From Tropicimonas isoalkanivorans (GTDB lineage: Bacteria > Pseudomonadota > Alphaproteobacteria > Rhodobacterales > Rhodobacteraceae), in the NCBI RefSeq assembly GCF_900112335.1, contig NZ_FOLG01000010.1, positions 62,001-126,000 of the forward strand: a stretch of DNA of 64,000 bases. The letters run 5' to 3'. Every line of letters begins with the position of its first letter. Positions within the stretch are counted from its first letter, which is position 1. The notes under the pieces are model-generated. The model ran no database searches, was not told where the DNA came from, and saw nothing but the letters and a program-made list of their open reading frames with translations. Below, piece after piece: positions 1-64,000 of this stretch. A program made the translations under genes and the position numbers.

Positions 1-113
1 CCCAGGTAGCGCATGGTCGTGGAGTAGAGGACAGAGAGGGCCAGGATCACAAGCAACGCGAGACTGACCGTCTCGACGAAGCGCAGGAGGGCCCTTTCGA
101 CGAATTTTAGCAT
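1..113 (-). CDS. dctQ: TRAP transporter small permease (DctQ type), partial
   Basis: Only the first 37 or so codons are inside the window; the gene runs off the left edge. The N-terminus begins MLKFVERALLRFVETVSLAL and continues into a hydrophobic stretch (LLVILALSVLYSTM), which matches the first membrane helix of a DctQ small permease of a tripartite ATP-independent periplasmic transporter. It starts 58 nt downstream of the binding-protein gene on the same strand, the usual P-Q order, with a hairpin in the gap. In such systems DctQ works with the large permease DctM, which is presumably just outside the window. The call rests mostly on context because so little of the protein is visible. Confidence 0.7.
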   Translation of the reverse strand, partial: MLKFVERALLRFVETVSLALLVILALSVLYSTTMRYL

Positions 114-131
114 TGTTCTCGTCCGGAAAAC

Positions 132-158
132 TGCCGGCCGGAGGGCGCCCGGCCGGCA
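132..158 (-). terminator. Hairpin between dctP and dctQ
   Basis: A perfect 10-bp inverted repeat (TGCCGGCCGG / CCGGCCGGCA) with a 7-nt loop lies between the binding-protein and permease genes. There is no T-tract. Hairpins here in importer operons commonly protect the upstream message or partly attenuate, giving more binding protein than permease; that role is inferred. Confidence 0.55.
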
Positions 159-171
159 AAGGGGTCTAAGT

Positions 172-1155
172 TTACTTGGCCAGGTCTTGCGCTTGCTTCA
201 CCAGGTCGGCACCGCCCGGCACCTGCTCGGCAAAGGCGCTGTAGACCGGCGCGGACGCTTCGATGAAGGCAGCCTTGTCGGCCTCATTCACCTCCACACC
301 GGCGTCGCGCACCTTGTCCACCAGGGCCTTGTCGGCCGCCTCGCCTTCGCTCAGGGCCCAGTCCTGCACCTCGGCGGCGATCTCGTCGACGGCCGATTTC
401 ACGTCGTCGGGGAGCTTGTCCCAGGTATTCGCACCGGTGGTCAGGTAGGTCGGGGAATAGACGTGGCCGGTGAGGCTAAGGTACTTCTGAACCTCCTGGA
501 AGTTCGCGCCGACGATGTTGGTCAGCGGGTTTTCCTGCCCGTCCATTGTGCCCGTCTGCAGCGCGACGAAGACCTCCGAGAACGACATCGGCGTCGGGTT
601 CGCCCCCCACTCCTTGAACATCGACACCCGCCATTCCGAGGACGGCGTCCGGATTTTCAGGCCGTCGAGATCTGCAGGCGTGTTGATCGGGCGCACGCTG
701 TTGGTGATCTGGCGGAAGCCGTTTTCCCAGGTCGAGATCACGTGCAGCCCCTGTTCCGTCGCCTTGGGGGCGAGCACGGGCTGGATGATCTCCTTGTCGA
801 TGGCCTTCAGGTGATCGCGGTCCTGCACCAGGAACGGCATCTCGAAGATCGCGAATTCGGGCGCGACGTTGGTCATGATCGACGAGATCAGCGTGAACTG
901 CACGGTGCCCAGCCGCAGCTTCTGCATCAGCTCCTTTTCATCGCCCAGCTGTCCGTCGGCATAGAACTCGATGGTATGCGCATCGCCAAGTTTCGCTTGC
1001 AGGTCCTCCGCAAACTTGGCCCCGCTGCGCCCTTGCAGGCTGTTCGACGCGGCCCCGACCGCAACGATATACGTGTCCGCAAACGACGGCAGCGCGCAGA
1101 CAGAGACGGCGGCGACCAGTGCGCTCGTCGAAAGCCCCTTGATGACATGTTTCAT
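172..1155 (-). CDS. dctP: TRAP transporter periplasmic solute-binding protein (DctP family)
   Basis: 327 aa. A signal peptide is visible (MKHVIKGLSTSALVAAVSVC...ALPSFA, cleavage near residue 26), so the protein is periplasmic. The body has the DctP/TAXI-like fold signatures: a FYADGQLGDEKELMQKL segment near 65-80, the LDGLKIRTP motif around 165 whose Arg normally forms the salt bridge with the ligand carboxylate, and a MDGQENPL motif near 205. The start is supported by a strong ribosome site (AGAGGAGG, 6-7 nt before ATG). It would capture an organic acid, possibly a sugar acid, and hand it to the DctQ/DctM permease. A GntR/FCD regulator lies upstream on the same strand, and a dihydroxyacetone-kinase/PdxA-like operon is divergent, so the ligand may feed that pathway. 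The substrate cannot be read from sequence. Confidence 0.93.
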   Translation of the reverse strand: MKHVIKGLSTSALVAAVSVCALPSFADTYIVAVGAASNSLQGRSGAKFAEDLQAKLGDAHTIEFYADGQLGDEKELMQKLRLGTVQFTLISSIMTNVAPEFAIFEMPFLVQDRDHLKAIDKEIIQPVLAPKATEQGLHVISTWENGFRQITNSVRPINTPADLDGLKIRTPSSEWRVSMFKEWGANPTPMSFSEVFVALQTGTMDGQENPLTNIVGANFQEVQKYLSLTGHVYSPTYLTTGANTWDKLPDDVKSAVDEIAAEVQDWALSEGEAADKALVDKVRDAGVEVNEADKAAFIEASAPVYSAFAEQVPGGADLVKQAQDLAK

Positions 1156-1379
1156 TTCGTTTCCTCCTCTTTAAAGGTTTTCCCAGGCGGTCCCGCCGCC
1201 GTGGGGTCTCGGATTGATACGGCGCGCGCCTCCGTCTCCCGCCGGACGACGGAAAGCCCTGACCGATCGGTCATGCCGGTGATTGATGCAGCCCCTCGGC
1301 CCCGGTCATTGCGCCCGTCCGAAAGGGGAGCGCGTGCGGATCGGGTGATCGGGCATCCGCCCGGGCCGGGACGCCTCCC

Positions 1380-2063
1380 CTACGTTTCCAGCGAGTCCTT
1401 CACCCGCTCCCAGGCCTTTGTCAGGTGCCGATGGACAACATCGACGAGCCGGTCGGCGTCACGCGCCTCCAGCGCCTCGATCATCTCGACATGTTCCCCA
1501 ACTGCCTTCGCCCACTTTTCCTCTCCCTCATGGCCGACGTACCGAATGCGTTTCAGGCGGGTCTGCAACATCGCGTGCACGTCCGACAGCGCCGCGTTGT
1601 CGGCCAGTTCGACCAACCGTGTGTGGATTTCCTGATTCAGCTTGTAGTACGTACGCCGCTCGCCGTGCTCGTAGGCCGCGACCATCTCGTCGTGAAGCGC
1701 GCGAATGCCGGCAACCGCCTCGTCCGTCGCAACCGCACAGGCGCTGACGGCGGCGTGCTCCTCCAGCGTGCGGACCACGTCCAGCATGTCGCGTACTTCT
1801 TTCGCGGTGAACTTCTTCACCACCGCGCCCCGGCTGGGGACAAGCTCCACCAGCCCTTCGCTCGCGAGGTACTTGATCGCTTCACGCAAGGGGGTTCGCG
1901 ATACGCCGAACTGCGCGCCGATCGCGCCTTCGTTGATCCGCGTTCCGGGCGTCAGATCGCCCTCGATGATCATGTCGCGCAAACGCGTCAGGATCGCCTC
2001 GTGCAGCGATTGCCGCTCGATCCTGTGCGGTGTGCCCGACGGTAAATCCGCTGCGGACGCCAA
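1380..2063 (-). CDS. GntR-family transcriptional regulator, FCD (FadR-like) domain
   Basis: 227 aa. The N-terminal winged helix (residues ~20-85) carries the GntR pattern: LHEAILTRLRDMIIEGDLTP, then GAQFGVSRTPLREAIKYLASEGLVEL. The C-terminal all-helical FCD ligand domain (95-225) contains its metal/ligand His and Asp positions, for example HDEM and EIHTRLVELADNAAL. The start codon is TTG at 2063, chosen because GGAGGAG sits about 8 nt upstream. Regulators of this subfamily usually repress a neighbouring transporter or catabolic operon and are released by an organic acid. Here it lies between dctP on the same strand and the divergent PdxA-like/dhaK operon, so it probably controls one or both. 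The inducer is unknown. Confidence 0.9.
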   Translation of the reverse strand: MASAADLPSGTPHRIERQSLHEAILTRLRDMIIEGDLTPGTRINEGAIGAQFGVSRTPLREAIKYLASEGLVELVPSRGAVVKKFTAKEVRDMLDVVRTLEEHAAVSACAVATDEAVAGIRALHDEMVAAYEHGERRTYYKLNQEIHTRLVELADNAALSDVHAMLQTRLKRIRYVGHEGEEKWAKAVGEHVEMIEALEARDADRLVDVVHRHLTKAWERVKDSLET

Positions 2064-2421
2064 CTCGCGTACTCCTCCCTACTCCTGAGGCCATACTTAT
2101 CGGTGGCCCCGATCCCTGTCAATACTGTGCTCTGAATTCTGTATGCAATTTGGTTTTCGATGGTGTTATACGATCTTCGGACCTGCCTGCAGCGCGCGAT
2201 TCGGGAGGAGTGAGCGTGATGGTTGCAACCGATGGACCGGCCGGCGCCCAACCGCGCCGAGCCCTGACCGCAGAGGGGCGCTCCCCCTGCCCGGCCGCGG
2301 TTGGCCGGCAGGAATGGCGCAGCTGCGGCACCCGGAGCGGTCGCACACAGCGGGCATTGATCGTACACCATACCCCGGCCGCCCGGACGGCGACGGGCTT
2401 CAACAGATACGGAACACCATC
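2064..2421. other. Divergent intergenic region, GntR gene / PdxA-like gene
   Basis: 358 bp without a supported gene. It should hold the promoters for both directions and the GntR operator. An AT-richer patch at about 2130-2175 contains the interrupted dyad GTAT...ATAC (2141-2144 and 2168-2171), a possible but unproven operator. I see no reading frame with protein-family features. Confidence 0.5.
2093..2122 (-). promoter_or_regulatory. Possible sigma-70-type promoter for the GntR regulator
   Basis: On the minus strand a perfect -35 box TTGACA (2122-2117) is followed, 17-18 nt later, by TAAGTAT (2099-2093), about 30 nt before the TTG start. The -10 match is weak, so this is only a candidate. 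Confidence 0.35.
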
Positions 2422-3507
2422 ATGAACAGCATCAGAGTGGCCATGGCGATCGGAGACGCAGGCGGGATCAGCCCGGAGCTTGCGGCCAAGGTGATTGCCG
2501 ACCCGGAGGCCAACACGGGCGACCTGATGGTGCTGGGCGACCGTCGCGTGCTGGAGCGCGGCGCTGAGGCGGCCGGCGTGACGCTGGACCTGCCCGTAGT
2601 GACGCGCGACGCGCTGGACACGGACCTGCCGGAAGGCAGTTTCCTGGTGGACCTCGGCAACTGCGACCCGTCCGCCGTGCCCGTGGGTGAGGCCAGCCCG
2701 GCGGCGGGCCTAGCTTCCGTGCAGAACTTCCGCGCCGCGCTGCTGGCAGCGAATGCGGGCCATGCGGGCGTCGTCTTCTTCACGCCCTTCAACAAGCACG
2801 GCATGCGGCTGGCCCAGCCCGACTACGTGGACGAGATCGGTTTCGTCGACGCCACCATCCACCCCGCGGAAAGCGGGCGGGAGTTCAACGTGCTGGACGA
2901 GGTCTGGAACGCCCGCGTGACCTCCCACATTCCGCTCTCCGAGGTTGCGTTCCGCATCACGGAAGACCGCGTCTACGAGAGCCTGCTGCTGACCGACAAG
3001 GTCATGCGCGGCGCCGGCTTCGAACGGCCGCGGATCGGCGTGGCGGCGCTCAACCCCCATGCCGGGGACGGGCGCAACTTCGGCACCGAGGACGAAGACA
3101 TTATTCAGCCCGCCATCGACCGGGCGCGGGCCAAGCAGCTTGCAGTGACCGGGCCGGTACCGTCGGACACGGTCTTCGTGCGCGCCACCCGGGGCGAGTT
3201 CGACGCGGTCATGACGATGTATCACGACCAGGGCCAGATCGCGATGAAGCTGATCGGCTTCGACCGGGGGGTAACCCTGATCGCCAACTATCCCTTCCCC
3301 ATCGTCACCCCGGCGCATGGCACCGCCTACGACATCGCGGGCAAGGGCATCGCCGACACCGGCGCGACCCGCAACGCGGTCAACCTCGGCCGCAAACTCG
3401 CGCGGATGGACGCCCCCGACCATCGCCCGGAGCCCACGGCCTCCCTCTCCAGCCTTATCGCCCGCGCCCTCGACCCGGACGCCGTCTGGGAAAAACAGCC
3501 GGCCTAG
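2422..3507 (+). CDS. PdxA-like 4-hydroxythreonine-4-phosphate dehydrogenase family protein (divergent)
   Basis: 361 aa, NAD-dependent metal-requiring dehydrogenase of the PdxA family. The start at 2422 (MNSIRVAMAIGDAGGISPEL) aligns with the family N-terminus; the upstream open frame is not protein-like. Family landmarks are present but altered. GDPAGIGPE is GDAGGISPE, the PLNK segment is TPFNKHGMRL, PHAGEGG is PHAGDGRNFG, and YHDQGLIPLK is YHDQGQIAMK. A HGTAYDIAGKG segment near 310 matches the conserved HGTA.DIAG.G. The metal-binding His residues appear kept. Divergence plus a catabolic setting (TRAP, GntR, DHA-kinase genes) suggests a PdxA2-type enzyme that oxidises and decarboxylates a sugar-acid 4-phosphate rather than making pyridoxal phosphate. 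The usual DUF1537 kinase partner is not in the window. Substrate unknown. Confidence 0.85.
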   Translation: MNSIRVAMAIGDAGGISPELAAKVIADPEANTGDLMVLGDRRVLERGAEAAGVTLDLPVVTRDALDTDLPEGSFLVDLGNCDPSAVPVGEASPAAGLASVQNFRAALLAANAGHAGVVFFTPFNKHGMRLAQPDYVDEIGFVDATIHPAESGREFNVLDEVWNARVTSHIPLSEVAFRITEDRVYESLLLTDKVMRGAGFERPRIGVAALNPHAGDGRNFGTEDEDIIQPAIDRARAKQLAVTGPVPSDTVFVRATRGEFDAVMTMYHDQGQIAMKLIGFDRGVTLIANYPFPIVTPAHGTAYDIAGKGIADTGATRNAVNLGRKLARMDAPDHRPEPTASLSSLIARALDPDAVWEKQPA

Positions 3508-3562
3508 GCCGCAAGGCCCCACGCCGGGCGCGAGGGAGCGCCCTCTTCCAGCACACTCCCTA

Positions 3563-3588
3563 CCCCCGCCGCACATAAACGGCGGGGG
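3563..3588 (+). terminator. Hairpin terminator-like structure after the PdxA-like gene
   Basis: Perfect 9-bp stem CCCCCGCCG / CGGCGGGGG with an 8-nt A-rich loop, 55 nt after the stop codon. No T-tract follows, so it could be a Rho-independent terminator of the weak high-GC type or an mRNA 3' stabiliser. Confidence 0.5.
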
Positions 3589-3751
3589 CCACCTCCCCCC
3601 ATGACCGTCGCTCGCTGCGGCCGCGATCTGTGCGGTCGCGCCAATCCGACCCCATCGCCGTCCCACACATTTCGTTCGTCACCTTGCTCGAGTCGCTGTC
3701 AGATCGCGACCCGGCACATCAGGAATGACGCTGGCAAAAATACTTATGTCA

Positions 3752-3779
3752 TTGTTTTAAAATATATTCTTGTTATACC
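3752..3779 (+). promoter_or_regulatory. Candidate promoter of the dhaK operon
   Basis: In the AT-rich patch, TTGTTT (3752-3757) and TATACC (3774-3779) are separated by 16 nt. It is the only region of this composition upstream of dhaK. The SorC-type regulator at the end of the operon would be expected to bind near here. Confidence 0.35.
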
Positions 3780-4024
3780 GTACAAAATTAAAGGTCGCAT
3801 TGACAAAAGTCAGAAAAGCCGCGATGACTGCGCTCAGGGAGACGCGGAGCCAGCGCTGCGGGACGTCTGGGAGGATCAGACCCCCGAACCGCTGCAGGAC
3901 GCGCGGCCTCCACAAGCACTCCGGCGATGGGGCTGCAGCGGCAGCTTTCAGCGCCCTCACCGCGGCCGGCGTGCCAAGGGCGCCGACCGCCTCATGAATG
4001 GCGGCGACAGGACCAGGTAAGGAC

Positions 4025-5023
4025 ATGACTATGCAGCGTTTTTTGAACGACCCCGACGACATCGTCGATGAAACGGTTGCGGGCTTCGTGCGCGCGCACT
4101 CGGACCTGGTCCGCCTCGACCCCGAGAATGCCCGCGTCGTCGTCTCGCAGTTCGCGCCCAAAGAGGGCCGCGTGGGCATCGTGACCGGCGGCGGCTCGGG
4201 CCACGAACCTGCCTTCATCGGCTACACCGGCAAGAACATGGTCGATGCCGTGGCGGTGGGCGAACTCTTCTCCTCGCCAACGGCCAAGAGCTTCCAGGAC
4301 GCGATCAAGGCCGCTGACGGCGGCGCCGGCGTGGCCGTGCTCTACGGCAACTACGCGGGCGACAACATGAACGTGAAGATGGCCGCCAAGAAGGCCAAGA
4401 AGGACGGGATCGAAGTCGCCACCGTCGTCGCGAACGATGACGTCTGCTCCGCACCCGCCGATGAGCGCGAAAAGCGGCGCGGCGTCGCCGGCGAAATCCT
4501 GATGTGGAAGATCGGCGGCGCCAAGGCCGCGACCGGCGCCTCTCTGGAGGAGGTGATTGCCGCCGCCCAGAAGGCGATCGACAATTGCCGGTCGGTGGGC
4601 GTGGGCCTCGGCCCCTGCACGTTGCCCGCGGTGGGCCACCCGAACTTCCAGATCGAGCCTGGCAAGATGGAGGTCGGCATCGGCCACCACGGCGAGCCCG
4701 GAACGCGGGTCGAGGATCTCAAGACGGCCAACGAGGTCGCCGACGACATGACGGAGATCGTGCTGGACGACCACAACCTGCCCGAGGGCACCGAGGTGGC
4801 CGTGCTGATCTCCGGGCTCGGCGCCACGCCGATTAACGAGCTCTACGTGCTCTACGACCGCGTGGCCGCCCAGATCGAGGCGCGCGGGCTGAAGGTCTAC
4901 AAAGCGCTGGTCGGCAACTATTTCACCTCGCTGGAGATGGTCGGCGCTAGCCTGACGATCATGGCGCTCGACGATGAGCTCAAGCCGCTTCTCGATGCGG
5001 AAACGGCCTGTCCCGGCTTCTGA
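4025..5023 (+). CDS. dhaK: Dihydroxyacetone-kinase-type subunit DhaK
   Basis: 332 aa. DhaK binds dihydroxyacetone, or another small ketose such as erythrulose, covalently through a His hemiaminal and presents it for phosphorylation by DhaL. The substrate loop GGGSGHEPAFIGYTG is at ~51-65, YGNYAGDNMN near 110, and the catalytic His motif GIGHHGEPG near 220 (the usual form is GIHGEPG). A GLGATP segment and a C-terminal YFTSLEMVGASLT region are typical. ATG at 4025 follows AGGTAAGG; an alternative Met is two codons on. The next gene, 15 nt downstream, is dhaL. No DhaM phosphotransferase protein is present, which favours an ATP-dependent system, though dhaM could be elsewhere. Substrate unproven. 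Confidence 0.93.
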   Translation: MTMQRFLNDPDDIVDETVAGFVRAHSDLVRLDPENARVVVSQFAPKEGRVGIVTGGGSGHEPAFIGYTGKNMVDAVAVGELFSSPTAKSFQDAIKAADGGAGVAVLYGNYAGDNMNVKMAAKKAKKDGIEVATVVANDDVCSAPADEREKRRGVAGEILMWKIGGAKAATGASLEEVIAAAQKAIDNCRSVGVGLGPCTLPAVGHPNFQIEPGKMEVGIGHHGEPGTRVEDLKTANEVADDMTEIVLDDHNLPEGTEVAVLISGLGATPINELYVLYDRVAAQIEARGLKVYKALVGNYFTSLEMVGASLTIMALDDELKPLLDAETACPGF

Positions 5024-5038
5024 ACAGGAGAAAAGACA

Positions 5039-5677
5039 ATGCAGGCAATCGACAATAAGGGCGCGGGCGCGATCGTCTCCGAGATCGCCACCGCCATCGT
5101 CGACAACAAGGCCTATCTGTCCGAGATCGACGGCAAGATCGGCGACGGCGACCACGGCGTCAACATGGCCAAAGGCTTCGGGCGTGCAGCGGACCGGCTG
5201 GACCCGGCTGGCACGCTGGACGAGGCCATGCAGGTCCTCTCCGATGTGCTGATGTCGGAGATCGGCGGCTCCATGGGTCCGCTTTACGGCATGATGTTCT
5301 CGGATATGGCCGACAGCATTGAAGGCGCCGAGCAGATCGACGCGGAGGCTTTCGGCAAGATGATCCGCGCCGGGCTGGAAGGCGTGCAGGACATCGGCTC
5401 CGCCAAGGTGGGCGACAAGACCCTGCTGGACGCGTTCTCCCCGGCTGTGGAGACGTTCGACGCCGCGACGGCGGAGGGCAAGAGCTTCGCCGAGGCGCTC
5501 CAGGCGATGAAGGCCGCCGCCGCCGAAGGGCGGGACAGCACCATCGACATGGTGGCCAAGGTCGGCCGCTCCTCCCGCCTGGGCGAACGCTCGCGCGGTG
5601 TGCTGGACGCCGGCGCGACATCCTGCGCCATGATCCTCGGCTGCTTTGCCGACAGTATCGGCAACCGGCTCGCCTGA
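5039..5677 (+). CDS. dhaL: Dihydroxyacetone-kinase-type subunit DhaL
   Basis: 212 aa, the all-helical nucleotide-binding subunit that transfers phosphate to the ketose held by DhaK. The Asp-rich metal/ADP site is clear: EIDGKIGDGDHGVNM near 30. It is followed by GGSMGPLYGMMF near 80, VGDKTLLDAFSPA near 125 and RSSRLGERSRGVLDAGA near the C-terminus, all conserved DhaL blocks. ATG has AGGAGA 8 nt upstream and the gene is 15 nt behind dhaK, so the two are surely co-translated. A second dhaL follows. Confidence 0.93.
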   Translation: MQAIDNKGAGAIVSEIATAIVDNKAYLSEIDGKIGDGDHGVNMAKGFGRAADRLDPAGTLDEAMQVLSDVLMSEIGGSMGPLYGMMFSDMADSIEGAEQIDAEAFGKMIRAGLEGVQDIGSAKVGDKTLLDAFSPAVETFDAATAEGKSFAEALQAMKAAAAEGRDSTIDMVAKVGRSSRLGERSRGVLDAGATSCAMILGCFADSIGNRLA

Positions 5678-5716
5678 GCGCTTGCGAACGGCGGAACCCT
5701 TCGTGCATCAAGGAGC

Positions 5717-6361
5717 ATGTCCAAGATCGATAACGCCTATCTCCTCTCCTTCTTCAAGCTCGCTGCCGACCGCCTCGAAGCGCGCCGGCAGGAGCTGTGC
5801 TCGCTCGACGGGGAGATAGGCGACGGGGATCACGGAACCTCCATGGCCAACGGCTTCGCCGCCATCGACGCGCGCCTGCGCGAGGTTCCCGCCGACACGG
5901 CGACGCCGGCTCTCCTGTTGAGGGAGGCGGCGTCGGCCTTCATCGGAGAGGTCGGCGCCACCGTCGGCCCACTCTACGCCACCGCGCTGCTCCAGGGCGC
6001 TGCGCTGCTGGAAGATGGCCCCCTGGAGCGCGACCGCCTGGGAGACCTCCTGGCGCAATTCGCGGCCGGGATCGGGATGCGCGGGCAGGCCCAGCCAGGG
6101 GACAAGACGATGCTGGATGCGTGGGTTCCCGCAACCCAGGCCGCCCGAAACGCCGCCGCCGGGGGCGCAAGTGCCCGCGAGGTCGCCGAGGCGGCGGCCG
6201 CCGCCGCCCGCAAGGGCGCCGACACCACCGCCAGCATGGTCGCCTCCCGAGGCCGCGCCGCCCGCCTGAAGGAACGCAGCCTCGGCCACCCCGATCCGGG
6301 GGCGGTGTCCGCCGCTCTCATCATCGGCGCCTTCGCGGAGATCGAAGAGGACCCGGCCTGA
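5717..6361 (+). CDS. Second DhaL-type subunit
   Basis: 214 aa, a paralogue of the preceding DhaL with the same blocks: SLDGEIGDGDHGTSM near 30, GATVGPLYATALL near 80, PGDKTMLDAWVPA near 130 and RGRAARLKERSLGHPDPGA near the end. All three Asp ligands of the DGEIGDGDHG site are kept, so it should bind nucleotide. The start has AAGGAGC directly upstream. Its stop overlaps by 1 nt the start of the SorC-DhaK fusion gene, so this DhaL is probably the partner of that DhaK domain, while the first DhaL serves the free DhaK. That pairing is inference. Confidence 0.9.
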   Translation: MSKIDNAYLLSFFKLAADRLEARRQELCSLDGEIGDGDHGTSMANGFAAIDARLREVPADTATPALLLREAASAFIGEVGATVGPLYATALLQGAALLEDGPLERDRLGDLLAQFAAGIGMRGQAQPGDKTMLDAWVPATQAARNAAAGGASAREVAEAAAAAARKGADTTASMVASRGRAARLKERSLGHPDPGAVSAALIIGAFAEIEEDPA

Positions 6362-8412
6362 TGGCTCCGCCCCGCAAGCGGGACGTTCGCGCGTCGCGCC
6401 CGCCGCTCCGCTTCGGAGACGACCCGCTCCTCTGGGCAAGCTGGCTTTATTACGAAGAAGGGCTGACCCAAAGCGAGATCGCCGACCAGATGGGCGCCTC
6501 CCGGCCCACGGTGAACGCCTATCTCGCGGACGCCCGGGCGCGCGGCATCGTCAACATCTCGATTTCCGGCGACAAGCTCCGCTCCGTCACCATCGCGCGC
6601 GCGATCGAGGCCCATTTCGGCATCGGCGACTGCCTGATCGTCCCGGCCGAAGGTGGCCAGCGGTCGCTGATCGACCGGCTCGGCGCTGCCGCCGCGCAGT
6701 CCCTGCCCGACCTGCTCCACTCCGGCGACACGGTGGCGATCACCTGGGGGCGCACCATGCTGGCCCTCGCCAACGCGGTCCGGGATTGCCACCTGTCGGA
6801 CGTGATCGTCGTGCAGGCGACCGGCGGCACGACCGCCGCGATCACCTACACCCCGGAAGCCTGCGCGACACGGCTCGCTGAGAGCCTCGGCGCCCGCTTC
6901 GTGCCGATCTCCGCCCCCGCCATCGTCTCCTCCCCCGAGGCCCGCAAGATCCTCCTGCGGGAGCCCGTCATCGCCGAGCAAATGCAGAACCTCGAACGGG
7001 TCACCTGCATCCTCTTCGGCATCTCCTCCCTGCGGCCCAATTCCACCGTTCACTCCAGCGGCTTCTTCGACAGCTCCCTGCAACGGCACGGCGCCTACGG
7101 CACCGCTGTCGGCTCGCTGGCCGGGCGGTTTATCGACGACCAGGGCGCCGGCCTCTCCGGCCCCCTGGCGGACCGAACCATGGGCATCGACCTCGACCAG
7201 TTGCGCAGCGTTCCCACCCGCGTCCTCGTGGCCGGCGGCTTCGACAAGGTGCCGCCGATCCTCGCCGCGCTGCGGGGCGGCTATGTGACCACGCTTATCA
7301 CCGATTCCGCCACCGGCGAAGGCATCCTGCGGGCCGAAGGGGTGGAACTCGACACCCTTGCCCCGCGCCGGCGCGCGGCCGAGCCCCCCCAGCAGGCCCT
7401 CGCCCGCACCCGCATCAAGAAGTTCATCAACCAGCCCAAGGATGCCGTGACGGAGGCACTCGAGGGCGCCCTCGCCGCCTTCCCCGACCACATCGAGCCC
7501 ATTGGCGGCAGCCTGCGGGCGCTCCGCTCGCGCGCGGCAAAGCCGGAGGGAAAGGTCGGCGTTGTGATCGGCGGCGGCGCGGGCCACGAGCCCGGCTTCG
7601 CGGGCTTCGTCGGGCCGGGTCTGGCCGACGCCGTCGCCCTCGGCAACGTGTTCGCCTCCCCACCGCCGGACCGGATCCTGAGCTGCACCCGCGATGCGCA
7701 CCGCGGCGCGGGCGTGCTCTACATCTACGGCAATTACACCGGCGACGTGATGAACTTCGACATGGCCGCCGACCTCGCAGCCGCCGAGGGCATCCAGACG
7801 CGCACCGTGCTGACCACGGACGACATCGCCTCCTCCGGGGCGGAGGATCGCGCCGCGCGGCGGGGCACCGCGGGTAACGTTTTCGTCTTCAAGGTCGCCG
7901 GCGCCGCCAGCGCCCGGATGCTGCCGCTGGAGGACTGCGAACGCCTCGCCCGCAAGGCCAACGCCGCCTGCCACACCATCGGCGTCGCGCTGGAGCCCTG
8001 TTCCACGCCCGACACCCAGCGGCCCAGCTTCAGCATCGGCCAGACCGACATGGAATTCGGCGTCGGCATCCACGGCGAACCCGGCGTCACCCGCGTGCGG
8101 CTTCAGACCGCGGACCGCGTGGTGGACCAGATCTGCGACCGCATCTTCGAGGAAATGCGCCTCGCCCCCGGCGCACGCGTGGCGGTGCTGGTCAATTCGC
8201 TGGGCGCGACGCCGATGCTGGAACTGATGATCCTGAACCGGCGCCTCACGCACCGCCTGTCCGCCAGATCGGTGGACGTCCATACCACGCTGCTCGGCCA
8301 CTACTTCACCGCGCTCGACATGGCAGGCGCATCGATCACCCTCATGGCGCTGGACGAGGAACTCACTGGCCTGCTGGACGCACCTTGCGACGGCTTCGCC
8401 TGGCGCAAATAG
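6361..8412 (+). CDS. Bifunctional SorC-type sugar-binding regulator fused to a DhaK domain
   Basis: 683 aa. Residues ~20-65 form a SorC/DeoR-like HTH (YYEEGLTQSEIADQMGASRPTVNAYL). Residues ~70-345 form the SorC effector domain (IPAEGGQRSL-like start; VAITWGRTMLALANAV; VVQATGGTTAA; LVAGGFDKVPPILAALRGGYV; LITDSATGEGIL). After a short linker, residues ~350-683 are a complete DhaK domain: GGGAGHEPGFAGFVG, YGNYTGDVMNFDMA, and the catalytic GVGIHGEPG intact. The gene overlaps the second dhaL by 1 nt (TGATG). A regulator covalently joined to the ketose-binding kinase subunit could couple flux to transcription, much as free DhaK/DhaL act as coregulators of DhaR in E. coli; this is inference. The architecture exists in sequence databases, but I know of no characterised member. 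Confidence 0.9.
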   Translation: MAPPRKRDVRASRPPLRFGDDPLLWASWLYYEEGLTQSEIADQMGASRPTVNAYLADARARGIVNISISGDKLRSVTIARAIEAHFGIGDCLIVPAEGGQRSLIDRLGAAAAQSLPDLLHSGDTVAITWGRTMLALANAVRDCHLSDVIVVQATGGTTAAITYTPEACATRLAESLGARFVPISAPAIVSSPEARKILLREPVIAEQMQNLERVTCILFGISSLRPNSTVHSSGFFDSSLQRHGAYGTAVGSLAGRFIDDQGAGLSGPLADRTMGIDLDQLRSVPTRVLVAGGFDKVPPILAALRGGYVTTLITDSATGEGILRAEGVELDTLAPRRRAAEPPQQALARTRIKKFINQPKDAVTEALEGALAAFPDHIEPIGGSLRALRSRAAKPEGKVGVVIGGGAGHEPGFAGFVGPGLADAVALGNVFASPPPDRILSCTRDAHRGAGVLYIYGNYTGDVMNFDMAADLAAAEGIQTRTVLTTDDIASSGAEDRAARRGTAGNVFVFKVAGAASARMLPLEDCERLARKANAACHTIGVALEPCSTPDTQRPSFSIGQTDMEFGVGIHGEPGVTRVRLQTADRVVDQICDRIFEEMRLAPGARVAVLVNSLGATPMLELMILNRRLTHRLSARSVDVHTTLLGHYFTALDMAGASITLMALDEELTGLLDAPCDGFAWRK

Positions 8413-8442
8413 GGCTGACGCCGGGGCCGTACCCCTGCGCCC

Positions 8443-10005
8443 TCAGCCGCCCTCCCCCGCGTCATCCGGCCTGGGCCGCGTGCCTCCGAATATCGCGAAT
8501 CCCTGGCTCAGGCCCCGCCGCGCACGCGACGCCTCCTTGCGGACCCCGCCCGTGCGGGTCTCAACCCGCAGGCGGTTCCGCTGCGCCATCAGCGCCTCGC
8601 TCACCTGCCCGTCGATGCGGTCACGCAGCCGGTCGACGTTCCAGTCGGGCTCCGTGAGCACCACCGGCACCGGATGGGCCGACGCGCCCCCGATGTCCGC
8701 CGAGACTGCCGCCACGATGTCGGTCACCACCGCCATGGCCTCGTCGGTCAGCAGGTTCTCCGGGTACGGCCACCCTGCCAGGATTTCGTCGATGCAGGTG
8801 ATAACCACGATCAGCGGCGGCATCCGCCGCTCCGGCTTCTGCTCGAAATAGGCGCGGAACCCTTCGATGGCGGCGCGGTCGATCTCCCGCGCGGGGCGGT
8901 TGGCGCGGACCGTCCAGAGCACCATGTCCGCGCTCCGCAAGTCGGCATGCACCGCCTCCGCCACCCGCTTCGAGCCGTCGAGCCCCGGCATGTCCAGCAG
9001 CATCGTCGCGATGCCGTCGAACTCCGTCGTGTAGGTCTGCGGCCGATCCGTGGTCGGAATCACATCCGTTTCTGCCAGGTCAGCCCCAAGCAGCGCGTTG
9101 ATCAGGCTCGACTTTCCGGCACTGACCTGCCCCGATACGGCGATGCGAAGCGGCCGGTCCGGTGCGGCGAGGCGGGCACGGTCCTCCTCCCCCGCCGCAA
9201 GTCGCAACTCGAGCAGTTCGGCATCCGAAAACCGCAGCCGCCCGGAATAGAGCTCCACCGCAGCTGCCGCCACCTCCTCCAGCAGGAGGCCCTGCACGAT
9301 GGCCGTGCCCTCGTTGCTGATGAAGGACGCATGCCCCTCCGCGATCGCCCCCTCGATCTCGCGCAGGATGGCGACCGGCAGGGACTTGAAGGCGCGGAAC
9401 ACCCGCCAGGCGGTGTGCCCATGCGTCTTGAGCCGCCGGGCGGCTTCGCGGTGTTCCCACAGCCAGAATAGCGTGCCGACGGAGATGCTGTCGGCAAAGG
9501 GAACGTGATCCCGGATGTCGGCCCGCAGCCGAACGGAGACCCGGTCGATCAGCAGCAGCGCCTCCGGGACCGTGAAATTCAAAAGGCCCTTGCCGTGCTT
9601 GCCCGATGCCTGCGCGACCCGCCGAACCACCTCCTCCGCCGCCGGCCGAAGGTCCTCCCACGGCAGCGGCGTGGCGGTCTTCTCGTCGATGAACCCGCGC
9701 GCGGCGTCGAACGCTTTCCGCTCGTCGGCCGACCAGTCCGGGTTGATCCGCGCGTGAAGGGCGGTCGGCGGGCGGGCGGCATCGTCGCTCTGCCGACGGC
9801 GCCACCACGCGATGGCCATCCGGATCAGGCTCACCACCCCGCCAAGGCCGATCGACGCCACGATGAAGGCGATGAGCCATCCGCGCTCCACCATCCAGGC
9901 GAACCCCGCCACCATCGTCACCAGCAACGGCAGCGCCAGCGCGGTGACGGCGAGCAAACGATCCCACCGCAGCAACGCGGGACGGAGGCGTTCAGTCAGT
10001 TTCAT
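8443..10005 (-). CDS. Membrane-anchored dynamin/Era-like GTPase family protein
   Basis: 520 aa. Two N-terminal membrane helices (about 17-35 and 40-62: LLAVTALALPLLVTMVAGFA, then LIAFIVASIGLGGVV) are followed by a helical region and, near 280-440, a G domain. The P-loop is GQVSAGKSSLINALLG and the G3 motif is DMPGLDGSKR. The G4 motif is atypical: ITCIDEI in place of NKxD, keeping only the Asp. Start ATG at 10005 overlaps the upstream GTPase gene by 14 nt, so the pair is translationally coupled. Related bacterial pairs are linked to membrane stress or cell-envelope processes, but the function here is unknown. It is convergent with the SorC-DhaK gene, 30 bp apart. Confidence 0.8.
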   Translation of the reverse strand: MKLTERLRPALLRWDRLLAVTALALPLLVTMVAGFAWMVERGWLIAFIVASIGLGGVVSLIRMAIAWWRRRQSDDAARPPTALHARINPDWSADERKAFDAARGFIDEKTATPLPWEDLRPAAEEVVRRVAQASGKHGKGLLNFTVPEALLLIDRVSVRLRADIRDHVPFADSISVGTLFWLWEHREAARRLKTHGHTAWRVFRAFKSLPVAILREIEGAIAEGHASFISNEGTAIVQGLLLEEVAAAAVELYSGRLRFSDAELLELRLAAGEEDRARLAAPDRPLRIAVSGQVSAGKSSLINALLGADLAETDVIPTTDRPQTYTTEFDGIATMLLDMPGLDGSKRVAEAVHADLRSADMVLWTVRANRPAREIDRAAIEGFRAYFEQKPERRMPPLIVVITCIDEILAGWPYPENLLTDEAMAVVTDIVAAVSADIGGASAHPVPVVLTEPDWNVDRLRDRIDGQVSEALMAQRNRLRVETRTGGVRKEASRARRGLSQGFAIFGGTRPRPDDAGEGG

Positions 10006-11071
10006 CGGGGGACGATCTGTCGAACGCGCGGGTGTAGATCTTGCGCAGGTCGGCCTCGCTCGGCGCATTGCCGGAGGCGTAGGTATAAAGGAAATACGCC
10101 GCCGCCCGCCCCAACGCATAGGTCGTCGCGAAGCTGACGGAGCCCGCGGCGGCCGCGCCGATGGTCTGGCCGTAAACCGGGATCAGCTTGGCAAGCTGGC
10201 GCAACCCGTAGCTCGCCGTGAACCGCGCCCCCATCCCGATCCCGAAGGCCCCCAGGAAGGCGGCGGAGGTCTTGCGGTTCCAGGGCATGTCATAGCGCTG
10301 CCCCAACTCCCGCAGCATCGCAATCTGCGTGGCCGGCACCGATACCGCCCCGAACACAGGCGCCACGTCTGTCGATCCCGCGAGCCCTGCATAGAACAGC
10401 ACGCGCCGGCGAACGGCTTGGAACGCCGCCTCCTCCGCCGTCGCCGCGTGATCCGCGGCCAGCAGAAGCCCCGCCGCCGGCAGCGCGTCCAGCAGCAGGC
10501 GGCGCAGATCCTCAAGCCCCTCCGGCTGCGGTCCCCCGCCGGGCACGAAGGTGACCGTCGCGACGGGAAGGTCCCGCCCCGCCGCCCGGTTCATCCGCGC
10601 GGTGATCGTGCGCCGGGCCCGGTCCCGCGCGCTTTCGTCGGGGAGCAAATCCTCCCCCGTCAGAACGAGGATCGCCCGCATCCGCTTGTCCTGCCGCGCG
10701 ACGTCGGCCAGCGCATCCGCCACATCGCCCTGCACCGGATCGTCGAGCCGGCACACCACCAGCACCACGTGGCTGCGGTCGAGGCACTCCGCCAGATCAT
10801 CGGCGGGGTCGTAACCGGCCTCGCCCAGTCCGCGCGTGTCGAGGAACCGGACGAGTGGCCCATCGGGGGGAAAGTCGTAGCTCTTGGCCGAGCGGGTGCA
10901 GGGCTGGAACCCGTTGCCGATCTCGGCGTCGGTCTGCTCGGTCAGGGCGCGCACCAGCGAGGTCTTCCCCGCGCCGGTCTTTCCCAACAGCCACACCACC
11001 GGCAGGAGGGACTCGGGCATTCCCTCGGCGGCAGCGGCATCCCGGCTGCGGAGTCTGAATCGTTTCGGCAT
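9992..11071 (-). CDS. GTPase with C-terminal DUF697-like membrane domain
   Basis: 359 aa. The N-terminal GTPase domain (25-200) has P-loop GKTGAGKTSLVRAL, G3 DTRGLGEAG and a degenerate G4 (LTGED instead of NKxD). The C-terminal half (215-340) resembles DUF697/YcjF: amphipathic helices and hydrophobic stretches (PVFGAVSVPATQIAMLRELG, then LIPVYGQTIGAAAAGSVSF). It starts at ATG 11071 with GGAAG upstream and overlaps the next GTPase gene by 14 nt. The two probably act as a complex at the inner membrane. The weak G4 in both suggests relaxed base selectivity, a shared peculiarity of this family. Role unknown. Confidence 0.8.
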   Translation of the reverse strand: MPKRFRLRSRDAAAAEGMPESLLPVVWLLGKTGAGKTSLVRALTEQTDAEIGNGFQPCTRSAKSYDFPPDGPLVRFLDTRGLGEAGYDPADDLAECLDRSHVVLVVCRLDDPVQGDVADALADVARQDKRMRAILVLTGEDLLPDESARDRARRTITARMNRAAGRDLPVATVTFVPGGGPQPEGLEDLRRLLLDALPAAGLLLAADHAATAEEAAFQAVRRRVLFYAGLAGSTDVAPVFGAVSVPATQIAMLRELGQRYDMPWNRKTSAAFLGAFGIGMGARFTASYGLRQLAKLIPVYGQTIGAAAAGSVSFATTYALGRAAAYFLYTYASGNAPSEADLRKIYTRAFDRSSPDETD

Positions 11072-11209
11072 GTGTCTTCCGATCTGCCGGCTGTGTCTCC
11101 GGTGTCGATAGCCACTCTCCGTCAGGAGGCCTGCCGATTCAATACGTCATGGGCGGTTCCGGCAACGTCCCGCACCGCGCCGCCCGGAAGCGGGCGCGGT
11201 CCGCCAACC

Positions 11210-12385
11210 TCACGGGTTGCCCGCGAGCGCCCGGTCGGCCGGCGTCGGCGACGCCACCGGCGCCAGCGCCTCGTCCCCGACGGTCTGCCCCAGCGGCACG
11301 CCCGTCGCGGCGCGTGCGGAGACGCGCTTGGGTTGCGCCCGGCAGGGAATGGCCGTCTCGACCAGGTCTCCGCCCTTGCGGGTCCGCACGACGCAGGCCC
11401 GGCTCTTCTCCACCGTCAGCATGTTGGAAATCGTCGCGCCGTCGCAGACGATCCGCGCCACCTGCAGCGCCTGCTGCAGGCTGTCCTGCGAGCTGACCTC
11501 GCCCGACAGCACGACTGACCCGCCGATCAGATGCACGTCGATGGCCTCCTCCGGCAGGATCTCTGTCAGCTTGGCCTGCAGCAACCCGGCGTCCGGCACG
11601 GGCCTGGGCGCCTCCGTCACGGTCAGGAACGACGTGACCTGCCCGGGCGCGTAGCTTTCAGCCAGCTTGACGGCATTCTGCACCACCGTGGCGGACTCGA
11701 CCGCGCCGGAAAGGATGATACCGCCATTCACCGTCTCCACAGCGATCTCCTGCCCGGGGAGCAGGCTGCGCAGTTGTCCCCGGAACCCGTCGAAATCCGC
11801 GGCGGGCGCCTCGACCTGCTTCACCGTCAACAGGTTGGAGATCTGCCCCGGCGCATAATGCCCGGCCAGTTCCACCGCGCGGCGCATGTTGGCGTCGCTG
11901 CCGACGGACCCCAGAAGGATGATCCCGTCATTGGCGGTGAAGGCGTCGATCTCCTCCCCCGGCAGCAGCTCGGCAAGCCGCGCCTTCAGCTCGGTGATGT
12001 CGGGCGAAACGCGAACGTGGACGATACGCATCAGCTCGCCCCCCTCGCCCAGCATCATCATGGTCGTGCTTCCCGGCCGCTTGCCCAGCACATAGACCAG
12101 CGTCTCCGAGATGGTGGAGATGTCGGCGACCTCCGGGTTGGCGATCGACAGTTCCACGAACGGGCGGTCGCTCTGCAGCGCCATTGCACCGTCTGTGGTG
12201 ATTTCGATCTGCTCAGGCTCGACGACGGGGCGCTTCGCGGGCGTCGCGGCCACCTTCAGCGGCCGCACAGGCCCGGGATCGAGTGCGGAGAAACTGACGT
12301 TGGGCTTCGCCCAGCCTGGCCCCGCAATGGCGACCGCGAGAAAGACGGAAGCCGCACCATATTTGAAAATCGTTTTCTTGAACAT
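11210..12385 (-). CDS. Secreted CpaC-N-domain protein with three BON repeats, no secretin domain
   Basis: 391 aa. Signal peptide MFKKTIFKYGAASVFLAVAI...GWA (cleavage near 26). Residues ~60-125 match the N-terminal domain of pilus/type II-like secretins such as CpaC (DRPFVELSIANPEVADIS, VLGKRPGSTTMMMLGEGG). Three homologous BON-like repeats follow at about 128-190, 195-258 and 268-330, each with the pattern LPGEEID....GIILLGSV....A..LA..YAPGQ..N.LTV. The protein then ends with a Pro/Ala-rich tail; the pore-forming secretin domain is absent. Full-length CpaC proteins usually carry one or two BON modules ahead of the secretin. It may be a periplasmic peptidoglycan- or secretin-associated scaffold; no pilus genes are nearby. 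Two membrane GTPase genes lie just downstream on the same strand, 138 bp away. Confidence 0.8.
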   Translation of the reverse strand: MFKKTIFKYGAASVFLAVAIAGPGWAKPNVSFSALDPGPVRPLKVAATPAKRPVVEPEQIEITTDGAMALQSDRPFVELSIANPEVADISTISETLVYVLGKRPGSTTMMMLGEGGELMRIVHVRVSPDITELKARLAELLPGEEIDAFTANDGIILLGSVGSDANMRRAVELAGHYAPGQISNLLTVKQVEAPAADFDGFRGQLRSLLPGQEIAVETVNGGIILSGAVESATVVQNAVKLAESYAPGQVTSFLTVTEAPRPVPDAGLLQAKLTEILPEEAIDVHLIGGSVVLSGEVSSQDSLQQALQVARIVCDGATISNMLTVEKSRACVVRTRKGGDLVETAIPCRAQPKRVSARAATGVPLGQTVGDEALAPVASPTPADRALAGNP

Positions 12386-12595
12386 GTCACCAAACCACTC
12401 ACCAATGCCGCCCAGCGGCCGTAATACGCATTAATAGTTCGTGTGACTCTCCGATAAGTCAAATCTGAAAGAGTAATTTCCACTCCCCGTGAACAAAGCC
12501 CCGATTCCGGCGGGATCTGTGACGATGGACGCTCCCTCCACCCGCCACAAACCCATGTTAGGCGGGTCATCATTGCCCGGCACAGCCACGAATCT

Positions 12596-12633
12596 GCGCC
12601 GTCCGGGGCGGTACGTTCCGCCCCGGACGGCGC
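12596..12633 (-). terminator. Strong hairpin after the FAD-oxidase gene
   Basis: A perfect 16-bp inverted repeat with a 6-nt loop (TACGTT at 12612-12617) begins 10 nt after the stop codon of the flavin oxidase gene. Arms: 12596-12611 and 12618-12633. No T-run follows, but the size and position make it a convincing transcript end. Confidence 0.75.
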
Positions 12634-12642
12634 GCACACCGC

Positions 12643-14013
12643 TCAGGGCACGATGTTCTGGTTCAGGTGGAAGACGTTGTCCGGGTCGTACTTCCGCTTG
12701 ATCTGTACCAGACGGTCATGGTTGGCACCGAAGTTGGCCGTGGTCCGCCCGCTGTCATCGGCATCCATGAAGTTGATGTACCCGCCGGCCTCCGAATAGG
12801 GCGCAATCGCATCGGCATAGTCGCGGACCCACGCCTTGTTGGGCGCATCGTCGGCTGGATTGTCCGAGCCCGAAATGATGACCATGGAGTACTTGGCGTC
12901 CCGGTGCCCGTAGGCGGTCGCGTCCGGCGCCACGTCGTGACAGGCGCCGTTCACCGGATACAGGTGCATCGTGGAACTCACCGTCGGCGCCTTCGCCCCG
13001 TGCGCGGCGTGCACGGCAATCGCCTCGTCGTTCAGATCCTGGACGAAGTTCCCCTTCCAATACTGTCGCGTGCCCGTCGGGAACAGCCCGTCGAAGGCCA
13101 TGTTGATCGCCGGATAGGGCACCGGGCCGACGTGCTCGGCCTTCACCTCCGCGACGTCGTGGAACGCCTTGAACTGCCGCTCGCCCTCCTCCGGGTCGCC
13201 GGACCAGCAGGCAACGATGGCAGCGAACATGTCGCCGTGCCGGTCCTCCGGAATGAACGGCAGCGGCGGCGCGATCTGGAACGCCGGAAAGGCGCCCATG
13301 TCCCGCGGGGCGTCGGTGATGTAGTCGTCGAAGAACTTCAGGATATTTTCGGCCTCCTCGATCTCGTAGAACATCGGCCCCCAATAGACCGTACCGATCG
13401 GCTGGAGCCGGTATTTCAGCGACGTGCAAACGCCGAAGTTGCCCCCGCCGCCCCGGATCGCCCAGAAGAGGTCGGCGTTCTCCGTTTCGCTGGCGATGAG
13501 CATCTCGCCGTCGGCGGTCACCACGTCCGCCGAGATCAGGTTGTCCAGCGACAGCCCGCACCCGCGTGTCAGGTATCCCACGCCGCCGCCGAGTGTCAGG
13601 CCGGCAATCCCCGTGGTGGAGATCAGTCCCCCGGTCGTCGCCAGCCCGAAGGCATGGGTGGCGGCGTTGAAGTCGCCCCAGGTGGTCCCGCCCCCGGCTC
13701 GCGCCGTCTTCGCGCCCGGATCGACGCGCACACCGCGCATCATCGACAGGTCGCAGACCACGCCGCCGTCGCAGGTGCCGAACCCCGGCCCGCTGTGGCC
13801 GCCGCCGCGTACGGCAAGGTCGAGGCCCGTTTCGCGGGCATAGCGCACCGTGGTTATCACATCGCCCGTGTTCGCCGCCCGGACGATCACGGCCGGGCGC
13901 TTGTCGATCATGCCGTTGTGCACCTTCCTGGCACCCTCGTATTCGGCATCCTCCGGCGTAATCACTTGCCCCCGGACCAGGTCACGCAGTTCGCTGGGTG
14001 ATTGTGCAGTCAT
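12643..14013 (-). CDS. FAD-linked oxidase, berberine-bridge-enzyme (BBE) family
   Basis: 456 aa. The N-terminal PP-loop FAD domain (~25-200) has VRAANTGDVITTVRYA and RGGGHSGPGFGTCDGG; the His in GGGHS is the usual 8-alpha-histidyl FAD attachment point. The second flavin segment, IAGLTLGGGVGYLTRGCGLS, lacks the Cys position used for bicovalent attachment in some relatives, so single His linkage is likely. The C-terminal BBE segment (YINFMDADDS...NFGANHDRLVQIKRKYDPDNVF) is intact. These enzymes oxidise alcohols, sugars or alkaloid-like amines with O2. The start at 14013 has GGAGGG 6 nt upstream; an in-frame Met lies 7 codons earlier. No leader peptide is seen. It stands alone, with a strong terminator behind it. 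Substrate unknown. Confidence 0.9.
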   Translation of the reverse strand: MTAQSPSELRDLVRGQVITPEDAEYEGARKVHNGMIDKRPAVIVRAANTGDVITTVRYARETGLDLAVRGGGHSGPGFGTCDGGVVCDLSMMRGVRVDPGAKTARAGGGTTWGDFNAATHAFGLATTGGLISTTGIAGLTLGGGVGYLTRGCGLSLDNLISADVVTADGEMLIASETENADLFWAIRGGGGNFGVCTSLKYRLQPIGTVYWGPMFYEIEEAENILKFFDDYITDAPRDMGAFPAFQIAPPLPFIPEDRHGDMFAAIVACWSGDPEEGERQFKAFHDVAEVKAEHVGPVPYPAINMAFDGLFPTGTRQYWKGNFVQDLNDEAIAVHAAHGAKAPTVSSTMHLYPVNGACHDVAPDATAYGHRDAKYSMVIISGSDNPADDAPNKAWVRDYADAIAPYSEAGGYINFMDADDSGRTTANFGANHDRLVQIKRKYDPDNVFHLNQNIVP

Positions 14014-14312
14014 TTGTCCCTCCGTGTGATACATGCCGCCCGACATGACGGCGGCATAGCCGACACCACCCGTCGGTTGCTGATCGCACTGGAAGAGCCT
14101 GCCCCTGGTCTGCTGGAATGGGAGATGAGAACACGTTCCCGACGGGCCGCCCCCCTTGGGGCTCAGCCGGCACTCAAGCACATGGATGTTTTTTGGTCGC
14201 GCCCCAACAGCATACACGAAATTGGGGCCCGAAACCAGTTGCCCGGATTCAGGGCTTGGCCCCGCGCAACGGAGCGGGGCCGTCCGACGTCTACGGACGT
14301 CGGGGTGCTCCG
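14014..14312. other. Intergenic region between the FAD oxidase and RTX genes
   Basis: 299 bp, no gene supported. It contains two hairpins behind the RTX gene. The one at 14258-14281 has an 8-bp GGCCCCGC / GCGGGGCC stem; the other is listed separately. The promoter of the FAD oxidase should also be here. Confidence 0.5.
14284..14303 (-). terminator. Hairpin behind the RTX gene
   Basis: Perfect 8-bp stem CCGACGTC / GACGTCGG with a 4-nt loop, 10 nt after the RTX stop codon and followed closely on the minus strand by a second GC-rich stem (14258-14281). Likely transcript end. Confidence 0.6.
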
Positions 14313-15422
14313 CTAGAACAGGAAGTCCGCGTGATCGATGTGGCCCGGTCTGATATCTTCCAGCGTTATCGACACGTCCGAAAATTCGACGACGGTGTCC
14401 GACCCGGACCTGCTGATGTCCAGTTGACCGAACCGACTGGCACCGCGGCCGATGTCGATCACATCAACCCCGTCTTGGAAATCCTTGATGACGTCATGCC
14501 CGTCGCCCTGCCTGAAGGCGAACCGATCAGCCCCGGCGCCGCCCCTGAGAACATCGTTGCCGCCGTTGCCAAACAGCGTGTCGGCCCCGCCATTGCCGAC
14601 CAACGTGTCGTATCCGCCGTGGCCGACCAACCTGTCCCGGCCTGCGCCGCCCTTCAATACGTCTGCGCCGGCGTAACCGAAAAGCCGATCGTTGCCACCT
14701 CGCCCTAACAGGAAATCCCCACCGCCGTTTCCATAGATAGTGTTGGCGCCATTATTCCCGGCGAGAACGTCCCCATAGTTGGACCCGCCGAGGCTCTCGA
14801 TCGAGACGTATTTGTCTCCACGCGCGTCACCGGTATTGGCCCACGGGTTTTTGAGGTCCGCCCTGACTCCGCTGGTGGCGAAGTAATAGCCTGCGAGGTC
14901 GTCGCCGGCGCCCCCGTGAAGGTAGTCGGCGCCCGAGCCTCCAATCAGGAAATCCCACCCGGCCCCGCCAAACAGCTGATCGTTGCCGGCGCCACCATTG
15001 AGTTCGTCGTTTCCGCCATCACCGAAGATGACGTCATTGCCGCGGTATCCGAAAATTTGGTCTCTGCCGGAGAATCCGGCAAGGTCGTCAGCATAATCCG
15101 AGCCATAGACTTTGTCGTTCCCGGATCCGATTGCGGCGAACAGAATGTCGATATTCCCGGTCTCAACAGCGCTTTGGGCCCAAGAGGCATTCACACGGAA
15201 CCCGGACACCTCCACGACCAAAGAATTACCGAAGTACTCTTGGTACCCTGTCATCGTCCCATAAACATTTCCATAAACGTCATAGGAGAACGACCCGTAG
15301 TAGATGAAGCTGTGGCTGCTGTTTTCGACGATGATCCCATCGTTTTCAGCATAGGTGACAATACCCTTGGCCGTCGGGATGTCCCACATCCTGTAGCCGA
15401 GATACCCGTCGAATATGGCCAT
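14313..15422 (-). CDS. RTX (haemolysin-type calcium-binding repeat) protein
   Basis: 369 aa. Residues 1-110 form a non-repeat domain with no recognised family ([20 protein letters not shown]...). From ~110 to ~325 there are many nonapeptide RTX repeats of the GGxGxDxLx type ([40 protein letters not shown], and others) broken by an insert near 195-235. These form a Ca2+-filled beta-roll outside the cell. A C-terminal block ([20 protein letters not shown]...[11 protein letters not shown]) matches the trailing domain of type-I-secreted RTX proteins, which carry an uncleaved C-terminal export signal. No ABC exporter is nearby. Start at 15422 is chosen for the GGGAG site upstream. Possibly a surface or secreted structural protein. 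Confidence 0.85.
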
Positions 15423-15842
15423 GGTCCGATCTCCCAATTCGTTCCCGGCAACAGGGATACGCCCGCTCAAAACCATGGGGAACTTCGCTCAAGGTCGCAC
15501 CGGAAGACGTTACTTAAATATGCTGCAAAATTACCATGAGATTTTAGGTTTTCCTACAGTACGCCAGGGATCTGGTGCGGTTCTTTCGCGCTCCCAATTG
15601 CACTGCCATTCTCGACCCTTTTCAAAAAGACCCCGCTGAAAGCGGTCGTCCTTTCCTATCCATGGAAAGGCGGGAAATGTCAGGTCGCGGGGCGAGCACC
15701 TTTGCTGCTCAAAGCGGGGAAGATCGCCGTCTCTGAACCTCCGCCATGGAGGCAGGCGTGTTCTCAAATGCGGCGGAAATCCGAAGCGCGCTTTGTGGCG
15801 GTCGAGAGACCGGGGCGGCGCCAGCCCACGGGGCGCTTACTC
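15423..15842. other. Intergenic region between the RTX gene and the RpiR regulator
   Basis: 420 bp. No protein-like frame found on either strand; the short ORFs lack family features. It must contain the RTX promoter (minus strand). A small CCGCT/AGCGG hairpin lies near 15633-15646. Confidence 0.4.
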
Positions 15843-16709
15843 TCAGAACAGGCGCATTCGGTTTGTAAGCCGCCTCCAGTCCCGCATCCGCTGGTTGACG
15901 TCGTGCTTGGTTCCAACGGTTGCGGAATGGACGAGCAGGCTCGTGGCAGCATTGAGACCAAGGATGGACTCCAGAAATAGCCCGGTCTTCGACGGGGTAT
16001 TGATGACAGCGTCCGTCACGTCATGGGCCCAGTGGCAATATTCATCCGTCACGACGATGACGGACCGGCCCTGCTCCCGCGCCAGTCGCGCCAATGCTTC
16101 GGATTCTGCGGCGTACGGGATTATGTCGATGATGAGCACGCAGCTATCGCCCTCGGTATGCGGGTCGAGCCATTCCGAGAGCATGCTGTCGTGGCCTGAC
16201 AGGAACCTCACGCGCGGCCTGGCAAGCGCGAGCCTGCGGGTTGTGTCTTCTGCAAGCCCGCGGACGGTCTGGAAGCCCGTGACGTAGATCTCGCTGGCCT
16301 CGCGCAGGTACCGCTCCGCCGCCTGAAAGGCGGGCGTGTTCATCTTGCCATAGACCGTCCGGACAGCACGCAGTTCGGCATTCATCTGCTCTTGCCAGTC
16401 CGCGGGGAGTTCCGCCTCCGCGTCGGCGAAGGCTTGCCCGACAACCGAATAGCGATGGCGCAGCATCGCCTTGAACTCCTTCATCCCGGCGCACCCGAAC
16501 CGACGCAGCATCCGCCCGACCGTGATCTCCGCGACTCCCGCCTTCTGCGCGATGGATTTGCCCGTCTCGAAGGAGATCGCGTCCAGATTCAGTAAAAAGT
16601 ACTGTGCAACTTTCGCCTCCTGTTTGGGCAAACCCGGCAGCCCTTTTTTCATTTTGCCCACGAACTCATCGAGCGGAGCCTTGGCATAGGAGGCAAAACC
16701 CTGAGACAT
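15843..16709 (-). CDS. MurR/RpiR-family transcriptional regulator
   Basis: 288 aa. The N-terminal HTH_6 domain (residues ~12-90) shows the family pattern: LPKQEAKVAQYFLLNLDAIS, then SIAQKAGVAEITVGRMLRRFGCAGMKEFKAML. The C-terminal SIS domain (~125-265) has YVTGFQTVRGLAEDTTRRLA and VLIIDIIPYAAESEALARLAREQ, a fold that normally binds a phosphosugar or related ligand. AGGAA precedes ATG at 16709. It is divergent from the polyamine-type ABC operon, separated by 112 bp with repeated ATGACAG motifs, so it very likely controls that operon. RpiR proteins beside amino-compound importers are common in Roseobacters; the effector is unknown. Confidence 0.9.
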   Translation of the reverse strand: MSQGFASYAKAPLDEFVGKMKKGLPGLPKQEAKVAQYFLLNLDAISFETGKSIAQKAGVAEITVGRMLRRFGCAGMKEFKAMLRHRYSVVGQAFADAEAELPADWQEQMNAELRAVRTVYGKMNTPAFQAAERYLREASEIYVTGFQTVRGLAEDTTRRLALARPRVRFLSGHDSMLSEWLDPHTEGDSCVLIIDIIPYAAESEALARLAREQGRSVIVVTDEYCHWAHDVTDAVINTPSKTGLFLESILGLNAATSLLVHSATVGTKHDVNQRMRDWRRLTNRMRLF

Positions 16710-16722
16710 GCGGGATTCCTAC

Positions 16723-16756
16723 ATGACAGAAAAATAACATTTGACCGAAATGACAG
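16723..16756. promoter_or_regulatory. Repeated ATGACAG motifs in the RpiR/ABC divergent promoter
   Basis: ATGACAG occurs twice (16723-16729 and 16750-16756), 27 bp apart, flanking a TTGACC box (16741-16746). Spacing near 2.5 helical turns and the position between the divergent genes suggest operator repeats for the RpiR regulator. Not proven. Confidence 0.35.
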
Positions 16757-16821
16757 TATCAGAACATCAATTCGACTCAAGGAAAAACCACTCGACAAGC
16801 TGACCGGGAGATCACCATCCA

Positions 16822-17859
16822 ATGAATCCGAACCGTCTTTCCTTGGCCACGGCCCTCGTTCTGACCACCTCTCTTGCCCCGCTGGCAGGAGCGGCACAGG
16901 AGCAACTTTCGCTCTACAATTGGGGGGATTACATCAATCCGGCGGTGTTGGAGAAATTCACCGAGGAGACCGGTATCGAGGTTACTCTCGACAGCTACGG
17001 CTCCAACGAGGAGATGCTGGCGAAGATTCAGGCCGGCGCCACCGGCTACGACATCGTCTTCCCATCCGTGCACATGCACGACATCATGTTTCAACTCGGC
17101 CTCTTGGCGAAGACAGACATCGGCAGCGCTCCGGGCTTCGAGAACATCGATCCGCAGTTCGTCCGCGCCGCGACCGACCCGAATGCCGAATACTGCCTGC
17201 CCTACGCCTGGGGCAATGTGGGCATCGTCTACAACAAGGACCTGGCCGGCGACATAAAGGGCTGGGAAGACTTCTTTGCCCTTGGAAAGGAGGGCAAGAA
17301 AATCACCCTCCTCGACGATCTGCGCGAGACGATCGGGATTGGCCTGATCATGACCGGGAAGTCCGTCAATTCGACCGATCCGGCGGAGGTCGAGGCCGCA
17401 GCGGACTACGTCATCTCCCACCTCGATGGCGTCACAGCGTTCACCTACGACTCCGTGCCGCAAGTGATCTCGGGCGACGTGGCCGCCGCCCATTGGTACG
17501 TGGGAGCAAACCTCAACGTGTCCGAAAACCCTGACACGATCGGCTACATCATCCCCGAAGAAGGCGCGACAATGTACCAGGAGGACATCTGCGTCCTTGC
17601 CTCCGCGCCCCACAAGGAAAACGCCGTGAAGTTCATGGAGTTCTACCTGCGGCCCGAGATCGCGGCGCTCAACGTGGAGCAGCAGATGAACGGGACGCCC
17701 AATGTGGCGGCGCAGGAAATGATCCCCGACGAGATCGCCTCCAACGAAACCATCTACCCGGCCCAGGACGTCATGGACAAATTGCAGATCTTCGAGGATC
17801 TGGGCCGCGACCTGCAGCTCTACAATTCCGAATGGACGCGGATCAAAACCGCGCAGTGA
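16822..17859 (+). CDS. Polyamine-type ABC transporter substrate-binding protein (PotD/PotF-like)
   Basis: 345 aa. Signal peptide MNPNRLSLATALVLTTSLAP...AGAAQ (cleavage near 25). The mature start, LSLYNWGDYINPAVLEKFTE, is the hallmark of PotD/PotF binding proteins. YNWGDYI is followed by GATGYDIVFPSVHMHDIM near 75, YAWGNVGIVYNKDLAG near 135 and the late AAHWYVGANL segment near 220. These proteins bind putrescine, spermidine or related diamines through acidic and aromatic residues. Downstream in order come the ATPase, two permeases and a P1-family peptidase, forming one operon. The ligand might be a polyamine conjugate or small amine rather than a free polyamine. Confidence 0.92.
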   Translation: MNPNRLSLATALVLTTSLAPLAGAAQEQLSLYNWGDYINPAVLEKFTEETGIEVTLDSYGSNEEMLAKIQAGATGYDIVFPSVHMHDIMFQLGLLAKTDIGSAPGFENIDPQFVRAATDPNAEYCLPYAWGNVGIVYNKDLAGDIKGWEDFFALGKEGKKITLLDDLRETIGIGLIMTGKSVNSTDPAEVEAAADYVISHLDGVTAFTYDSVPQVISGDVAAAHWYVGANLNVSENPDTIGYIIPEEGATMYQEDICVLASAPHKENAVKFMEFYLRPEIAALNVEQQMNGTPNVAAQEMIPDEIASNETIYPAQDVMDKLQIFEDLGRDLQLYNSEWTRIKTAQ

Positions 17860-17866
17860 TCGATCT

Positions 17867-17886
17867 GGCGGGACCGCGGTCCCGCC
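17867..17886 (+). terminator. Hairpin after the binding-protein gene
   Basis: A perfect palindrome, each half GGCGGGACCG or its complement, 8 nt after the stop codon and 43 nt before the ATPase start. It would fold with an 8-bp stem and 4-nt loop. It probably stabilises or attenuates, raising binding-protein expression relative to the rest of the operon. Confidence 0.55.
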
Positions 17887-17928
17887 CAGGTCCGGGCGGT
17901 CCGCCGCCCGGTTCCAGGACCGGATGCC

Positions 17929-18990
17929 ATGCCCTCACACCTTGAAATCATCAACGCCCGCAAGGCCTTTCGCACGCCCGAAGGCGGTCGCCTGATTGCG
18001 CTCGACGGCATTTCGCTGAGGCTCGCAACGGCGGAATTTGTCACGCTTCTGGGCCCGTCCGGCTGCGGGAAAACAACCCTGCTGCGCACCATCAGCGGCT
18101 TCGAGACGCTTGATGACGGGGATGTCGTGATCGACGGCATTGCCATGACCCAGACGCCCGCGCATCGCCGGCCCGTGAACACGGTGTTCCAGCGCTATGC
18201 GCTATTCGACCATATGAATGTGGCGCGGAATGTTGGCTACGCGCTTGAGATTGCCGGCCGGGACAAACGCGAAATTCGCACCCGTGTCGGCGAGATGCTG
18301 GAACTCGTCGGTTTGACTGGGATGGAAAAACGGTCGATCTCGCAACTTTCCGGCGGCCAGCAACAACGCGTGGCGCTTGCGCGGGCGCTGGCGGGCAAGC
18401 CAAAGTTACTGCTCCTGGACGAACCCCTGTCAGCGCTCGACAAGAACCTGCGGCAGAAGATGCAGCATGAACTGAAGACGATTCAGCGCGAGTTGGGTAT
18501 CGGCTTCGTCTTCGTCACACACGATCAGGAGGAGGCGTTGACGATGTCCGACCGCATCGCCGTCCTCGCACATGGGCAGATTCAGCAGGTCGAACCGCCC
18601 TCTGTGCTGTACCAGCGGCCTGCAAACCTCTTCACTGCGGATTTCCTCGGGGAGAGCAACCTTCTGCGGGCGACCCTTGACGGATCACAGGCGCGGCTCT
18701 CCGACGGCCAGACCTTCGACGCACCGCGTGCCGCCGGGGAGGCGACGTTGCTGTTGCGTCCAGAGTCGCTTGGTTTCGCCGTGCCGGAGGGACCGAAACT
18801 CTCCTTCACCGGCCGGATCCGCGAGACCTATTACTCGGGCAAAGACCACCAGATCGAGCTGGAGACCCTGGCCTTCGGCACCATCCGGGCCGTGATCCGC
18901 GCGAACGGCACTGTGCCCGAGATCGGGCGCGAGGTTACGTTGCACGCGTCAGCGACCGGCCTGCATCTGATCGACGAGGTCGCGCCATGA
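17929..18990 (+). CDS. Polyamine-type ABC transporter ATP-binding protein (PotA-like)
   Basis: 353 aa. A classical ABC ATPase: Walker A GPSGCGKTTLLRTI (~43-56), Q-loop FQRYALFDHM, signature LSGGQQQRVALARAL (~140), Walker B LLLLDEPLSALD (~160) and the switch His in FVTHDQEEALTMSD. The C-terminal TOBE domain (~270-350) is typical of the PotA/MalK group. It energises import by the two downstream permeases and overlaps the first permease gene by 4 nt (ATGA), so expression is coupled. Confidence 0.95.
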   Translation: MPSHLEIINARKAFRTPEGGRLIALDGISLRLATAEFVTLLGPSGCGKTTLLRTISGFETLDDGDVVIDGIAMTQTPAHRRPVNTVFQRYALFDHMNVARNVGYALEIAGRDKREIRTRVGEMLELVGLTGMEKRSISQLSGGQQQRVALARALAGKPKLLLLDEPLSALDKNLRQKMQHELKTIQRELGIGFVFVTHDQEEALTMSDRIAVLAHGQIQQVEPPSVLYQRPANLFTADFLGESNLLRATLDGSQARLSDGQTFDAPRAAGEATLLLRPESLGFAVPEGPKLSFTGRIRETYYSGKDHQIELETLAFGTIRAVIRANGTVPEIGREVTLHASATGLHLIDEVAP

Positions 18991-19871
18991 GCCTCACCAG
19001 GCGAAAGCTTCTGCATCTTCTCGGGCTGCTCGGCGCACCGACGGTGTTTCTGCTGATCTTCTTCTTTGGCCCACTGGTCATAATGCTGGTCTACAGCTTC
19101 CTGACCCCCGGCATCTATGGCGGCGTTGACTGGATCTTCTCACACCTCAACTACGGCCGCATCCTGGGCTGGGCCGATACACGGTACGAGAAGTTCGATC
19201 CGGTCTACCTGGCGATTTTCCTTCGCTCGCTCCGCCTGGCAACGCTGACTGTCGCAACGAGCCTGATCGTCAGCTACCCCGCTGCTTTCTGGATCAGCCG
19301 GATGCGCCCGGGACGACGCGATTTCGCTATTTTTCTCGTGACACTTCCGTTCTTCGTCAGCTTGATCGTGCGCCTGTTCGCCTGGGTGCTGATCCTGCGG
19401 CCCACTGGCTTCCTGAACCAGGGCCTGATGGGCATCGGCCTGACCTCCGAACCAATCGAGTTTCTCTACACCGATTTCGCCGTGGTTCTCGGGATGACCT
19501 ACGTCTTCATCCCCTTCATGTTCCTGCCGCTCTACAGTTCGATCGAGAAACTGGACATGGCACAGCTTGAAGCTTCGTCCGATCTCGGTGCGACGCGGCT
19601 CCAGACCTTCCGAAAAGTGGTGCTGCCCGCGACCATGCCAGGCATCATTGGTGGCTCGATCATCACCTTCATCCCGGCGCTCGGGAACTTCATCGTCCCT
19701 TCCGTTCTCGGGGGCGCAAAGGTTCTGATGATCGGCAACCTGATCGAGCAGCAATTCCTTTCCGCCCGCAACTGGCCCTTCGGCTCAGCGCTGGCGATGA
19801 TGGTCATGACTGCCGTGCTGGTGCTTCTGATCGTACAACTCCGCCTCACCCGCAGAGGGGAGCACGCCTGA
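18987..19871 (+). CDS. Polyamine-type ABC transporter permease (PotB-like)
   Basis: 294 aa, about six membrane helices, beginning with LGLLGAPTVFLLIFFFGPLV. The EAA coupling loop is present near 195-215 (MAQLEASSDLGATRLQTFRK, then VVLPATMPGIIGG), which docks on the ATPase. Overlaps the ATPase gene by 4 nt and the next permease gene by 1 nt. Confidence 0.94.
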   Translation: MSLTRRKLLHLLGLLGAPTVFLLIFFFGPLVIMLVYSFLTPGIYGGVDWIFSHLNYGRILGWADTRYEKFDPVYLAIFLRSLRLATLTVATSLIVSYPAAFWISRMRPGRRDFAIFLVTLPFFVSLIVRLFAWVLILRPTGFLNQGLMGIGLTSEPIEFLYTDFAVVLGMTYVFIPFMFLPLYSSIEKLDMAQLEASSDLGATRLQTFRKVVLPATMPGIIGGSIITFIPALGNFIVPSVLGGAKVLMIGNLIEQQFLSARNWPFGSALAMMVMTAVLVLLIVQLRLTRRGEHA

Positions 19872-20686
19872 TGCTGCGCCGCCTTCTCACCGTCTACGGC
19901 CTGATGTTCTTTGTGTTCGTCTACGCGCCGATCTTCCTGATGGTGGTCTACTCGTTCAACGCAAATACCCTGAACATGATGATCTGGAGCGGGTTCACCC
20001 TCGATTGGTACCGACAGATCTTCGGCTTCGAGACTTCGATCACCGACAGCACGACCTACGTCGACAGTTCGGCCCAGCTCTATGCCGCGATCCGCACCAG
20101 CCTGACGGTTGCGTTCTCGACGTCGATCCTGTCGACCGTCTTCGGGACCGCGCTGGCGCTGGCCGTCGCGCGATACAGGTTCCGGCTCGCCGGAATCTAC
20201 CGGACATTGCTGATGGTGCCGATGATCATGCCGGACATCGTTCTGGGCATCGCTCTGCTTATCTTCTTCATTTCCATCGGCATGAATCTGTCGATCATGA
20301 CGATCATCATCGGTCAGTCGACCTTCCTGATTTCCTACGTGTTCGTCACCGTCTCCGCGCGGCTTGCGGAATTCGACACCAGCGTCGAGGAAGCCTCGGC
20401 AGACCTTGGCGCCACGCCGGCGCAGACGTTCAGGAAGGTAACGCTCCCGGGCATCGCGCCGGGGATCCTGGGCGGGTGGCTGCTGGCTTTCATCATCTCG
20501 ATGGACGACCTGGTCATCACCTACTTCATTGCCGGAACTGGGAACACGACGTTGCCCATCCACATCTGGGGCATGCTCCGCCGCGGCATCAAACCCGAGA
20601 TCAACGCCATTGCCACGCTCATGCTGCTCTTCACCTTGGTGATCGCGGGTGTGGGCCTCTACCTCAGATCCAGACGACAGAAATAA
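19871..20686 (+). CDS. Polyamine-type ABC transporter permease (PotC-like)
   Basis: 271 aa, six predicted membrane helices starting at LLTVYGLMFFVFVYAPIFLM. EAA loop near 180-200: VEEASADLGATPAQTFRKVT, then LPGIAPGILGG. It completes the importer as PotB's partner. The P1-peptidase gene follows 4 nt later, so the five genes form a single transcription unit. Confidence 0.94.
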   Translation: MLRRLLTVYGLMFFVFVYAPIFLMVVYSFNANTLNMMIWSGFTLDWYRQIFGFETSITDSTTYVDSSAQLYAAIRTSLTVAFSTSILSTVFGTALALAVARYRFRLAGIYRTLLMVPMIMPDIVLGIALLIFFISIGMNLSIMTIIIGQSTFLISYVFVTVSARLAEFDTSVEEASADLGATPAQTFRKVTLPGIAPGILGGWLLAFIISMDDLVITYFIAGTGNTTLPIHIWGMLRRGIKPEINAIATLMLLFTLVIAGVGLYLRSRRQK

Positions 20687-20690
20687 TACA

Positions 20691-21797
20691 ATGACCCAAC
20701 AGACGAAACCGCGCGCCAGGGACCTCGGCGTGCCACTGCCCGGCACGCCCGGCACGCTGAATGCCATTACCGACGTTCCCGGAGTCGAGGTCGGAGCAAT
20801 GGAGCTTCTGTCGTCGCGCGAGCCGAAGCTTGCGACACGCGGCATTCAGGTGCAGACCGGCGTGACAGCGATCCTGCCGCGCGGGCACGATCCGGAGCCG
20901 AAACCCGTCTGGGCCGGCCAATTCAGCCTGAACGGCAATGGCGAAATGACCGGGGCGCATTGGGTCCGGGACGGCGGCTGGTTGATTGGGCCAATCCTGA
21001 TCTCGAACTCCCACGCAATCGGCCCCTGTCACACGGCTGCCGTGCGTTGGATGATCGAGACGTATGGCACGACCTGGGAGCGGAACCACCTATGGGCCAT
21101 GCCGGTGGTGGCCGAAACCTATGACGGGGTACTGAACGATATCAACGGGCTGCACGTGACCGAAGCCCATGCGCGCACCGCGATCGATGTCGCCCGTTCC
21201 GGGCCGGTGCGCGAGGGCAATTCCGGCGGTGGAGCCGGCATGATCTGCTACGAGTTCAAGGGCGGGACCGGCACCGCGTCCCGCCAGGTGGACGTGGAGG
21301 GGAAAGCGTTCACGCTCGGTGCGCTGGTTCAGGCGAACCACGGGCTGCGGCCCTGGTTGACGGTGGCGGGGCGGCGGGTCGGCGAGGTGATGACGGAACA
21401 CCGCATCGCCGACATGGTGACGGAACGCGGCTCGATCATCGTGATCCTCGCCACGGACCTTCCGCTCATTCCTGGCCAGTTGGAGCGCCTGGCGCGCCGC
21501 GCTGCCATCGGGATCGGCCGGGCGGGAACGCCGGGCGGCAACAATTCCGGCGACATCTTCCTCGCCTTTTCCACCGCGAACGAGATGCCTCTGCCGCAGC
21601 TCTCCGGTCCCTGGCGGCAGATGACCTGCCTCAACGACGAACACCTGGACTCATTCTACCTGGCTGCGGTCGAAGCGGTGGACGAGGCCGTGCTGAACGC
21701 GCTGTGCGCAGCAGAAGACGTGCCGCTTGCCCGGCCCGCCAACGGCATCTGCCAAGCGATGGACACGGATCGCCTGATGTCGCTCCTGCCGGGGTGA
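20691..21797 (+). CDS. P1-family peptidase (DmpA/BapA-type N-terminal-nucleophile aminopeptidase)
   Basis: 368 aa, close to DmpA in length. DmpA-type proenzymes cleave themselves before an internal Ser to give alpha and beta chains. Here that site is Ser248 in RGSIIVILATDLPLIPGQLE, which would give chains of about 247 and 121 residues. Other family blocks are ITDVPGVEVGAMEL near the N-terminus, GPCHTAAVRWMIETYG, GNSGGGAGMICYEFKGGTGT and GRAGTPGGNNSGD. ATG at 20691 is 4 nt after the permease stop. Characterised relatives release N-terminal D- or beta-amino acids from peptides and amides. Sitting last in an amine importer operon, it probably hydrolyses the imported compound, for example a beta-aminoacyl amide (inference). 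Confidence 0.9.
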   Translation: MTQQTKPRARDLGVPLPGTPGTLNAITDVPGVEVGAMELLSSREPKLATRGIQVQTGVTAILPRGHDPEPKPVWAGQFSLNGNGEMTGAHWVRDGGWLIGPILISNSHAIGPCHTAAVRWMIETYGTTWERNHLWAMPVVAETYDGVLNDINGLHVTEAHARTAIDVARSGPVREGNSGGGAGMICYEFKGGTGTASRQVDVEGKAFTLGALVQANHGLRPWLTVAGRRVGEVMTEHRIADMVTERGSIIVILATDLPLIPGQLERLARRAAIGIGRAGTPGGNNSGDIFLAFSTANEMPLPQLSGPWRQMTCLNDEHLDSFYLAAVEAVDEAVLNALCAAEDVPLARPANGICQAMDTDRLMSLLPG

Positions 21798-21802
21798 GCG
21801 CG

Positions 21803-24175
21803 TCAGGCGCACACGACCGGCCGCCCCGCCGTAAGTTCGTTTACCGACTGGACCAACGCCGCACGGTCGATCCTGAAATGCCGGTAGAGGTCACCAATGG
21901 TGCCGGTCTGGCCGAAATGCTCGACCCCGTGTGAGATCGTGCGGTGTCCCGCAACCGCCCCCAGCCACGCTAACGTCGCCGGGTGTCCGTCAAGGACCGT
22001 CACCAAACTACAGGTGCGCGGCAGCCCTCCCAGGAGACGCTCGACATGGCTCTTCGCCTCGGCGTTGCCCCGCGCCCGCTCCCGCTGGGCGGCGGTCCAG
22101 CCTGCATTGAGGCGGTCGGCCGAGGTCACGGCGAGAACACCGATGTCGCGCCGCCGTTCGGCAATCCGTCCGGCCGCGGCAATGGCCTCGTCAGCGACGG
22201 CGCCTTGATACGCGATCACCACGTCGCAGTTCGGGCCCGGCGGGCGCAACCAGTAGCCTCCGTCAATGGCCCCCTGCCGGAATGCATCGTCGGCCCGTTT
22301 GCCCGGCTGCTCCAGCGGCTTCGTCGTGAGCCGCAGGTACACGGCCCCGCCCGTCTCGTCGCGAAGCCAGGTGCGTTCGTCCGGGTCGCCACCGCCGTCG
22401 CGCTGCATATAATCGAACGCCCATTCCATGATGACGGCGAGTTCATCGCCAAAGGCGGGTTCGAAGCTTGCAAGCCCATCCTGGGCCAAGCCGGTCAGCG
22501 GCGTCCCGATGGACTGATGCGCGCCGCCCTCGGGCGCCAGGGTCACGCCGGAGGGCGTGCCGACAATCATGAACCGCGCCCCCTGGTAGCACGCATAATT
22601 GAGTGCATCGAGACCGCGATGAACGAACGGATCGTAGACCGTGCCAATCGGGATTAACCGCTTTCCAAAGAGGCTGCGCGAGAGCCCTGCCGCGCCGAGC
22701 GTCAGGAAAAGGTTCATCTCGGCGATTCCCAACTCGATATGCTGTCCCTCCGGCGAAAACTCCCACTTGGCGGTCGACGGGATGCGGTGCTCGATGAAGC
22801 CGTCGGCCATGCTCTTGCGCGCGAAGAGCTTGCGCCGGTTGACCCACGGCCCGAGGGAGGTGGTTCCCGTGACGTCCGGCGAGGTCGTCACGATCCGGTC
22901 AGCCAAGTCCGAGTCGCCTTTGGCCAGGGCGTCCAGAATGCGGCCGAAGGCAGTCTGGGTCGACACGTCCCGATCCGGTGCAATCGAAATGCCGGGGGAT
23001 GGTAGCTTTCGGTCCGAGAGGCGCCGTCGCCGATCGGCAAAGAATGGCACGTCCGCAAGAAATTCACGCAGCGCGGCCGGGTCCTCGACGGTCGCAAACG
23101 GCTCCCATTCCTCCCCTTCCGGCACGCCCATATGGCGCTGCCATTCTGCCATCTGGGTCTTGTTCATCAAGCCGCCGTGGTTGTCCTTGTGACCCGCGAT
23201 CGGCGTGCCCCACCCCTTAATCGTGTAGGCAAGAAAACAGGTGGGCCTGTCGTGGTCGACGGCGGCAAAAGCGTTCGCCATCGTTTCCACGCAGTTGCCG
23301 CCGAGGTTTTCCATCAACGCGGAAAGATCCGCATCCGAGCGGCGGGAGATCAGGTCGGCGACCGCACCCTGATCTCCAAGGTCGTCCATCAGCCGTTTGC
23401 GCCAGACTGCGCCGCCCATGAACGTAAGCGCCGCGTAATCCTGGTTGGAACAGCTATCGATCCATGCCCGCAGCTTGTCGCCACCCGGTTCGGCAAAGGC
23501 CGCTCGCTGCAGCGCGCCGTACTTGACGCGCACGATCTCCCACCCAAAAGCCCCGAAGATCTTCTCGATACGGTCGAAAAGCCCCTCGCGCACGATCCCG
23601 TCGAGCGACTGGCGATTGTAATCGATAATCCACCAGCAGTTTCGCAGGTCGTTTTTCCAGCCTTCCTGAAGCGCCTCGTAGACATTGCCCTCGTCAAGCT
23701 CCGCATCCCCGACCAGCGCCACCATCCGCCCCAGCGGCACATCCCGCCCCCAGGGTTTTGCAGTGACATAGTCTTGGACAATCGACGCAAAACTCGTCAT
23801 CGCGACGCCGAGACCAACCGAACCCGTCGAAAAATCGACATCTTCTGTATCCTTGGTCCGTGACGGATAACTTTGAACGCCGCCGAACCCCCGGAAGGCC
23901 TCCATCCGCTCCCGCGTCTGGCGCCCCATGAGGTATTGGATCGCATGGAACACCGGCGATGCATGGGGTTTGACCGCGACACGGTCTTCCGGCCGCAGCG
24001 CCGAGAAATAAAGCGCTGTCATGATGGAAACCATCGACGCCGACGACGCCTGATGGCCCCCGACCTTGATTCCGTCGACCTTCGGACGCAGATGGTTCGC
24101 GGTGTGGATCATCCAGTGCGACAACCAGAGCAGGCGTTGTTCGATGGTCTTGAGATGTGCGCGTTCGTCAGCCAT
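21803..24175 (-). CDS. Homodimeric pyruvate-dehydrogenase-E1-like transketolase (MdeB-like)
   Basis: 790 aa, ThDP-dependent. The N-terminal half shows GGHQASSASMVSIMTALYFS near 45-65, as in AceE-type E1 and transketolases. The ThDP/Mg motif is GDAELDEGNVYEAL...WIIDYNRQSLDG near 175-215 (AceE has a comparable GDGEMDE...N.QRLDGPV). KGWGTPIAGHKDNHGG lies near 335, and EGGAHQSIGTP near 545 in the pyrimidine domain. The start at 24175 is set by GGGAGG upstream; the longer frame is not homologous. It is shorter than AceE (~890 aa), and no E2/E3 genes are adjacent. An Lrp-type regulator is divergent. In Pseudomonas putida the analogous pair is mdeB/mdeR of methionine catabolism, where MdeB handles 2-ketobutyrate. 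No methionine gamma-lyase is in the window, so the 2-oxo-acid substrate is uncertain. Confidence 0.82.
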   Translation of the reverse strand: MADERAHLKTIEQRLLWLSHWMIHTANHLRPKVDGIKVGGHQASSASMVSIMTALYFSALRPEDRVAVKPHASPVFHAIQYLMGRQTRERMEAFRGFGGVQSYPSRTKDTEDVDFSTGSVGLGVAMTSFASIVQDYVTAKPWGRDVPLGRMVALVGDAELDEGNVYEALQEGWKNDLRNCWWIIDYNRQSLDGIVREGLFDRIEKIFGAFGWEIVRVKYGALQRAAFAEPGGDKLRAWIDSCSNQDYAALTFMGGAVWRKRLMDDLGDQGAVADLISRRSDADLSALMENLGGNCVETMANAFAAVDHDRPTCFLAYTIKGWGTPIAGHKDNHGGLMNKTQMAEWQRHMGVPEGEEWEPFATVEDPAALREFLADVPFFADRRRRLSDRKLPSPGISIAPDRDVSTQTAFGRILDALAKGDSDLADRIVTTSPDVTGTTSLGPWVNRRKLFARKSMADGFIEHRIPSTAKWEFSPEGQHIELGIAEMNLFLTLGAAGLSRSLFGKRLIPIGTVYDPFVHRGLDALNYACYQGARFMIVGTPSGVTLAPEGGAHQSIGTPLTGLAQDGLASFEPAFGDELAVIMEWAFDYMQRDGGGDPDERTWLRDETGGAVYLRLTTKPLEQPGKRADDAFRQGAIDGGYWLRPPGPNCDVVIAYQGAVADEAIAAAGRIAERRRDIGVLAVTSADRLNAGWTAAQRERARGNAEAKSHVERLLGGLPRTCSLVTVLDGHPATLAWLGAVAGHRTISHGVEHFGQTGTIGDLYRHFRIDRAALVQSVNELTAGRPVVCA

Positions 24176-24316
24176 TGGAACCTCCCGTTGACGCAAGGAT
24201 ACGTCAGGGATCCAGGCCTGAGGCACCAAATGTCTCGCCAATTCCAACATATCTTGCACAAATCCTTCACGATCCGTCATGATGACGCCTGATTTAAGCG
24301 CGATTGGATCGGAACA

Positions 24317-24769
24317 ATGGACGACATCGACACGAAGATTCTCCGACACCTTCAGGACGATGCGCGGCAGTCGCATCACGATCTCGGCGAACGCGTGGGG
24401 CTCTCCCCATCGCCCTGCGCGCGCCGCATCCGAAAACTTGAGGAAGCCGGTTACATCCTCGGCTACAGCGCCCGGATCGACGAGGCGAAGATGGGATTCG
24501 GCTTCAGCGTCTTTGTCTCTGTCCGCCTCGACAAGCAGATCGACAGCCACCTCGAAGAGTTCGAGCGGAACGTTCGGAATTGCTCCGAGATCGTCGATTG
24601 CTGGCTGATGACCGGCAGCTTCGATTACATGCTGCGTGTCGCAGTCGCGGACCTGACCGAATTCGAGACATTCCTGACCGGCACCCTGACCAAAGTCCCC
24701 GGCGTAGCCTCGATCGAATCCTCGATCCCGATCCGGCGCGTGAAGAACCAGTTCAGTCGGTTGCGGTGA
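24317..24769 (+). CDS. Lrp/AsnC-family transcriptional regulator
   Basis: 150 aa, the usual size. HTH at residues 1-60 (MDDIDTKILRHLQDDARQSH, then LGERVGLSPSPCARRIRKLEEAGYI) and a RAM ligand-binding domain at ~65-145 (VFVSVRLDKQIDSHLEEFER, then MTGSFDYMLRVAVADLTEFE). Such proteins form octamers that sense amino acids. It is divergent from the E1-like transketolase gene, 141 bp apart, and probably activates it in response to an amino acid such as methionine or a branched-chain amino acid, as MdeR does. The specific ligand is an inference. Confidence 0.92.
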   Translation: MDDIDTKILRHLQDDARQSHHDLGERVGLSPSPCARRIRKLEEAGYILGYSARIDEAKMGFGFSVFVSVRLDKQIDSHLEEFERNVRNCSEIVDCWLMTGSFDYMLRVAVADLTEFETFLTGTLTKVPGVASIESSIPIRRVKNQFSRLR

Positions 24770-25070
24770 CGGCCTCGCGACAGCGCCGCATCAAACGCCC
24801 GCAGTTCTGCCGGGGCGGAACGGACCGATACGGGAGGACTGAGCAACCGCAACAGAGCCCAGCATTCCCCCAACGCAAACGCCCCTCCCCCTGCCCGCTG
24901 AACGCGTGGCGCTTCCATACCCAGGCCAGCGCCCAGCGTGAGCCGCATGGAGCCCACACGCAACCCACGGCGTCCTCCGCAGATGTGCCGCCGTGAGTTC
25001 CCCATTGAATACGCGATTTCCATACCCGCTTAGTGTCTCAACGTGGCATCGCCTTGGAGAGTGTCCTCCC
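24770..25070. other. Intergenic region between lrp and the SLC13 transporter
   Basis: 301 bp with no convincing gene. Open frames here read as GC-rich filler. It should contain the transporter promoter. I see no clear hairpin or operator. Confidence 0.4.
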
Positions 25071-26846
25071 ATGAACCTCGATCAGATCTTCGTCCTCGTG
25101 CTGTTGGGCGTCGTCTTCCTAAGCTTTATCAAGGAGTTTTATCCGCCCGAGGTCACGGCGCTCGCGGCCTCCGCGGCGCTCCTCGCGACGGGAATCATTG
25201 AGACGCAGGACTTCCTGACCGTCTTCGGTTCCTCTGCCCCGATCACCATCGCAATGATGTTCATCATCTCGGCCGCGCTGGAGCGGACCGGGGTACTCAC
25301 CACCATCGGCGATATGCTGAAGCGCCAGGCACGCGGCTCCTTCCTGCGCGCCATGCTGCTGATGACCGCCGGCACCATTGCCGCCTCTGCCTTCATGAAC
25401 AACACGCCTGTGGTGATCCTGCTGACGCCGATCATGATCTCGGTGGCCGCCTCGGTGGGCGTCGCACCCTCGCGGATGCTGATCCCGTTGTCCTTCTCGG
25501 CGATCTTCGGCGGCACGCTGACGTTGGTCGGCACCTCGACCAACATCCTCATGAGCGGCGTGGCACAAAAGGCCGGGCAACCGCCGATCACCATGTTCGA
25601 GATGACTCTGCCCGGGCTGATTTTCGCCGTTGTGGGCACGGCCTACATGGTCTTCGCCGGTCGGTTCCTCCTGCCCGACCGCGCCTCTCTGTCGAGCCTG
25701 CTCGGCCGGGAGAGCAACCGCAGGTTCTTTGCACGATTGCTGATACCGAACGGATCGAAATACGTCGGCAAAAGGCTCAAGGAGTTGCCATTCAACACGG
25801 CCGAGACGCGGATTCTCGATGTGTTGAGGGGAGATGTCTCCATGCGCCACTCGATGAACGAGCTCGTCATCAAGGTCGGCGACCGCCTCGTGTTGAAGAC
25901 CGGAACCGGAGAGCTCCTCGGGTTGAAGGAAAACGGCCAGGTCTCCTTTCGCGAGTGGGAGGGCCACGATGTCGAGCCGGTGACCGTGGACCGGACCGTC
26001 ACGATGGAGGCAAGCGTCGGTCCGAACTCCCATCTGCGCGGCCGGTCGATCCGGCGGCTGAAACTGCGCCGGAAATACGGTGTCTACCTCATGGCCGTGC
26101 ATAGGCAGGAACAGAACTTCAGAGAGGATCTGCAGGACCTGCGCCTGCAGTTCGCCGACACACTGCTCCTCGAAGGGCCGCCGGAGGCGCTCCAACGGCT
26201 GCTCGAGGACGGCGGCATCGTCAACCTGTCGCTGCCCACCGAACGCCCGCAACGCCGCTCCAAGGCGCCCATCGCGATTGCGACGATCCTCGGCGTGATG
26301 GCGCTCGCGGCCTTCGACGTCATGCCCATCGCAGGCCTCGCAGTGATCGGTGCCGTCGTGGTGATGATGACCCGCTGCGTCGACCCGGAGGAGGCCTTCG
26401 AGGCCATCGACTGGCGCATAATCTTCCTGATCTTCGGCATGCTCGGCCTGTCCATGGGGCTGGAGGAAACCGGCACCGCGCGCGTAATCGTCGAGGCCGT
26501 GGTCGGCGCCGTGGGCGACATCGGTCCGCTTGCGATACTGGCGACGGTCTACGTCCTGACCAGCGCGCTGACGGAGATGATTTCGAACAACGCAGTCGCC
26601 GTCCTCATCGGGCCGATCGCCATCGCACTGGCCATCAAACTCGGCTTCGACCCGCGCCCCTTCATCATGGCGGTGATGTTCGCCGCCTCGGCCAGTTTCG
26701 CGACGCCGATCGGGTATCAGACGAACACGTTTGTCTACGGCGCGGGGGGCTACAAGTTCGCCGACTTCATCAAGGTGGGTCTTCCGCTGAACGTGATCTT
26801 CGCCGTGGTCGCGGTACTGACCATCCCGCTTTTCTTCCCCTTCTGA
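25071..26846 (+). CDS. SLC13/DASS-type permease with two TrkA-C (RCK-C) domains
   Basis: 591 aa. Membrane helices occupy ~1-190 and ~395-591, with the repeated anion-transporter motifs ASAFMNNTPVVILLTPIMI near 105-125 and TEMISNNAVAVLIGPIAIAL near 500-525. Between them, cytosolic residues ~205-390 form two TrkA-C domains: FARLLIPNGSKYVGKRLKEL... and VTMEASVGPNSHLRGRSIRR..., each ending in a DRLVLKTG / DTLLLEGP strand. This layout is typical of sodium-coupled sulfate, dicarboxylate or sulfonate carriers in marine alphaproteobacteria; the TrkA-C pair may sense a nucleotide or ion. Start ATG at 25071 has GGAGAG 9 nt upstream; the longer frame lacks homology. The gene stands alone. Substrate unknown. 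Confidence 0.9.
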   Translation: MNLDQIFVLVLLGVVFLSFIKEFYPPEVTALAASAALLATGIIETQDFLTVFGSSAPITIAMMFIISAALERTGVLTTIGDMLKRQARGSFLRAMLLMTAGTIAASAFMNNTPVVILLTPIMISVAASVGVAPSRMLIPLSFSAIFGGTLTLVGTSTNILMSGVAQKAGQPPITMFEMTLPGLIFAVVGTAYMVFAGRFLLPDRASLSSLLGRESNRRFFARLLIPNGSKYVGKRLKELPFNTAETRILDVLRGDVSMRHSMNELVIKVGDRLVLKTGTGELLGLKENGQVSFREWEGHDVEPVTVDRTVTMEASVGPNSHLRGRSIRRLKLRRKYGVYLMAVHRQEQNFREDLQDLRLQFADTLLLEGPPEALQRLLEDGGIVNLSLPTERPQRRSKAPIAIATILGVMALAAFDVMPIAGLAVIGAVVVMMTRCVDPEEAFEAIDWRIIFLIFGMLGLSMGLEETGTARVIVEAVVGAVGDIGPLAILATVYVLTSALTEMISNNAVAVLIGPIAIALAIKLGFDPRPFIMAVMFAASASFATPIGYQTNTFVYGAGGYKFADFIKVGLPLNVIFAVVAVLTIPLFFPF

Positions 26847-27673
26847 GACCGCGCCGGGTCAGACGAAACGGACAGGGCCGGGTCGACGGGGACGCCGTTC
26901 AAACGCACACCGCACTGGCTGATCGCTGCGAGGAAAGAGGCCGACGGTCTTACGCTGGCGCGCGAGGTGGAACGCTGAAGGCTCCATCGGAACCGCGCAT
27001 ATGAAACCGGATTCTTTCACCGGTCTCGCGTTCACAGCAGGCGCGGATTGATTACGTTGGAGCCAGATGGGTCATCGCTAGGAACCCGAGGGAAGCGGCA
27101 CAAGATTGCACGTATCACGCCTGCTCGGGGCACCCCGCCCTAGCGTGAAGCGCCTTCATGAGATCCGTTTCGTCGAGCGTGCGGTGCAGACGGATCAAGA
27201 GGGCCTTCTGACCTCATCGTCGAGCCCGTCGACAGACAACAGGATCTCTCGGATTGCGCCGATGCGTGGGTGAGCCATCCTTGGGCTCGGCCGGCGCAAG
27301 GCCGCTGGCTGCATGGTCCGGACGGTCCGTCGCGACGTCATACGCGTCCGATCCCGCTACATCCTGATTATGGCCGCACCCAACCTCGCGCTGCACCCCG
27401 GATTGCTGGCGTCAAAAGTCCGAAAACCGACATCGCCCGCCGTTGACGATGACAGGACCAATTTGCCAGCCGGCCCACCCCGCCAGCTGAAAACCGTTCC
27501 GCCGCGCGACTATTTTTTTGCCCCCTGCGATCTGCGCCGCCGGCTGCGAGCTCCCGCAAAACAATCGCCTGCTGAACTACTCACACCGGCGCTCCGAAGG
27601 TGCGGTCAGAGGTGGTTAAAAGCCAAGCCGCCTCAGCGGAGCCTTTGTTCTATCGCAAACAATGAGGAGAGCG
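26847..27673. other. 827-bp region without a supported gene, before tRNA-Thr
   Basis: No complete gene is visible. Two short protein-like tails could be remnants. One on the plus strand ends near 26978 (reading TPFKRTPHWLIAARKEADGL...VER, stop). One on the minus strand ends near 27105 (QKALLIRLHRTLDETDLMKA..., stop). I cannot assign either to a family. The region looks like a graveyard between the SLC13 gene and the tRNA. Confidence 0.4.
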
Positions 27674-27748
27674 TGGTGCCGCAGGGGAGGATTGAACTCC
27701 CGACCTCACCCTTACCAAGGGTGCGCTCTACCACTGAGCTACTGCGGC
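27674..27748 (-). tRNA. tRNA-Thr (GGT), CCA encoded
   Basis: A complete cloverleaf on the minus strand. Acceptor GCCGCAG pairs with CTGCGGC; D-arm is GCTCAGTGGTAGAGC; the anticodon loop TTGGTAA gives anticodon GGT; T-arm is GTCGGGAGTTCAATCCTCC-like with the invariant GTTCAAT. Discriminator A and genomic CCA are present. Confidence 0.96.
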
Positions 27749-27881
27749 GTCCGAATGTGGAGGCGGGATATACGGCACCGGACGCCGAGTGCAAGCAGAT
27801 TTTCGCAACGGTTGCGCAATTCGGCATGCCTGCGGCGCATGGAGACTGGACCTGACGCCTGCCCTCGCGTAAGTGCGCTGC

Positions 27882-28073
27882 ATGGGCAGAGACGCGAGCA
27901 AGAACGGGCCCGGCGGAGACCGGGAGCAGCGTTTGAAACAGGCATTGAAGGCCAATTTGCAACGCCGCAAGGCGCAGGCGCGGGTGCGCTCGTCAGAGGC
28001 GGCCGGCGATGCGGCGGCGGCAGAGGCGCAGGGCCGGCCGGAACACGAGCAGGAGTCAGGCAGGGATGGATAA
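27882..28073 (+). CDS. Small charged hypothetical protein upstream of murA
   Basis: 63 aa, very polar ([20 protein letters not shown]... then Arg/Ala/Glu-rich), predicted to form one amphipathic helix. No family assigned from sequence. Its stop codon overlaps the murA start by 8 nt (ATGGATAA), the arrangement expected of a real, coupled gene. Short basic ORFs like this occur ahead of murA in Rhodobacterales. An alternative start is three codons earlier. The evidence is positional and compositional only. Confidence 0.55.
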
Positions 28074-29337
28074 GATCCTCGTGCGGGGCAACGGCCCTCT
28101 GAGCGGAAAGATCGTCATTTCCGGGGCGAAGAACGCGTGTCTGACGCTGATGCCCGCGACGCTGCTGAGCGAGGAGCCGCTGACGCTCACCAATGCGCCG
28201 CGCCTCTCGGACATCCGCACCATGTCCCTGCTGCTGCAATCCCTCGGCGCCGAGGTGCAGACCATGCAGGATGGCAAGGTGATCGCCATGTCGAGCCACG
28301 CCGCCGACAACCCGGTGGCCGACTACGAGATCGTGCGCAAGATGCGCGCTTCCAACCTCGTCCTCGGCCCGCTGCTGGCGCGGCACGGCCACGCCACCGT
28401 CTCGTTGCCCGGCGGCTGTGCCATCGGCGCCCGCCCGATGGACATCCACATCTCCGCGCTGGAGGCCATGGGGGCCGAGATCGAGCTGAAGGAGGGCTAC
28501 CTGCACGCCAAGGCTCCTGGCGGGCTCAAGGGCGCGGATATCCCCCTCCGCTTCGCCTCCGTCGGCGCGACCGAGAACGTCGTGATGGCGGCGACGCTCG
28601 CCAAGGGCACGACCGTGCTGCGCAACGCGGCGCGGGAGCCGGAGATCGTCGACCTCGTGGACTGCCTGCGCAAGATGGGCGCGCAGATCGACGGCGAGGG
28701 AACGGACACCATCACCATCGACGGCGTTGACCGCCTGCACGGCGCGACCCATCCCGTCGTGGCCGACCGGATCGAGACCGGCACCTACATGCTCGCCCCG
28801 GCCATCGCGGGCGGCGAGGTGGAACTGGTGGGCGGCCGCATCGACCTGCTCGGCGCCTTCTGCGAGAAGCTCGACGCCTGCGGCATCGACGTCCGCCAGA
28901 CCAACACAGGCATCAACGTCCGCCGCCGCAACGGCCGGGTGGACGCGGTCAACGTGGTGACGGAGGTCTTCCCCGGCTTCCCCACGGACCTGCAGGCGCA
29001 GATGATGGCCGTCATGTGCACCGCCGACGGGGTCAGCGAACTGGAGGAGCGGATCTTCGAGAACCGCTTCATGCACGCCCCCGAACTGGTCCGCATGGGC
29101 GCCCAGATCGAGGTCCACGGCGGCACTGCCACGGTCACGGGCGTGGACAAGCTCAAGGGCGCCCCCGTCATGGCGACCGACCTGCGCGCCAGCGTCTCCC
29201 TGATCCTCGCCGCCCTCGGCGCGGAGGGCGAGACGGTCGTGAACCGCGTTTACCACCTTGACCGCGGCTACGAGCGGGTGGAGGAGAAGCTGAACGCGGT
29301 GGGTGCCAATATCGAACGGGTGAGCGAAGATGTCTGA
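28066..29337 (+). CDS. murA: UDP-N-acetylglucosamine 1-carboxyvinyltransferase (MurA)
   Basis: 423 aa, full length. Transfers enolpyruvate from PEP to UDP-GlcNAc, the first committed step of peptidoglycan synthesis, in the cytoplasm. N-terminal [20 protein letters not shown] carries the conserved Lys-Asn of the active site. The catalytic Cys is Cys118 in [15 protein letters not shown], the residue alkylated by fosfomycin. [18 protein letters not shown] and [17 protein letters not shown] near the C-terminus are conserved. ATG at 28066 overlaps the small upstream ORF by 8 nt, and the gene end overlaps the DUF2948 gene by 8 nt. It opens a conserved Rhodobacterales housekeeping cluster. Confidence 0.98.
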
Positions 29338-29806
29338 CGCGACTTTCGAGGAAGGGGCCGAACGGCCGGTCTTCGTGGCCGCGACGGACGCCGATGACCT
29401 CCACGTGATCTCGGCTATGGTCCAAGACGCCGTCCTGCCCATCACCGAAATGACGTGGGACAGGCCCCGCCGCCGCTTCGCTCTCCTGCTCAACCGGTTC
29501 CGTTGGGAGGACCGCGCCGCCGCGGAGCAACGCGGCCGCCCCTACGAGCGGGTCCAAAGCCTTCTGCTGATCGACGATGTGACCAAGGTTGCGAGCCAAG
29601 GCATCGACCGCTCCGACAAGGACACAATCCTGTCGATTCTCACCATCTCCTTCGCACCGGGCGAAGACGGCACCGGCCGCGTGGAACTCGTGCTCGCCGG
29701 CGACGGCGCCATCGCGCTGGACGTCGAATGCCTCAACGTGACCCTCCGCGACGTCACGCGCCCCTACCTCGCCCCCTCCGGACACGTGCCGAAGCACGGG
29801 TTGTGA
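29330..29806 (+). CDS. DUF2948 family protein
   Basis: 158 aa, cytosolic, no membrane segment. Family-typical blocks are [20 protein letters not shown] near 20-40, [15 protein letters not shown] near 52-65, [20 protein letters not shown] near 77-97, and the C-terminal [20 protein letters not shown]. The start overlaps the end of murA by 8 nt (ATGTCTGA). This gene sits between murA and hisD in many Rhodobacterales; its function is unknown. Here hisD is displaced by an antisense RTX gene. Confidence 0.93.
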
Positions 29807-29846
29807 GCCCACCCGCCCACAGGCCTGACACCAGTGGGCAGACGGC

Positions 29847-31550
29847 TCACGCGAAGTCGTAGAGGAAGACGTCCACCGCCTCACCATTCACGTCGATCGG
29901 CCCTTCCTCCAGGTTCACGATGTTGCTTTCAAAGGCCAACCGCGATCCGTCGGCCGACATAGCCGGATCGGCACGAACCGCGCCGACGCACCAGTCGTAG
30001 TCCCCCGGAACCACGGCTCCCTCGAACACCACTTCCTCGGTTTCCCCACTTGCGACGTCATAGACGAAGAGCTGGGCAAAATCGCACCGGCCGCCGCGGT
30101 TGTTGTAAACGACCGTGGACCCGTCGTCGGAGATATCGGGGTTCTCGTTCATGCGTTCGCGTTCGTTGAACGGCGAGATCCGTTCGCTTTCCCCCGTCGC
30201 CACATCGTAAAGGTAGATCGCTTCGTAGGTGCTGTAGACAACACGGCTTCCATCGCCGGAGATCACGGGATCGAAACCGCCTCCGCCACTGGTGATGTTG
30301 ACGAAGTCTCCCGAGGCGACATCGTAAAGGAAGACGTCCCCATACGTCTCGGTTGGGCCATCCGCGAGGTTCGTCGCCCGGCTCTCGAAGGCGAGTGTCG
30401 AGCCATCTGCCGATATCGATGCCGCGTAGCTTTCGCCATCCGCGCCATGGGTCACGTTCAGGGTCTCTCCCGTGCTCAGGTTACGCAGGAAAATATCCCC
30501 GTACCCATTTGCATCCGTCTCACCGGCAACAAGATCGGTCGCCGAACTGGCAAAGGCCACAAGCCCGCCGTCGCCGGAAATGGACGCACCGCCGGAGTCG
30601 CCGTTGGCCCCGAAGGTCAGGTTGATCGTCGTTCCGGACGCCGCATCGTAAAGGAAGACATCCTGCGCCGCGTTCAGGTCCGATTCACCAGAAACGAGAT
30701 TGGTGGCCTCGCTCTCGAACACCACCTTCATGCCGTCGGTGGACAGCGAGAAAGCCCGGCTTGTGCCATTCGCACCGCTCGTGATGTGCGTGGTCGTTTC
30801 CGTCGCATTATCATACCGGTACCCGTCACCGTAGACGACGATGTTTCCATCCCCGGAGATTTCGGGCGCGCTGCCGCCGGTCGGATCGGACAGGTTCTTG
30901 ATCTGCGCGGCATTCGTGACCGGATCGAAGAAATGCGTGCCTTGCAGGCTTTCCGACAGCTCATAGAGCGTGACGTCATACCCCAGCGAAACCCCGCCGC
31001 CGGTCGCCGTCTTCAGCGACAGGCCCGCGGGCGTATACCAGACGTCCACGATATCATTTTGCTTGAATCGCAGCACGTCGATGAACGGTTCAAAGTCGAG
31101 GATGTGGTCGCTTCCGTCCCCGGCATAAGCGTTGACGACGAACACGTCCCGCTCACCGTCGCCGACCCCGACGCCAAGCTCGTAGAGGGTCCAGTAGTCG
31201 TACCTCCATGCATCGAGGTCCGCGTATCCGCCGACCAGGATGTCGTCATCCGCATCGCCAATCAGCGTGTCCCGTCCGGCGCCACCGATCAGCACATCCG
31301 GCCCGGTGCCGCCCCTGATCGAATCCTGCCCGCGCTGGCCCTTCAGCACATCGCTGCCGGCACCGCCGAACAGCCGGTCGTCGCCGTCGCCGCCAAGGAG
31401 CACATCGTCGCCCTCGCCGCCTCTGACATAGTCATTGCCACCGCCGGCGTCGACGAAGTCGTCTCCCAAACTGGCAATGATCTCTTCCGCAATGCCGGTC
31501 CCGATGATGGTATCGTCGCGGCCCGAGCCTATGATCTTGATGAGTGCCAT
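29847..31550 (-). CDS. RTX / TolB-like beta-propeller secreted protein
   Basis: 567 aa. Residues 1-115 hold RTX nonapeptide repeats from the very N-terminus ([52 protein letters not shown]). A bridge of ~115-215 follows ([20 protein letters not shown]). Residues ~220-567 are about seven WD40-like PD40 blades repeating ISGDGxxVVYxS...DVFLYDxASGxTxNLT, a Ca-binding beta-propeller. Having the RTX block first and the propeller last is the reverse of most type-I-secreted RTX proteins, so the export signal is unclear. ATG at 31550 has GGGGGAG upstream. The gene lies antisense inside the otherwise conserved murA-DUF2948-hisD cluster, suggesting insertion. Possibly a surface adhesin or enzyme scaffold. 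Confidence 0.85.
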
Positions 31551-31899
31551 GACTCCCCCTCCCCCAAATTCGGAGCAGTCGATAGCGCGTTTCCCATGGT
31601 GTTAGCGTATACCAGACTCCGGCCAACCTCTCCATGACGCAGGTCACGCAAGGGGCGCCAAAGAGCTGGACATTTGCCCAGACCTCGGGGGCAAATCCTT
31701 GACGGATCGTTAATGTGCCCCCGCAACACGTTGATATCGCTTGCCACACCCCCGTCCCACCCGTGGGACGTCGCCTGCCCCCCGGGGTCGCGCGTCCCAA
31801 CCGCACGCCTCCCACGCCGGCCCCCGCCGGCCGCCCCGCGCAAGCCTCGCTTGAGGCCGGGCCGCGCGGGCGGTATCACGGCGCGGACAAGGAGTGCCC
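31551..31899. other. Intergenic region between the RTX/propeller gene and hisD
   Basis: 349 bp. No gene. It must carry both the minus-strand RTX promoter and the plus-strand hisD promoter. A dyad CGTCCCAC / GTGGGACG (31753-31770) could be an operator or short hairpin ahead of hisD. Confidence 0.4.
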
Positions 31900-33210
31900 A
31901 TGCCCCAGTTCCTGAACACCGCCGACGCCGATTTCGAAGCCCGCTTCGCCGCCTTCCTGACCACCAAGCGCGAGGACGCGCCGGACGTGGACGCCGCGGT
32001 GGCCGCCATCATCGACGACGTGCGCGCGCGCGGGGACGCGGCCGTGATCGAGCTGACCGAGCGGTTCGACCGGCTGGCGCTGACCCCGGACCGGCTGGCA
32101 TTCTCCGACGACGAGATCGCCGCCGAATGCGCCCGCGTGCCCGACGCCGAGAAGGCCGCACTGGAGCACGCCGCACGCCGCATCCGCGCCTACCACGCCC
32201 GCCAGATGCCCGACGATGCGAAGTGGACGGACCCGGACGGCGCAACCCTTGGCTGGCGCTGGACCCCGGTGGAGGCGGCCGGCCTCTACGTGCCGGGCGG
32301 GCTGGCCTCGTACCCGTCCTCCGTCCTCATGAACGCCATCCCCGCCCGCGTCGCCGGGGTGGAGCGGCTGGTCGTGACCGTCCCCACCCCCGACGGCACG
32401 GTGAACCCGCTCGTCCTGCTTGCCGCCAAGGTTGCCGGTGTGGACACCGTCTTCCGCGTGGGCGGCGCCCAGGCGATCGCAGCGCTGGCCTACGGCACCG
32501 AAACCGTCTCCCCCGTGGACAAGATCGTCGGACCCGGCAACGCCTACGTCGCCGCGGCCAAGCGGCGGGTTTTCGGGAAAGTGGGGATCGATATGATCGC
32601 CGGACCGTCGGAGATCCTCGTCATTGCCGACGCCGACAACGACCCGGACTGGATCGCGGTGGACCTCCTGAGCCAGGCCGAACACGACGAGAGCGCGCAG
32701 GCCATCCTTATCACGCCGGATGCCGATTTCGGGCGGGCGGTGGTTGCGGCGGTCGAGAAACGGCTGGAAACTCTGGAGCGGCACGCCATCGCGGGTCCGA
32801 GCTGGCGGGACTACGGTGCAGTCATCACCGTGCGGGATCTCGACGAGGCGGCGGAGCTGTCCAACCGGGTGGCGCCGGAACATCTGGAACTCTGCGTGGC
32901 CGAACCTGAAGCCCTCGCCGAAAAGATCCGCCACGCCGGCGCGATTTTCCTTGGAAGCTGGACGCCGGAAGCCATCGGCGACTACGTCGGCGGCCCGAAC
33001 CACGTCCTGCCCACGGCGCGCTCCGCCCGGTTCTCCAGCGGCCTTTCCGTGCTCGACTTCATGAAGCGCACCACGCTCGCCCGTATGAGCCCGGCCGCGC
33101 TGAACACCATCGGACCCGCCGCCGAGATCCTGGCCAGATCCGAGAGCCTTGAGGCCCACGGGCTGTCCGTCCGCGCACGGCTCGACAGGCTGAACGAGGA
33201 GGACGCATGA
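31900..33210 (+). CDS. hisD: Histidinol dehydrogenase (HisD)
   Basis: 436 aa. Catalyses the last two oxidations of histidine synthesis, L-histidinol to L-histidine, with NAD+ and Zn2+. Conserved blocks are YVPGGLASYPSSVLMNAIPA near 130, GGAQAIAALAYGTETV near 190, KIVGPGNAYVAAAKRRVFG near 210, GPSEILVIADADNDPDW near 235, the catalytic Glu-His of RVAPEHLELCVAEPEA near 325, and the GGPNHVLPT Zn/His segment near 365. ATG at 31900 is preferred over an in-frame GTG two codons earlier because AAGGAG is 6 nt upstream. Overlaps the UPF0262 gene by 4 nt. Confidence 0.98.
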   Translation: MPQFLNTADADFEARFAAFLTTKREDAPDVDAAVAAIIDDVRARGDAAVIELTERFDRLALTPDRLAFSDDEIAAECARVPDAEKAALEHAARRIRAYHARQMPDDAKWTDPDGATLGWRWTPVEAAGLYVPGGLASYPSSVLMNAIPARVAGVERLVVTVPTPDGTVNPLVLLAAKVAGVDTVFRVGGAQAIAALAYGTETVSPVDKIVGPGNAYVAAAKRRVFGKVGIDMIAGPSEILVIADADNDPDWIAVDLLSQAEHDESAQAILITPDADFGRAVVAAVEKRLETLERHAIAGPSWRDYGAVITVRDLDEAAELSNRVAPEHLELCVAEPEALAEKIRHAGAIFLGSWTPEAIGDYVGGPNHVLPTARSARFSSGLSVLDFMKRTTLARMSPAALNTIGPAAEILARSESLEAHGLSVRARLDRLNEEDA

Positions 33211-33692
33211 CCACCTCCCGCATCTGCCACATCGAAATCGAGGACAACCACCACGTCCGCCCCACGCCCGAGATCGAGCAGGAGCGGCAGGTGGCGATCT
33301 TCGACCTTCTGGAGGACAACAGCTTCGCGCTGCCCGCCCACGAGGGCGCGAAGGCTCCCGAGGGCCCCTTCCGGCTGGCGTTGGCCATCCGGGACAGACG
33401 GCTCGTGTTCGCCGTCTCGACCGAGGAAAAGCAGACGATCACGGAGTTCCACCTTTCCCTCGGCCCCTTCCGGCAAGTGGTGAAGGACTACTTCCAGATT
33501 TGCGAAAGCTACTTCTCCGCCGTGAAAACGATGCCGCCCTCGCAGATCGAGGCGATCGACATGGCCCGCCGAGGGATCCACAACGAAGGAGCGCGCGTGC
33601 TTCAGGAGCGACTGGAAGGCAAAGCGGAGATTGACGCCCACACCGCCCGGCGGCTCTTTACCTTGATCTGCGTGTTGCACTTCGGAGGCTGA
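33207..33692 (+). CDS. UPF0262 family protein
   Basis: 161 aa, cytosolic. Family pattern: RPTPEIEQERQVAIFDLLEDNSFAL near 22-45, FRLALAIRDRRLVFAVSTEE near 56-78, LGPFRQVVKDYFQICESYF near 90-108 and RRGIHNEGARVLQERLEGKAEID near 122-145. It follows hisD with ATGA overlap in many alphaproteobacteria. Biochemical function unknown; co-transcribed with hisD and the phosphatase gene. Confidence 0.93.
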   Translation: MTTSRICHIEIEDNHHVRPTPEIEQERQVAIFDLLEDNSFALPAHEGAKAPEGPFRLALAIRDRRLVFAVSTEEKQTITEFHLSLGPFRQVVKDYFQICESYFSAVKTMPPSQIEAIDMARRGIHNEGARVLQERLEGKAEIDAHTARRLFTLICVLHFGG

Positions 33693-33695
33693 CGG

Positions 33696-34160
33696 ATGGG
33701 GGATGCGCCGGCCTCGGTCCTCTTCACCTGCGACCACAACGCGGTGCGCTCCCCGATGGCCGAGGGAATCGCCAAGCGGTTCTACGGCCACGATTTTTAC
33801 ATCCAGTCGGCCGGTGTGAAGAACGATCTGGAGATCGATGGATTTTGCATCGCCGTCTGCCAGGAGTTGGACGTGGAACTCGCTCGCCATCGCGCGCGCA
33901 GCTTCGACGAGATGCAGGACTGGGGCGACGACCTCGGCGGGTTCGACCTGATCGTGGCGCTGTCGCCGGCCAGTCAGCGAAAGGCGCTAGAGTTGACGCG
34001 GTTCTACCATCTGGACGTCGAATACTGGCCGATCATGGACCCGACGGGCCTCGGCGAAACCCGCGACGCAAAGCTCGCACGGTACCGCCAGTCCCGGGAT
34101 CAGATCATTGAACGGATGGTGCAGCGGTTCGGCCCGCCGACGGTCAAGAACACCGGATGA
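33696..34160 (+). CDS. Low-molecular-weight protein-tyrosine-phosphatase/arsenate-reductase-like protein
   Basis: 154 aa. The P-loop CX5R(S) is at Cys12-Arg18: FTCDHNAVRSPMAEGIAKRF. A late acidic segment (EYWPIMDPTGLGETRD near 113-128) holds the Asp general acid, as in LMW-PTPs. It could dephosphorylate tyrosine or reduce arsenate; the family alone does not decide. A position between UPF0262 and infA is normal for Rhodobacterales. Starts 3 nt after the UPF0262 stop and overlaps the GNAT gene by 4 nt. Confidence 0.9.
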   Translation: MGDAPASVLFTCDHNAVRSPMAEGIAKRFYGHDFYIQSAGVKNDLEIDGFCIAVCQELDVELARHRARSFDEMQDWGDDLGGFDLIVALSPASQRKALELTRFYHLDVEYWPIMDPTGLGETRDAKLARYRQSRDQIIERMVQRFGPPTVKNTG

Positions 34161-34744
34161 GCATCGCGCTTCGCACCCTTACAGGCGCTTCCCTTCTGGC
34201 GGCACTCGATGATCTCGCCGCGCTCCGGATCGAGGTCTTTCGCGCCTTTCCGTATCTTTACGACGGCAACTTGACCTACGAGCGGAGCTATCTGGCCTCC
34301 TACGCGGAGAGTGCCGGCGCCCTGCTGGTGGGAGCATTTGACGGCGGGCGTTTGGTGGGGGCCGCGACCGGTACGCCGATGGAGGATCATGCCGACGATT
34401 TTGCCGCGCCGTTGACCGACGCCGAGTTGGCGGCGGACGCGGTCTACTATTGCGCCGAGAGCGTGCTCCTGCCGGATTATCGAGGGCAAGGTATCGGCCA
34501 CCGCTTCTTCGACCTGCGCGAGGCCCACGCCCGTGATCTGGGGCGGCGCGTCTCGGCCTTCTGTGCGGTGATCCGGCCGGAGACACATCCCCTCAGGCCG
34601 ACGGGTTACCGCCCCCTGGACGGCTTCTGGCGCGCACGCGGCTACGCCCCGGTCCCCGGCGCGGTCGCCCGGTTCCGCTGGAAGGATGTCGACGCCACAA
34701 CCGAAACTGAGAAACACCTGCAATTCTGGATGCGCGACTTATGA
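34157..34744 (+). CDS. GNAT-family N-acetyltransferase
   Basis: 195 aa. The acetyl-CoA binding block is ESVLLPDYRGQGIGHRFFDL near 110-128, with the GNAT motif A pattern RGQGIG. The preceding beta-strands (GALLVGAFDGGRLVGAATGT) fit the GNAT fold. The substrate cannot be inferred. It is translationally coupled to its neighbours by 4-nt overlaps on both sides, and the same neighbour, a nitrilase-fold amidase, often accompanies it in related genomes. Confidence 0.88.
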   Translation: MSIALRTLTGASLLAALDDLAALRIEVFRAFPYLYDGNLTYERSYLASYAESAGALLVGAFDGGRLVGAATGTPMEDHADDFAAPLTDAELAADAVYYCAESVLLPDYRGQGIGHRFFDLREAHARDLGRRVSAFCAVIRPETHPLRPTGYRPLDGFWRARGYAPVPGAVARFRWKDVDATTETEKHLQFWMRDL

Positions 34745-35643
34745 GTTCCCCCCGCCCCTTCCGCGTCGCAGCGGCCGCCTACCCCATGGACCGCCTGCCG
34801 GATTTCGCCGCCCTCGCCGAGAAGCTCGACCGCTGGGTGGCGGAGGCTGCAACGGCGGGTGCGGATCTACTCGTCTTCCCCGAATATGCCGGTATGGAGG
34901 CGGCCCTCGTTGGAACGCGCGGCCCCGTATCGACGCTGGCCATATGCGAGCGCTCGGCCGATGCGGCGGCGGACTTTGCCAAGCTTTGCGCGGAATTGGC
35001 GAGGACCCACGGCGTGCACCTGCTGGCCGGCTCCCTACCGACGCGGGACGCGGGAAGGCTCGTAAACCGTGCCACGTTCCACGCCCCGGACGGCGGACTG
35101 GGCTGGCAAGACAAGCAGATCATGACCCCGTGGGAACGCCAAAACACGCCGCTCGAACCGGGCGATCCGCTCGTTGCCTTCGACACACCGTTCGGGCGGA
35201 TTGGCGTGGTGATCTGCTACGACAGCGAGTTCCCGGAGCTTGGCGCCTCGCTCGCGGCCGATGTCCTGCTTGTCCCGTCCTGCACCGAAGCCCTTCCCGG
35301 GCACAGTCGGGTGCGTATCGCGGCGCGGGCGCGCGCCCTGGAAAACCAGTGCATCAGTGTTCTGGCGCAAACAGTCGGGCCGGTTCCGGATGTCGACATG
35401 ATCGACGAGAACGTCGGGTCCGCCGGCGTCTTTGCACCGCCGGACCAGCCCTTCCCCGATGCCGGGATTCTCGCGGCCAGCCCGCTCAATCGCCCCGGCT
35501 GGCTCTTCGCGGACGTCGACCCCGCCACCATCGCCGAAACCCGGTCGGACGGGCACGTTTCTCTGCTCGCGGACCGGCCTGACGCCGCGAAACGGTCGGG
35601 AATCGCTCCGTTGCGGCGACTCGCCGTGCCGAATCGGCCTTGA
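34741..35643 (+). CDS. Carbon-nitrogen hydrolase (nitrilase superfamily)
   Basis: 300 aa. The Glu-Lys-Cys catalytic triad is visible: Glu48 in [11 protein letters not shown], Lys125 in [13 protein letters not shown], and Cys159 in [15 protein letters not shown]. These enzymes hydrolyse small amides or nitriles; members coupled to GNAT proteins are thought to act on omega-amides or N-acyl compounds, but the substrate here is unknown. A full-length domain with no signal peptide indicates a cytosolic protein. Overlaps the GNAT gene by 4 nt. Confidence 0.93.
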
Positions 35644-35713
35644 TTTACGGACTGGGGAGGCGCATTTAACCGGCACCCTCCGAAAGGGGGCAGAAACCAA
35701 CTATGGAGTGACC

Positions 35714-35932
35714 ATGGCCAAGGAAGAAATGCTCGAATTTCCTGGTGTCGTGAAGGAACTCCTGCCGAACGCGACATTCCGGGTCGAGCTGGAGAACGGC
35801 CATGAGATCATCGCGCACACGGCAGGGAAGATGCGGAAGAACCGCATCCGTGTTCTGGCCGGCGACCGGGTACAGGTCGAAATGACCCCCTACGATCTGA
35901 CCAAGGGTCGGATCAACTACCGCTTCAAGTAA
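35714..35932 (+). CDS. infA: Translation initiation factor IF-1
   Basis: 72 aa, exactly the usual size. One S1/OB-fold domain: [20 protein letters not shown], then [30 protein letters not shown], then [10 protein letters not shown] at the end. It binds the ribosomal A site during initiation and blocks premature tRNA entry. GGAG lies about 5 nt before ATG. Followed 8 nt later by maf. Confidence 0.99.
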
Positions 35933-35940
35933 GGCGCGTC

Positions 35941-36519
35941 ATGCGCCTTATTCTCGGCTCGGGCAGCCCGCGCCGTAGCGAGTTGCTTGCGCAAATCGGC
36001 GTGGTCGCGGACTTGATCCGCCCTCCGGACATCGACGAGGCGCCGCTGAAGGGCGAATTGCCCCGTCCCTATTGCAGCCGGATCGCGCGGGAAAAGGCGC
36101 TGGCCGTCGAAAGTGCGCCGGAAGACCTCGTGCTTGCCGCCGACACCACCGTCGCCCTCGGCAGACGCATCTTCGGAAAGCCGGAAGACGCCGGAGAGGC
36201 TGCGGCTTTCCTCCACGCGCTTTCCGGGCGGCGCCACCGCGTCGTGACAGCCGTTGTGGTGCGTAAGGGCGCGAGGGTGTGGGAACGCGATGTCATGAGC
36301 GTTGTGCGGATGAAGCATCTCAGCAATCTCGAAGTGAACGCCTATCTCGACTCCGGCGACTGGCACGGCAAGGCGGGCGGATACTCGATCCAGGGTCCCG
36401 CGGGCGCCTTCATCCCGTGGATCAGCGGTTCCTACACCGGCATTGTCGGCCTGCCGATCGCAGAAACCGCAGGACTGTTGCAGGCCGCCGGCTATCCTGT
36501 TTTCAGGCGCGCCGCATGA
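35941..36519 (+). CDS. maf: Maf-family nucleoside-triphosphate pyrophosphatase
   Basis: 192 aa. N-terminal [18 protein letters not shown] is the substrate loop; the catalytic Asp lies in [20 protein letters not shown] near 62-80. The [31 protein letters not shown] block near 140-170 is the conserved C-terminal half. Maf proteins hydrolyse non-canonical or excess dTTP/UTP (or m7GTP in the YceF type) and can affect septation. Exact nucleotide preference unresolved. Overlaps the RNase E/G gene by 4 nt. Confidence 0.95.
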
Positions 36520-37559
36520 AAGGCACGAGCGTTTTCCTCGATCACATCGCCGGCCGTCGCGCCGCCGCCTATCGTCGCGACGGTATCCTGGAGGATTTCC
36601 TGATCGACCCCGCAGGGGATGGCCCGCTGCGCCCCGGATCCATATGCCGCGCGATCGTGGAACGCCCAATGAAGGGCCAGGGCGGCGTCTTCGTCCGCCT
36701 GCACGATGGGAAGGGCTACCTGCGGGCTCCGAAGGGCCTGCGCGAGGGTCAGGCGGTGCTGGTGCAGGTGTCAGCCTATGCAGAGCCAGGCAAGGCGGTT
36801 CCTGTGACGTCGAAGCTGCTCTTCAAGTCCAAATACGCCATCGTTACGCCCGATGCCCCCGGCCTGAACATCTCTCGCCAGATCCGCGATGAGGAGGTTC
36901 GCGTACGCCTGCGGTCCATCGCCGTGGACGTGATGGACGCGAGCCCGTTCGGGCTCATCCTGCGTTCCCAGGCGGCCACCGCACCGGAGGACGAGATTGC
37001 AGAAGACATAGCCGAAATGCGCTCCCTGGCCGAAGCGGTGACCGCCCCTGCGGACGGCCCCGCCGAGCTTCTGCTGGAGGGCCCAGATGCCCATGCGCTC
37101 GCCTGGCGGGAATGGGGCGACCCGGACGAGGTCGTCACGGAGGCGGGCTGTTTCGAAACACGCGGCGTGCTGGACGACCTCTCGGCGGCTTTGAGCTTTG
37201 CGGTTGCCCTGCCCGGCGGCGGCTCGGTGACGGTGGAACCGACGCGGGCGCTCGTGGCGGTGGATGTGAACACCGGCGCGGACAGTTCCTTTGCGGCTGG
37301 CCTCAAGGCCAATGTCGAAACCGCGCGCGCCCTGCCCCGCCTGCTCCGCCTGCGCGGGCTCGGCGGCCAGATCGCCATCGACTTCGCCCCCATGACAAAG
37401 AAGGACCGCCTGCAGGTCGAACAGGCCCTGCGCGCAGGCTTTCGCAGCGATCCGGTCGAGACGACCTTGGCCGGCTGGACGCCCCTCGGCCATTTCGAGG
37501 CGCACCGCAAACGCGAGCGCCTGCCCCTTGACCGCACTGTCTCGGAGTCCCTGCAATGA
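36516..37559 (+). CDS. Ribonuclease E/G family protein (short form)
   Basis: 347 aa. Contains the N-terminal S1-like region ([22 protein letters not shown]... near 32-60) and the catalytic DNase-I-like region with [12 protein letters not shown] near 250 and [14 protein letters not shown] near 288, whose Asp residues should hold the catalytic Mg2+. It is much shorter than RNase G (~490) or RNase E, and lacks the CPxCxG zinc-link and small domain, so it may not tetramerise. The same short form follows maf in other Rhodobacterales. Start ATG at 36516 overlaps maf by 4 nt; the gene end overlaps yacG by 4 nt. Confidence 0.9.
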
Positions 37560-37735
37560 CCTGCCCCATCTGCGGAAAACCCGGCGCGGAACGCTACCGC
37601 CCCTTCTGCTCCCGACGCTGCGCCGATATCGACCTGGCCCGGTGGCTGAACGGCAGCTACACCATTCCGACCGAAGAGGAAGCCGACGAAATCGAGCGTC
37701 CCGACGCCATTTTGCCCACCCGGTATGACGCCTGA
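37556..37735 (+). CDS. yacG: DNA gyrase inhibitor YacG (zinc-binding)
   Basis: 59 aa. Four cysteines form a zinc finger: CPICGKPG at 3-10 and FCSRRCAD at about 17-24, followed by IDLARWLNGSYTIP. This matches YacG, which binds GyrB and inhibits DNA supercoiling in E. coli. Start overlaps the RNase E/G stop (ATGA). It ends the conserved cluster, 79 nt before tRNA-Phe. Confidence 0.95.
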   Translation: MTCPICGKPGAERYRPFCSRRCADIDLARWLNGSYTIPTEEEADEIERPDAILPTRYDA

Positions 37736-37814
37736 TTTTTTTTCGAACTGCCCTCTGGACTATACCCGGCGGCACGTCTAGAAGGCCCAAGCCCCGTGCG
37801 AGAAGCACACCCAT

Positions 37815-37889
37815 GCCCGGGTAGCTCAGGGGTAGAGCAGTGGATTGAAAATCCTCGTGTCGGTGGTTCGATTCCGCCCCCGGGCACCA
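37815..37889 (+). tRNA. tRNA-Phe (GAA), CCA encoded
   Basis: Complete cloverleaf. GCCCGGG pairs with CCCGGGC; D-arm is GCTCAGGGGTAGAGC; the anticodon loop TTGAAAA gives GAA; T-loop is GTTCGATTC; discriminator A plus CCA. Its 3' half is repeated at 39.99 kb and 44.5 kb (see repeats), the mark of integration at this tRNA. Confidence 0.97.
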
Positions 37890-38037
37890 CTTTCAAGAAC
37901 GCAGTTCGTTGGGTTTCGAATGCTGGGCCGGCGCTTCCCTATTGGCGGCGGCGGGCATGTCCTGTGCCTCGCGATACCTCATGTTGCTCCATGGCGCAGG
38001 ACCGCACGGGCAGATATCTGCAGATGGAGACCCATCC

Positions 38038-39972
38038 GTGAAACAGGCTCTTGCCGACGCGCTCGAGGAGCGCGGATATACCAGGCTCACCCCCGTGCAG
38101 GAGGCCGTGACCAGTTCTGATCTCGACGGCGCTGACCTTCTTGTTTCGGCCCAGACAGGCTCCGGAAAGACGCTCGGCTTCGGTCTTGCGATCGCGTCAA
38201 ATCTGCTGCGGGCAGACGAGACATTCGCCGTGGCCGGCAAGCCGCTGGCACTGATCATCGCGCCAACCCGGGAGCTTGCCCTTCAAGTCAAGCGCGAGTT
38301 GACATGGCTCTATGCGAAGGCGGGGGCGACGGTGGCCTCCTGTGTCGGCGGCATGGACATGCGGGACGAGCGCCGGGCGCTTGACCGCGGCGCACATATC
38401 GTCGTCGCCACGCCGGGTCGCCTGCGCGATCACATCACGCGCGGCACCATCGACCTTGGCGAGATACGCGCGGTGGTGCTGGACGAAGCGGACGAGATGC
38501 TCGATCTCGGGTTCCGCGAGGATCTGGAGTTCATTCTTGGCGAGGCGCCGGAACACCGGCAGACCCTGCTGTTTTCGGCAACCGTACCGGCCTCGATCGA
38601 ACAGCTTGCCAGACGCTACCAAAAGGACGCGGTTCGCGTCGTTACCCGGTCGGAAGCGGCCCAGCACGCGGACATCGAGTATCGCGCGATGCTGGTGGCG
38701 GAGCGCGATGCCGAGAACGCCGTTATCAATACTTTGCGGTTCCACGAGGCTCCCAACGCCATCGTGTTCTGCAACACGCGTGACATGGTCAATCGCCTGA
38801 CCACGCGCCTCTCCAATCGAGGTTTTCAGGTCGTCGCGCTGTCCGGCGAGCTGTCGCAGACCGAGCGCTCCCATGCGCTGCAGGCGATGCGGGACGGGCG
38901 CGCACGGGTCTGCGTGGCGACCGATGTCGCCGCCCGCGGCATCGACCTTCCGAACCTGGACCTCGTGGTTCATGCCCAGCTACCGTCGAACCATGAGACC
39001 CTGTTGCACCGGTCGGGACGCACTGGTCGAGCCGGCCGCAAGGGCGTAAGCGCGCTGGTCGTGCAGCCGAAGTTCCGCAAGAAGGCCGAGCGCCTACTCG
39101 GCGCAGCAAAGATCAAGGCAGACTGGGGTGCCGCCCCCTCGGCCGAAGCTGTCATGGCGCGCGACGAGACACGCATGTTGGAGGATCCGATCTGGAAGAT
39201 CGGCACCGGAGAGTCCGAGCCTGAGGTGATCGGCAAGCTGGTCGAGCAATTCTCGGTCGAACAGATCGCCTGTGCCTTCCTGAGCCTCTATCGGGCCCAG
39301 CATTCAGCGCCCGAGGAGCTGACGAGCATCGACGCGGTGCAAAGGCCGCGCCGGGAGTTCGGCCCCAGCGTCTGGTTCACGCTGTCCTGCGGGCGCAACC
39401 AGAATGCCGACCCGCGTCGTTTGCTGCCGATGCTGTGCAAAGCCGGAGGTATCACCAGAGACGACATCGGGGCGATCCGGATTCAGCCTGAAGAGACGTT
39501 CGTGGAAATCCGTGAGGAAAGCGCTGCCGCCTTTTTGGATCGCGTCGGCGCGGACATGATGGTGGAAGATGGGATCAAGCTGGACCGGCTCGACGAACCG
39601 CCGAACCTCACGAAGGACAGCCGTGGTCCGAACCCACGTCCGGCCAGGGGCGAACGTCCTCGGTCTGGACCGGGCCACCATCGGAGAGGCGCGCTGGAAC
39701 CGAAGGTGGACGCACCTGAGCCGTCTGAAGCGCGGAAGCCACGCCACAAATCCGGCAAGCGGACCGCTGCAGACCCTGCCGCGCTTCGCTCGAAAAGCAC
39801 GGAAAGCAGCAGCGATGCTTCCGCCGAGCCCCGAAGAAAGCCCAAGGGGCCACCACCACCCGTTGGAAAGCCCTCGAGCAAGAAGAACAAGGCCCGGGCA
39901 AAAGCCAGCGTCGGGAAGGCGGGCAAGGCGCGGCATGGAGGCGATGCACGTCCTCCGAGGCGGAAAAAATAG
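38038..39972 (+). CDS. DEAD-box RNA helicase with DbpA-like RNA-binding domain
   Basis: 644 aa from GTG at 38038, chosen for GGAGA 8 nt upstream and because the family N-terminus (ALEERGYTRLTPVQEAV, Q motif) begins just after. Helicase motifs: I AQTGSGKT, Ia PTRELALQV, II DEAD, III SAT, V VATDVAARGID, VI HRSGRTGRAG. Residues ~440-510 form a DbpA-type RNA-recognition domain (WFTLSCGRNQNADPRRLLPM...). The last ~130 residues are low-complexity and very basic (Lys/Arg/Pro), with ERPRSGPGHHRRG, typical of RNA-binding tails. It probably remodels rRNA or mRNA. It lies directly after tRNA-Phe and before the first tRNA remnant, so it may be part of the island. Confidence 0.92.
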   Translation: MKQALADALEERGYTRLTPVQEAVTSSDLDGADLLVSAQTGSGKTLGFGLAIASNLLRADETFAVAGKPLALIIAPTRELALQVKRELTWLYAKAGATVASCVGGMDMRDERRALDRGAHIVVATPGRLRDHITRGTIDLGEIRAVVLDEADEMLDLGFREDLEFILGEAPEHRQTLLFSATVPASIEQLARRYQKDAVRVVTRSEAAQHADIEYRAMLVAERDAENAVINTLRFHEAPNAIVFCNTRDMVNRLTTRLSNRGFQVVALSGELSQTERSHALQAMRDGRARVCVATDVAARGIDLPNLDLVVHAQLPSNHETLLHRSGRTGRAGRKGVSALVVQPKFRKKAERLLGAAKIKADWGAAPSAEAVMARDETRMLEDPIWKIGTGESEPEVIGKLVEQFSVEQIACAFLSLYRAQHSAPEELTSIDAVQRPRREFGPSVWFTLSCGRNQNADPRRLLPMLCKAGGITRDDIGAIRIQPEETFVEIREESAAAFLDRVGADMMVEDGIKLDRLDEPPNLTKDSRGPNPRPARGERPRSGPGHHRRGALEPKVDAPEPSEARKPRHKSGKRTAADPAALRSKSTESSSDASAEPRRKPKGPPPPVGKPSSKKNKARAKASVGKAGKARHGGDARPPRRKK

Positions 39973-40313
39973 ACCCGTCGTTGCTCTATGTGTCTGTGGT
40001 TCGGTTCTGGCCCCGGGCACCAAAAGATTCAACGAGGTAACCGTTCGTCCGGGCCGGCATCCTTGCACTCAGTTGGTGGTCTGGGTTGCGCATCACCCAA
40101 ACTTCGGATCTGTTGAATTCGAGGAACTCCACGTTCCTCGCCAGTGTGAGCGGGAATAGGCGCTTGCTGTTCCTTGCGGCCCAAACCACAGCAAGCCTTC
40201 AGGTCCCAAGGACAGTGACCGGGATCAATTCGGAGTCTTTCGGCCAGGAGATGCGTGACTCTCGGCAACCCGCGCCTTCAACAGTCGGAACGATATTGAA
40301 GTTTCTTATCGCG
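39973..40313. other. Intergenic region with a tRNA-Phe 3' remnant
   Basis: 341 bp with no protein gene. It contains the decayed tRNA-Phe 3' end at 39990-40022. The remainder up to the AraC gene shows no features I can name. Confidence 0.5.
39990..40022 (+). repeat. Decayed copy of the tRNA-Phe 3' end (old att-like site)
   Basis: 33 nt matching 29/33 positions of the tRNA-Phe 3' end (37857-37889), including CCCCGGGCACCA. It lies 2.1 kb downstream of the intact tRNA in the same orientation. A short, tRNA-3'-end direct repeat is the classic trace of a site-specific integration. Confidence 0.75.
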
Positions 40314-41366
40314 TCACGCGTCGCGAGCGGTTGTCCGGTACTGCCGCGGCGATAGCCCGGTCCAGGTCTTGAAGGCACGGCGAAAGCTTCGTGGCTCCGT
40401 GTAGCCGAGGCGTTTCCCGATATCATCGATCCGCATATCACCCTCGGCCAGCAACCTGCACGCCTCGTCCCGGATGAAGCGGGCGCGCAGTTCGCGAAAA
40501 GACGTCCCCTCCTTCTCAAGTGCGCGCTGTAGGGTTCGCGGTCCGAGCGCGAGTTGGCGCGCCACGACCGCTTCCGAAGCGATTCCCGTCACAAGATTGA
40601 TACGCAGCGAGTGAAGGACGGCGTCCGGCATGGACTGGCTGGGGGCAACGCCCATCAGCTTGGCCAAGGCATCGAGCGACAAGGTTCTGTCGGGGGCAGG
40701 CGGGCGGGGATTGAATGTGCCGAGTTCTGACAGCCGGATCGCGACCCCCGGCATCGCCGAGCCCATCCGGACAGGGGCCCTCATCATCCGGCCAAGTTCC
40801 GCGTTGGGTTCCTTCACCGTTCCCGGAAGTTCGACCCAATCTGGCCGCCAGTCCGCCCCGAGGAAATGCCGGGCGACATTGGCGATGACGAATATGGCAC
40901 CTTCGTCGAGATGCCGGTGTCCGATGGCCGAGAGCCCGGACGAGTTCCGTCCCACGACAATGTGCCGGCCGGTCTGCCGCAGGCCGATATCCGATCCCGG
41001 ATGGGTACACATCAGCGCGCGCCGCCCCCGGTCGAGCGCGGTCGCGAGATCCGGCGCGCCCAGAACGAAATCCGCATAGGAGCCGTAAGCCAAGTAGTCG
41101 AAGTCCCGTCCGAGCCGTGCTCCCAGATGCCTGTCGCCGATCGCGCGGGCCACGGTTTCCACAACCATCGCCTCAGCGGAATAGGGCACGAAGCACTGCG
41201 CCTGCCCCAGCATGGCGCGGTCAATCTCGGCGGCGTTCAACGCCCTGTCGACCACGCCCCGAGAGGCGTAGCGGTCGAGAAGATCCACCACATGCGCAAG
41301 CTCGATAAGGTTGACCATATAGCGCGGCATTCCCAAGAATTGTCGCAAAATGACCGGTTCGTCCAT
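40314..41366 (-). CDS. AraC-family transcriptional regulator (AraC/OruR-type N-domain)
   Basis: 350 aa. The N-terminal ~20-220 region resembles the arabinose-independent AraC_binding_2 type (VDLLDRYASRGVVDRALNAA..., HLGARLGRDFDYLAYGSYAD). The C-terminal double HTH (~255-345) is clear: SFRELRARFIRDEACRLLAE...RIDDIGKRLGYTEPRSFRRAFKTWTGLSPRQYR. ATG at 41366 is preferred; a GTG four codons earlier is possible. The gene is divergent from two DUF1254/DUF1214 genes with under 40 bp between starts, so it very likely controls them. Confidence 0.88.
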   Translation of the reverse strand: MDEPVILRQFLGMPRYMVNLIELAHVVDLLDRYASRGVVDRALNAAEIDRAMLGQAQCFVPYSAEAMVVETVARAIGDRHLGARLGRDFDYLAYGSYADFVLGAPDLATALDRGRRALMCTHPGSDIGLRQTGRHIVVGRNSSGLSAIGHRHLDEGAIFVIANVARHFLGADWRPDWVELPGTVKEPNAELGRMMRAPVRMGSAMPGVAIRLSELGTFNPRPPAPDRTLSLDALAKLMGVAPSQSMPDAVLHSLRINLVTGIASEAVVARQLALGPRTLQRALEKEGTSFRELRARFIRDEACRLLAEGDMRIDDIGKRLGYTEPRSFRRAFKTWTGLSPRQYRTTARDA

Positions 41367-41404
41367 GGTAATCTTCACCCGGCAAATCTCGGAAGGTTAT
41401 CGAT

Positions 41405-42463
41405 ATGAAATTGGCTTGGAATCCATTGGCAATTGCCGTCTCAGCGACGCTGCTTACCAGCATTTCCGCGCAGGCCGAAATCGCGGGCGATCATCTCGAC
41501 GCCCTGCTCGAAGCGCAAGAAATCCCAGTCACTGTAGACAGCTTCATCCGGGCGGCGACCGATATCGAGTTCGACAAATATGTTGCACTCGCCGGCGGGG
41601 TGAACAGGTTCTACCATTTCCGCGATATGATGCCCGTCGATGCTCAAACGACCATCAGCGCGAACCGGGACACGCTCTATAGCGCCGCGATCGTCAATAT
41701 CAGCGAGAGCGCCACCTTGACTCTCCCCGATGTCGGCGACCGCTACATGTCGGCGATGGTCATCAACCAGGATCACTACCTCAACGAGGTCTTCCACGGC
41801 GGCGGCACCTATGCGCTCAACATGGACACGTTCCACACGCCCTTTGTCGCCGTCTATCTGCGCGTGCTGCTGGATGCGACTGACCCCGAGGATCTGGCCG
41901 CAGTGCACGCGATCCAGGACCAGATGTCGATCGAGGCCGCCTCGTCCGAACCCTTCGTCGTTCCGCCCTATGACGAGGAGAGCTACAAGGGGCTCGTGAA
42001 GGCCGCCGTCGGTGTCGGCGCTTACCTCCCGGACAGTTTCCGCATGTTCGGCAAGAAGGAGGATGTCGATCCGGTGCGGCATTTCATCGGCACTGCCGGC
42101 GGCTGGGGTGGCTTGCCCGAGGAAGAGGCGCTCTATCTCGGGATCGCGCCGAACCTGCCCGTGGGTGAATACAAGATCGAGGTGCCGGGCGACGTGCCGG
42201 TCAAGGATTTCTGGTCGGTGAGCGTCTACGATGCGGATCGCTATTTCGCGCCGAATGCGATGGGCGCCTACGTTGTCAATTCGGTCATGGGTGAGCGTAA
42301 TGCGGACGGCTCCATGACCGTGCACATGGGCGGTTGCGAGGACGGGCGCGTGAATTGCCTGCCTCTCGTCGAGGGGTGGCAATACACCGTGCGGCTCTAT
42401 CGGGCGGCGCCGGAGGTGCTGGACGGAAGCTGGACCTTCCCCGGCGTCGAGCCGGTGAACTGA
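41405..42463 (+). CDS. Periplasmic DUF1254/DUF1214 domain protein
   Basis: 352 aa. Signal peptide MKLAWNPLAIAVSATLLTSI...AQA (cleavage near 24). DUF1254 region (~50-160): FYHFRDMMPVDAQTTISANRDTLYSAAIVN, then MSAMVINQDHYLNEVFHGGG. DUF1214 region (~240-345): VPVKDFWSVSVYDADRYFAPNA, then MTVHMGGCEDGRVNCLPLVEGWQYTVRLYRAAPEVLDGSW. Function unknown; such proteins are exported and often occur in pairs. GGAAGG precedes ATG. A paralogue follows 17 nt later and both are divergent from an AraC regulator. Confidence 0.88.
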   Translation: MKLAWNPLAIAVSATLLTSISAQAEIAGDHLDALLEAQEIPVTVDSFIRAATDIEFDKYVALAGGVNRFYHFRDMMPVDAQTTISANRDTLYSAAIVNISESATLTLPDVGDRYMSAMVINQDHYLNEVFHGGGTYALNMDTFHTPFVAVYLRVLLDATDPEDLAAVHAIQDQMSIEAASSEPFVVPPYDEESYKGLVKAAVGVGAYLPDSFRMFGKKEDVDPVRHFIGTAGGWGGLPEEEALYLGIAPNLPVGEYKIEVPGDVPVKDFWSVSVYDADRYFAPNAMGAYVVNSVMGERNADGSMTVHMGGCEDGRVNCLPLVEGWQYTVRLYRAAPEVLDGSWTFPGVEPVN

Positions 42464-42480
42464 CGGAAAGGACAGAGAAC

Positions 42481-43482
42481 ATGCGATATCTTCTTCTTGC
42501 CATTGCGCTCTCCGCACCCGCGCCAATCCTCGCCGAGGACATCACGATCCAGAACCTCATGCGCGCCGAGAGCGATACGATGTTCCGGCTCACCATGCAG
42601 ACCAACGGGACCAACGTCGGCGAGATCGCCCATGAGCGTCAGGTCGTCTCCGCCGACGGGCCGCAGCCGATCATTCGGCCCAACCAGGACACCTTGTATT
42701 CGTCCGCCATCATCGACCTGTCCGAGCCGGTGACGGTGACGCTGCCCGAGGGCGACGGGCGGTTCCAGTCCGTGCTGGTGATCAGCCAGGACCACTACAA
42801 TTTCGCCTATGCCGAACCAGGTGCCTATGAGCTGACAGAGGACGAGGTCGGGACCCGCTTCGCGATGCTCCTGTTCCGCACCTTCATCGACGCGGGCGAT
42901 CCCGACGACGCCGCCCGCGCCCATGCCATGCAGGACGGAATACGCCTCGCAGGCGGCGGAAGCGGACCCTTCGAGGCGCCGGAGTGGGACCTTGAAAACC
43001 TTGAGGCAGCGCGGAAAGCGGTCAGCGACCTCGCCGCTGCCGTCGGCCTCGATGCCAGCACCGCCTTTGGCCGTCGCGACGAGGTGGACCCGCTTGGCCA
43101 TCTGATCGGGATGGCGGGCTGGGCGGGGCAGCCGGCCACCACGGCCAGTGCATTTGTCGACGCCGTCGATATGAATGACGGCGAGACCCCGCATGCAGTG
43201 ACGCTGCACGACGTGCCGGTGGACGCCTTCTGGTCGATCACCGTCTACGACGCCGACGGATTCCTCGCGCCCAACGATCTGGGGCGGAACAGCTACAACA
43301 ACACCTCGGCCACCCCGAATGAGGACGGCTCCTACACCATCCATTTCGGCGACTGCGAGGACGGGCGGATAAACTGCATCCCCATCACGCCGGGCTGGAA
43401 CTATACCGTACGGCTCTATGGGCCGCGCGCCGAAATCCTCGACGGCAGCTGGACGTTCCCGGATGTCGTGCCGGAAAGCTGA
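42481..43482 (+). CDS. Second periplasmic DUF1254/DUF1214 domain protein
   Basis: 333 aa, paralogue of the preceding gene. Signal peptide MRYLLLAIALSAPAPILA (cleavage near 18). Same blocks: IIRPNQDTLYSSAIIDLSEP, FQSVLVISQDHYNFAYAEPG, FWSITVYDADGFLAPNDLGR, then the GDCEDGRINCIPITPGWNYT and RLYGPRAEILDGSWTF end. The two C-terminal halves are much more alike than the N-terminal ones. Both carry a conserved Cys pair in the C-terminal block (CEDGR.NC), a likely disulfide in the periplasm. Co-transcribed with its paralogue; function unknown. Confidence 0.88.
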   Translation: MRYLLLAIALSAPAPILAEDITIQNLMRAESDTMFRLTMQTNGTNVGEIAHERQVVSADGPQPIIRPNQDTLYSSAIIDLSEPVTVTLPEGDGRFQSVLVISQDHYNFAYAEPGAYELTEDEVGTRFAMLLFRTFIDAGDPDDAARAHAMQDGIRLAGGGSGPFEAPEWDLENLEAARKAVSDLAAAVGLDASTAFGRRDEVDPLGHLIGMAGWAGQPATTASAFVDAVDMNDGETPHAVTLHDVPVDAFWSITVYDADGFLAPNDLGRNSYNNTSATPNEDGSYTIHFGDCEDGRINCIPITPGWNYTVRLYGPRAEILDGSWTFPDVVPES

Positions 43483-43539
43483 CGGCCCCCCACGGCCCGC
43501 GCACCGCGCGGGCCGACCGACGATTGGAAGAAGCCTTCG

Positions 43540-43905
43540 ATGTTGATAAAGCCAATTGTCCATAGAGCCAGTTGCGCCCTCTTTCTGGCGTGTCTTTGGC
43601 GAACGGTGCAATAGCCGAGGACAAGCCACGCCTCATCTTCCAGATCACTGTGTATCAGCTGCGCGGCGACCTGCTGCAGCGTTACTTCGGTCAATTCGGC
43701 CCGGACGGGGTCCGCCACCTGATGGAAGACGGGGTCTACTACGACAACGCCCACCACGCCCACGCCCATACGGAGGCAGTCATCGGCCACACCACTCTCG
43801 CGACCGGAGCGCAACCGGCCGCGCAGGGGATCGTGGGCAACCTTTGGTACGACAGGAAAGCGGGCCGTACTTTCTACAACATCGACAATGAGATAGACAG
43901 GTGGT
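43540..43905 (+). pseudogene. Broken alkaline-phosphatase-superfamily gene (PafA-like), frameshifted and truncated
   Basis: A short frame from ATG 43540 gives a signal-peptide-like start (MLIKPIVHRASCALFLACL) and stops at 43612. The following frame (from ~43590) continues ANGAIAEDKPRLIFQITVYQ, LRGDLLQRYFGQFGPDGVRHLMEDG, then AHTEAVIGHTTLATGAQPAA and GNLWYDRKAGRTFYNID. This is the N-terminal third of a type-I phosphodiesterase/alkaline phosphatase of about 550 aa. Beyond ~43905 homology ends abruptly. The usual metal-ligand Asp in TVDQLRGD is Tyr (TVYQLRGD), while the nucleophile block HTTLATG remains. Frameshift, lost ligand and lost C-terminus together mark a dead gene. Confidence 0.75.
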
Positions 43906-44070
43906 CGCGGACCGACGAAGCGCCAAACCAAATAATCCACTCTTGGCTTGACGCGCAGGCGCAGCCCGCCGATGCTCGGCCAGTGTGCGCCTATCCAAGT
44001 GTCGCGCAATATGACGGGAGTGGTGATCCAAGAGACGCATCTAGTTTTTCGTGTGCATTGAAAGACTGAC

Positions 44071-44728
44071 ATCATCCAAGAAAACCTAACGGTAGAGAAG
44101 GTTTCGACGAGCGAAGCTTGGCGCTACCACGCGTGAATGTCCGGTTCTCGCCGCCTTGCCGGAAGCAGGGTCAGTACGGCAGGGACCACTGCGCTTACGG
44201 CGAAAGACCGCAAGGTTGGCGTAACCGACACGAAGGCGATGCTAGACTGGGTTCGGCTAGGAATATCTGCAAGGTGGAGTGTCGCTCATTCCGGTCAACA
44301 GCAGTATGGACTCTTTATGTTTTATAAACATAAAGAGCATTTGGATATCGATCTGCCACATCGATGTTCATGATGCACATCCCACCCGGTGCACGCGCAC
44401 GCGCTTACAGACCTCGCCCTCAGGGCCCCCAAAAAATCGCCATTTTCCATAGGGCCTGCATATGCAGTTCTTATGCAATTCCACCGCAAGCATGCTCCAC
44501 TCGCGAAGTTCCGATGGATTGAAAACCCTTGTGTCGGTGGTTCGATTCCGCCCCCGGGCACCATTTCCGCCTAATCAAACCCGATACCTGGACCGTTTGA
44601 AACGGGTTGTCTGCGTCTGACCTTTGGACCATGTGAGGGATCTTGGCGGGCCTGGCTTGGGCTTGCGCGCGTCGTGGTATTTCTTTGCCGCTGAAGTCGC
44701 TCTCGGCAGATTTGGTGAATAACCCAAC
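44071..44728. other. Island end with no supported gene
   Basis: 658 bp. No protein family recognised in any frame. Composition at 44290-44370 is AT-richer than the surroundings, with an inverted-repeat-like TTTATGTTTATAAACATAAA (near 44316-44335). The tRNA-Phe 3' repeat is at 44515-44563. I could not find an integrase remnant. Confidence 0.5.
44515..44563 (+). repeat. Near-perfect copy of the tRNA-Phe 3' half (att-like direct repeat)
   Basis: 49 nt matching 47/49 positions of tRNA-Phe 37841-37889, from the anticodon stem to CCA, in direct orientation 6.7 kb away. Upstream of 44515 the similarity stops completely. This is what the distal attachment site of a tRNA-integrating element looks like; the intact tRNA would be the proximal site. 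Confidence 0.88.
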
Positions 44729-45598
44729 CTATAGATCCACAAATTTACTCTCGATTGCGTCCACATGCGGCTTGCCGACAAGGCGCTGGCGTTCCTCGAA
44801 TGGGACGACGAGTCCTGAGTCTTCCGTCAATTTCCCGGATGACATCAACGCGGAGAGTGCGGTTTTCATTCCCAGCATGGCCCCCTGCAACGCCGCGTTG
44901 GCGTAAAGCGCGATGCCGACGCCTGCACGTGCCAGTTCGGCTTGCTCCATCGGGGGCGTCTTGCCGCCAATAACGATATTGACCACTTGGGGGACCTCGA
45001 GTTCAGTTGCGATACGCGAGATGTCCTCGATCCGGCGTGGGGCTTCGACAAAGGTCATGTCGGCTCCTGCGGAAATGTAGCGGCGCGCCCGGTCGAGTGC
45101 GGCGTCGAGCCCTTCAGTGGCGTATGCATCCGTTCGGCCGATGATCAGGAAGTCGGGATCGTGCCGCGCGTCGGCGGCGGCGGCAATCTTGCGCGCCATC
45201 TCGTCAACCCCGACCACCGATTTCCCGTCGAAATGGCCGCAACGCTTCGGGAACACCTGATCCTCCAGCTGTACGGCGTTGGCGCCAGCACGTTCCAATG
45301 TACGGATCGTATGCCATGTGTTGACTTCGTTGCCGAAGCCGGTGTCGCCGTCAACGATCAGGGGCAACTTGGTCACGTTGCGGATGGCAGCGACGTGGTC
45401 GGCAAGTTGGGTCAGGCTGAGAAAGGCGACATCGGGCAGGCCCAGATAGGCGTTAGAAACGCCGGCGCCGGTGACGTAGAGCGCCTCGAAGCCCGCGTCC
45501 TCGGCAATTCGCGCGGCCAGCGCATTCATCACGCCCGGCACCAGAACGGCCCGGCGGTCGTTGATGATGCGGCGCAAGATGGGTCCCGCGGTGGTCAT
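44729..45598 (-). CDS. Isocitrate lyase / PEP mutase family protein (2,3-dimethylmalate- or methylisocitrate-lyase-like)
   Basis: 289 aa, TIM-barrel Mg2+ enzyme. VPGVMNALAARIAEDAGFEA near 20-38 and VTGAGVSNAYLGLPD near 43 are family-typical. The metal Asp are in IVDGDTGFGNEVNT near 85, and the catalytic loop is EDQVFPKRCGHFDGKSVV near 117-134, where KRCGH matches the lyase members (mutases differ). Substrates in the family include 2-methylisocitrate, 2,3-dimethylmalate and oxaloacetate. ATG at 45598 aligns with relatives. It is divergent from a TctCBA transporter with a PrpF-family gene beyond it, which favours a branched di- or tricarboxylate pathway yielding pyruvate plus propionate, or a similar split. 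Confidence 0.85.
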   Translation of the reverse strand: MTTAGPILRRIINDRRAVLVPGVMNALAARIAEDAGFEALYVTGAGVSNAYLGLPDVAFLSLTQLADHVAAIRNVTKLPLIVDGDTGFGNEVNTWHTIRTLERAGANAVQLEDQVFPKRCGHFDGKSVVGVDEMARKIAAAADARHDPDFLIIGRTDAYATEGLDAALDRARRYISAGADMTFVEAPRRIEDISRIATELEVPQVVNIVIGGKTPPMEQAELARAGVGIALYANAALQGAMLGMKTALSALMSSGKLTEDSGLVVPFEERQRLVGKPHVDAIESKFVDL

Positions 45599-45834
45599 GT
45601 GTTCGGTCCTTCCCGTCAGGCAGGTGCCAGCGCGGCCCCGCGATATCGAAATCCGTTCCGAGTAGTACCGAAAGACCGGGCCGCGATCCAATGGGACGAT
45701 GGCATATTGATTCAGCGCGACGCGTCGTCTGGAGGTCGCGACACGATTCCCATGCGGGAAAAGTGTGCTAGTCCTTAAGTACCGGGTTGGAACCGGACGG
45801 AAAAGAAACGCAATATCCTAGGGAGGAACATCCA

Positions 45835-46806
45835 TTGCTATTGACTCGTCTTAGCGCCGCGGCCGTCGTCGCGGCCGGCCTCGCGCTCCCCGCCTTTGCC
45901 CAGAGCATGATCGACAAGCCCGAATGCATCGCGCCGGCCAACCCCGGCGGCGGCTTCGACCTTACCTGCCGGATCGCCCAGACCGGCCTTCAACCCCATA
46001 TGTCCGAGCCGGTGCAGGTGACTTTCATGCCCGGCGGAATCGGCGCGGTGGCCTTCAATCTTTTCAATACCACCCGCACCGATGACGGCTCAGCCATCGT
46101 CGCCTTCTCGACGGGGTCCCTCTTGAATATCGTCACTGGCAAGTACGGCGAATTCACCGAGAAGGACGTACGCTGGCTTGCCACCGCAGGGGCCGACTTC
46201 GGCGCCGTCGTGGTGCGGGCCGACAGCAAGTACGAGAGCCTCTCACAGCTGATGGACGACTTCGCGGCCGATCCCGGAAGTGTCGTCCTGGGGGCTGGCG
46301 GCTCGGTTGGTTCGCAGGACTGGATGAAGGGCGCTCTGTTGTTGAAGGCGGCCGGCGCGTCGCCGATGGACATGCGCTACGTTGCCTTCGACGGCGGCGG
46401 CGATGCCATCGCAGCACTGCTCGGCGGATCGATCGAGATCTACACCGGCGACGTCGGCGAGATGGTTCCGCATCTCGAATCCGGCCAGATGCGAATCCTG
46501 GCTGTGCTGTCACCGGAGCGACTCGACGAACCTTTCGCCGAATTCCCGACCGCCAAGGAGGCGGGCTACGACGTCGAGTGGACCATTCTGCGCGGCTTCT
46601 ACATGGGCGGCGACGTCTCTGATGAGGACTACCAGAATTGGGTGGACGCCTTCCAGGCGGCCTATGCGACCGAGGAGTTTGCCGCCGTTCAGAAAGAGAA
46701 AGGACTGCTGCCGCTCAATATGGCCGGCGAGGAGTTGCAGGCCTCTATCGAACAGCGGGTCCAGAACCTGCGCGACATCGCGAAGGAAGCTGGCCTGATC
46801 CAGTGA
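45835..46806 (+). CDS. tctC: Tripartite tricarboxylate transporter binding protein (TctC/Bug family)
   Basis: 323 aa. TTG start at 45835 is selected because a perfect GGGAGG lies 8 nt upstream and the signal peptide (LLTRLSAAAVVAAGLALPAF, cleavage near AFAQ) follows immediately. Mature protein: CIAPANPGGGFDLTCRIAQT is the Bug-family ligand loop (P.NPGGG.D) binding a carboxylate through backbone contacts. Later blocks include FMPGGIGAVAFNLF, IVVAFSTGSLLNI-like and GYDVEWTILRGFYM. It feeds TctA/TctB downstream. Ligand is probably a di- or tricarboxylate; the adjacent lyase and PrpF genes point to a methylated one. Confidence 0.9.
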   Translation: MLLTRLSAAAVVAAGLALPAFAQSMIDKPECIAPANPGGGFDLTCRIAQTGLQPHMSEPVQVTFMPGGIGAVAFNLFNTTRTDDGSAIVAFSTGSLLNIVTGKYGEFTEKDVRWLATAGADFGAVVVRADSKYESLSQLMDDFAADPGSVVLGAGGSVGSQDWMKGALLLKAAGASPMDMRYVAFDGGGDAIAALLGGSIEIYTGDVGEMVPHLESGQMRILAVLSPERLDEPFAEFPTAKEAGYDVEWTILRGFYMGGDVSDEDYQNWVDAFQAAYATEEFAAVQKEKGLLPLNMAGEELQASIEQRVQNLRDIAKEAGLIQ

Positions 46807-46823
46807 CCTGATGCCTTTGGGGC

Positions 46824-46850
46824 CCGGCCTGCGCCGCTCGCGCGGGCCGG
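46824..46850 (+). terminator. Hairpin between tctC and tctB
   Basis: An 11-bp stem with one G-T wobble (46824-46834 with 46840-46850, 5-nt loop) 18 nt after the tctC stop. As in the other importer operons of this window, it likely protects or attenuates so that the binding protein is made in excess. Confidence 0.55.
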
Positions 46851-46890
46851 TTACCCACTTTGGGAATTCTGATGTCTAGGGGGAGCTAAC

Positions 46891-47379
46891 ATGGCAGACC
46901 GCATCTTTGCCGGGGCGATGCTGATCGTGACGCTGGCCTATTCGGTCATCGCCTTCACCGCGATCAGCGCGCCATTCCAATACGATCCGCTCGGCCCCGA
47001 GAGTTGGCCGCGCATTCTCTCCATCGTGGCGATCATCTGCTTGCTGATCATCCTGTGGAAACCGGACACCGATGAGATCGGCGTCGCCGGGCAGACCTGG
47101 TTTCGGCTGGCCGCCACGGTTGTCCTGCTCCTGGCCTATGGGCAGCTCTACGAGCCCCTCGGTTTCATCCTCTCGACCATCCTCTTCGGTACGATCCTGT
47201 CTGCGATGCTGGGCGCTGGCATTCTGCGTGCGGTGATCTTCGGGATCGCGGCGGGCATTGGGGGATACCTGCTCTGCGCGGTGCTACTCGACCTGAACCT
47301 GCCACAGGGCGATATCATCGAGGCCCTGTTCGAAAATGCACCTGCCGAGCAGCCTGCCAATGCGGAAGGAGCCTCCTGA
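46891..47379 (+). CDS. tctB: Tripartite tricarboxylate transporter small permease (TctB)
   Basis: 162 aa with four predicted membrane helices (IFAGAMLIVTLAYSVIAFTA, ILSIVAIICLLIILW, LAATVVLLLAYGQLYEPLGF, ILSTILFGTILSAML/IFGIAAGIGGYLLCAV). Typical TctB motif FQYDPLGPESWPRILSI near 30-46. Overlaps tctA by 1 nt. Works with TctA in sodium- or proton-coupled uptake. Confidence 0.92.
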   Translation: MADRIFAGAMLIVTLAYSVIAFTAISAPFQYDPLGPESWPRILSIVAIICLLIILWKPDTDEIGVAGQTWFRLAATVVLLLAYGQLYEPLGFILSTILFGTILSAMLGAGILRAVIFGIAAGIGGYLLCAVLLDLNLPQGDIIEALFENAPAEQPANAEGAS

Positions 47380-48887
47380 TGGAAACCGTTCTAAGCGGCC
47401 TCGCGACTGGCTTTGGCGTCGCGCTCGACCCGTTCAATCTTTTTCTGGTGCTGGTCGGTTGCGTCGCCGGTACGCTGATCGGCGCGCTGCCGGGGCTCGG
47501 GCCGATCAACGGCGTCGCGATCCTGTTGCCGATCGCCTACAGCCTTGGCTTCAGTCCGGAATCGGCGCTGATCCTGCTCGCGGGCATATACTACGGCGCC
47601 GAGTACGGCGGGCGGATCTCCTCGATCCTGCTTAACGTTCCGGGTGACGCCGGCGCAGTGATGACCACGCTCGACGGCAACCCGATGGCGCGGGCGGGAA
47701 ATGCCGGAAAGGCGCTCTCGCTCTCGGCAATTGCCTCCTTTGTCGGCGGCACATTCGCGGTGATCCTGCTGTCGCTCTTCGCGCCGGTCCTCTCGGCCTT
47801 CGCGGTCACCTTCTCGCCGGCCGATTATGTGGCACTGATGGTCTTCGCCTTTGCCTCGCTGGCCTCGCTGGTGGGCAAGAGTACGGTCAAGACTCTGCTC
47901 GGCGCCCTGATCGGACTGATGCTTGCGACCATCGGCATCGACGCCAACACGGGCATCCCGCGCTACACGTTTGGCATTCCCGACATCCTGGCCGGCATCG
48001 ACTTCCTGATCGTCGTGGTCGGCCTCTTCGGCATGGCTGAGCTGTTGACGTTGGTCGAGCAGCAGGTCTCCGGCAGGCTGAAATCGTTACCGGTGGACAA
48101 GAGCTTCGTGAACTGGGCCGATCTTGCCAAGACCAAGTGGACCATCGTTCGCTGCTCGGTCATCGGCTTCTTCATCGGCATCCTGCCGGGCACCGGCGCC
48201 TCCGTTGCCTCGGCGGTTGCCTACGGCACCGAGAAAAGGATCTCAGACAACGACGGCACTTTCGGCACAGGCGACGTTCGCGGCCTCGCTGCGCCGGAAG
48301 CGGCCAACAACGCCGCCGCCGGCGGTGCAATGGTGCCAATGCTGACGCTCGGCATCCCCGGTTCGGGCACCACGGCGATCCTGCTCGGTGCACTGCTGAT
48401 GTTCAATATCCAGCCGGGTCCGATGATGTTCAGCCAGCGGCCGGAAGTCGCTTGGGGCCTCATCGCCTCGATGTACATCGGCAACGTGGCGCTTCTGGTT
48501 ATCAACCTGCCGCTGGTTGGGATCTTCGCACGGATGCTGACCATCCCGCAGCAATACCTGACGCCGATGATCGCGATCCTGGCCTTCATCGGGATCTACA
48601 CCATTGTCGGCAACCCGTTCGACCTCATGATGATCACCGGTCTCGGCGTCTTCGGCTGGTTCCTGCGCAAGCTCGACTTCTCGCTGGCGCCGGTGATCCT
48701 TGGCTTCGTGCTGGGGGCGCTCTTCGAGAACAACCTGCGCCGGGCGCTGTCGATCTCCGGTGGAGACTGGTGGATCCTGGTCGGCAACTACAAGAGCGTC
48801 CTCCTCTATGTCCTGGCGATCCTCGTGGTGGCCCTGCCGATCTATCTCGGCCGTCGCGCCCGGCGGATGGAAGGCGACGCGGTCTAG
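47379..48887 (+). CDS. tctA: Tripartite tricarboxylate transporter large permease (TctA)
   Basis: 502 aa, about 11-12 membrane helices. Hallmarks: GTLIGALPGLGPINGVAILLP near 30-50 (the first re-entrant G/P loop), YGAEYGGRISSILLNVPGDA near 70-90, GALIGLMLATIGIDANTG near 175-190, IGFFIGILPGTGASVASAVA near 265 and AAPEAANNAAAGGAMVPMLT near 310 (the EAANNA motif of TctA). It completes the transporter begun by tctC and tctB. Convergent with the PrpF-family gene. Confidence 0.95.
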   Translation: METVLSGLATGFGVALDPFNLFLVLVGCVAGTLIGALPGLGPINGVAILLPIAYSLGFSPESALILLAGIYYGAEYGGRISSILLNVPGDAGAVMTTLDGNPMARAGNAGKALSLSAIASFVGGTFAVILLSLFAPVLSAFAVTFSPADYVALMVFAFASLASLVGKSTVKTLLGALIGLMLATIGIDANTGIPRYTFGIPDILAGIDFLIVVVGLFGMAELLTLVEQQVSGRLKSLPVDKSFVNWADLAKTKWTIVRCSVIGFFIGILPGTGASVASAVAYGTEKRISDNDGTFGTGDVRGLAAPEAANNAAAGGAMVPMLTLGIPGSGTTAILLGALLMFNIQPGPMMFSQRPEVAWGLIASMYIGNVALLVINLPLVGIFARMLTIPQQYLTPMIAILAFIGIYTIVGNPFDLMMITGLGVFGWFLRKLDFSLAPVILGFVLGALFENNLRRALSISGGDWWILVGNYKSVLLYVLAILVVALPIYLGRRARRMEGDAV

Positions 48888-48935
48888 GCCGAGGACGCCG
48901 GCCGTCCGTGACGAATTGGTGGGGCGCGACTGCGA

Positions 48936-50096
48936 TCAGGTCGCGCCCTCCAGAAAAGCAGCCGGAACAAGAACGGCACCTTCCATCAGCCTGCGCTGCG
49001 TCCGGTAGGTGGTGGCCCAAACGGCCTCCCAGCCGTCGCGATGCCGGCGTATCTCGGCCTCGGCTGGCACCAGGCCCGACGGGGTGCCGACCAGCGTTGT
49101 CTCCGCGGACATGGCCAGCTCGCTCACAATGGTCCCTGGTATGTTGGCGGCCACGGCGACGCACATCGCCCCCGACAGCATGATCGCGCGGTGAATGTTG
49201 CCCATAGATACGGAACGGGTGGCGACATGGTAGTCGGCCGCGCCGTACCGCCGTCCGTCAAGCGCGGCGAAATCGGCCGGTGGGGCGACCATCACAAGCC
49301 TCGGAACGGAGAGCATCGCTTCGCCCGGCGTCCCTGACAGGCCCATTGCCACCGAAGCCGCGCGCCGGACCCGGTCTAACCGGTCCATCAGGTCGGTGTC
49401 CCTTTCGAGTTCCTCAGGGCCCTCGGTCGCGGATCTGGCGAAATCGGCAGCGCGGACGAAGACGACCGGGTTGGAAACGTCCACCATCGACACCTCGAAC
49501 CGGCCCGTATCCGCAACTTCGAGCATGTCGCGTGGCTGGCCCGTCGGCAATAGCGCACCAGAGGCGCCACCGCCCGGATCAGCATAGTCCAGCCTGATCC
49601 GGGCGCCGGTTCCCGCGACGCCCGGGATCTCGAAGTCCCCCGCCTCAACGGCGCGCCCATGCTTTACCGGGAAACGCGCGGTGAAGTGCTTTCCGGTGTT
49701 GGTGTTGAAGACCCGAACCGTGGCGATCCCGTCGCTGACCTGCACCATGCCCTCATCGACGGCGAAGGGCCCGACCGCGGACGACATGTTCCCGCACATG
49801 GTCCCGTAGTCGACGATGGGCTCCTTCACAGCCACCTGGACGAAGGTGTAGTCCACATCTGCATCGTCGCGCGCCGAGGGCTCCACGATGACCGCTTTCG
49901 ACAGCGACGAGATGCCAGCCCCCATGCCATCCAGTTGCCGCCCGTAAGGGTCCGGCGAACCGAGGACGTGGAGGAAGATGCGGTCCCGCGCCGAGCGGTC
50001 CATCGGCAGGTCACTGCCACGAAACATGACCGCTCTCGAGGTACCACCCCGACAAAAGACGGCATGTATGCGTCCTTGCCCCCCAATAACTCGCAC
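48936..50096 (-). CDS. PrpF-family isomerase (methylaconitate / methylitaconate isomerase-like)
   Basis: 386 aa, diaminopimelate-epimerase-like fold. Conserved blocks: AVFCRGGTSRAVMFRGSDLP near 12-32, SSLSKAVIVEPS near 65-76 (Lys of the active site) and IVDYGTMCGNMSSAVGPFAV near 93-112, whose Cys-Gly-Asn is the catalytic Cys region of PrpF and methylitaconate isomerases. GTG start at 50096 is supported by GGGAGG 6 nt upstream. These enzymes shift a double bond in a branched unsaturated carboxylate. It lies convergent with tctA and 3.3 kb from the PEPM-family lyase, which in nicotinate-fermenting clostridia is the same pair (methylitaconate isomerase and dimethylmalate lyase). Substrate unproven. 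Confidence 0.87.
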   Translation of the reverse strand: MRVIGGQGRIHAVFCRGGTSRAVMFRGSDLPMDRSARDRIFLHVLGSPDPYGRQLDGMGAGISSLSKAVIVEPSARDDADVDYTFVQVAVKEPIVDYGTMCGNMSSAVGPFAVDEGMVQVSDGIATVRVFNTNTGKHFTARFPVKHGRAVEAGDFEIPGVAGTGARIRLDYADPGGGASGALLPTGQPRDMLEVADTGRFEVSMVDVSNPVVFVRAADFARSATEGPEELERDTDLMDRLDRVRRAASVAMGLSGTPGEAMLSVPRLVMVAPPADFAALDGRRYGAADYHVATRSVSMGNIHRAIMLSGAMCVAVAANIPGTIVSELAMSAETTLVGTPSGLVPAEAEIRRHRDGWEAVWATTYRTQRRLMEGAVLVPAAFLEGAT

Positions 50097-50395
50097 GGCT
50101 TGCCTCCCGTCCTACGACAATCGCGGCTAACGTGGCCTCGGCCCCGCAATACCGCAAGGCCTCGTAACGAAAACGCCAAAGATCCTGCTGGCCTAACGGT
50201 GCCACATTCAGACACCGCCGCATGTTTCCTTGGATTCATGTCTCGTCGACGTCGGCATTCCTTATTGAATAGATGACTGTTGGGTGCGAAGGGCCGACCG
50301 TGGCGGCCGGTCAGAGGTCTTGCCGCGCAATCCGCACATTGCAGTGGCAACTGTCCCTCCCCTCCCGGGCATCTGGATAAAGGAGGCCAAGCCAG
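50097..50395. other. Intergenic region upstream of the PrpF gene
   Basis: 299 bp between the PrpF-family gene and the end of the LacI gene. No gene seen. It should contain the PrpF promoter. No clear terminator for the rbs operon is visible. Confidence 0.4.
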
Positions 50396-51382
50396 TCATC
50401 TCGACGTCACCGTCGACCCGCGGACAATCAGACTGCCCTTCAACTTGACGTCTTGCGCTTCTATCGACACATCCATGATCGGGGCAATGACCGCCTTGGC
50501 GAGCGCGTTGACCGGCTGCCGGATCGTGGTCAACCGCGGAAAGGCAAGCGCCGACACATCGATGTCGTCGAAGCCGGCCACGGCGAGGTCCATCGGCACG
50601 CTTAATCCACGGTCCCGGGCTGCCCGCATGACACCGATTGCGATCTGATCGCTTGCCGCTGCCACGGCTGTAGGCCTTGTCTCTGACGGTCTCGACAGAA
50701 TGTCGTGCCCGATCTTTTCACCGGATTCAAAGTTGAAACGGCTATCATGTACCTCCAACTCGACGGGATCGTTCCTCGTTGTCAGGTCTCTGATCCGGTG
50801 AACGAAACCATCTCGACGCACTCTGCCCACCTCCGTGTTGGGGGGGCCTGAGATATAGCAAATTCGCCGATGACCGAGAGAGTGGAGATGCTCTGCGATC
50901 TGGACCGATCCCTCCCAATTGTCGACGCAAACCAACGGTCGGTCCTGGAAGCGGCGGTCGATCGACAGAATGGGCACCTCGCTGCCGATTGTGGCATCCG
51001 TAGAGTCCGATGATGCCACAACGATCAGCCCCCTTGGCGTGCGATCCAGCAGTGCCGTTATCTGCCGGGTTTCGGTCTCCGGGTCGTCGTGTGTGTTTGC
51101 CAGCATGACGAACTGGCCATGCGATGCCGCTTCGGTTTCGATGGCTTTTGCAAGTTGCGCGAAGAAGGGGTTGGTAATGTCGGGAATGACGAGGCCAATG
51201 ACGTCCACGCGATTTGTTCGCAGGGCACGGGCGGATTGGTTCGGCTTATAGTCGAGTTCCTCGATGGCAGCCTGGACACGCTCTCTCAGGTGAGTTTTGA
51301 CGGCCTTTGTTCCGGCCAGCACGCGCGACACTGTTCCGACCGATACTTCGGCACGCTTCGCCACATCGCGTATGGTCGCCAT
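50396..51382 (-). CDS. LacI-family transcriptional regulator
   Basis: 328 aa. HTH at residues 1-55: MATIRDVAKRAEVSVGTVSR, then VRERVQAAIEELDYKPNQSARAL-like, with the hinge. The periplasmic-binding-like domain (~60-328) contains VIGLVIPDITNPFFAQLAKA, VPILSIDRRFQDRPLVCVDN, HRRICYISGPPNTEVGRVRR and VAGFDDIDVSALAFPRLTTI. It is last in the rbs-type operon on the same strand, after the degraded ribokinase. It probably binds the 14-bp palindrome ahead of rbsB (56010-56023) and is released by the transported sugar. Confidence 0.92.
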   Translation of the reverse strand: MATIRDVAKRAEVSVGTVSRVLAGTKAVKTHLRERVQAAIEELDYKPNQSARALRTNRVDVIGLVIPDITNPFFAQLAKAIETEAASHGQFVMLANTHDDPETETRQITALLDRTPRGLIVVASSDSTDATIGSEVPILSIDRRFQDRPLVCVDNWEGSVQIAEHLHSLGHRRICYISGPPNTEVGRVRRDGFVHRIRDLTTRNDPVELEVHDSRFNFESGEKIGHDILSRPSETRPTAVAAASDQIAIGVMRAARDRGLSVPMDLAVAGFDDIDVSALAFPRLTTIRQPVNALAKAVIAPIMDVSIEAQDVKLKGSLIVRGSTVTSR

Positions 51383-51451
51383 TCCGAGAACCTCGTATTT
51401 GCAGCGGTCAACAGGGCCATACAGGGAATGGGCCCCGCTGGGTATCGCGCT

Positions 51452-51955
51452 TCATCGTGGTACGCACACACGAACCTCTTCAAAGGTCAAAAATGCGGCC
51501 GGGTCGCCGGTTCGGGGCGTGGAACGCGCGGCGTCTTTCATTGCGAACGCAAGTGAGACCGTCGACCGAGAGATGTTCGACGTCTCGGCGGCAATCGCGC
51601 CATAGAAGAAATCCTTAGCCGCAACGGTTTCGACGGACCTGACCGCTATTGCCGGCAGGTACACGCTGGTCACGTCACTTGCGCATGGCATACCGGTTGA
51701 CCCAAGTGTCACGCTATCAGCACCACCATATCGCTCCTCAACGTCCGGCGCAGCATTTTCGCGGTCGTTGGCTGGCTCGTCCTCTGGTAGCACCTCCGCT
51801 TTTGCAGCATTCGGCTTGAGAAAATCAGCAGCCGTAAAACGGTTTTCCGACGAGGGATCGGATGGCGCCGGTGCCGGATCCATGACGCGGGGCCGGCGAT
51901 CCAAGGGTACTGACAGTTCCCCTTGGCCGCCGCCGACCACGGCGACTTCGCTCAA
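51452..51955 (-). pseudogene. Internally deleted, degraded ribokinase (PfkB family)
   Basis: An open frame of 167 codons from TTG at 51955, which overlaps the rbsD stop. It starts like a ribokinase (SEVAVVGGGQGELSVPLDRR) and then jumps directly to the second half: VMDPAPAPSDPSS, FLKPNAAKAEVLPEDEPAND, DSVTLGSTG. About 110-120 residues between are missing, including most of the sugar-binding part. The anion-hole/catalytic motif DTTAAGDAFNGA is corrupted to ETVAAKDFFYGA: one Gly is Lys, and Thr and Asp are altered. A normal ribokinase is ~300 aa. The frame remains open and could be translated, but it should not phosphorylate sugar. The position after rbsD fits rbsK. Confidence 0.78.
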
Positions 51956-52362
51956 AACGCCACTCCGCTGATCAGGATGACGTTGGCATAGGGTGTCACC
52001 TCGCCCGTGCGGATGATAGCCCGAGCCTTGGCGGTACGGGCCTTGAAAGCTTCGTGGCACAGCATTTGAGTGGCAATCGGCTTGCCAGTCATTTCCGTCC
52101 ATGCGTCCATTTCAGACGCAAGGCTCGCGGCCAGGTCCGGACTTGCCTCTTCGGCCCAGACTGCGCCCTCCACGACAAGCTCAAGGCGCAGCGCGGCCAG
52201 CACATCCATAAACCGCGGCAGTCCGGGGACGATGGCAAGATCGATCACTGGAACGCCGTCAGGCATCGGTAGCCCGGCATCCGCAAGGACGATTTCATCC
52301 ATATGCCCCAGGCTTGAGGTCAGGGCGCTGAGATGGCGGTTGAGAAGACCTATGCGTTTCAT
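51952..52362 (-). CDS. rbsD: RbsD/FucU-family sugar mutarotase
   Basis: 136 aa (family ~139). N-terminal LNRHLSALTSSLGHMDEIVLADAGLPMP contains the catalytic His (GHxD) and Asp of pyranase/mutarotase members. The C-terminal RAIIRTGEVTPYANVILISG matches the conserved GE..PYANVIL segment. It interconverts beta-pyranose and furanose forms of the imported sugar, normally ribose, so the kinase can use it. Overlaps rbsC by 4 nt and the ribokinase remnant by 4 nt. Confidence 0.93.
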   Translation of the reverse strand: MKRIGLLNRHLSALTSSLGHMDEIVLADAGLPMPDGVPVIDLAIVPGLPRFMDVLAALRLELVVEGAVWAEEASPDLAASLASEMDAWTEMTGKPIATQMLCHEAFKARTAKARAIIRTGEVTPYANVILISGVAF

Positions 52363-53357
52363 TTCGAGGCGTACTTTGCGCGATAATAGTCGAGAATGAC
52401 GGCGATGATGATGACGACGCCGGTGATCATCTGCCGCATGAAGTCGTTCAGCCCAATCAGGATCAGCCCGTTGGCAAGCACCCCGATGATGAAGGCGCCA
52501 AGCAGCGTTCCGATGACCGATCCGCGCCCGCCGCTGAGGCTCGTGCCGCCGATGATGACTGCGGCGATGGCGTTGAGTTCAAAGGCGATACCCGCGATCG
52601 GGCTGGCGATGTTGAGACGGGCCATGTAGATGATCGCGGCGATCCCGGCGCAGAGGCCGCAAATCGTGAAGGCTCCGACCTTGTACCAGAATACAGGGTG
52701 GCCGGCGAGGCGCACCGCCTCTTCGTTGTTGCCGATTCCATAGATCAGCCGACCGAACACGGTGAAGTTCAGAATGAACCAAGCAACCACCACCATTGCG
52801 AGGGCTACGAGGAACACGATCGGAATGCCGTAGATCATCGCCGAGCCGAACTCTTCGAAAGCGAATGGGAAGGAGTAAATCGTCTGGGCATCGGAGATGT
52901 GCAGCGCCGCGCCACGTGCAATGTTGAGCATCCCAAGCGTGATAATGAAGGACGGCAGGGCCCAGAAGGCGCTGACCACGCCGTTGAAGATGCCGCAGAC
53001 GACGCCTGCAAGCATCCCCGCCAGAATGGCCAGGATGATGGCTTCGCCATCCCCGAGACCCGGCATGGTTATGGCTTTGCCCGCCACGACCGCAGCCAAG
53101 GCCATGACTGAGCCGACCGACAGGTCGATCCCGCCAATCAGGATCACGAAGGTCATCCCGACGGCAAGGATCAGGTTGATCGTAATCTGCGTCAGGATGT
53201 TCGTGATGTTGTTGGAGGTGAGGAAATGCTCGGTAAAGACCGAGAAGAACAGGATGATCGCCAGCAGGGCGAGGCCGATCCCGGCGTTGTTCAAGATCGA
53301 CCGAAGTGAGAATCTGTGCGCGCGCGCCGCGTGCGTCGGGTTCGTGGTGTCGGTCAT
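52359..53357 (-). CDS. rbsC: Ribose-type ABC transporter permease (RbsC)
   Basis: 332 aa, about 9-10 membrane helices. Family motifs: TNILTQITINLILAVGMTFVILIGGIDLSVGSVMAL near 55-90 (GGIDLSVGS is characteristic) and AIAAVIIGGTSLSGGRGSVIGTLLGAFIIG near 265-295, the ABC-contacting loop. Carbohydrate uptake 2 (CUT2) family. Overlaps rbsA and rbsD by 4 nt each. Confidence 0.95.
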   Translation of the reverse strand: MTDTTNPTHAARAHRFSLRSILNNAGIGLALLAIILFFSVFTEHFLTSNNITNILTQITINLILAVGMTFVILIGGIDLSVGSVMALAAVVAGKAITMPGLGDGEAIILAILAGMLAGVVCGIFNGVVSAFWALPSFIITLGMLNIARGAALHISDAQTIYSFPFAFEEFGSAMIYGIPIVFLVALAMVVVAWFILNFTVFGRLIYGIGNNEEAVRLAGHPVFWYKVGAFTICGLCAGIAAIIYMARLNIASPIAGIAFELNAIAAVIIGGTSLSGGRGSVIGTLLGAFIIGVLANGLILIGLNDFMRQMITGVVIIIAVILDYYRAKYASK

Positions 53358-54916
53358 TGCTCTGCCCCTTGTACGCGCGCTTCCTGGCCGTAAGCCATGC
53401 GCAGGATTACTTCTTCCGAGAAGTCATCTCTCGCGAGAGTTCCCTGAACTTCGTTTTTCGACAGCACCATGATCCGGTCCGAGAGGGTCATGAGCTCCGG
53501 CATCTCCGATGAGACGACCAGCATCGCGACACCCTCTGCAACGAGGCGCTTGAGAATTGCGTAGATCTCGAACTTGGCGCCCACATCGACGCCGCGGGTC
53601 GGCTCATCGAGCATCAGAACCCGTGGGTTCCGGGCCAGCCACTTGGCGAGCACGACTTTCTGCTGGTTGCCGCCGGACAGGCTCGCCGCCGGGTCCGACG
53701 TTGTTCCGTATTTCAGGGCCAATCGTTTGCCGCCGTCGCGCGCCTGCTGCCGCTCCTGGCGAAAATTGATCAAGCCGTGTCGTGCGACGTCGCGCAGATT
53801 TACAAGGCTGATATTGGCGGCAATCGGCATTTCGAGGATCAGGCCCTCGTCCTTGCGATCTTCGGTAACAAAGCCGATGCCGCTGGCGATGGCATCCTTG
53901 GGTCCCTTGAAGCGGACCTCGCGCCCGTCGCACTCGATCCGCCCCTCCACCACTGGATCGACGCCGAACAGGCTGCGCAGGATCTCTGTGCGGCCGGAAC
54001 CGACCAGCCCAGCAATGCCCAGGATCTCGCCATATCGCAGGTCGAAGGAAATCGGGGCGGTGTCGGGGCTGGCCTGCACCTTGAGCCCCTCCACGCGGAG
54101 CGCCACCTCGCCAACTTGGCTTTTCGACTGGGACGCAGGTCCGCCGGTCTCGACCGCCCGGCCAACCATGTGGCGGACAACACCCTCTGGCGTGGTGTCG
54201 GAGATGTCCTCGGTGGTGATCGTGACGCCGTTGCGGAAGACCGTGACACGGTCCGAAATCTCGAACACTTCTTCGAGGTGGTGAGACACGAATACCACGG
54301 TCACACCATTCGCCTTGATCTTGTGAACGATATCGAACAGCCGCCGGGTTTCGCGTTCCGTGAGCGTTGCGGTCGGCTCGTCGAGGATCAGCAGCCGGCT
54401 GTTTGACTGCAAAGCGCGTGCAATCTCGATCAACTGCCGGTGGGCGATGCCAAGCCTCGAAACCGGCAGGCGCACGTCCAGATCCGTCAGCCCGATTGCG
54501 GCCACCGCTTCCGTGGCCCGCCTGTTCATCTCGGCCCGGTCCAGCAGACCGAGACGGTTGCGTGGCATGGCTTCGATGGAAATGTTCTCGGCCACGCTGA
54601 GGTGGTCGAGCAGGTTGAATTCCTGATGGACGACCTGCACACCGGCCCGTTTGGCGTCGTTCGGAGTGGCTGGCGAGAATGGAACGCCATCGAATTCGAT
54701 TGTTCCTGAATCGTAGCCGTAGACACCCGTCAGGACCTTGATCAGCGTCGATTTTCCGGCACCGTTCTCGCCGACGAGCGCATGCACTTCACCCTCGGCA
54801 AGGGTAAAGTCCAGGCCATCCAGCGCCTTCACGCCGCCAAAGTGCTTCTTGAGCGCACGTACACTGAGAAACGGCCGCTCGGGATTGGACGAAGGGATCG
54901 GGACCGCTCGTGTCAT
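53354..54916 (-). CDS. rbsA: Ribose-type ABC transporter ATP-binding protein (RbsA)
   Basis: 520 aa, two ABC domains in tandem as in CUT2 ATPases. First: Walker A VGENGAGKSTLIKVL near 48-60, LSxxHRQLIEIARAL signature region, LLILDEPTATLT. Second (from ~265): SGGNQQKVVLAKWLARNPRVLMLDEPTRGVD near 410-440, with a degenerate first Walker A in the second half as usual for the family. Start ATG 54916 fits the family; upstream in-frame Met is less likely. Energises import by RbsC. Confidence 0.94.
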   Translation of the reverse strand: MTRAVPIPSSNPERPFLSVRALKKHFGGVKALDGLDFTLAEGEVHALVGENGAGKSTLIKVLTGVYGYDSGTIEFDGVPFSPATPNDAKRAGVQVVHQEFNLLDHLSVAENISIEAMPRNRLGLLDRAEMNRRATEAVAAIGLTDLDVRLPVSRLGIAHRQLIEIARALQSNSRLLILDEPTATLTERETRRLFDIVHKIKANGVTVVFVSHHLEEVFEISDRVTVFRNGVTITTEDISDTTPEGVVRHMVGRAVETGGPASQSKSQVGEVALRVEGLKVQASPDTAPISFDLRYGEILGIAGLVGSGRTEILRSLFGVDPVVEGRIECDGREVRFKGPKDAIASGIGFVTEDRKDEGLILEMPIAANISLVNLRDVARHGLINFRQERQQARDGGKRLALKYGTTSDPAASLSGGNQQKVVLAKWLARNPRVLMLDEPTRGVDVGAKFEIYAILKRLVAEGVAMLVVSSEMPELMTLSDRIMVLSKNEVQGTLARDDFSEEVILRMAYGQEARVQGAEQ

Positions 54917-54953
54917 TTGGTTCGAACCTGTGGGGAGGGGATCTGCGTTGCAT

Positions 54954-54980
54954 CTCTGCCCACCCAAAGGGCGGGCAGAG
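54954..54980 (-). terminator. Hairpin between rbsB and rbsA
   Basis: A 12-bp stem including one G-U pair, AAA/TTT loop (54954-54965 with 54969-54980), 14 nt after the rbsB stop on the minus strand. Likely 3' protection of the abundant rbsB message. Confidence 0.55.
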
Positions 54981-54994
54981 TTTGGGAAACAGTC

Positions 54995-55918
54995 CTATTC
55001 GGCCGTCACCAATTCGATCGGGGTCTTCACCCAGCCTTCCAGGGCGGGACCGCCGGCGACGACTTCCAGAGCCAGGTCAATGGCGTTCGCGGCCATGTCT
55101 GTGCCAAACTGGTCGACGGTTGCAAGCATCCGGCCATCTTCGATCATCGGGCCGACGGCCGGGATGTTGTCGAAGCCGACGACGAGGATGTCGTCACGAC
55201 CCGCCGATTCCAGCGCCTTCACGACGCCAATTGCCATGGAGTCATTGGCGGCCATTACGCCCTGCACGTCGGGGTTCGCAGTGAGCATGTTGGAGAAGAC
55301 CGTGTTGGCTTCTTCCGTTTCCCAGTGTGCGGTACGGCTGTCGAGCAGGTCGAGCTTGTACTCGGCCACGGAGTCCTCGAAGCCAAGACGCCGCTGTGTC
55401 GCGTTATCAGCCCCCGGGTTTCCCTCGATGATAACGACCTTGCCGCCTTCACCCAGTTTGCTCCCAAGCGCGTCTCCAGCCATTTCGGCGCCACCCCGGT
55501 TGTCCGGTCCGACAAAGGCCAGTTCCACGCCCTGTTCCTTCTTGGCCTCTTCGTCCAGCGCCACATCGAAGTTCACCACGACGATGCCGGCTTCAATTGC
55601 CTTTTTCAGCGGGCGCACCATGGCGCGGGAGTCGGCCGGAGCGATCACGATGGCATCTACGCCCTGCGTGATGAACGTGTCGACAGCGTTGATCTGAGAC
55701 TCGAAATCGGTCTCGTTCTGCATACCGACGGCCTTGAGCTCATAGTCGCCGCGCGCCTTTTCGTGTTCCTTCGCGCCTTCCAGCATGTTCTGGAAGAACT
55801 CGTTGGCGAGCGACTTCATCACCAACCCGACGACCGGCTTGTCGTCCTGAGCGAATGCGGTGCCCGAAAGCAAAGCAATACCTGTCGCTGCCGCGGCAGC
55901 GAGTTTGAACAATTTCAT
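54995..55918 (-). CDS. rbsB: Ribose-type ABC transporter substrate-binding protein (RbsB)
   Basis: 307 aa. Signal peptide MKLFKLAAAAATGIALLSGT...AFA (cleavage near 23). Periplasmic-binding-protein class I: VVGLVMKSLANEFFQNMLEG near 30-50, GVDAIVIAPADSRAMVRPLK near 82-100, VNFDVALDEEA near 117, GVMAANDSMAIGVVKALESA near 215, and DDILVVGFDNIPAVGPMIED near 238. ATG at 55918 has GGGAGG upstream. Because the adjacent ribokinase is broken and the regulator is of generic LacI type, the sugar may be ribose or a related pentose or polyol. Confidence 0.92.
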   Translation of the reverse strand: MKLFKLAAAAATGIALLSGTAFAQDDKPVVGLVMKSLANEFFQNMLEGAKEHEKARGDYELKAVGMQNETDFESQINAVDTFITQGVDAIVIAPADSRAMVRPLKKAIEAGIVVVNFDVALDEEAKKEQGVELAFVGPDNRGGAEMAGDALGSKLGEGGKVVIIEGNPGADNATQRRLGFEDSVAEYKLDLLDSRTAHWETEEANTVFSNMLTANPDVQGVMAANDSMAIGVVKALESAGRDDILVVGFDNIPAVGPMIEDGRMLATVDQFGTDMAANAIDLALEVVAGGPALEGWVKTPIELVTAE

Positions 55919-56310
55919 GTAGTCCTCCCAGTTGCAACAACACCAGATCGACGCGCTCTGCCCCGCCGGTGTTCATGCGAGACGAACACGCCTTCTCGAT
56001 TCGGTCAATATGAAACGTTTCATTTTTCGGGTCCCGATTGCTCGGGTGCCGAGCGTCGGCCTCGAACTGAGACCCTTAAGGGCTTCCCGGGGCTCACCAT
56101 CCGGGTCACGGGAACCGCGGCAACGACCACGTGCATAGCACATCCGCTGCCGATCCGGTGATGATAGTCATTTGGCCTTCCAATGCCGCCTAGAGACTTC
56201 CTTCTCACGTCAATTAGCAGGTTCTTCTGCCATTACGGCGCCCCACCGCTTTTCCAGCGGATCGCTCCTTGCCGGATTTGCAAATGGCCGAATCCTGCAA
56301 GTTTTGACGT
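55919..56310. other. Promoter region of the rbs operon and TetR gene end
   Basis: 392 bp, no gene. Contains the LacI-type palindrome 56010-56023 in the upstream region of rbsB. No clear TetR terminator is visible. Confidence 0.5.
56010..56023. promoter_or_regulatory. LacI-type operator palindrome upstream of rbsB
   Basis: The perfect 14-bp palindrome ATGAAACGTTTCAT, about 92 bp before the rbsB start. TGAAACGTTTCA is the classical core of LacI/GalR-family operators (central CG). It is the obvious site for the LacI regulator encoded last in the same operon. Confidence 0.8.
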
Positions 56311-56814
56311 CTAGGCCAGACCTCTGCTGGCTTCGTCGAATGCGCTGGTGGTGCCCAATACGTTCGCGAGGAGCATTGCACCTTCGAGGGTAGCGATGAC
56401 GTGCATCGCTTCTGCCCGTGACACTCCGCCGTCGATCAGGGTCTGCACCCCGTTTTCGAAGAAGCGGCGCGCCTCGGCGAGGACTTCAGGCGGCAAACTT
56501 GCCGAAGTGGCGCCCAACGCACCGCACAGGCACATGCGGCTATCGCTATGCATCGCCTTTCGGAAGGTCGCGACCCACGCGGCCGTTATATCGCTGCCAC
56601 CGGCAACTTCCTTTTCGATCTCGGCCAGAAAGCGCTCGCCGTAGCGGCGGGCGACGGCTGCCGCCAGATTCTCTTTTGTCGGGAAGTGATAATGCACACT
56701 CGCGCTCTTCACGCCGACATCGGCGGCGATCTCCCGGAAACTGAAGCCGTCATAGCCCGCATTTTTGATGCGGCTCTCGGCTGCGTCGATAATCGCTAGC
56801 GCGGTTGGGTTCAC
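56311..56814 (-). CDS. TetR-family transcriptional regulator
   Basis: 167 aa, on the short side for TetR (usual ~190-210). N-terminal HTH residues ~5-50: [20 protein letters not shown], then [30 protein letters not shown], a near-ideal TetR pattern. GTG start at 56814 with AAGG upstream. Divergent from an SDR gene, with two related operator-like repeats in the 97-bp gap. The ligand domain has two Cys (CLCG), possibly redox-sensitive (inference). Confidence 0.9.
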
Positions 56815-56827
56815 TGCTCAGCCTTTC

Positions 56828-56900
56828 ATCTACCATCCGATAGATAGACCTTGTCGAACGCGAATTCAACTGCTACATGCTGTCTATCTATCAGTAGATA
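56828..56900. promoter_or_regulatory. Two TetR-operator-like sites between tetR and the SDR gene
   Basis: Site A, 56885-56900, is the perfect inverted repeat TATCTA-TCAG-TAGATA overlapping the SDR 5' end. Site B, around 56828-56848, is a looser repeat (ATCTA...TAGAT) and on its minus strand shares CTATCTATC with site A. Matching sequence in both and the location between divergent genes strongly suggest TetR operators. Confidence 0.65.
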
Positions 56901-56911
56901 TGGACAACGAT

Positions 56912-57679
56912 ATGCGTTTTGAAGGAAAGACCATCGCGATCACCGGGGGCAGCTCGGGGATCGGCAAGGAAACAGCGGCACGTTTCATCGCCGAGGGCGC
57001 GAATGTTGTGATCAACGGTCGCGACAAGGAGAAGCTCGAAGCCGCCGCGCGTGACATTGATTCCACTGGAGAGAAGACAGCAATATTCGCAGGCAATATT
57101 GCCGATCCGGCCACGGGCACGGGGCTGGTCGAGACTGCCGTGTCAAACTTCGGAGCGCTCGACGTGCTGGTCAACAACGCGGGCGTCTTTAATCCCAAGC
57201 CCTTCCTCGAGCTCACCGAGGAGGATTATGACTGGTATCTGGACACAATCTTGAAGGGCAAGTTCTTCACCGCGCAAGCTGCCGCGAAGGCCATGAAAGA
57301 CAACGGCGGCGTAATCGTGCAGACCGGCTCCATGTGGGCCATCCAGGCAATCGGCGCGACCCCATCGGCCGCTTATTCCGCCGCAAATGCGGGCGTCCAC
57401 GCGATGGTGCGCAATCTCGCGATCGAGCTTGCCCCTCACAAGATCCGCATCAACGCAGTCGCGCCCGCGGTTGTGGAAACACCGATCTACTCCACCTTCA
57501 TCCCGAAGGATGAAGTTCAGGAAGCGTTGTCCGGCTTCGATGCCTTTCATCCGCTGGGCCGCAATGGTCAGCCGCGCGATGTGGCAGAGGCGATCCTGTT
57601 CCTCGCCTCCGAACAAGCTTCGTGGATCACAGGCGCAATCCTGTCGGTGGACGGTGGCGTGACCGCTGGCCGTCAGTAG
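56912..57679 (+). CDS. Short-chain dehydrogenase/reductase (atypical active site)
   Basis: 255 aa. Rossmann NAD(P) loop [15 protein letters not shown] near 11-25, NNAGVF near 85, catalytic-region Ser in VQTGSMW near 138, and Tyr in [11 protein letters not shown] near 152. The usual YxxxK Lys is Asn here (Tyr-Ser-Ala-Ala-Asn), so catalysis may be altered or the protein may be a non-classical member. C-terminal [10 protein letters not shown] is typical. Starts: ATG 56900 lies inside the operator; ATG 56912 has GGA 9 nt upstream and is preferred. Divergent from the TetR gene that probably represses it. Confidence 0.88.
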
Positions 57680-57686
57680 GCGCGAA

Positions 57687-57712
57687 GAGGGGCGGCGTTC
57701 GCGCCGCCTCTC
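57687..57712 (+). terminator. Hairpin terminator after the SDR gene
   Basis: 11-bp stem with one G-U pair and a TTCG loop (57687-57697 / 57702-57712), 8 nt after the SDR stop. UUCG tetraloops are exceptionally stable; this is a good transcript end. Confidence 0.7.
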
Positions 57713-57738
57713 GACCAAGGGGCTGCCGAGAACCCTAT

Positions 57739-58718
57739 ATGTTCGGCGAGGCGCAGCTCGCAAGTTGGAAGCGCGTGGTGGATGCGGTCCATGCAGAGGG
57801 TGGCCTGATCTTTCCGCAGCTTTGGCATACGGGCATTTCCCGCAAACGCGATAAGGTTCACAATTCCGAGGTGCCCTCGATCGGTCTGTCGCCGTCTCGA
57901 GCGCGCGCCTCGTCGTGGACAAGGGGACGCCGTCCAGGCCGACAGACGTGCCCCACAAAGCGACGGAAAAAGCTCTCGCAGACATCATCCACGCCTTCGG
58001 TGAGGCGGCATACCAAGCCAAACAGACCGGCTTCGACGGAGTTGCTGTCCATGGGGGGCATGGCAATCTCATTCGCAGCAATCAACGGTCTGACCGCTGG
58101 GGCGGATCCCTGACCGACCGCGCCCGCCTGGGTCTCGAGGTCGTTCGCGAGATCCGACGGCGCGTCGGTCCGGTTTTCCCGATCATGTTCCGCTTCTCGC
58201 AATGGGGCTGGGACTATGAGGCAAAGATTGCTGCCAATCCGGCCGAACTCGAAACGTGGCTCGTGCCGTTGGCCGATGCCGGGGTGGATTTCTTCGACGC
58301 TCCGACAAGGCGCTTCTGGCTGCCGGAATTCGAGGGCAGCGACATGAACCTTGCCGGATGGGCCAAGAAGATCACCGGGAAGCTTGCCATGACGGTGGGT
58401 TCCGTCGGGCTGGAGGATCCGCTTGCCGATCCCTTCGCAAAGATCGGTGCAACGACCAATAATCTGGCGGAGCTGATCCGCATGCTTGAACGCGGCGATT
58501 TCGTTCTGGTCGCCGTTGGCCGGGCTTTGCTCGCCAATCCGGATTGGGCAAATATCGTGCGCGACAAACGGTGGGACGCAATCAAGCCGTACGACAGCGG
58601 CCGCCTGTACGAGACGCTTGGTCAAGCACGGCGGCGAAGGGGCGCGCGCGCAATAGGCCCCCCTTCCCTGCCGGATCGGTTCCCGAACCATGCGGCAAAG
58701 CCGTCATATGACAAATAG
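57739..58718 (+). pseudogene. Decayed NADH:flavin oxidoreductase (old-yellow-enzyme family)
   Basis: Two frames together cover the family from about residue 80 to the end. Frame 1 (57739-~57900): MFGEAQLASWKRVVDAVHAE, then GLIFPQLWHTGI. Frame 2 (from ~57915 to 58718): ALADIIHAFGEAAYQAKQTG, FDGVAVHGGHGNLI, PIMFRFSQWGWDY, RRFWLPEFEGSDMNLAGWAK, VLVAVGRALLANPDWA. The N-terminal ~80 residues, including the FMN-binding start, are missing; a frameshift lies near 57900. After HGNLIR, the normally present DQFFW/TNxR stretch is cut so that SNQRSDRWGGS follows directly. It abuts the SDR terminator, suggesting a deletion. Clearly non-functional as a whole. Confidence 0.8.
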
Positions 58719-58884
58719 ACCGTTACGAGAGTCCGTCCGCCCAAAGAGCGCGGCGGTCGTTCCATCGCCCCGTCACCATTGAAACAGCCTGTCTTCTGAA
58801 TATGAATGGTCCGCAAGCGGTCCCGCCGTTGTTCGAGAGACGTGAGACGACTGGGAGAGATCGCCCCGGATCAGGAGGAAACCC

Positions 58885-59781
58885 ATGCGTATTCTGTTCA
58901 CAGGCGGGTCGGGCAAGGCTGGCCGCCATGTCTGCCGGTATCTCAGGGACCAGGGGCACCGCGTAGTAAACGTCGACCTGAAACCGCTCGAAGAGCCGGG
59001 CATCGATAACCTGATCGCCGACATTACCGACAGCGGTGCGATGTTCAACGTCATGACGAGCTATGCCGATTTCGACGAACTGGAGAGCGGCACAGGGGTG
59101 CCAGCCTTCGACGCTGTAGTCCATTTTGCCGCCGTCCCGCGGATATTGATCAACCCCGACCACGAGACGTTCCGCGTTAACACCATCGGCACGTACAACG
59201 TGATCGAGGCTGCGGTGAAGCTCGGCATCCGCAAGGTCGTATTCGCCTCATCGGAGACGACCTATGGCGTTTGCTTCGCCGACGGTGTGGCAGATCCGGA
59301 CTACCTGCCCGTGGACGAGGAGCACGACACCAACCCGATGGACAGTTACGGGCTTTCCAAGGTGGTCAACGAGAAGACCGGTCGGGCCTTCCAGAGGCGC
59401 TCCGGCTTCGACATCTACGGGCTTCGGATTGGCAACGTCATGGAGCCCCACGAATACGCGCGTTTTCCCGGCTTCTTTGCCGATCCGGGCTGTCGCCGGC
59501 GCAACCTCTTCTCATACATCGACGCCCGCGATCTCGGGCAGATCGTGCATCTCTGCCTGAAGGCGGACGGGCTCGGGTTCCAGATCTTCAATGCCGGCAA
59601 CGATACCAACTCGGTGAACCTGCCCGCACGCGAGATTGCCGAGCGCTTCTTCCCCGGGGTGCCGGTGAACGCGGACCTGGGCGAGAACGAGGCGCTCTAT
59701 TCCAATCGGAAGATCAAAGACGTTCTGGGATTTGAAGAGGAACACAATTGGCGCAAATACGTCACCGATGAGGGCGTGTGA
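58885..59781 (+). CDS. NAD-dependent epimerase/dehydratase (extended SDR)
   Basis: 298 aa. The N-terminal NAD loop GGSGKAGRHVCRYLRDQGHR (7-26; GxxGxxG form), the Ser in FASSETTYG near 115, and the YxxxK pair in PMDSYGLSKVVNEKT near 155. Family also seen in GYNVIEAA/RKVVFAS blocks. Related to UDP-glucose 4-epimerases and similar, but shorter; the sugar substrate is unknown. GGAGG precedes ATG at 58885. Isolated gene. Confidence 0.85.
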   Translation: MRILFTGGSGKAGRHVCRYLRDQGHRVVNVDLKPLEEPGIDNLIADITDSGAMFNVMTSYADFDELESGTGVPAFDAVVHFAAVPRILINPDHETFRVNTIGTYNVIEAAVKLGIRKVVFASSETTYGVCFADGVADPDYLPVDEEHDTNPMDSYGLSKVVNEKTGRAFQRRSGFDIYGLRIGNVMEPHEYARFPGFFADPGCRRRNLFSYIDARDLGQIVHLCLKADGLGFQIFNAGNDTNSVNLPAREIAERFFPGVPVNADLGENEALYSNRKIKDVLGFEEEHNWRKYVTDEGV

Positions 59782-59973
59782 CACACACGCCGATCGGCTT
59801 TGTCCAGAACGGGCCAGCGGCCGCTGTGCGCATGGCTTCCTGCATGTCTTGGTCCCGTCGGCCACACTCTGCGTCTCCGTCTGGTCGACTTGAGCAAAGG
59901 GCAACTTGCAGGGCGTGAGAGCGACGCGCTCAACACGTAGTTCAGCCGCCAAGCCACATACTCCGCAACCTGC

Positions 59974-59995
59974 GCATGTCCCAAATGGGACATGC
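59974..59995. promoter_or_regulatory. 22-bp perfect dyad upstream of the membrane-protein gene
   Basis: GCATGTCCCA and TGGGACATGC are separated by AA. ATGTCCCA recurs alone at 60021-60028. The loop is too short for a strong RNA hairpin, and the dyad plus half-site looks like a protein-binding array ahead of the gene at 60063. The unusual LuxR-type regulator gene is its near neighbour. Confidence 0.6.
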
Positions 59996-60062
59996 CACCG
60001 GGATCAAAGTCACCTAATTAATGTCCCATTGTTAGAGGCTTAGTGCGAACGCAAAGGCACCG

Positions 60063-60548
60063 ATGCAGGAATTCGTTGATATGTTTTCGGTGTGGGAGTG
60101 GAGCGGACTGGCTGGCGCCATCATCTACGCGGCGTCCTACATCCTGACCTCTCTGGACCGGCTGCCGAGCCAGTCACCGCATTTCTACGTCGTCAAACTG
60201 GTGGCTGCGATCTTGGTGATGATCAGCCTAGTGGAGCAGTACAACCTCGCCACGGTCCTCATTCAGACTTTCTTTATCGTGATCTCGGTCTTCGGGATCG
60301 CGAGGCACCTTGGGGCCCGGCAGCGTCGCATTGCCTATGAGCGATCCCTTCACGGCTTCGGCTCGCAAATCTCATCGGACGGGCTTCAAGATGAGCGATT
60401 GATCTGCCTGCCGGGCGATCTGGCCCACCAATCGGACGCTCCGGCGGGCGTACCCCTGTTCAGCAGAATTCGGCCACACGATCCAAGAGAAGGCCAGGGG
60501 TGTCGAAGACAAGAAGCTGACCGCCGCCATCGACTTCCTCGAGGGTGA
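60063..60548 (+). CDS. Small membrane protein, CBU_0592-like domain
   Basis: 161 aa. Residues 1-90 resemble the CBU_0592 domain: GAIIYAASYILTSLDRLPSQ, then VVKLVAAILVMISLVEQYNL and LIQTFFIVISVFGIARHLGA, three membrane helices. The C-terminal ~65 residues are charged and unlike the family; the last 89 nt overlap the convergent LuxR/hydrolase gene, so the true end could be earlier. Function unknown. A perfect dyad lies 68 bp before the start. Confidence 0.7.
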   Translation: MQEFVDMFSVWEWSGLAGAIIYAASYILTSLDRLPSQSPHFYVVKLVAAILVMISLVEQYNLATVLIQTFFIVISVFGIARHLGARQRRIAYERSLHGFGSQISSDGLQDERLICLPGDLAHQSDAPAGVPLFSRIRPHDPREGQGCRRQEADRRHRLPRG

Positions 60549-62205
60549 TACCCGGAAATCTGTCGACGAACCGCCGGACGTCCGAGATTCGTGTAGCAAG
60601 ATCCGCTGTGCCGTGAATGTGCAGTGACGGGACACCCGCCGCGGCGACCTTCTCCACGTATTGCGACCAATCGGTGACGATCTGGACCGAATCCGTGAAG
60701 ACACCAAAGTAGCTCTGCCGTGTTCCGAAGTGGATACTGCGGCGGAGGAAATCGGCCAGGTCAGGCCGATCCACAACAGCGCGATCGCGGGCACCATCCT
60801 TGAAAAGAGTCCTGAGGAACTCGGTCTCGCCCTGTGCCTCGATCTGCTGGAGCCCCGCACGAAAAAGCGGTGGCGCCATCTCCGGCGCGAACCGCATCAG
60901 AAAACAGATGGTTCGTTGCGTGGGTGGCATCTTGGCAAACTGCCCGACGGTGAGGGCGGGCAGAATTGCGCCCGCGTGGACGAGCCCGGTGAAGCGGTCC
61001 GGCATCGCTGCAGCGAGGGAGTAACCGTAGACAGTACCCGCCGCGAAAGAGAGCAAGGGGAGTTTCCCGATTCCGTAGTGGTCAAGAAGAAAGGCGATAT
61101 CCTGCACGAGGCGATCGGGCTCTTGTGCGGCATTGGTCGGGGGCACCGGATCGGACAATCCAAAATTTGGTCGTGACGGCGCGATCAACCTCAAGCCATT
61201 CCTGTTTAGGGCGAGCTGACCCTCGGGTGGGAGCTCTGTCCCGAACAGTTGGCCGTGAATGTACAGGACAGGGCGCCCATGCTTGGGCCCCTGGAGGCGC
61301 ACCTCGAGCGCCCGTCCATCCGGGAGGGTCAGCATATCGACCTCTTGCTCCGGCCGTGCGTCTTCCGTGGCGTGCGTTGCAACGTTCCCGGCGATCAGCG
61401 CAACGAGCCTGTTAAGATTGGCAAGCGTCCCGGCATTGGTCTTCGAGAGGACCGACTTCGCCTGATTGCGGACCGTGCCGACAGATCGTCCTGAGGCTTC
61501 CGCGATCTCTGACACGTTCCGACCGAGCGCCAAGGCGCGAAGCACACGGAGTTCTGCCGGGGTCAGTGCGAAGGAGGCGTGCAAGGAAGCTTCGAGCGTT
61601 TTGCTCCATTCGACCTGCAGCGTGTCGACGATCAGATAAAGCTGCTGTTCCACCGCGCTGTGGACCGTCCGAGCCGCAAGGTGGAAGTTGTCCCCGCGAA
61701 AGATACGCAAGGCCACATCGCTGCCGTCCTTCTCATAGCTCGCGACACAGGAGCGGAATGCACGCTCGTCATCCGCGTAAAGCTGCCGCGCCAAAGCGTC
61801 GATTGAGGGTCGCGCAGTGCCCAGCAGTTGCGACGCGGCAGCACTGCGCGCAACGATGGCGCCGCTCCGATCTATCAGCACAGCCACGCCGCGCCGCTCC
61901 GCAACACGGGCATGAAGCCCACCGGCCAAGTGATGCCCGGCCTTCTGCAGCAGAATGCGATTCATCCGGTCGAAATGGCGTGCGAGCCCTTGGTCGGAGA
62001 GAAACGCACCGATCTCCAAGGTTTCGAAGTGCTCTATGTTCCAGGAATTCAGGACCGTGGCTTCGAGGTAGCGACGCAAAACATCGATGAACTCCACATA
62101 CGCGCCGGCGTCCGCCGCGGCTTCGTACATGGCGGAAACGAGGCGGTCGCGGTCGAATTCGGACTCGAAGAACTCAGGGGTGCTACCGGAACTTGCAAAG
62201 GTCAA
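60460..62205 (-). CDS. LuxR-type regulator with C-terminal pseudo-alpha/beta-hydrolase domain
   Basis: 581 aa. Residues ~100-205 look PAS-like (VLIDRSGAIVARSAAASQLL...). Residues ~214-268 form a LuxR/GerE HTH: LTPAELRVLRALALGRNVSE, then IAEASGRSVGTVRNQAKSVL. Residues ~291-581 are an alpha/beta-hydrolase fold: PVLYIHGQLFG (oxyanion strand), the nucleophile elbow, then HGTADLATRI and the C-terminal GGGQLL. At the elbow, where GxSxG is expected, the sequence is S386-F-A388-A-G390, so the nucleophile is Ala. The expected catalytic His (GH in GHfxxxE) is Gln563; only the acid Asp535 remains. It is therefore probably a ligand sensor, not an enzyme. The HTH sits in the middle, unlike most LuxR solos. 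Convergent with the small membrane-protein gene. Confidence 0.85.
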   Translation of the reverse strand: MTFASSGSTPEFFESEFDRDRLVSAMYEAAADAGAYVEFIDVLRRYLEATVLNSWNIEHFETLEIGAFLSDQGLARHFDRMNRILLQKAGHHLAGGLHARVAERRGVAVLIDRSGAIVARSAAASQLLGTARPSIDALARQLYADDERAFRSCVASYEKDGSDVALRIFRGDNFHLAARTVHSAVEQQLYLIVDTLQVEWSKTLEASLHASFALTPAELRVLRALALGRNVSEIAEASGRSVGTVRNQAKSVLSKTNAGTLANLNRLVALIAGNVATHATEDARPEQEVDMLTLPDGRALEVRLQGPKHGRPVLYIHGQLFGTELPPEGQLALNRNGLRLIAPSRPNFGLSDPVPPTNAAQEPDRLVQDIAFLLDHYGIGKLPLLSFAAGTVYGYSLAAAMPDRFTGLVHAGAILPALTVGQFAKMPPTQRTICFLMRFAPEMAPPLFRAGLQQIEAQGETEFLRTLFKDGARDRAVVDRPDLADFLRRSIHFGTRQSYFGVFTDSVQIVTDWSQYVEKVAAAGVPSLHIHGTADLATRISDVRRFVDRFPGITLEEVDGGGQLLVFDTPGLLLDRVAEFC

Positions 62206-62812
62206 TGGTCGGCTGCCTCATCGAAATTCTTCCCAGTATGGACGGAACCGTCAGGAAAACCACGAAATATTGGGCTGCCGACGGATCAAATCGACTCCGG
62301 AATAGTCCTGACAGACCCCTGATGATTGTGGAAGCCTGCCTCTCAGCGACTTGGTATGCGGCCCATCAACTTTCTTCTGCTGGACGTACACGCCATACAT
62401 CCAAGCAGCCTTCCTGGAGAATCGAAGCCACGGGCACGAAACCGGCGCGATCTTACGAGGTTCCTGAACCATCATTCCGGCTTCCATGCGTCCGAGAGCC
62501 CGCCCAGGGACGTGCAGACCTCGACGCGATGCTACATTGAAGCCTGTCATAGTCGACCTTCCAACAGGCTCCCAAAGTAGTCCACGTCTTCCTAACGCTG
62601 GCTGCTCACCAGTCTGGCCTCAAGGGTCATTGACCTTCCACCTGCTGTAAGTCCCAGACTGAACAACTAGCGATCGTTTCACGTACAGTCGGAAGAGCGC
62701 TTCGAAGAATATTGGCGGCACTCCATACAGGACCATCGCACTCCCGATCTGTCGAAACGTGCCGCCCTACGCGCGCCCCCGCCGTCGGGCGCCAACACAC
62801 GAGAAAGCGGAA
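62206..62812. other. Intergenic region ahead of the copper P-type ATPase
   Basis: 607 bp with no supported gene. Contains the MerR-type promoter at 62630-62660. The part at 62660-62812 would be the 5' untranslated region of the ATPase gene. Confidence 0.5.
62630..62660 (+). promoter_or_regulatory. CueR/HmrR-type copper-responsive promoter
   Basis: TTGACC (62630-62635), then a 19-nt spacer, then CAGACT (62655-62660). The over-long spacer with the CTTCC...GTAAG dyad inside it is the mark of MerR-family promoters. The element is very like the CueR-controlled copA promoter (TTGACCTTCC...). It sits upstream of the copper-type ATPase. The regulator gene itself is not in the window. Confidence 0.7.
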
Positions 62813-64000
62813 TGATAGCGCGGAAGAAACAGGAGAATGCGGCGGCGGAATATGTCTGCCCGATGCACCCCGACGTCCGGCAGGACACTCCCGGCGATTG
62901 CCCGAAATGCGGAATGACATTGGTGCTCCACAGGTCCGACATCGGGCACGAGGGTCACCCGGGCGATGCCTCCGAAGCTCCCAAGAGCAACTACGACACC
63001 GTACCAAGTGACCATGACGGCCCGGTGTACACCTGCCCGATGCACCCGCAGGTGCGGCAGGTCGAGCCGGGATCCTGCCCGATTTGCGGTATGGGGCTGG
63101 AATTGGAGGCCGCCACAGTCGAGGACACCGGGCCGAACCCGGAGTTGGTGGACTTTACCCGGCGTTTCTGGGTTGGCGCCGCTCTGACCGTGCCCCTGCT
63201 GGTGCTGGCCATGGGACCGATGGTTGGGTTGGGCGGCATTCGCGAGGCGCTTGGCGCGCGCGCCGCGCTGTGGGCTGAGTTCGCACTGGGTACGCCTGTG
63301 GTGTTCTGGAGCGGCTGGCCGTTCCTAATACGCGGCTGGAATTCCTTCCGTTCGATGAATCTGAACATGTTTTCTTTGATCGCCATGGGTGTATCGGCGG
63401 CCTGGATCTTCAGCACGGTGGCCGTGCTTGCTCCAGGCGTCTTTCCTCAAGGGTTCCGCGATGCAGAGGGACATGTCGCCGTCTATTTCGAGGCCGCGGC
63501 GGTGATCGTCGTTCTTGTCCTGCTGGGTCAGCTTATGGAGTTGCGCGCCCGGGAAGGCACGGGCAAGGCGATCCGGGCGCTGCTCGACATGGCCGCCAAG
63601 ACCGCACTCGTTATCCGGAACGACGGCAGCGAGGAGGAGATTCCGCTGGAAGAGGTACATGTCGGAGATCGCATCCGCGTCCGGCCCGGCGACAAGGTGC
63701 CGGTGGACGGAACGGTTGTCGCCGGTCGCTCCTCGGTCGACGAGAGCATGATCAGCGGCGAACCTGTCCCATTGGAAAAGGTCGTGGGAGACCCGGTGAC
63801 CGGAGCTACGATCAACGGAACCGGCAGCATGGTGATCGAGGCAGAACGCGTCGGCGCCGATACCGTGCTGAGCCAGATCGTCCAAATGGTGGCACAGGCC
63901 CAACGCAGCCGTGCCCCGATCCAGAAGTACGCCGACAAGGTGGCGGGATGGTTTGTCCCCGCCGTGATCGGAGTGGCCATTCTCGCCTTTATCGGCTGGG
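62813..64000 (+). CDS. Copper-type heavy-metal-translocating P-type ATPase, partial (5' end)
   Basis: The first 396 codons are visible and remain open to the window edge. Two metal-binding domains of the YHS-like heavy-metal-binding type lie first: [20 protein letters not shown]...CGM near 13-37 and [20 protein letters not shown]...CGM near 70-95. They have CPMHP...CPxCGM signatures and no ferredoxin-like HMA domain. Membrane helices follow from ~118. An actuator-domain block lies near 265-330 ([36 protein letters not shown], where SGEP is the dephosphorylation motif). The CPx and DKTG sites lie beyond the window. It would export Cu+ (or Ag+) across the inner membrane, under the CueR-like promoter upstream. 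Confidence 0.92.

Follow-up and report, generated by a model that had tools for sequence, protein, structure and literature searches.

The window, by which we mean the whole stretch of 64,000 nucleotides of Tropicimonas isoalkanivorans DNA that was analysed, carries on its reverse strand the gene of a predicted regulator whose parts are listed in Table 1. Its open reading frame starts with TTG. As the first ATG (residue 26) falls inside a helix predicted by AlphaFold2, TTG is the likely start. A 161-aa open reading frame (60063-60548, +) converges on the 3' end of the regulator gene, overlaps it by 89 bases and has no Pfam match at E<=0.001. The divergent neighbour (62812-64000, +, continuing in L136:8813-11140) encodes a P-type (E1-E2) ATPase with two heavy-metal-binding (HMBD) stretches, and no sign that it is a target of the regulator was found in the evidence gathered. 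Farther along, at 57730-58571 (+), lies what looks like a broken gene, the remnant of an NADH:flavin oxidoreductase in two overlapping frames that match profile positions 70-119 and 139-339 of 342. A search of window positions 58000-64000 against Rfam gave no match at the gathering threshold.

Table 1. Coordinates of the regulator gene, its domains and its triad positions in the window
Feature	Residues	Window positions	Strand	Basis
LuxR-type one-component regulator with predicted C-terminal pseudo-alpha/beta-hydrolase	581 aa	60460..62205	(-)	Open reading frame and translation
N-terminal helical segment	12-89	61939..62172	(-)	AlphaFold2 secondary structure
PAS-fold domain	about 97-195	61621..61917	(-)	Model topology, Foldseek, Pfam in relatives
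LuxR/GerE helix-turn-helix	214-264	61414..61566	(-)	Pfam GerE
Alpha/beta-hydrolase-fold domain	288-580	60466..61344	(-)	Pfam Abhydrolase_1, Foldseek
Cap over pocket	about 416-515	60661..60960	(-)	Conservation; close pairs of relatives
Nucleophile-elbow position, catalytic Ser lost	Ala388	61042..61044	(-)	Alignments and model
Acid position, kept	Asp535	60601..60603	(-)	Conservation and model
Catalytic His position, His lost	Gln563	60517..60519	(-)	Alignments, conservation, model

The protein belongs to the alpha/beta-hydrolase fold superfamily, Abhydrolase_1 being detected by Pfam over residues 312-568 (35.1 bits for a cut-off of 25.8). Its own GerE match at residues 214-264 is sub-threshold (19.9 for a cut-off of 23.5), but all 30 relatives in an alignment named A1 display GerE at E<=0.01, which argues for a LuxR/GerE helix-turn-helix (HTH) regulator. 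In the same alignment, Abhydrolase_1 was found in 25 relatives out of 30, and PAS_4 and MLTR_LBD in five each. Neither of the last two, nor any other Pfam PAS family, matched the window protein itself, and Pfam detected no autoinducer-binding domain in it at E<=1. The AlphaFold2 model of the full protein (mean pLDDT 86.7) comprises helices, a PAS-like part, an HTH and a hydrolase fold. When residues 12-205 were modelled separately (pLDDT 85.7), the order of the elements was that of a PAS domain, and Foldseek ranked PAS domains highest, at modest scores (best E 3.9e-05); this topology and these scores suggest a PAS-domain one-component regulator. For the hydrolase part, the top Foldseek match was 9wlv, an alpha/beta-hydrolase from Microlunatus (E 1.2e-16, TM 0.85 by target length), which is the nearest solved relative by sequence as well as by fold. 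Among the matches listed, most of the other top solved relatives belong to the arylesterases, haloperoxidases, epoxide hydrolases or dehalogenases. Pfam, the AlphaFold2 model and Foldseek thus bear out the three-part layout (PAS, HTH, hydrolase) given in a preliminary description of this DNA, and the separate model and its best matches support the PAS-like N-terminus proposed there.

The same description had claimed that the hydrolase domain has lost its catalytic Ser and His and retains its Asp. A direct check confirmed its numbering (S386 F387 A388 A389 G390, D535 and Q563), and we also read G562 and, in the oxyanion region, H317 G318. In the alignment with 9wlv, the Ser of the GWSGG elbow stands opposite A388 and the His opposite Q563. 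Moreover, five aligned intact fusions of the same layout (Ser-Asp-His) place their Ser in the 388 column and their His in the 563 column. In the AlphaFold2 model, A388 is found between strand 382-387 and helix 390-400, D535 after strand 527-532 and Q563 after strand 553-558; such post-strand places are the usual triad positions in alpha/beta-hydrolases. As a control, we read the other Abhydrolase_1 genes found in the same genome at E<=1e-10, a threshold favouring well-kept genes. All 13 retain the His and a nucleophile, which is Ser in 11 and Cys in 2; 11 of the genes were read in one alignment and two by motif only. A misalignment of the triad is ruled out by the agreement of 9wlv, the intact fusions and the model, and by the nucleophile and His that could be read in the 13 genes of the same genome. 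A388 and Q563 do occupy the Ser and His positions, and the claimed loss of both residues next to a retained Asp535 stands. In these alignments, conservation excludes chance as the cause of this reading. As judged from alignments and model, the window protein lacks the full set of nucleophile, acid and His at the triad positions, and by this criterion does not qualify as an alpha/beta-hydrolase enzyme.

We then looked at how this type of protein is distributed. A first scan of genome contigs, seeded with the single window protein, gave no matches. Matches at E<=1e-20 were obtained in 35 out of 194 genomes near that of the window, its own included, and the closest relative found among them shares 47% identity with the window protein. 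In an evenly drawn sample of the window's bacterial family, 95 genomes out of 394 (again with the window's own) match the family profile at E<=1e-40, i.e. about a quarter, some of these matches being only partial. A scan of named genomes yielded 67 loci, a few of them partial; as two conserved peptides from a single subgroup served as its seeds, it is no census. Their titles name Roseovarius, Octadecabacter, Aliiroseovarius, Sulfitobacter, Shimia, Wenxinia and others, one title giving just Alphaproteobacteria. From the titles and the usual placement of the genera, we take these loci to be from Rhodobacterales. At the scale of the phylum, 121 genomes out of 398 match at E<=1e-15; many of these matches cover just the N-terminus and the HTH or just the hydrolase, so this number is not a count of fusions. 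Matches confined to the N-terminus and HTH (about positions 56-272, in frames often of 350-450 aa) are common in the phylum.

Matches were also found in 36 plasmid records, of which 26 are from Pseudosulfitobacter pseudonitzschiae; the others include Ruegeria, Paracoccus, Agrobacterium, Sinorhizobium and Tistrella. The product label of the relatives in the plasmid records is mostly 'alpha/beta hydrolase', which the dead triads do not bear out. Three plasmid-borne loci (L098, L103 and L104, from Ruegeria, Pseudosulfitobacter and Agrobacterium) adjoin or lie near VWA-domain genes, and L103 and L104 display other triad replacements (SDD and SDE).

In A1, Ser is present at position 388 in none of the 30 relatives, and Gln at position 563 in 28, the remaining two having Leu and Phe. 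We extended this survey to 108 distinct same-family proteins, a set from which duplicates and four loci lacking the C-terminus were dropped and some partial matches among the 95 genomes left out. Gln563 was found in 77 of them, His563 in 8, Ser388 in 9 and Asp535 in 97, and the complete Ser-Asp-His triad in three (L240, L241 and L244). Over all aligned rows, Ser-Asp-His is present in 9 out of 189, one of these (L101) being a stand-alone hydrolase without HTH. Ser388 is combined with Gln563 in 13 of the 189 rows, and in 12 out of 125 rows of another alignment, the titles of these 12 loci being Roseovarius for 11 and Rhodobacteraceae for the last. Positions 388 and 563 show a wide range of residues in the rows outside the Gln branches.

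Asp388 is combined with His563 in 7 of the 189 rows (L098, L100, L114, L117, L226, L227 and L235), among them the plasmid protein of Ruegeria sp. TM1040 (L098). Epoxide hydrolases and haloalkane dehalogenases likewise pair an Asp nucleophile with a His, and the seven relatives may have switched to an Asp-nucleophile enzyme within a LuxR regulator. Judging by these residues, some members of the wider clade may use another nucleophile for catalysis, and not every member need be inert.

For the history of the loss, a tree was built from 78 thinned rows (identity above 55% merged), with the triad columns excluded, six loci left out and the stand-alone hydrolase L101 as root. The window protein belongs to a clade of 64 rows (support 99/94), none of which has Ser-Asp-His; Ser388 is present in 5 of them, His563 in 7, Gln563 in 35 and Asp535 in 51. 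The intact fusion L240 neighbours this clade, and intact fusions from another class of the phylum branch farther out; after thinning, L240 also represents L241 and L244, and L120 represents L125. A similar split emerged from an earlier tree of 80 rows, with an outer branch of 15 rows in which five have Ser-Asp-His, one Cys-Asp-His and the rest other replacements. Inner forks are weak in these trees and several rows sit on long branches. Eight intact fusions were identified in total, five from the other class (L120, L125, L127, L132 and L134) and three from the same family (L240, L241 and L244). They have the domain order of the window protein, and the family profile matches over most of its length. 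GerE is over the Pfam cut-off in two of them (L120 and L240) and below it in four (L125, L132, L134 and L244), and no Pfam match for GerE was found in L127 and L241.

The A1 columns, the survey of 108 proteins and the tree rule out a lone mutant. The preliminary description had left to a survey of homologues the question of whether the loss is fixed, an intact triad in them being the result that would speak for such a mutant. Intact homologues do exist, in the same family (3 out of 108) and in another class, but all branch outside the clade of the window protein, within which the absence of the triad is general. The 64-row clade probably gave up classical catalysis at its base or close to it; its triad residues then probably drifted along some branches, and Gln563 became frequent in the large ones. 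The position of intact relatives with this layout, outside the clade, fits an enzyme-to-receptor history such as the one proposed for GID1. Triad loss in the outer branch that holds intact members speaks against a simple history. The loss shared by most of the related regulators suggests an enzyme turned sensor.

The neighbourhood of the gene was compared over 71 loci, where open reading frames were picked crudely, and no conserved partner gene hinting at the ligand was found. A RecN/SMC-type gene lies nearby in 26 of the 71 loci, and others are found with lpxC, an ftsZ-like gene or gcv genes (RecN/SMC, LpxC and GcvT types assigned by Pfam, ftsZ and the other gcv names by eye). These neighbours look like stable chromosomal addresses. 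In the branch of the window protein, neighbour genes differ between members.

Upstream of some relatives, we found a palindrome, YTKACCN4GGTMAA, which is present in 9 out of 119 distinct upstream regions (L015, L017, L028, L038, L041, L045, L062, L083 and L170), at a distance of 30-54 bases from the estimated start. Against the 9 observed, about 0.02 would be expected upstream, given how often the palindrome occurs in eight genomes (39 places), these genomes having been chosen because they carry the palindrome and the motif having been found post hoc from three of the nine sites. Over the eight genomes, the palindrome is mildly commoner than a reversed control pattern (59 vs. 41 strand hits). 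Many of its genome-wide copies may be due to chance, and it is the upstream placement that speaks. With 28 regions around other copies read, all eight genomes show a copy next to a RutR-like TetR gene, an allantoate-type amidohydrolase or both, and a copy precedes deoC in five of the eight. RutR was the best match of all five TetR proteins tested, below the curated cut-offs, while the three deoC genes tested were all over theirs. RutR binds a palindrome of about 16 bases, according to the available part of the source (PMC10891134). We considered the palindrome as the regulator's own operator and rejected this, a RutR-type box being likelier since copies adjoin RutR-like genes and deoC. Some of the relatives' regulator genes may thus belong to a RutR (uracil) or pyrimidine regulon. 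No copy of this palindrome was found upstream of the window regulator gene.

We then investigated the constraint on the different domains. Median dN/dS is lowest in the HTH (0.048) and the cap (0.053), followed by the two core parts of the hydrolase (0.116 and 0.115 for parts 1 and 2) and the PAS part (0.136), as estimated from 35 close pairs (75-97% identity; 33 pairs for the hydrolase sub-regions) that share ancestry and have a dS near 1. In the Gln core group, among pairs with a core identity of 0.3-0.6, the identity of the cap (0.640) exceeds that of the core parts (0.478 and 0.542), and the same holds for the window's branch (0.417 for the cap; 0.377 and 0.363 for the core). The order is reversed in the 15-row branch, five members of which are intact: there the cap (0.203) is below the core parts (0.369 and 0.312). 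The cap is therefore the best conserved part of the hydrolase in the first two groups and the least conserved in the branch rich in intact members, a pattern that we read as a specific shared ligand or interface. The PAS part has an identity of only 0.25-0.30 in the dead groups.

With moderate confidence, we favour a one-component regulator in which the pseudo-hydrolase is a putative ligand sensor. The hydrolase domain would no longer cut by the classical mechanism; a small molecule would bind beneath the conserved cap, and this binding would alter how a presumed dimer of the HTH meets its candidate DNA targets. An ester or lactone, as proposed in the preliminary description, is a candidate for this small molecule. 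The PAS domain may contribute a second input.

The main rival, which we consider unlikely, makes the pseudo-hydrolase a protein-interaction or dimerisation platform and leaves the PAS domain as sole sensor. Dead members of the alpha/beta-hydrolase fold such as NDRG and neuroligin do act as platforms of this kind, the conserved cap could be a protein interface and the PAS fold is a common sensor. Moreover, the N-terminus and HTH seem to work alone, as matches confined to them are common in the phylum. However, the PAS part is the least constrained domain that we measured, the conserved cap is located where hydrolases cover their pocket, and Gln is retained at a pocket position in most members. 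It is improbable that the domain still catalyses by a non-classical route, with turnover of the signal coupled to sensing: the rows with Asp388 and His563, with Ser388 and Gln563 or with Ser-Asp-His lend this some credit, but the window protein lacks both nucleophile and base at the triad positions and its clade is devoid of Ser-Asp-His. Finally, a domain decaying and functionless in the window's species is very improbable, for although the triad is lost and the nearest relative found is so distant that no dN/dS is available for the window's very branch, Asp535, the HG of the oxyanion region and the cap residues are kept, related branches are under strong constraint, and a Gln at the His position in 77 out of 108 proteins is unlike plain decay.

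The favoured reading, a pseudo-hydrolase sensing a ligand, can be compared with known systems. RsbQ is a signalling protein with the alpha/beta-hydrolase fold. So are DAD2/D14 and KAI2, in the part of the literature source available (PMC3531792), and DAD2/D14 carries the whole triad, unlike the window protein. According to the same partial source, GID1 has lost its active-site His and its enzyme activity, its Ser and Asp contact the hormone, and it is thought to be derived from an active hydrolase of the hormone-sensitive lipases (PMC3531792). The likeness lies in an alpha/beta-hydrolase fold that has a lid above its pocket and would have become a receptor as catalytic residues were lost (PMC3531792, available part). 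However, GID1 keeps Ser and Asp whereas the window protein has lost Ser as well as His, and GID1 acts with DELLA proteins whereas the pseudo-hydrolase is fused to its own DNA-binding domain. The parallel with GID1 drawn in the preliminary description holds for the enzyme-to-receptor type of history and departs from it in the loss of Ser. By analogy, the window protein may work like GID1, with a putative ligand-sensing role, and it is not a GID1 member; our best reading is that the likeness is one of kind of change and not of descent. More tentatively, and with somewhat less than even confidence, we propose that a catalytic fusion of LuxR and hydrolase gave rise to a large family of bacterial one-component receptors by losing its triad while its pocket was retained, as a counterpart of GID1.

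With LuxR-type regulators, including LuxR solos, the window protein has a GerE-type HTH in common, but here the HTH is central and the putative sensor C-terminal. It also differs from AHL-type LuxR receptors by a PAS-type fold before the HTH, in place of an autoinducer-binding domain (Pfam). In the literature searched, from which subscription journals were mostly outside coverage, and among the titles and abstract openings listed there, no bacterial LuxR-hydrolase fusion or inactive hydrolase receptor is described. The section on added domains (2.9) of a 2024 review on alpha/beta-hydrolases names no DNA-binding fusion (PMC11878206), and 'hydrolase' at the start of a word was not found in the available text of two LuxR surveys (PMC3466318, PMC10134790). 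Should the domain be a sensor, this would indicate an as yet uncharacterised signal among the Rhodobacterales and their relatives.

As for its nearest counterparts, 9wlv is a stand-alone protein with the GWSGG elbow and the His, whereas the window protein is a fusion with neither residue. The intact LuxR-hydrolase fusions share its domain order and differ by Ser-Asp-His and by their position outside its clade. With intact and dead living relatives of one layout, the step from enzyme to receptor would be testable in bacteria. A fusion of reverse order, with the alpha/beta-hydrolase followed by the GerE HTH, was also observed near the gene of the closest relative (L002), at L137:5672-6745 (-), and there Cys, Asp and His are in place by eye.
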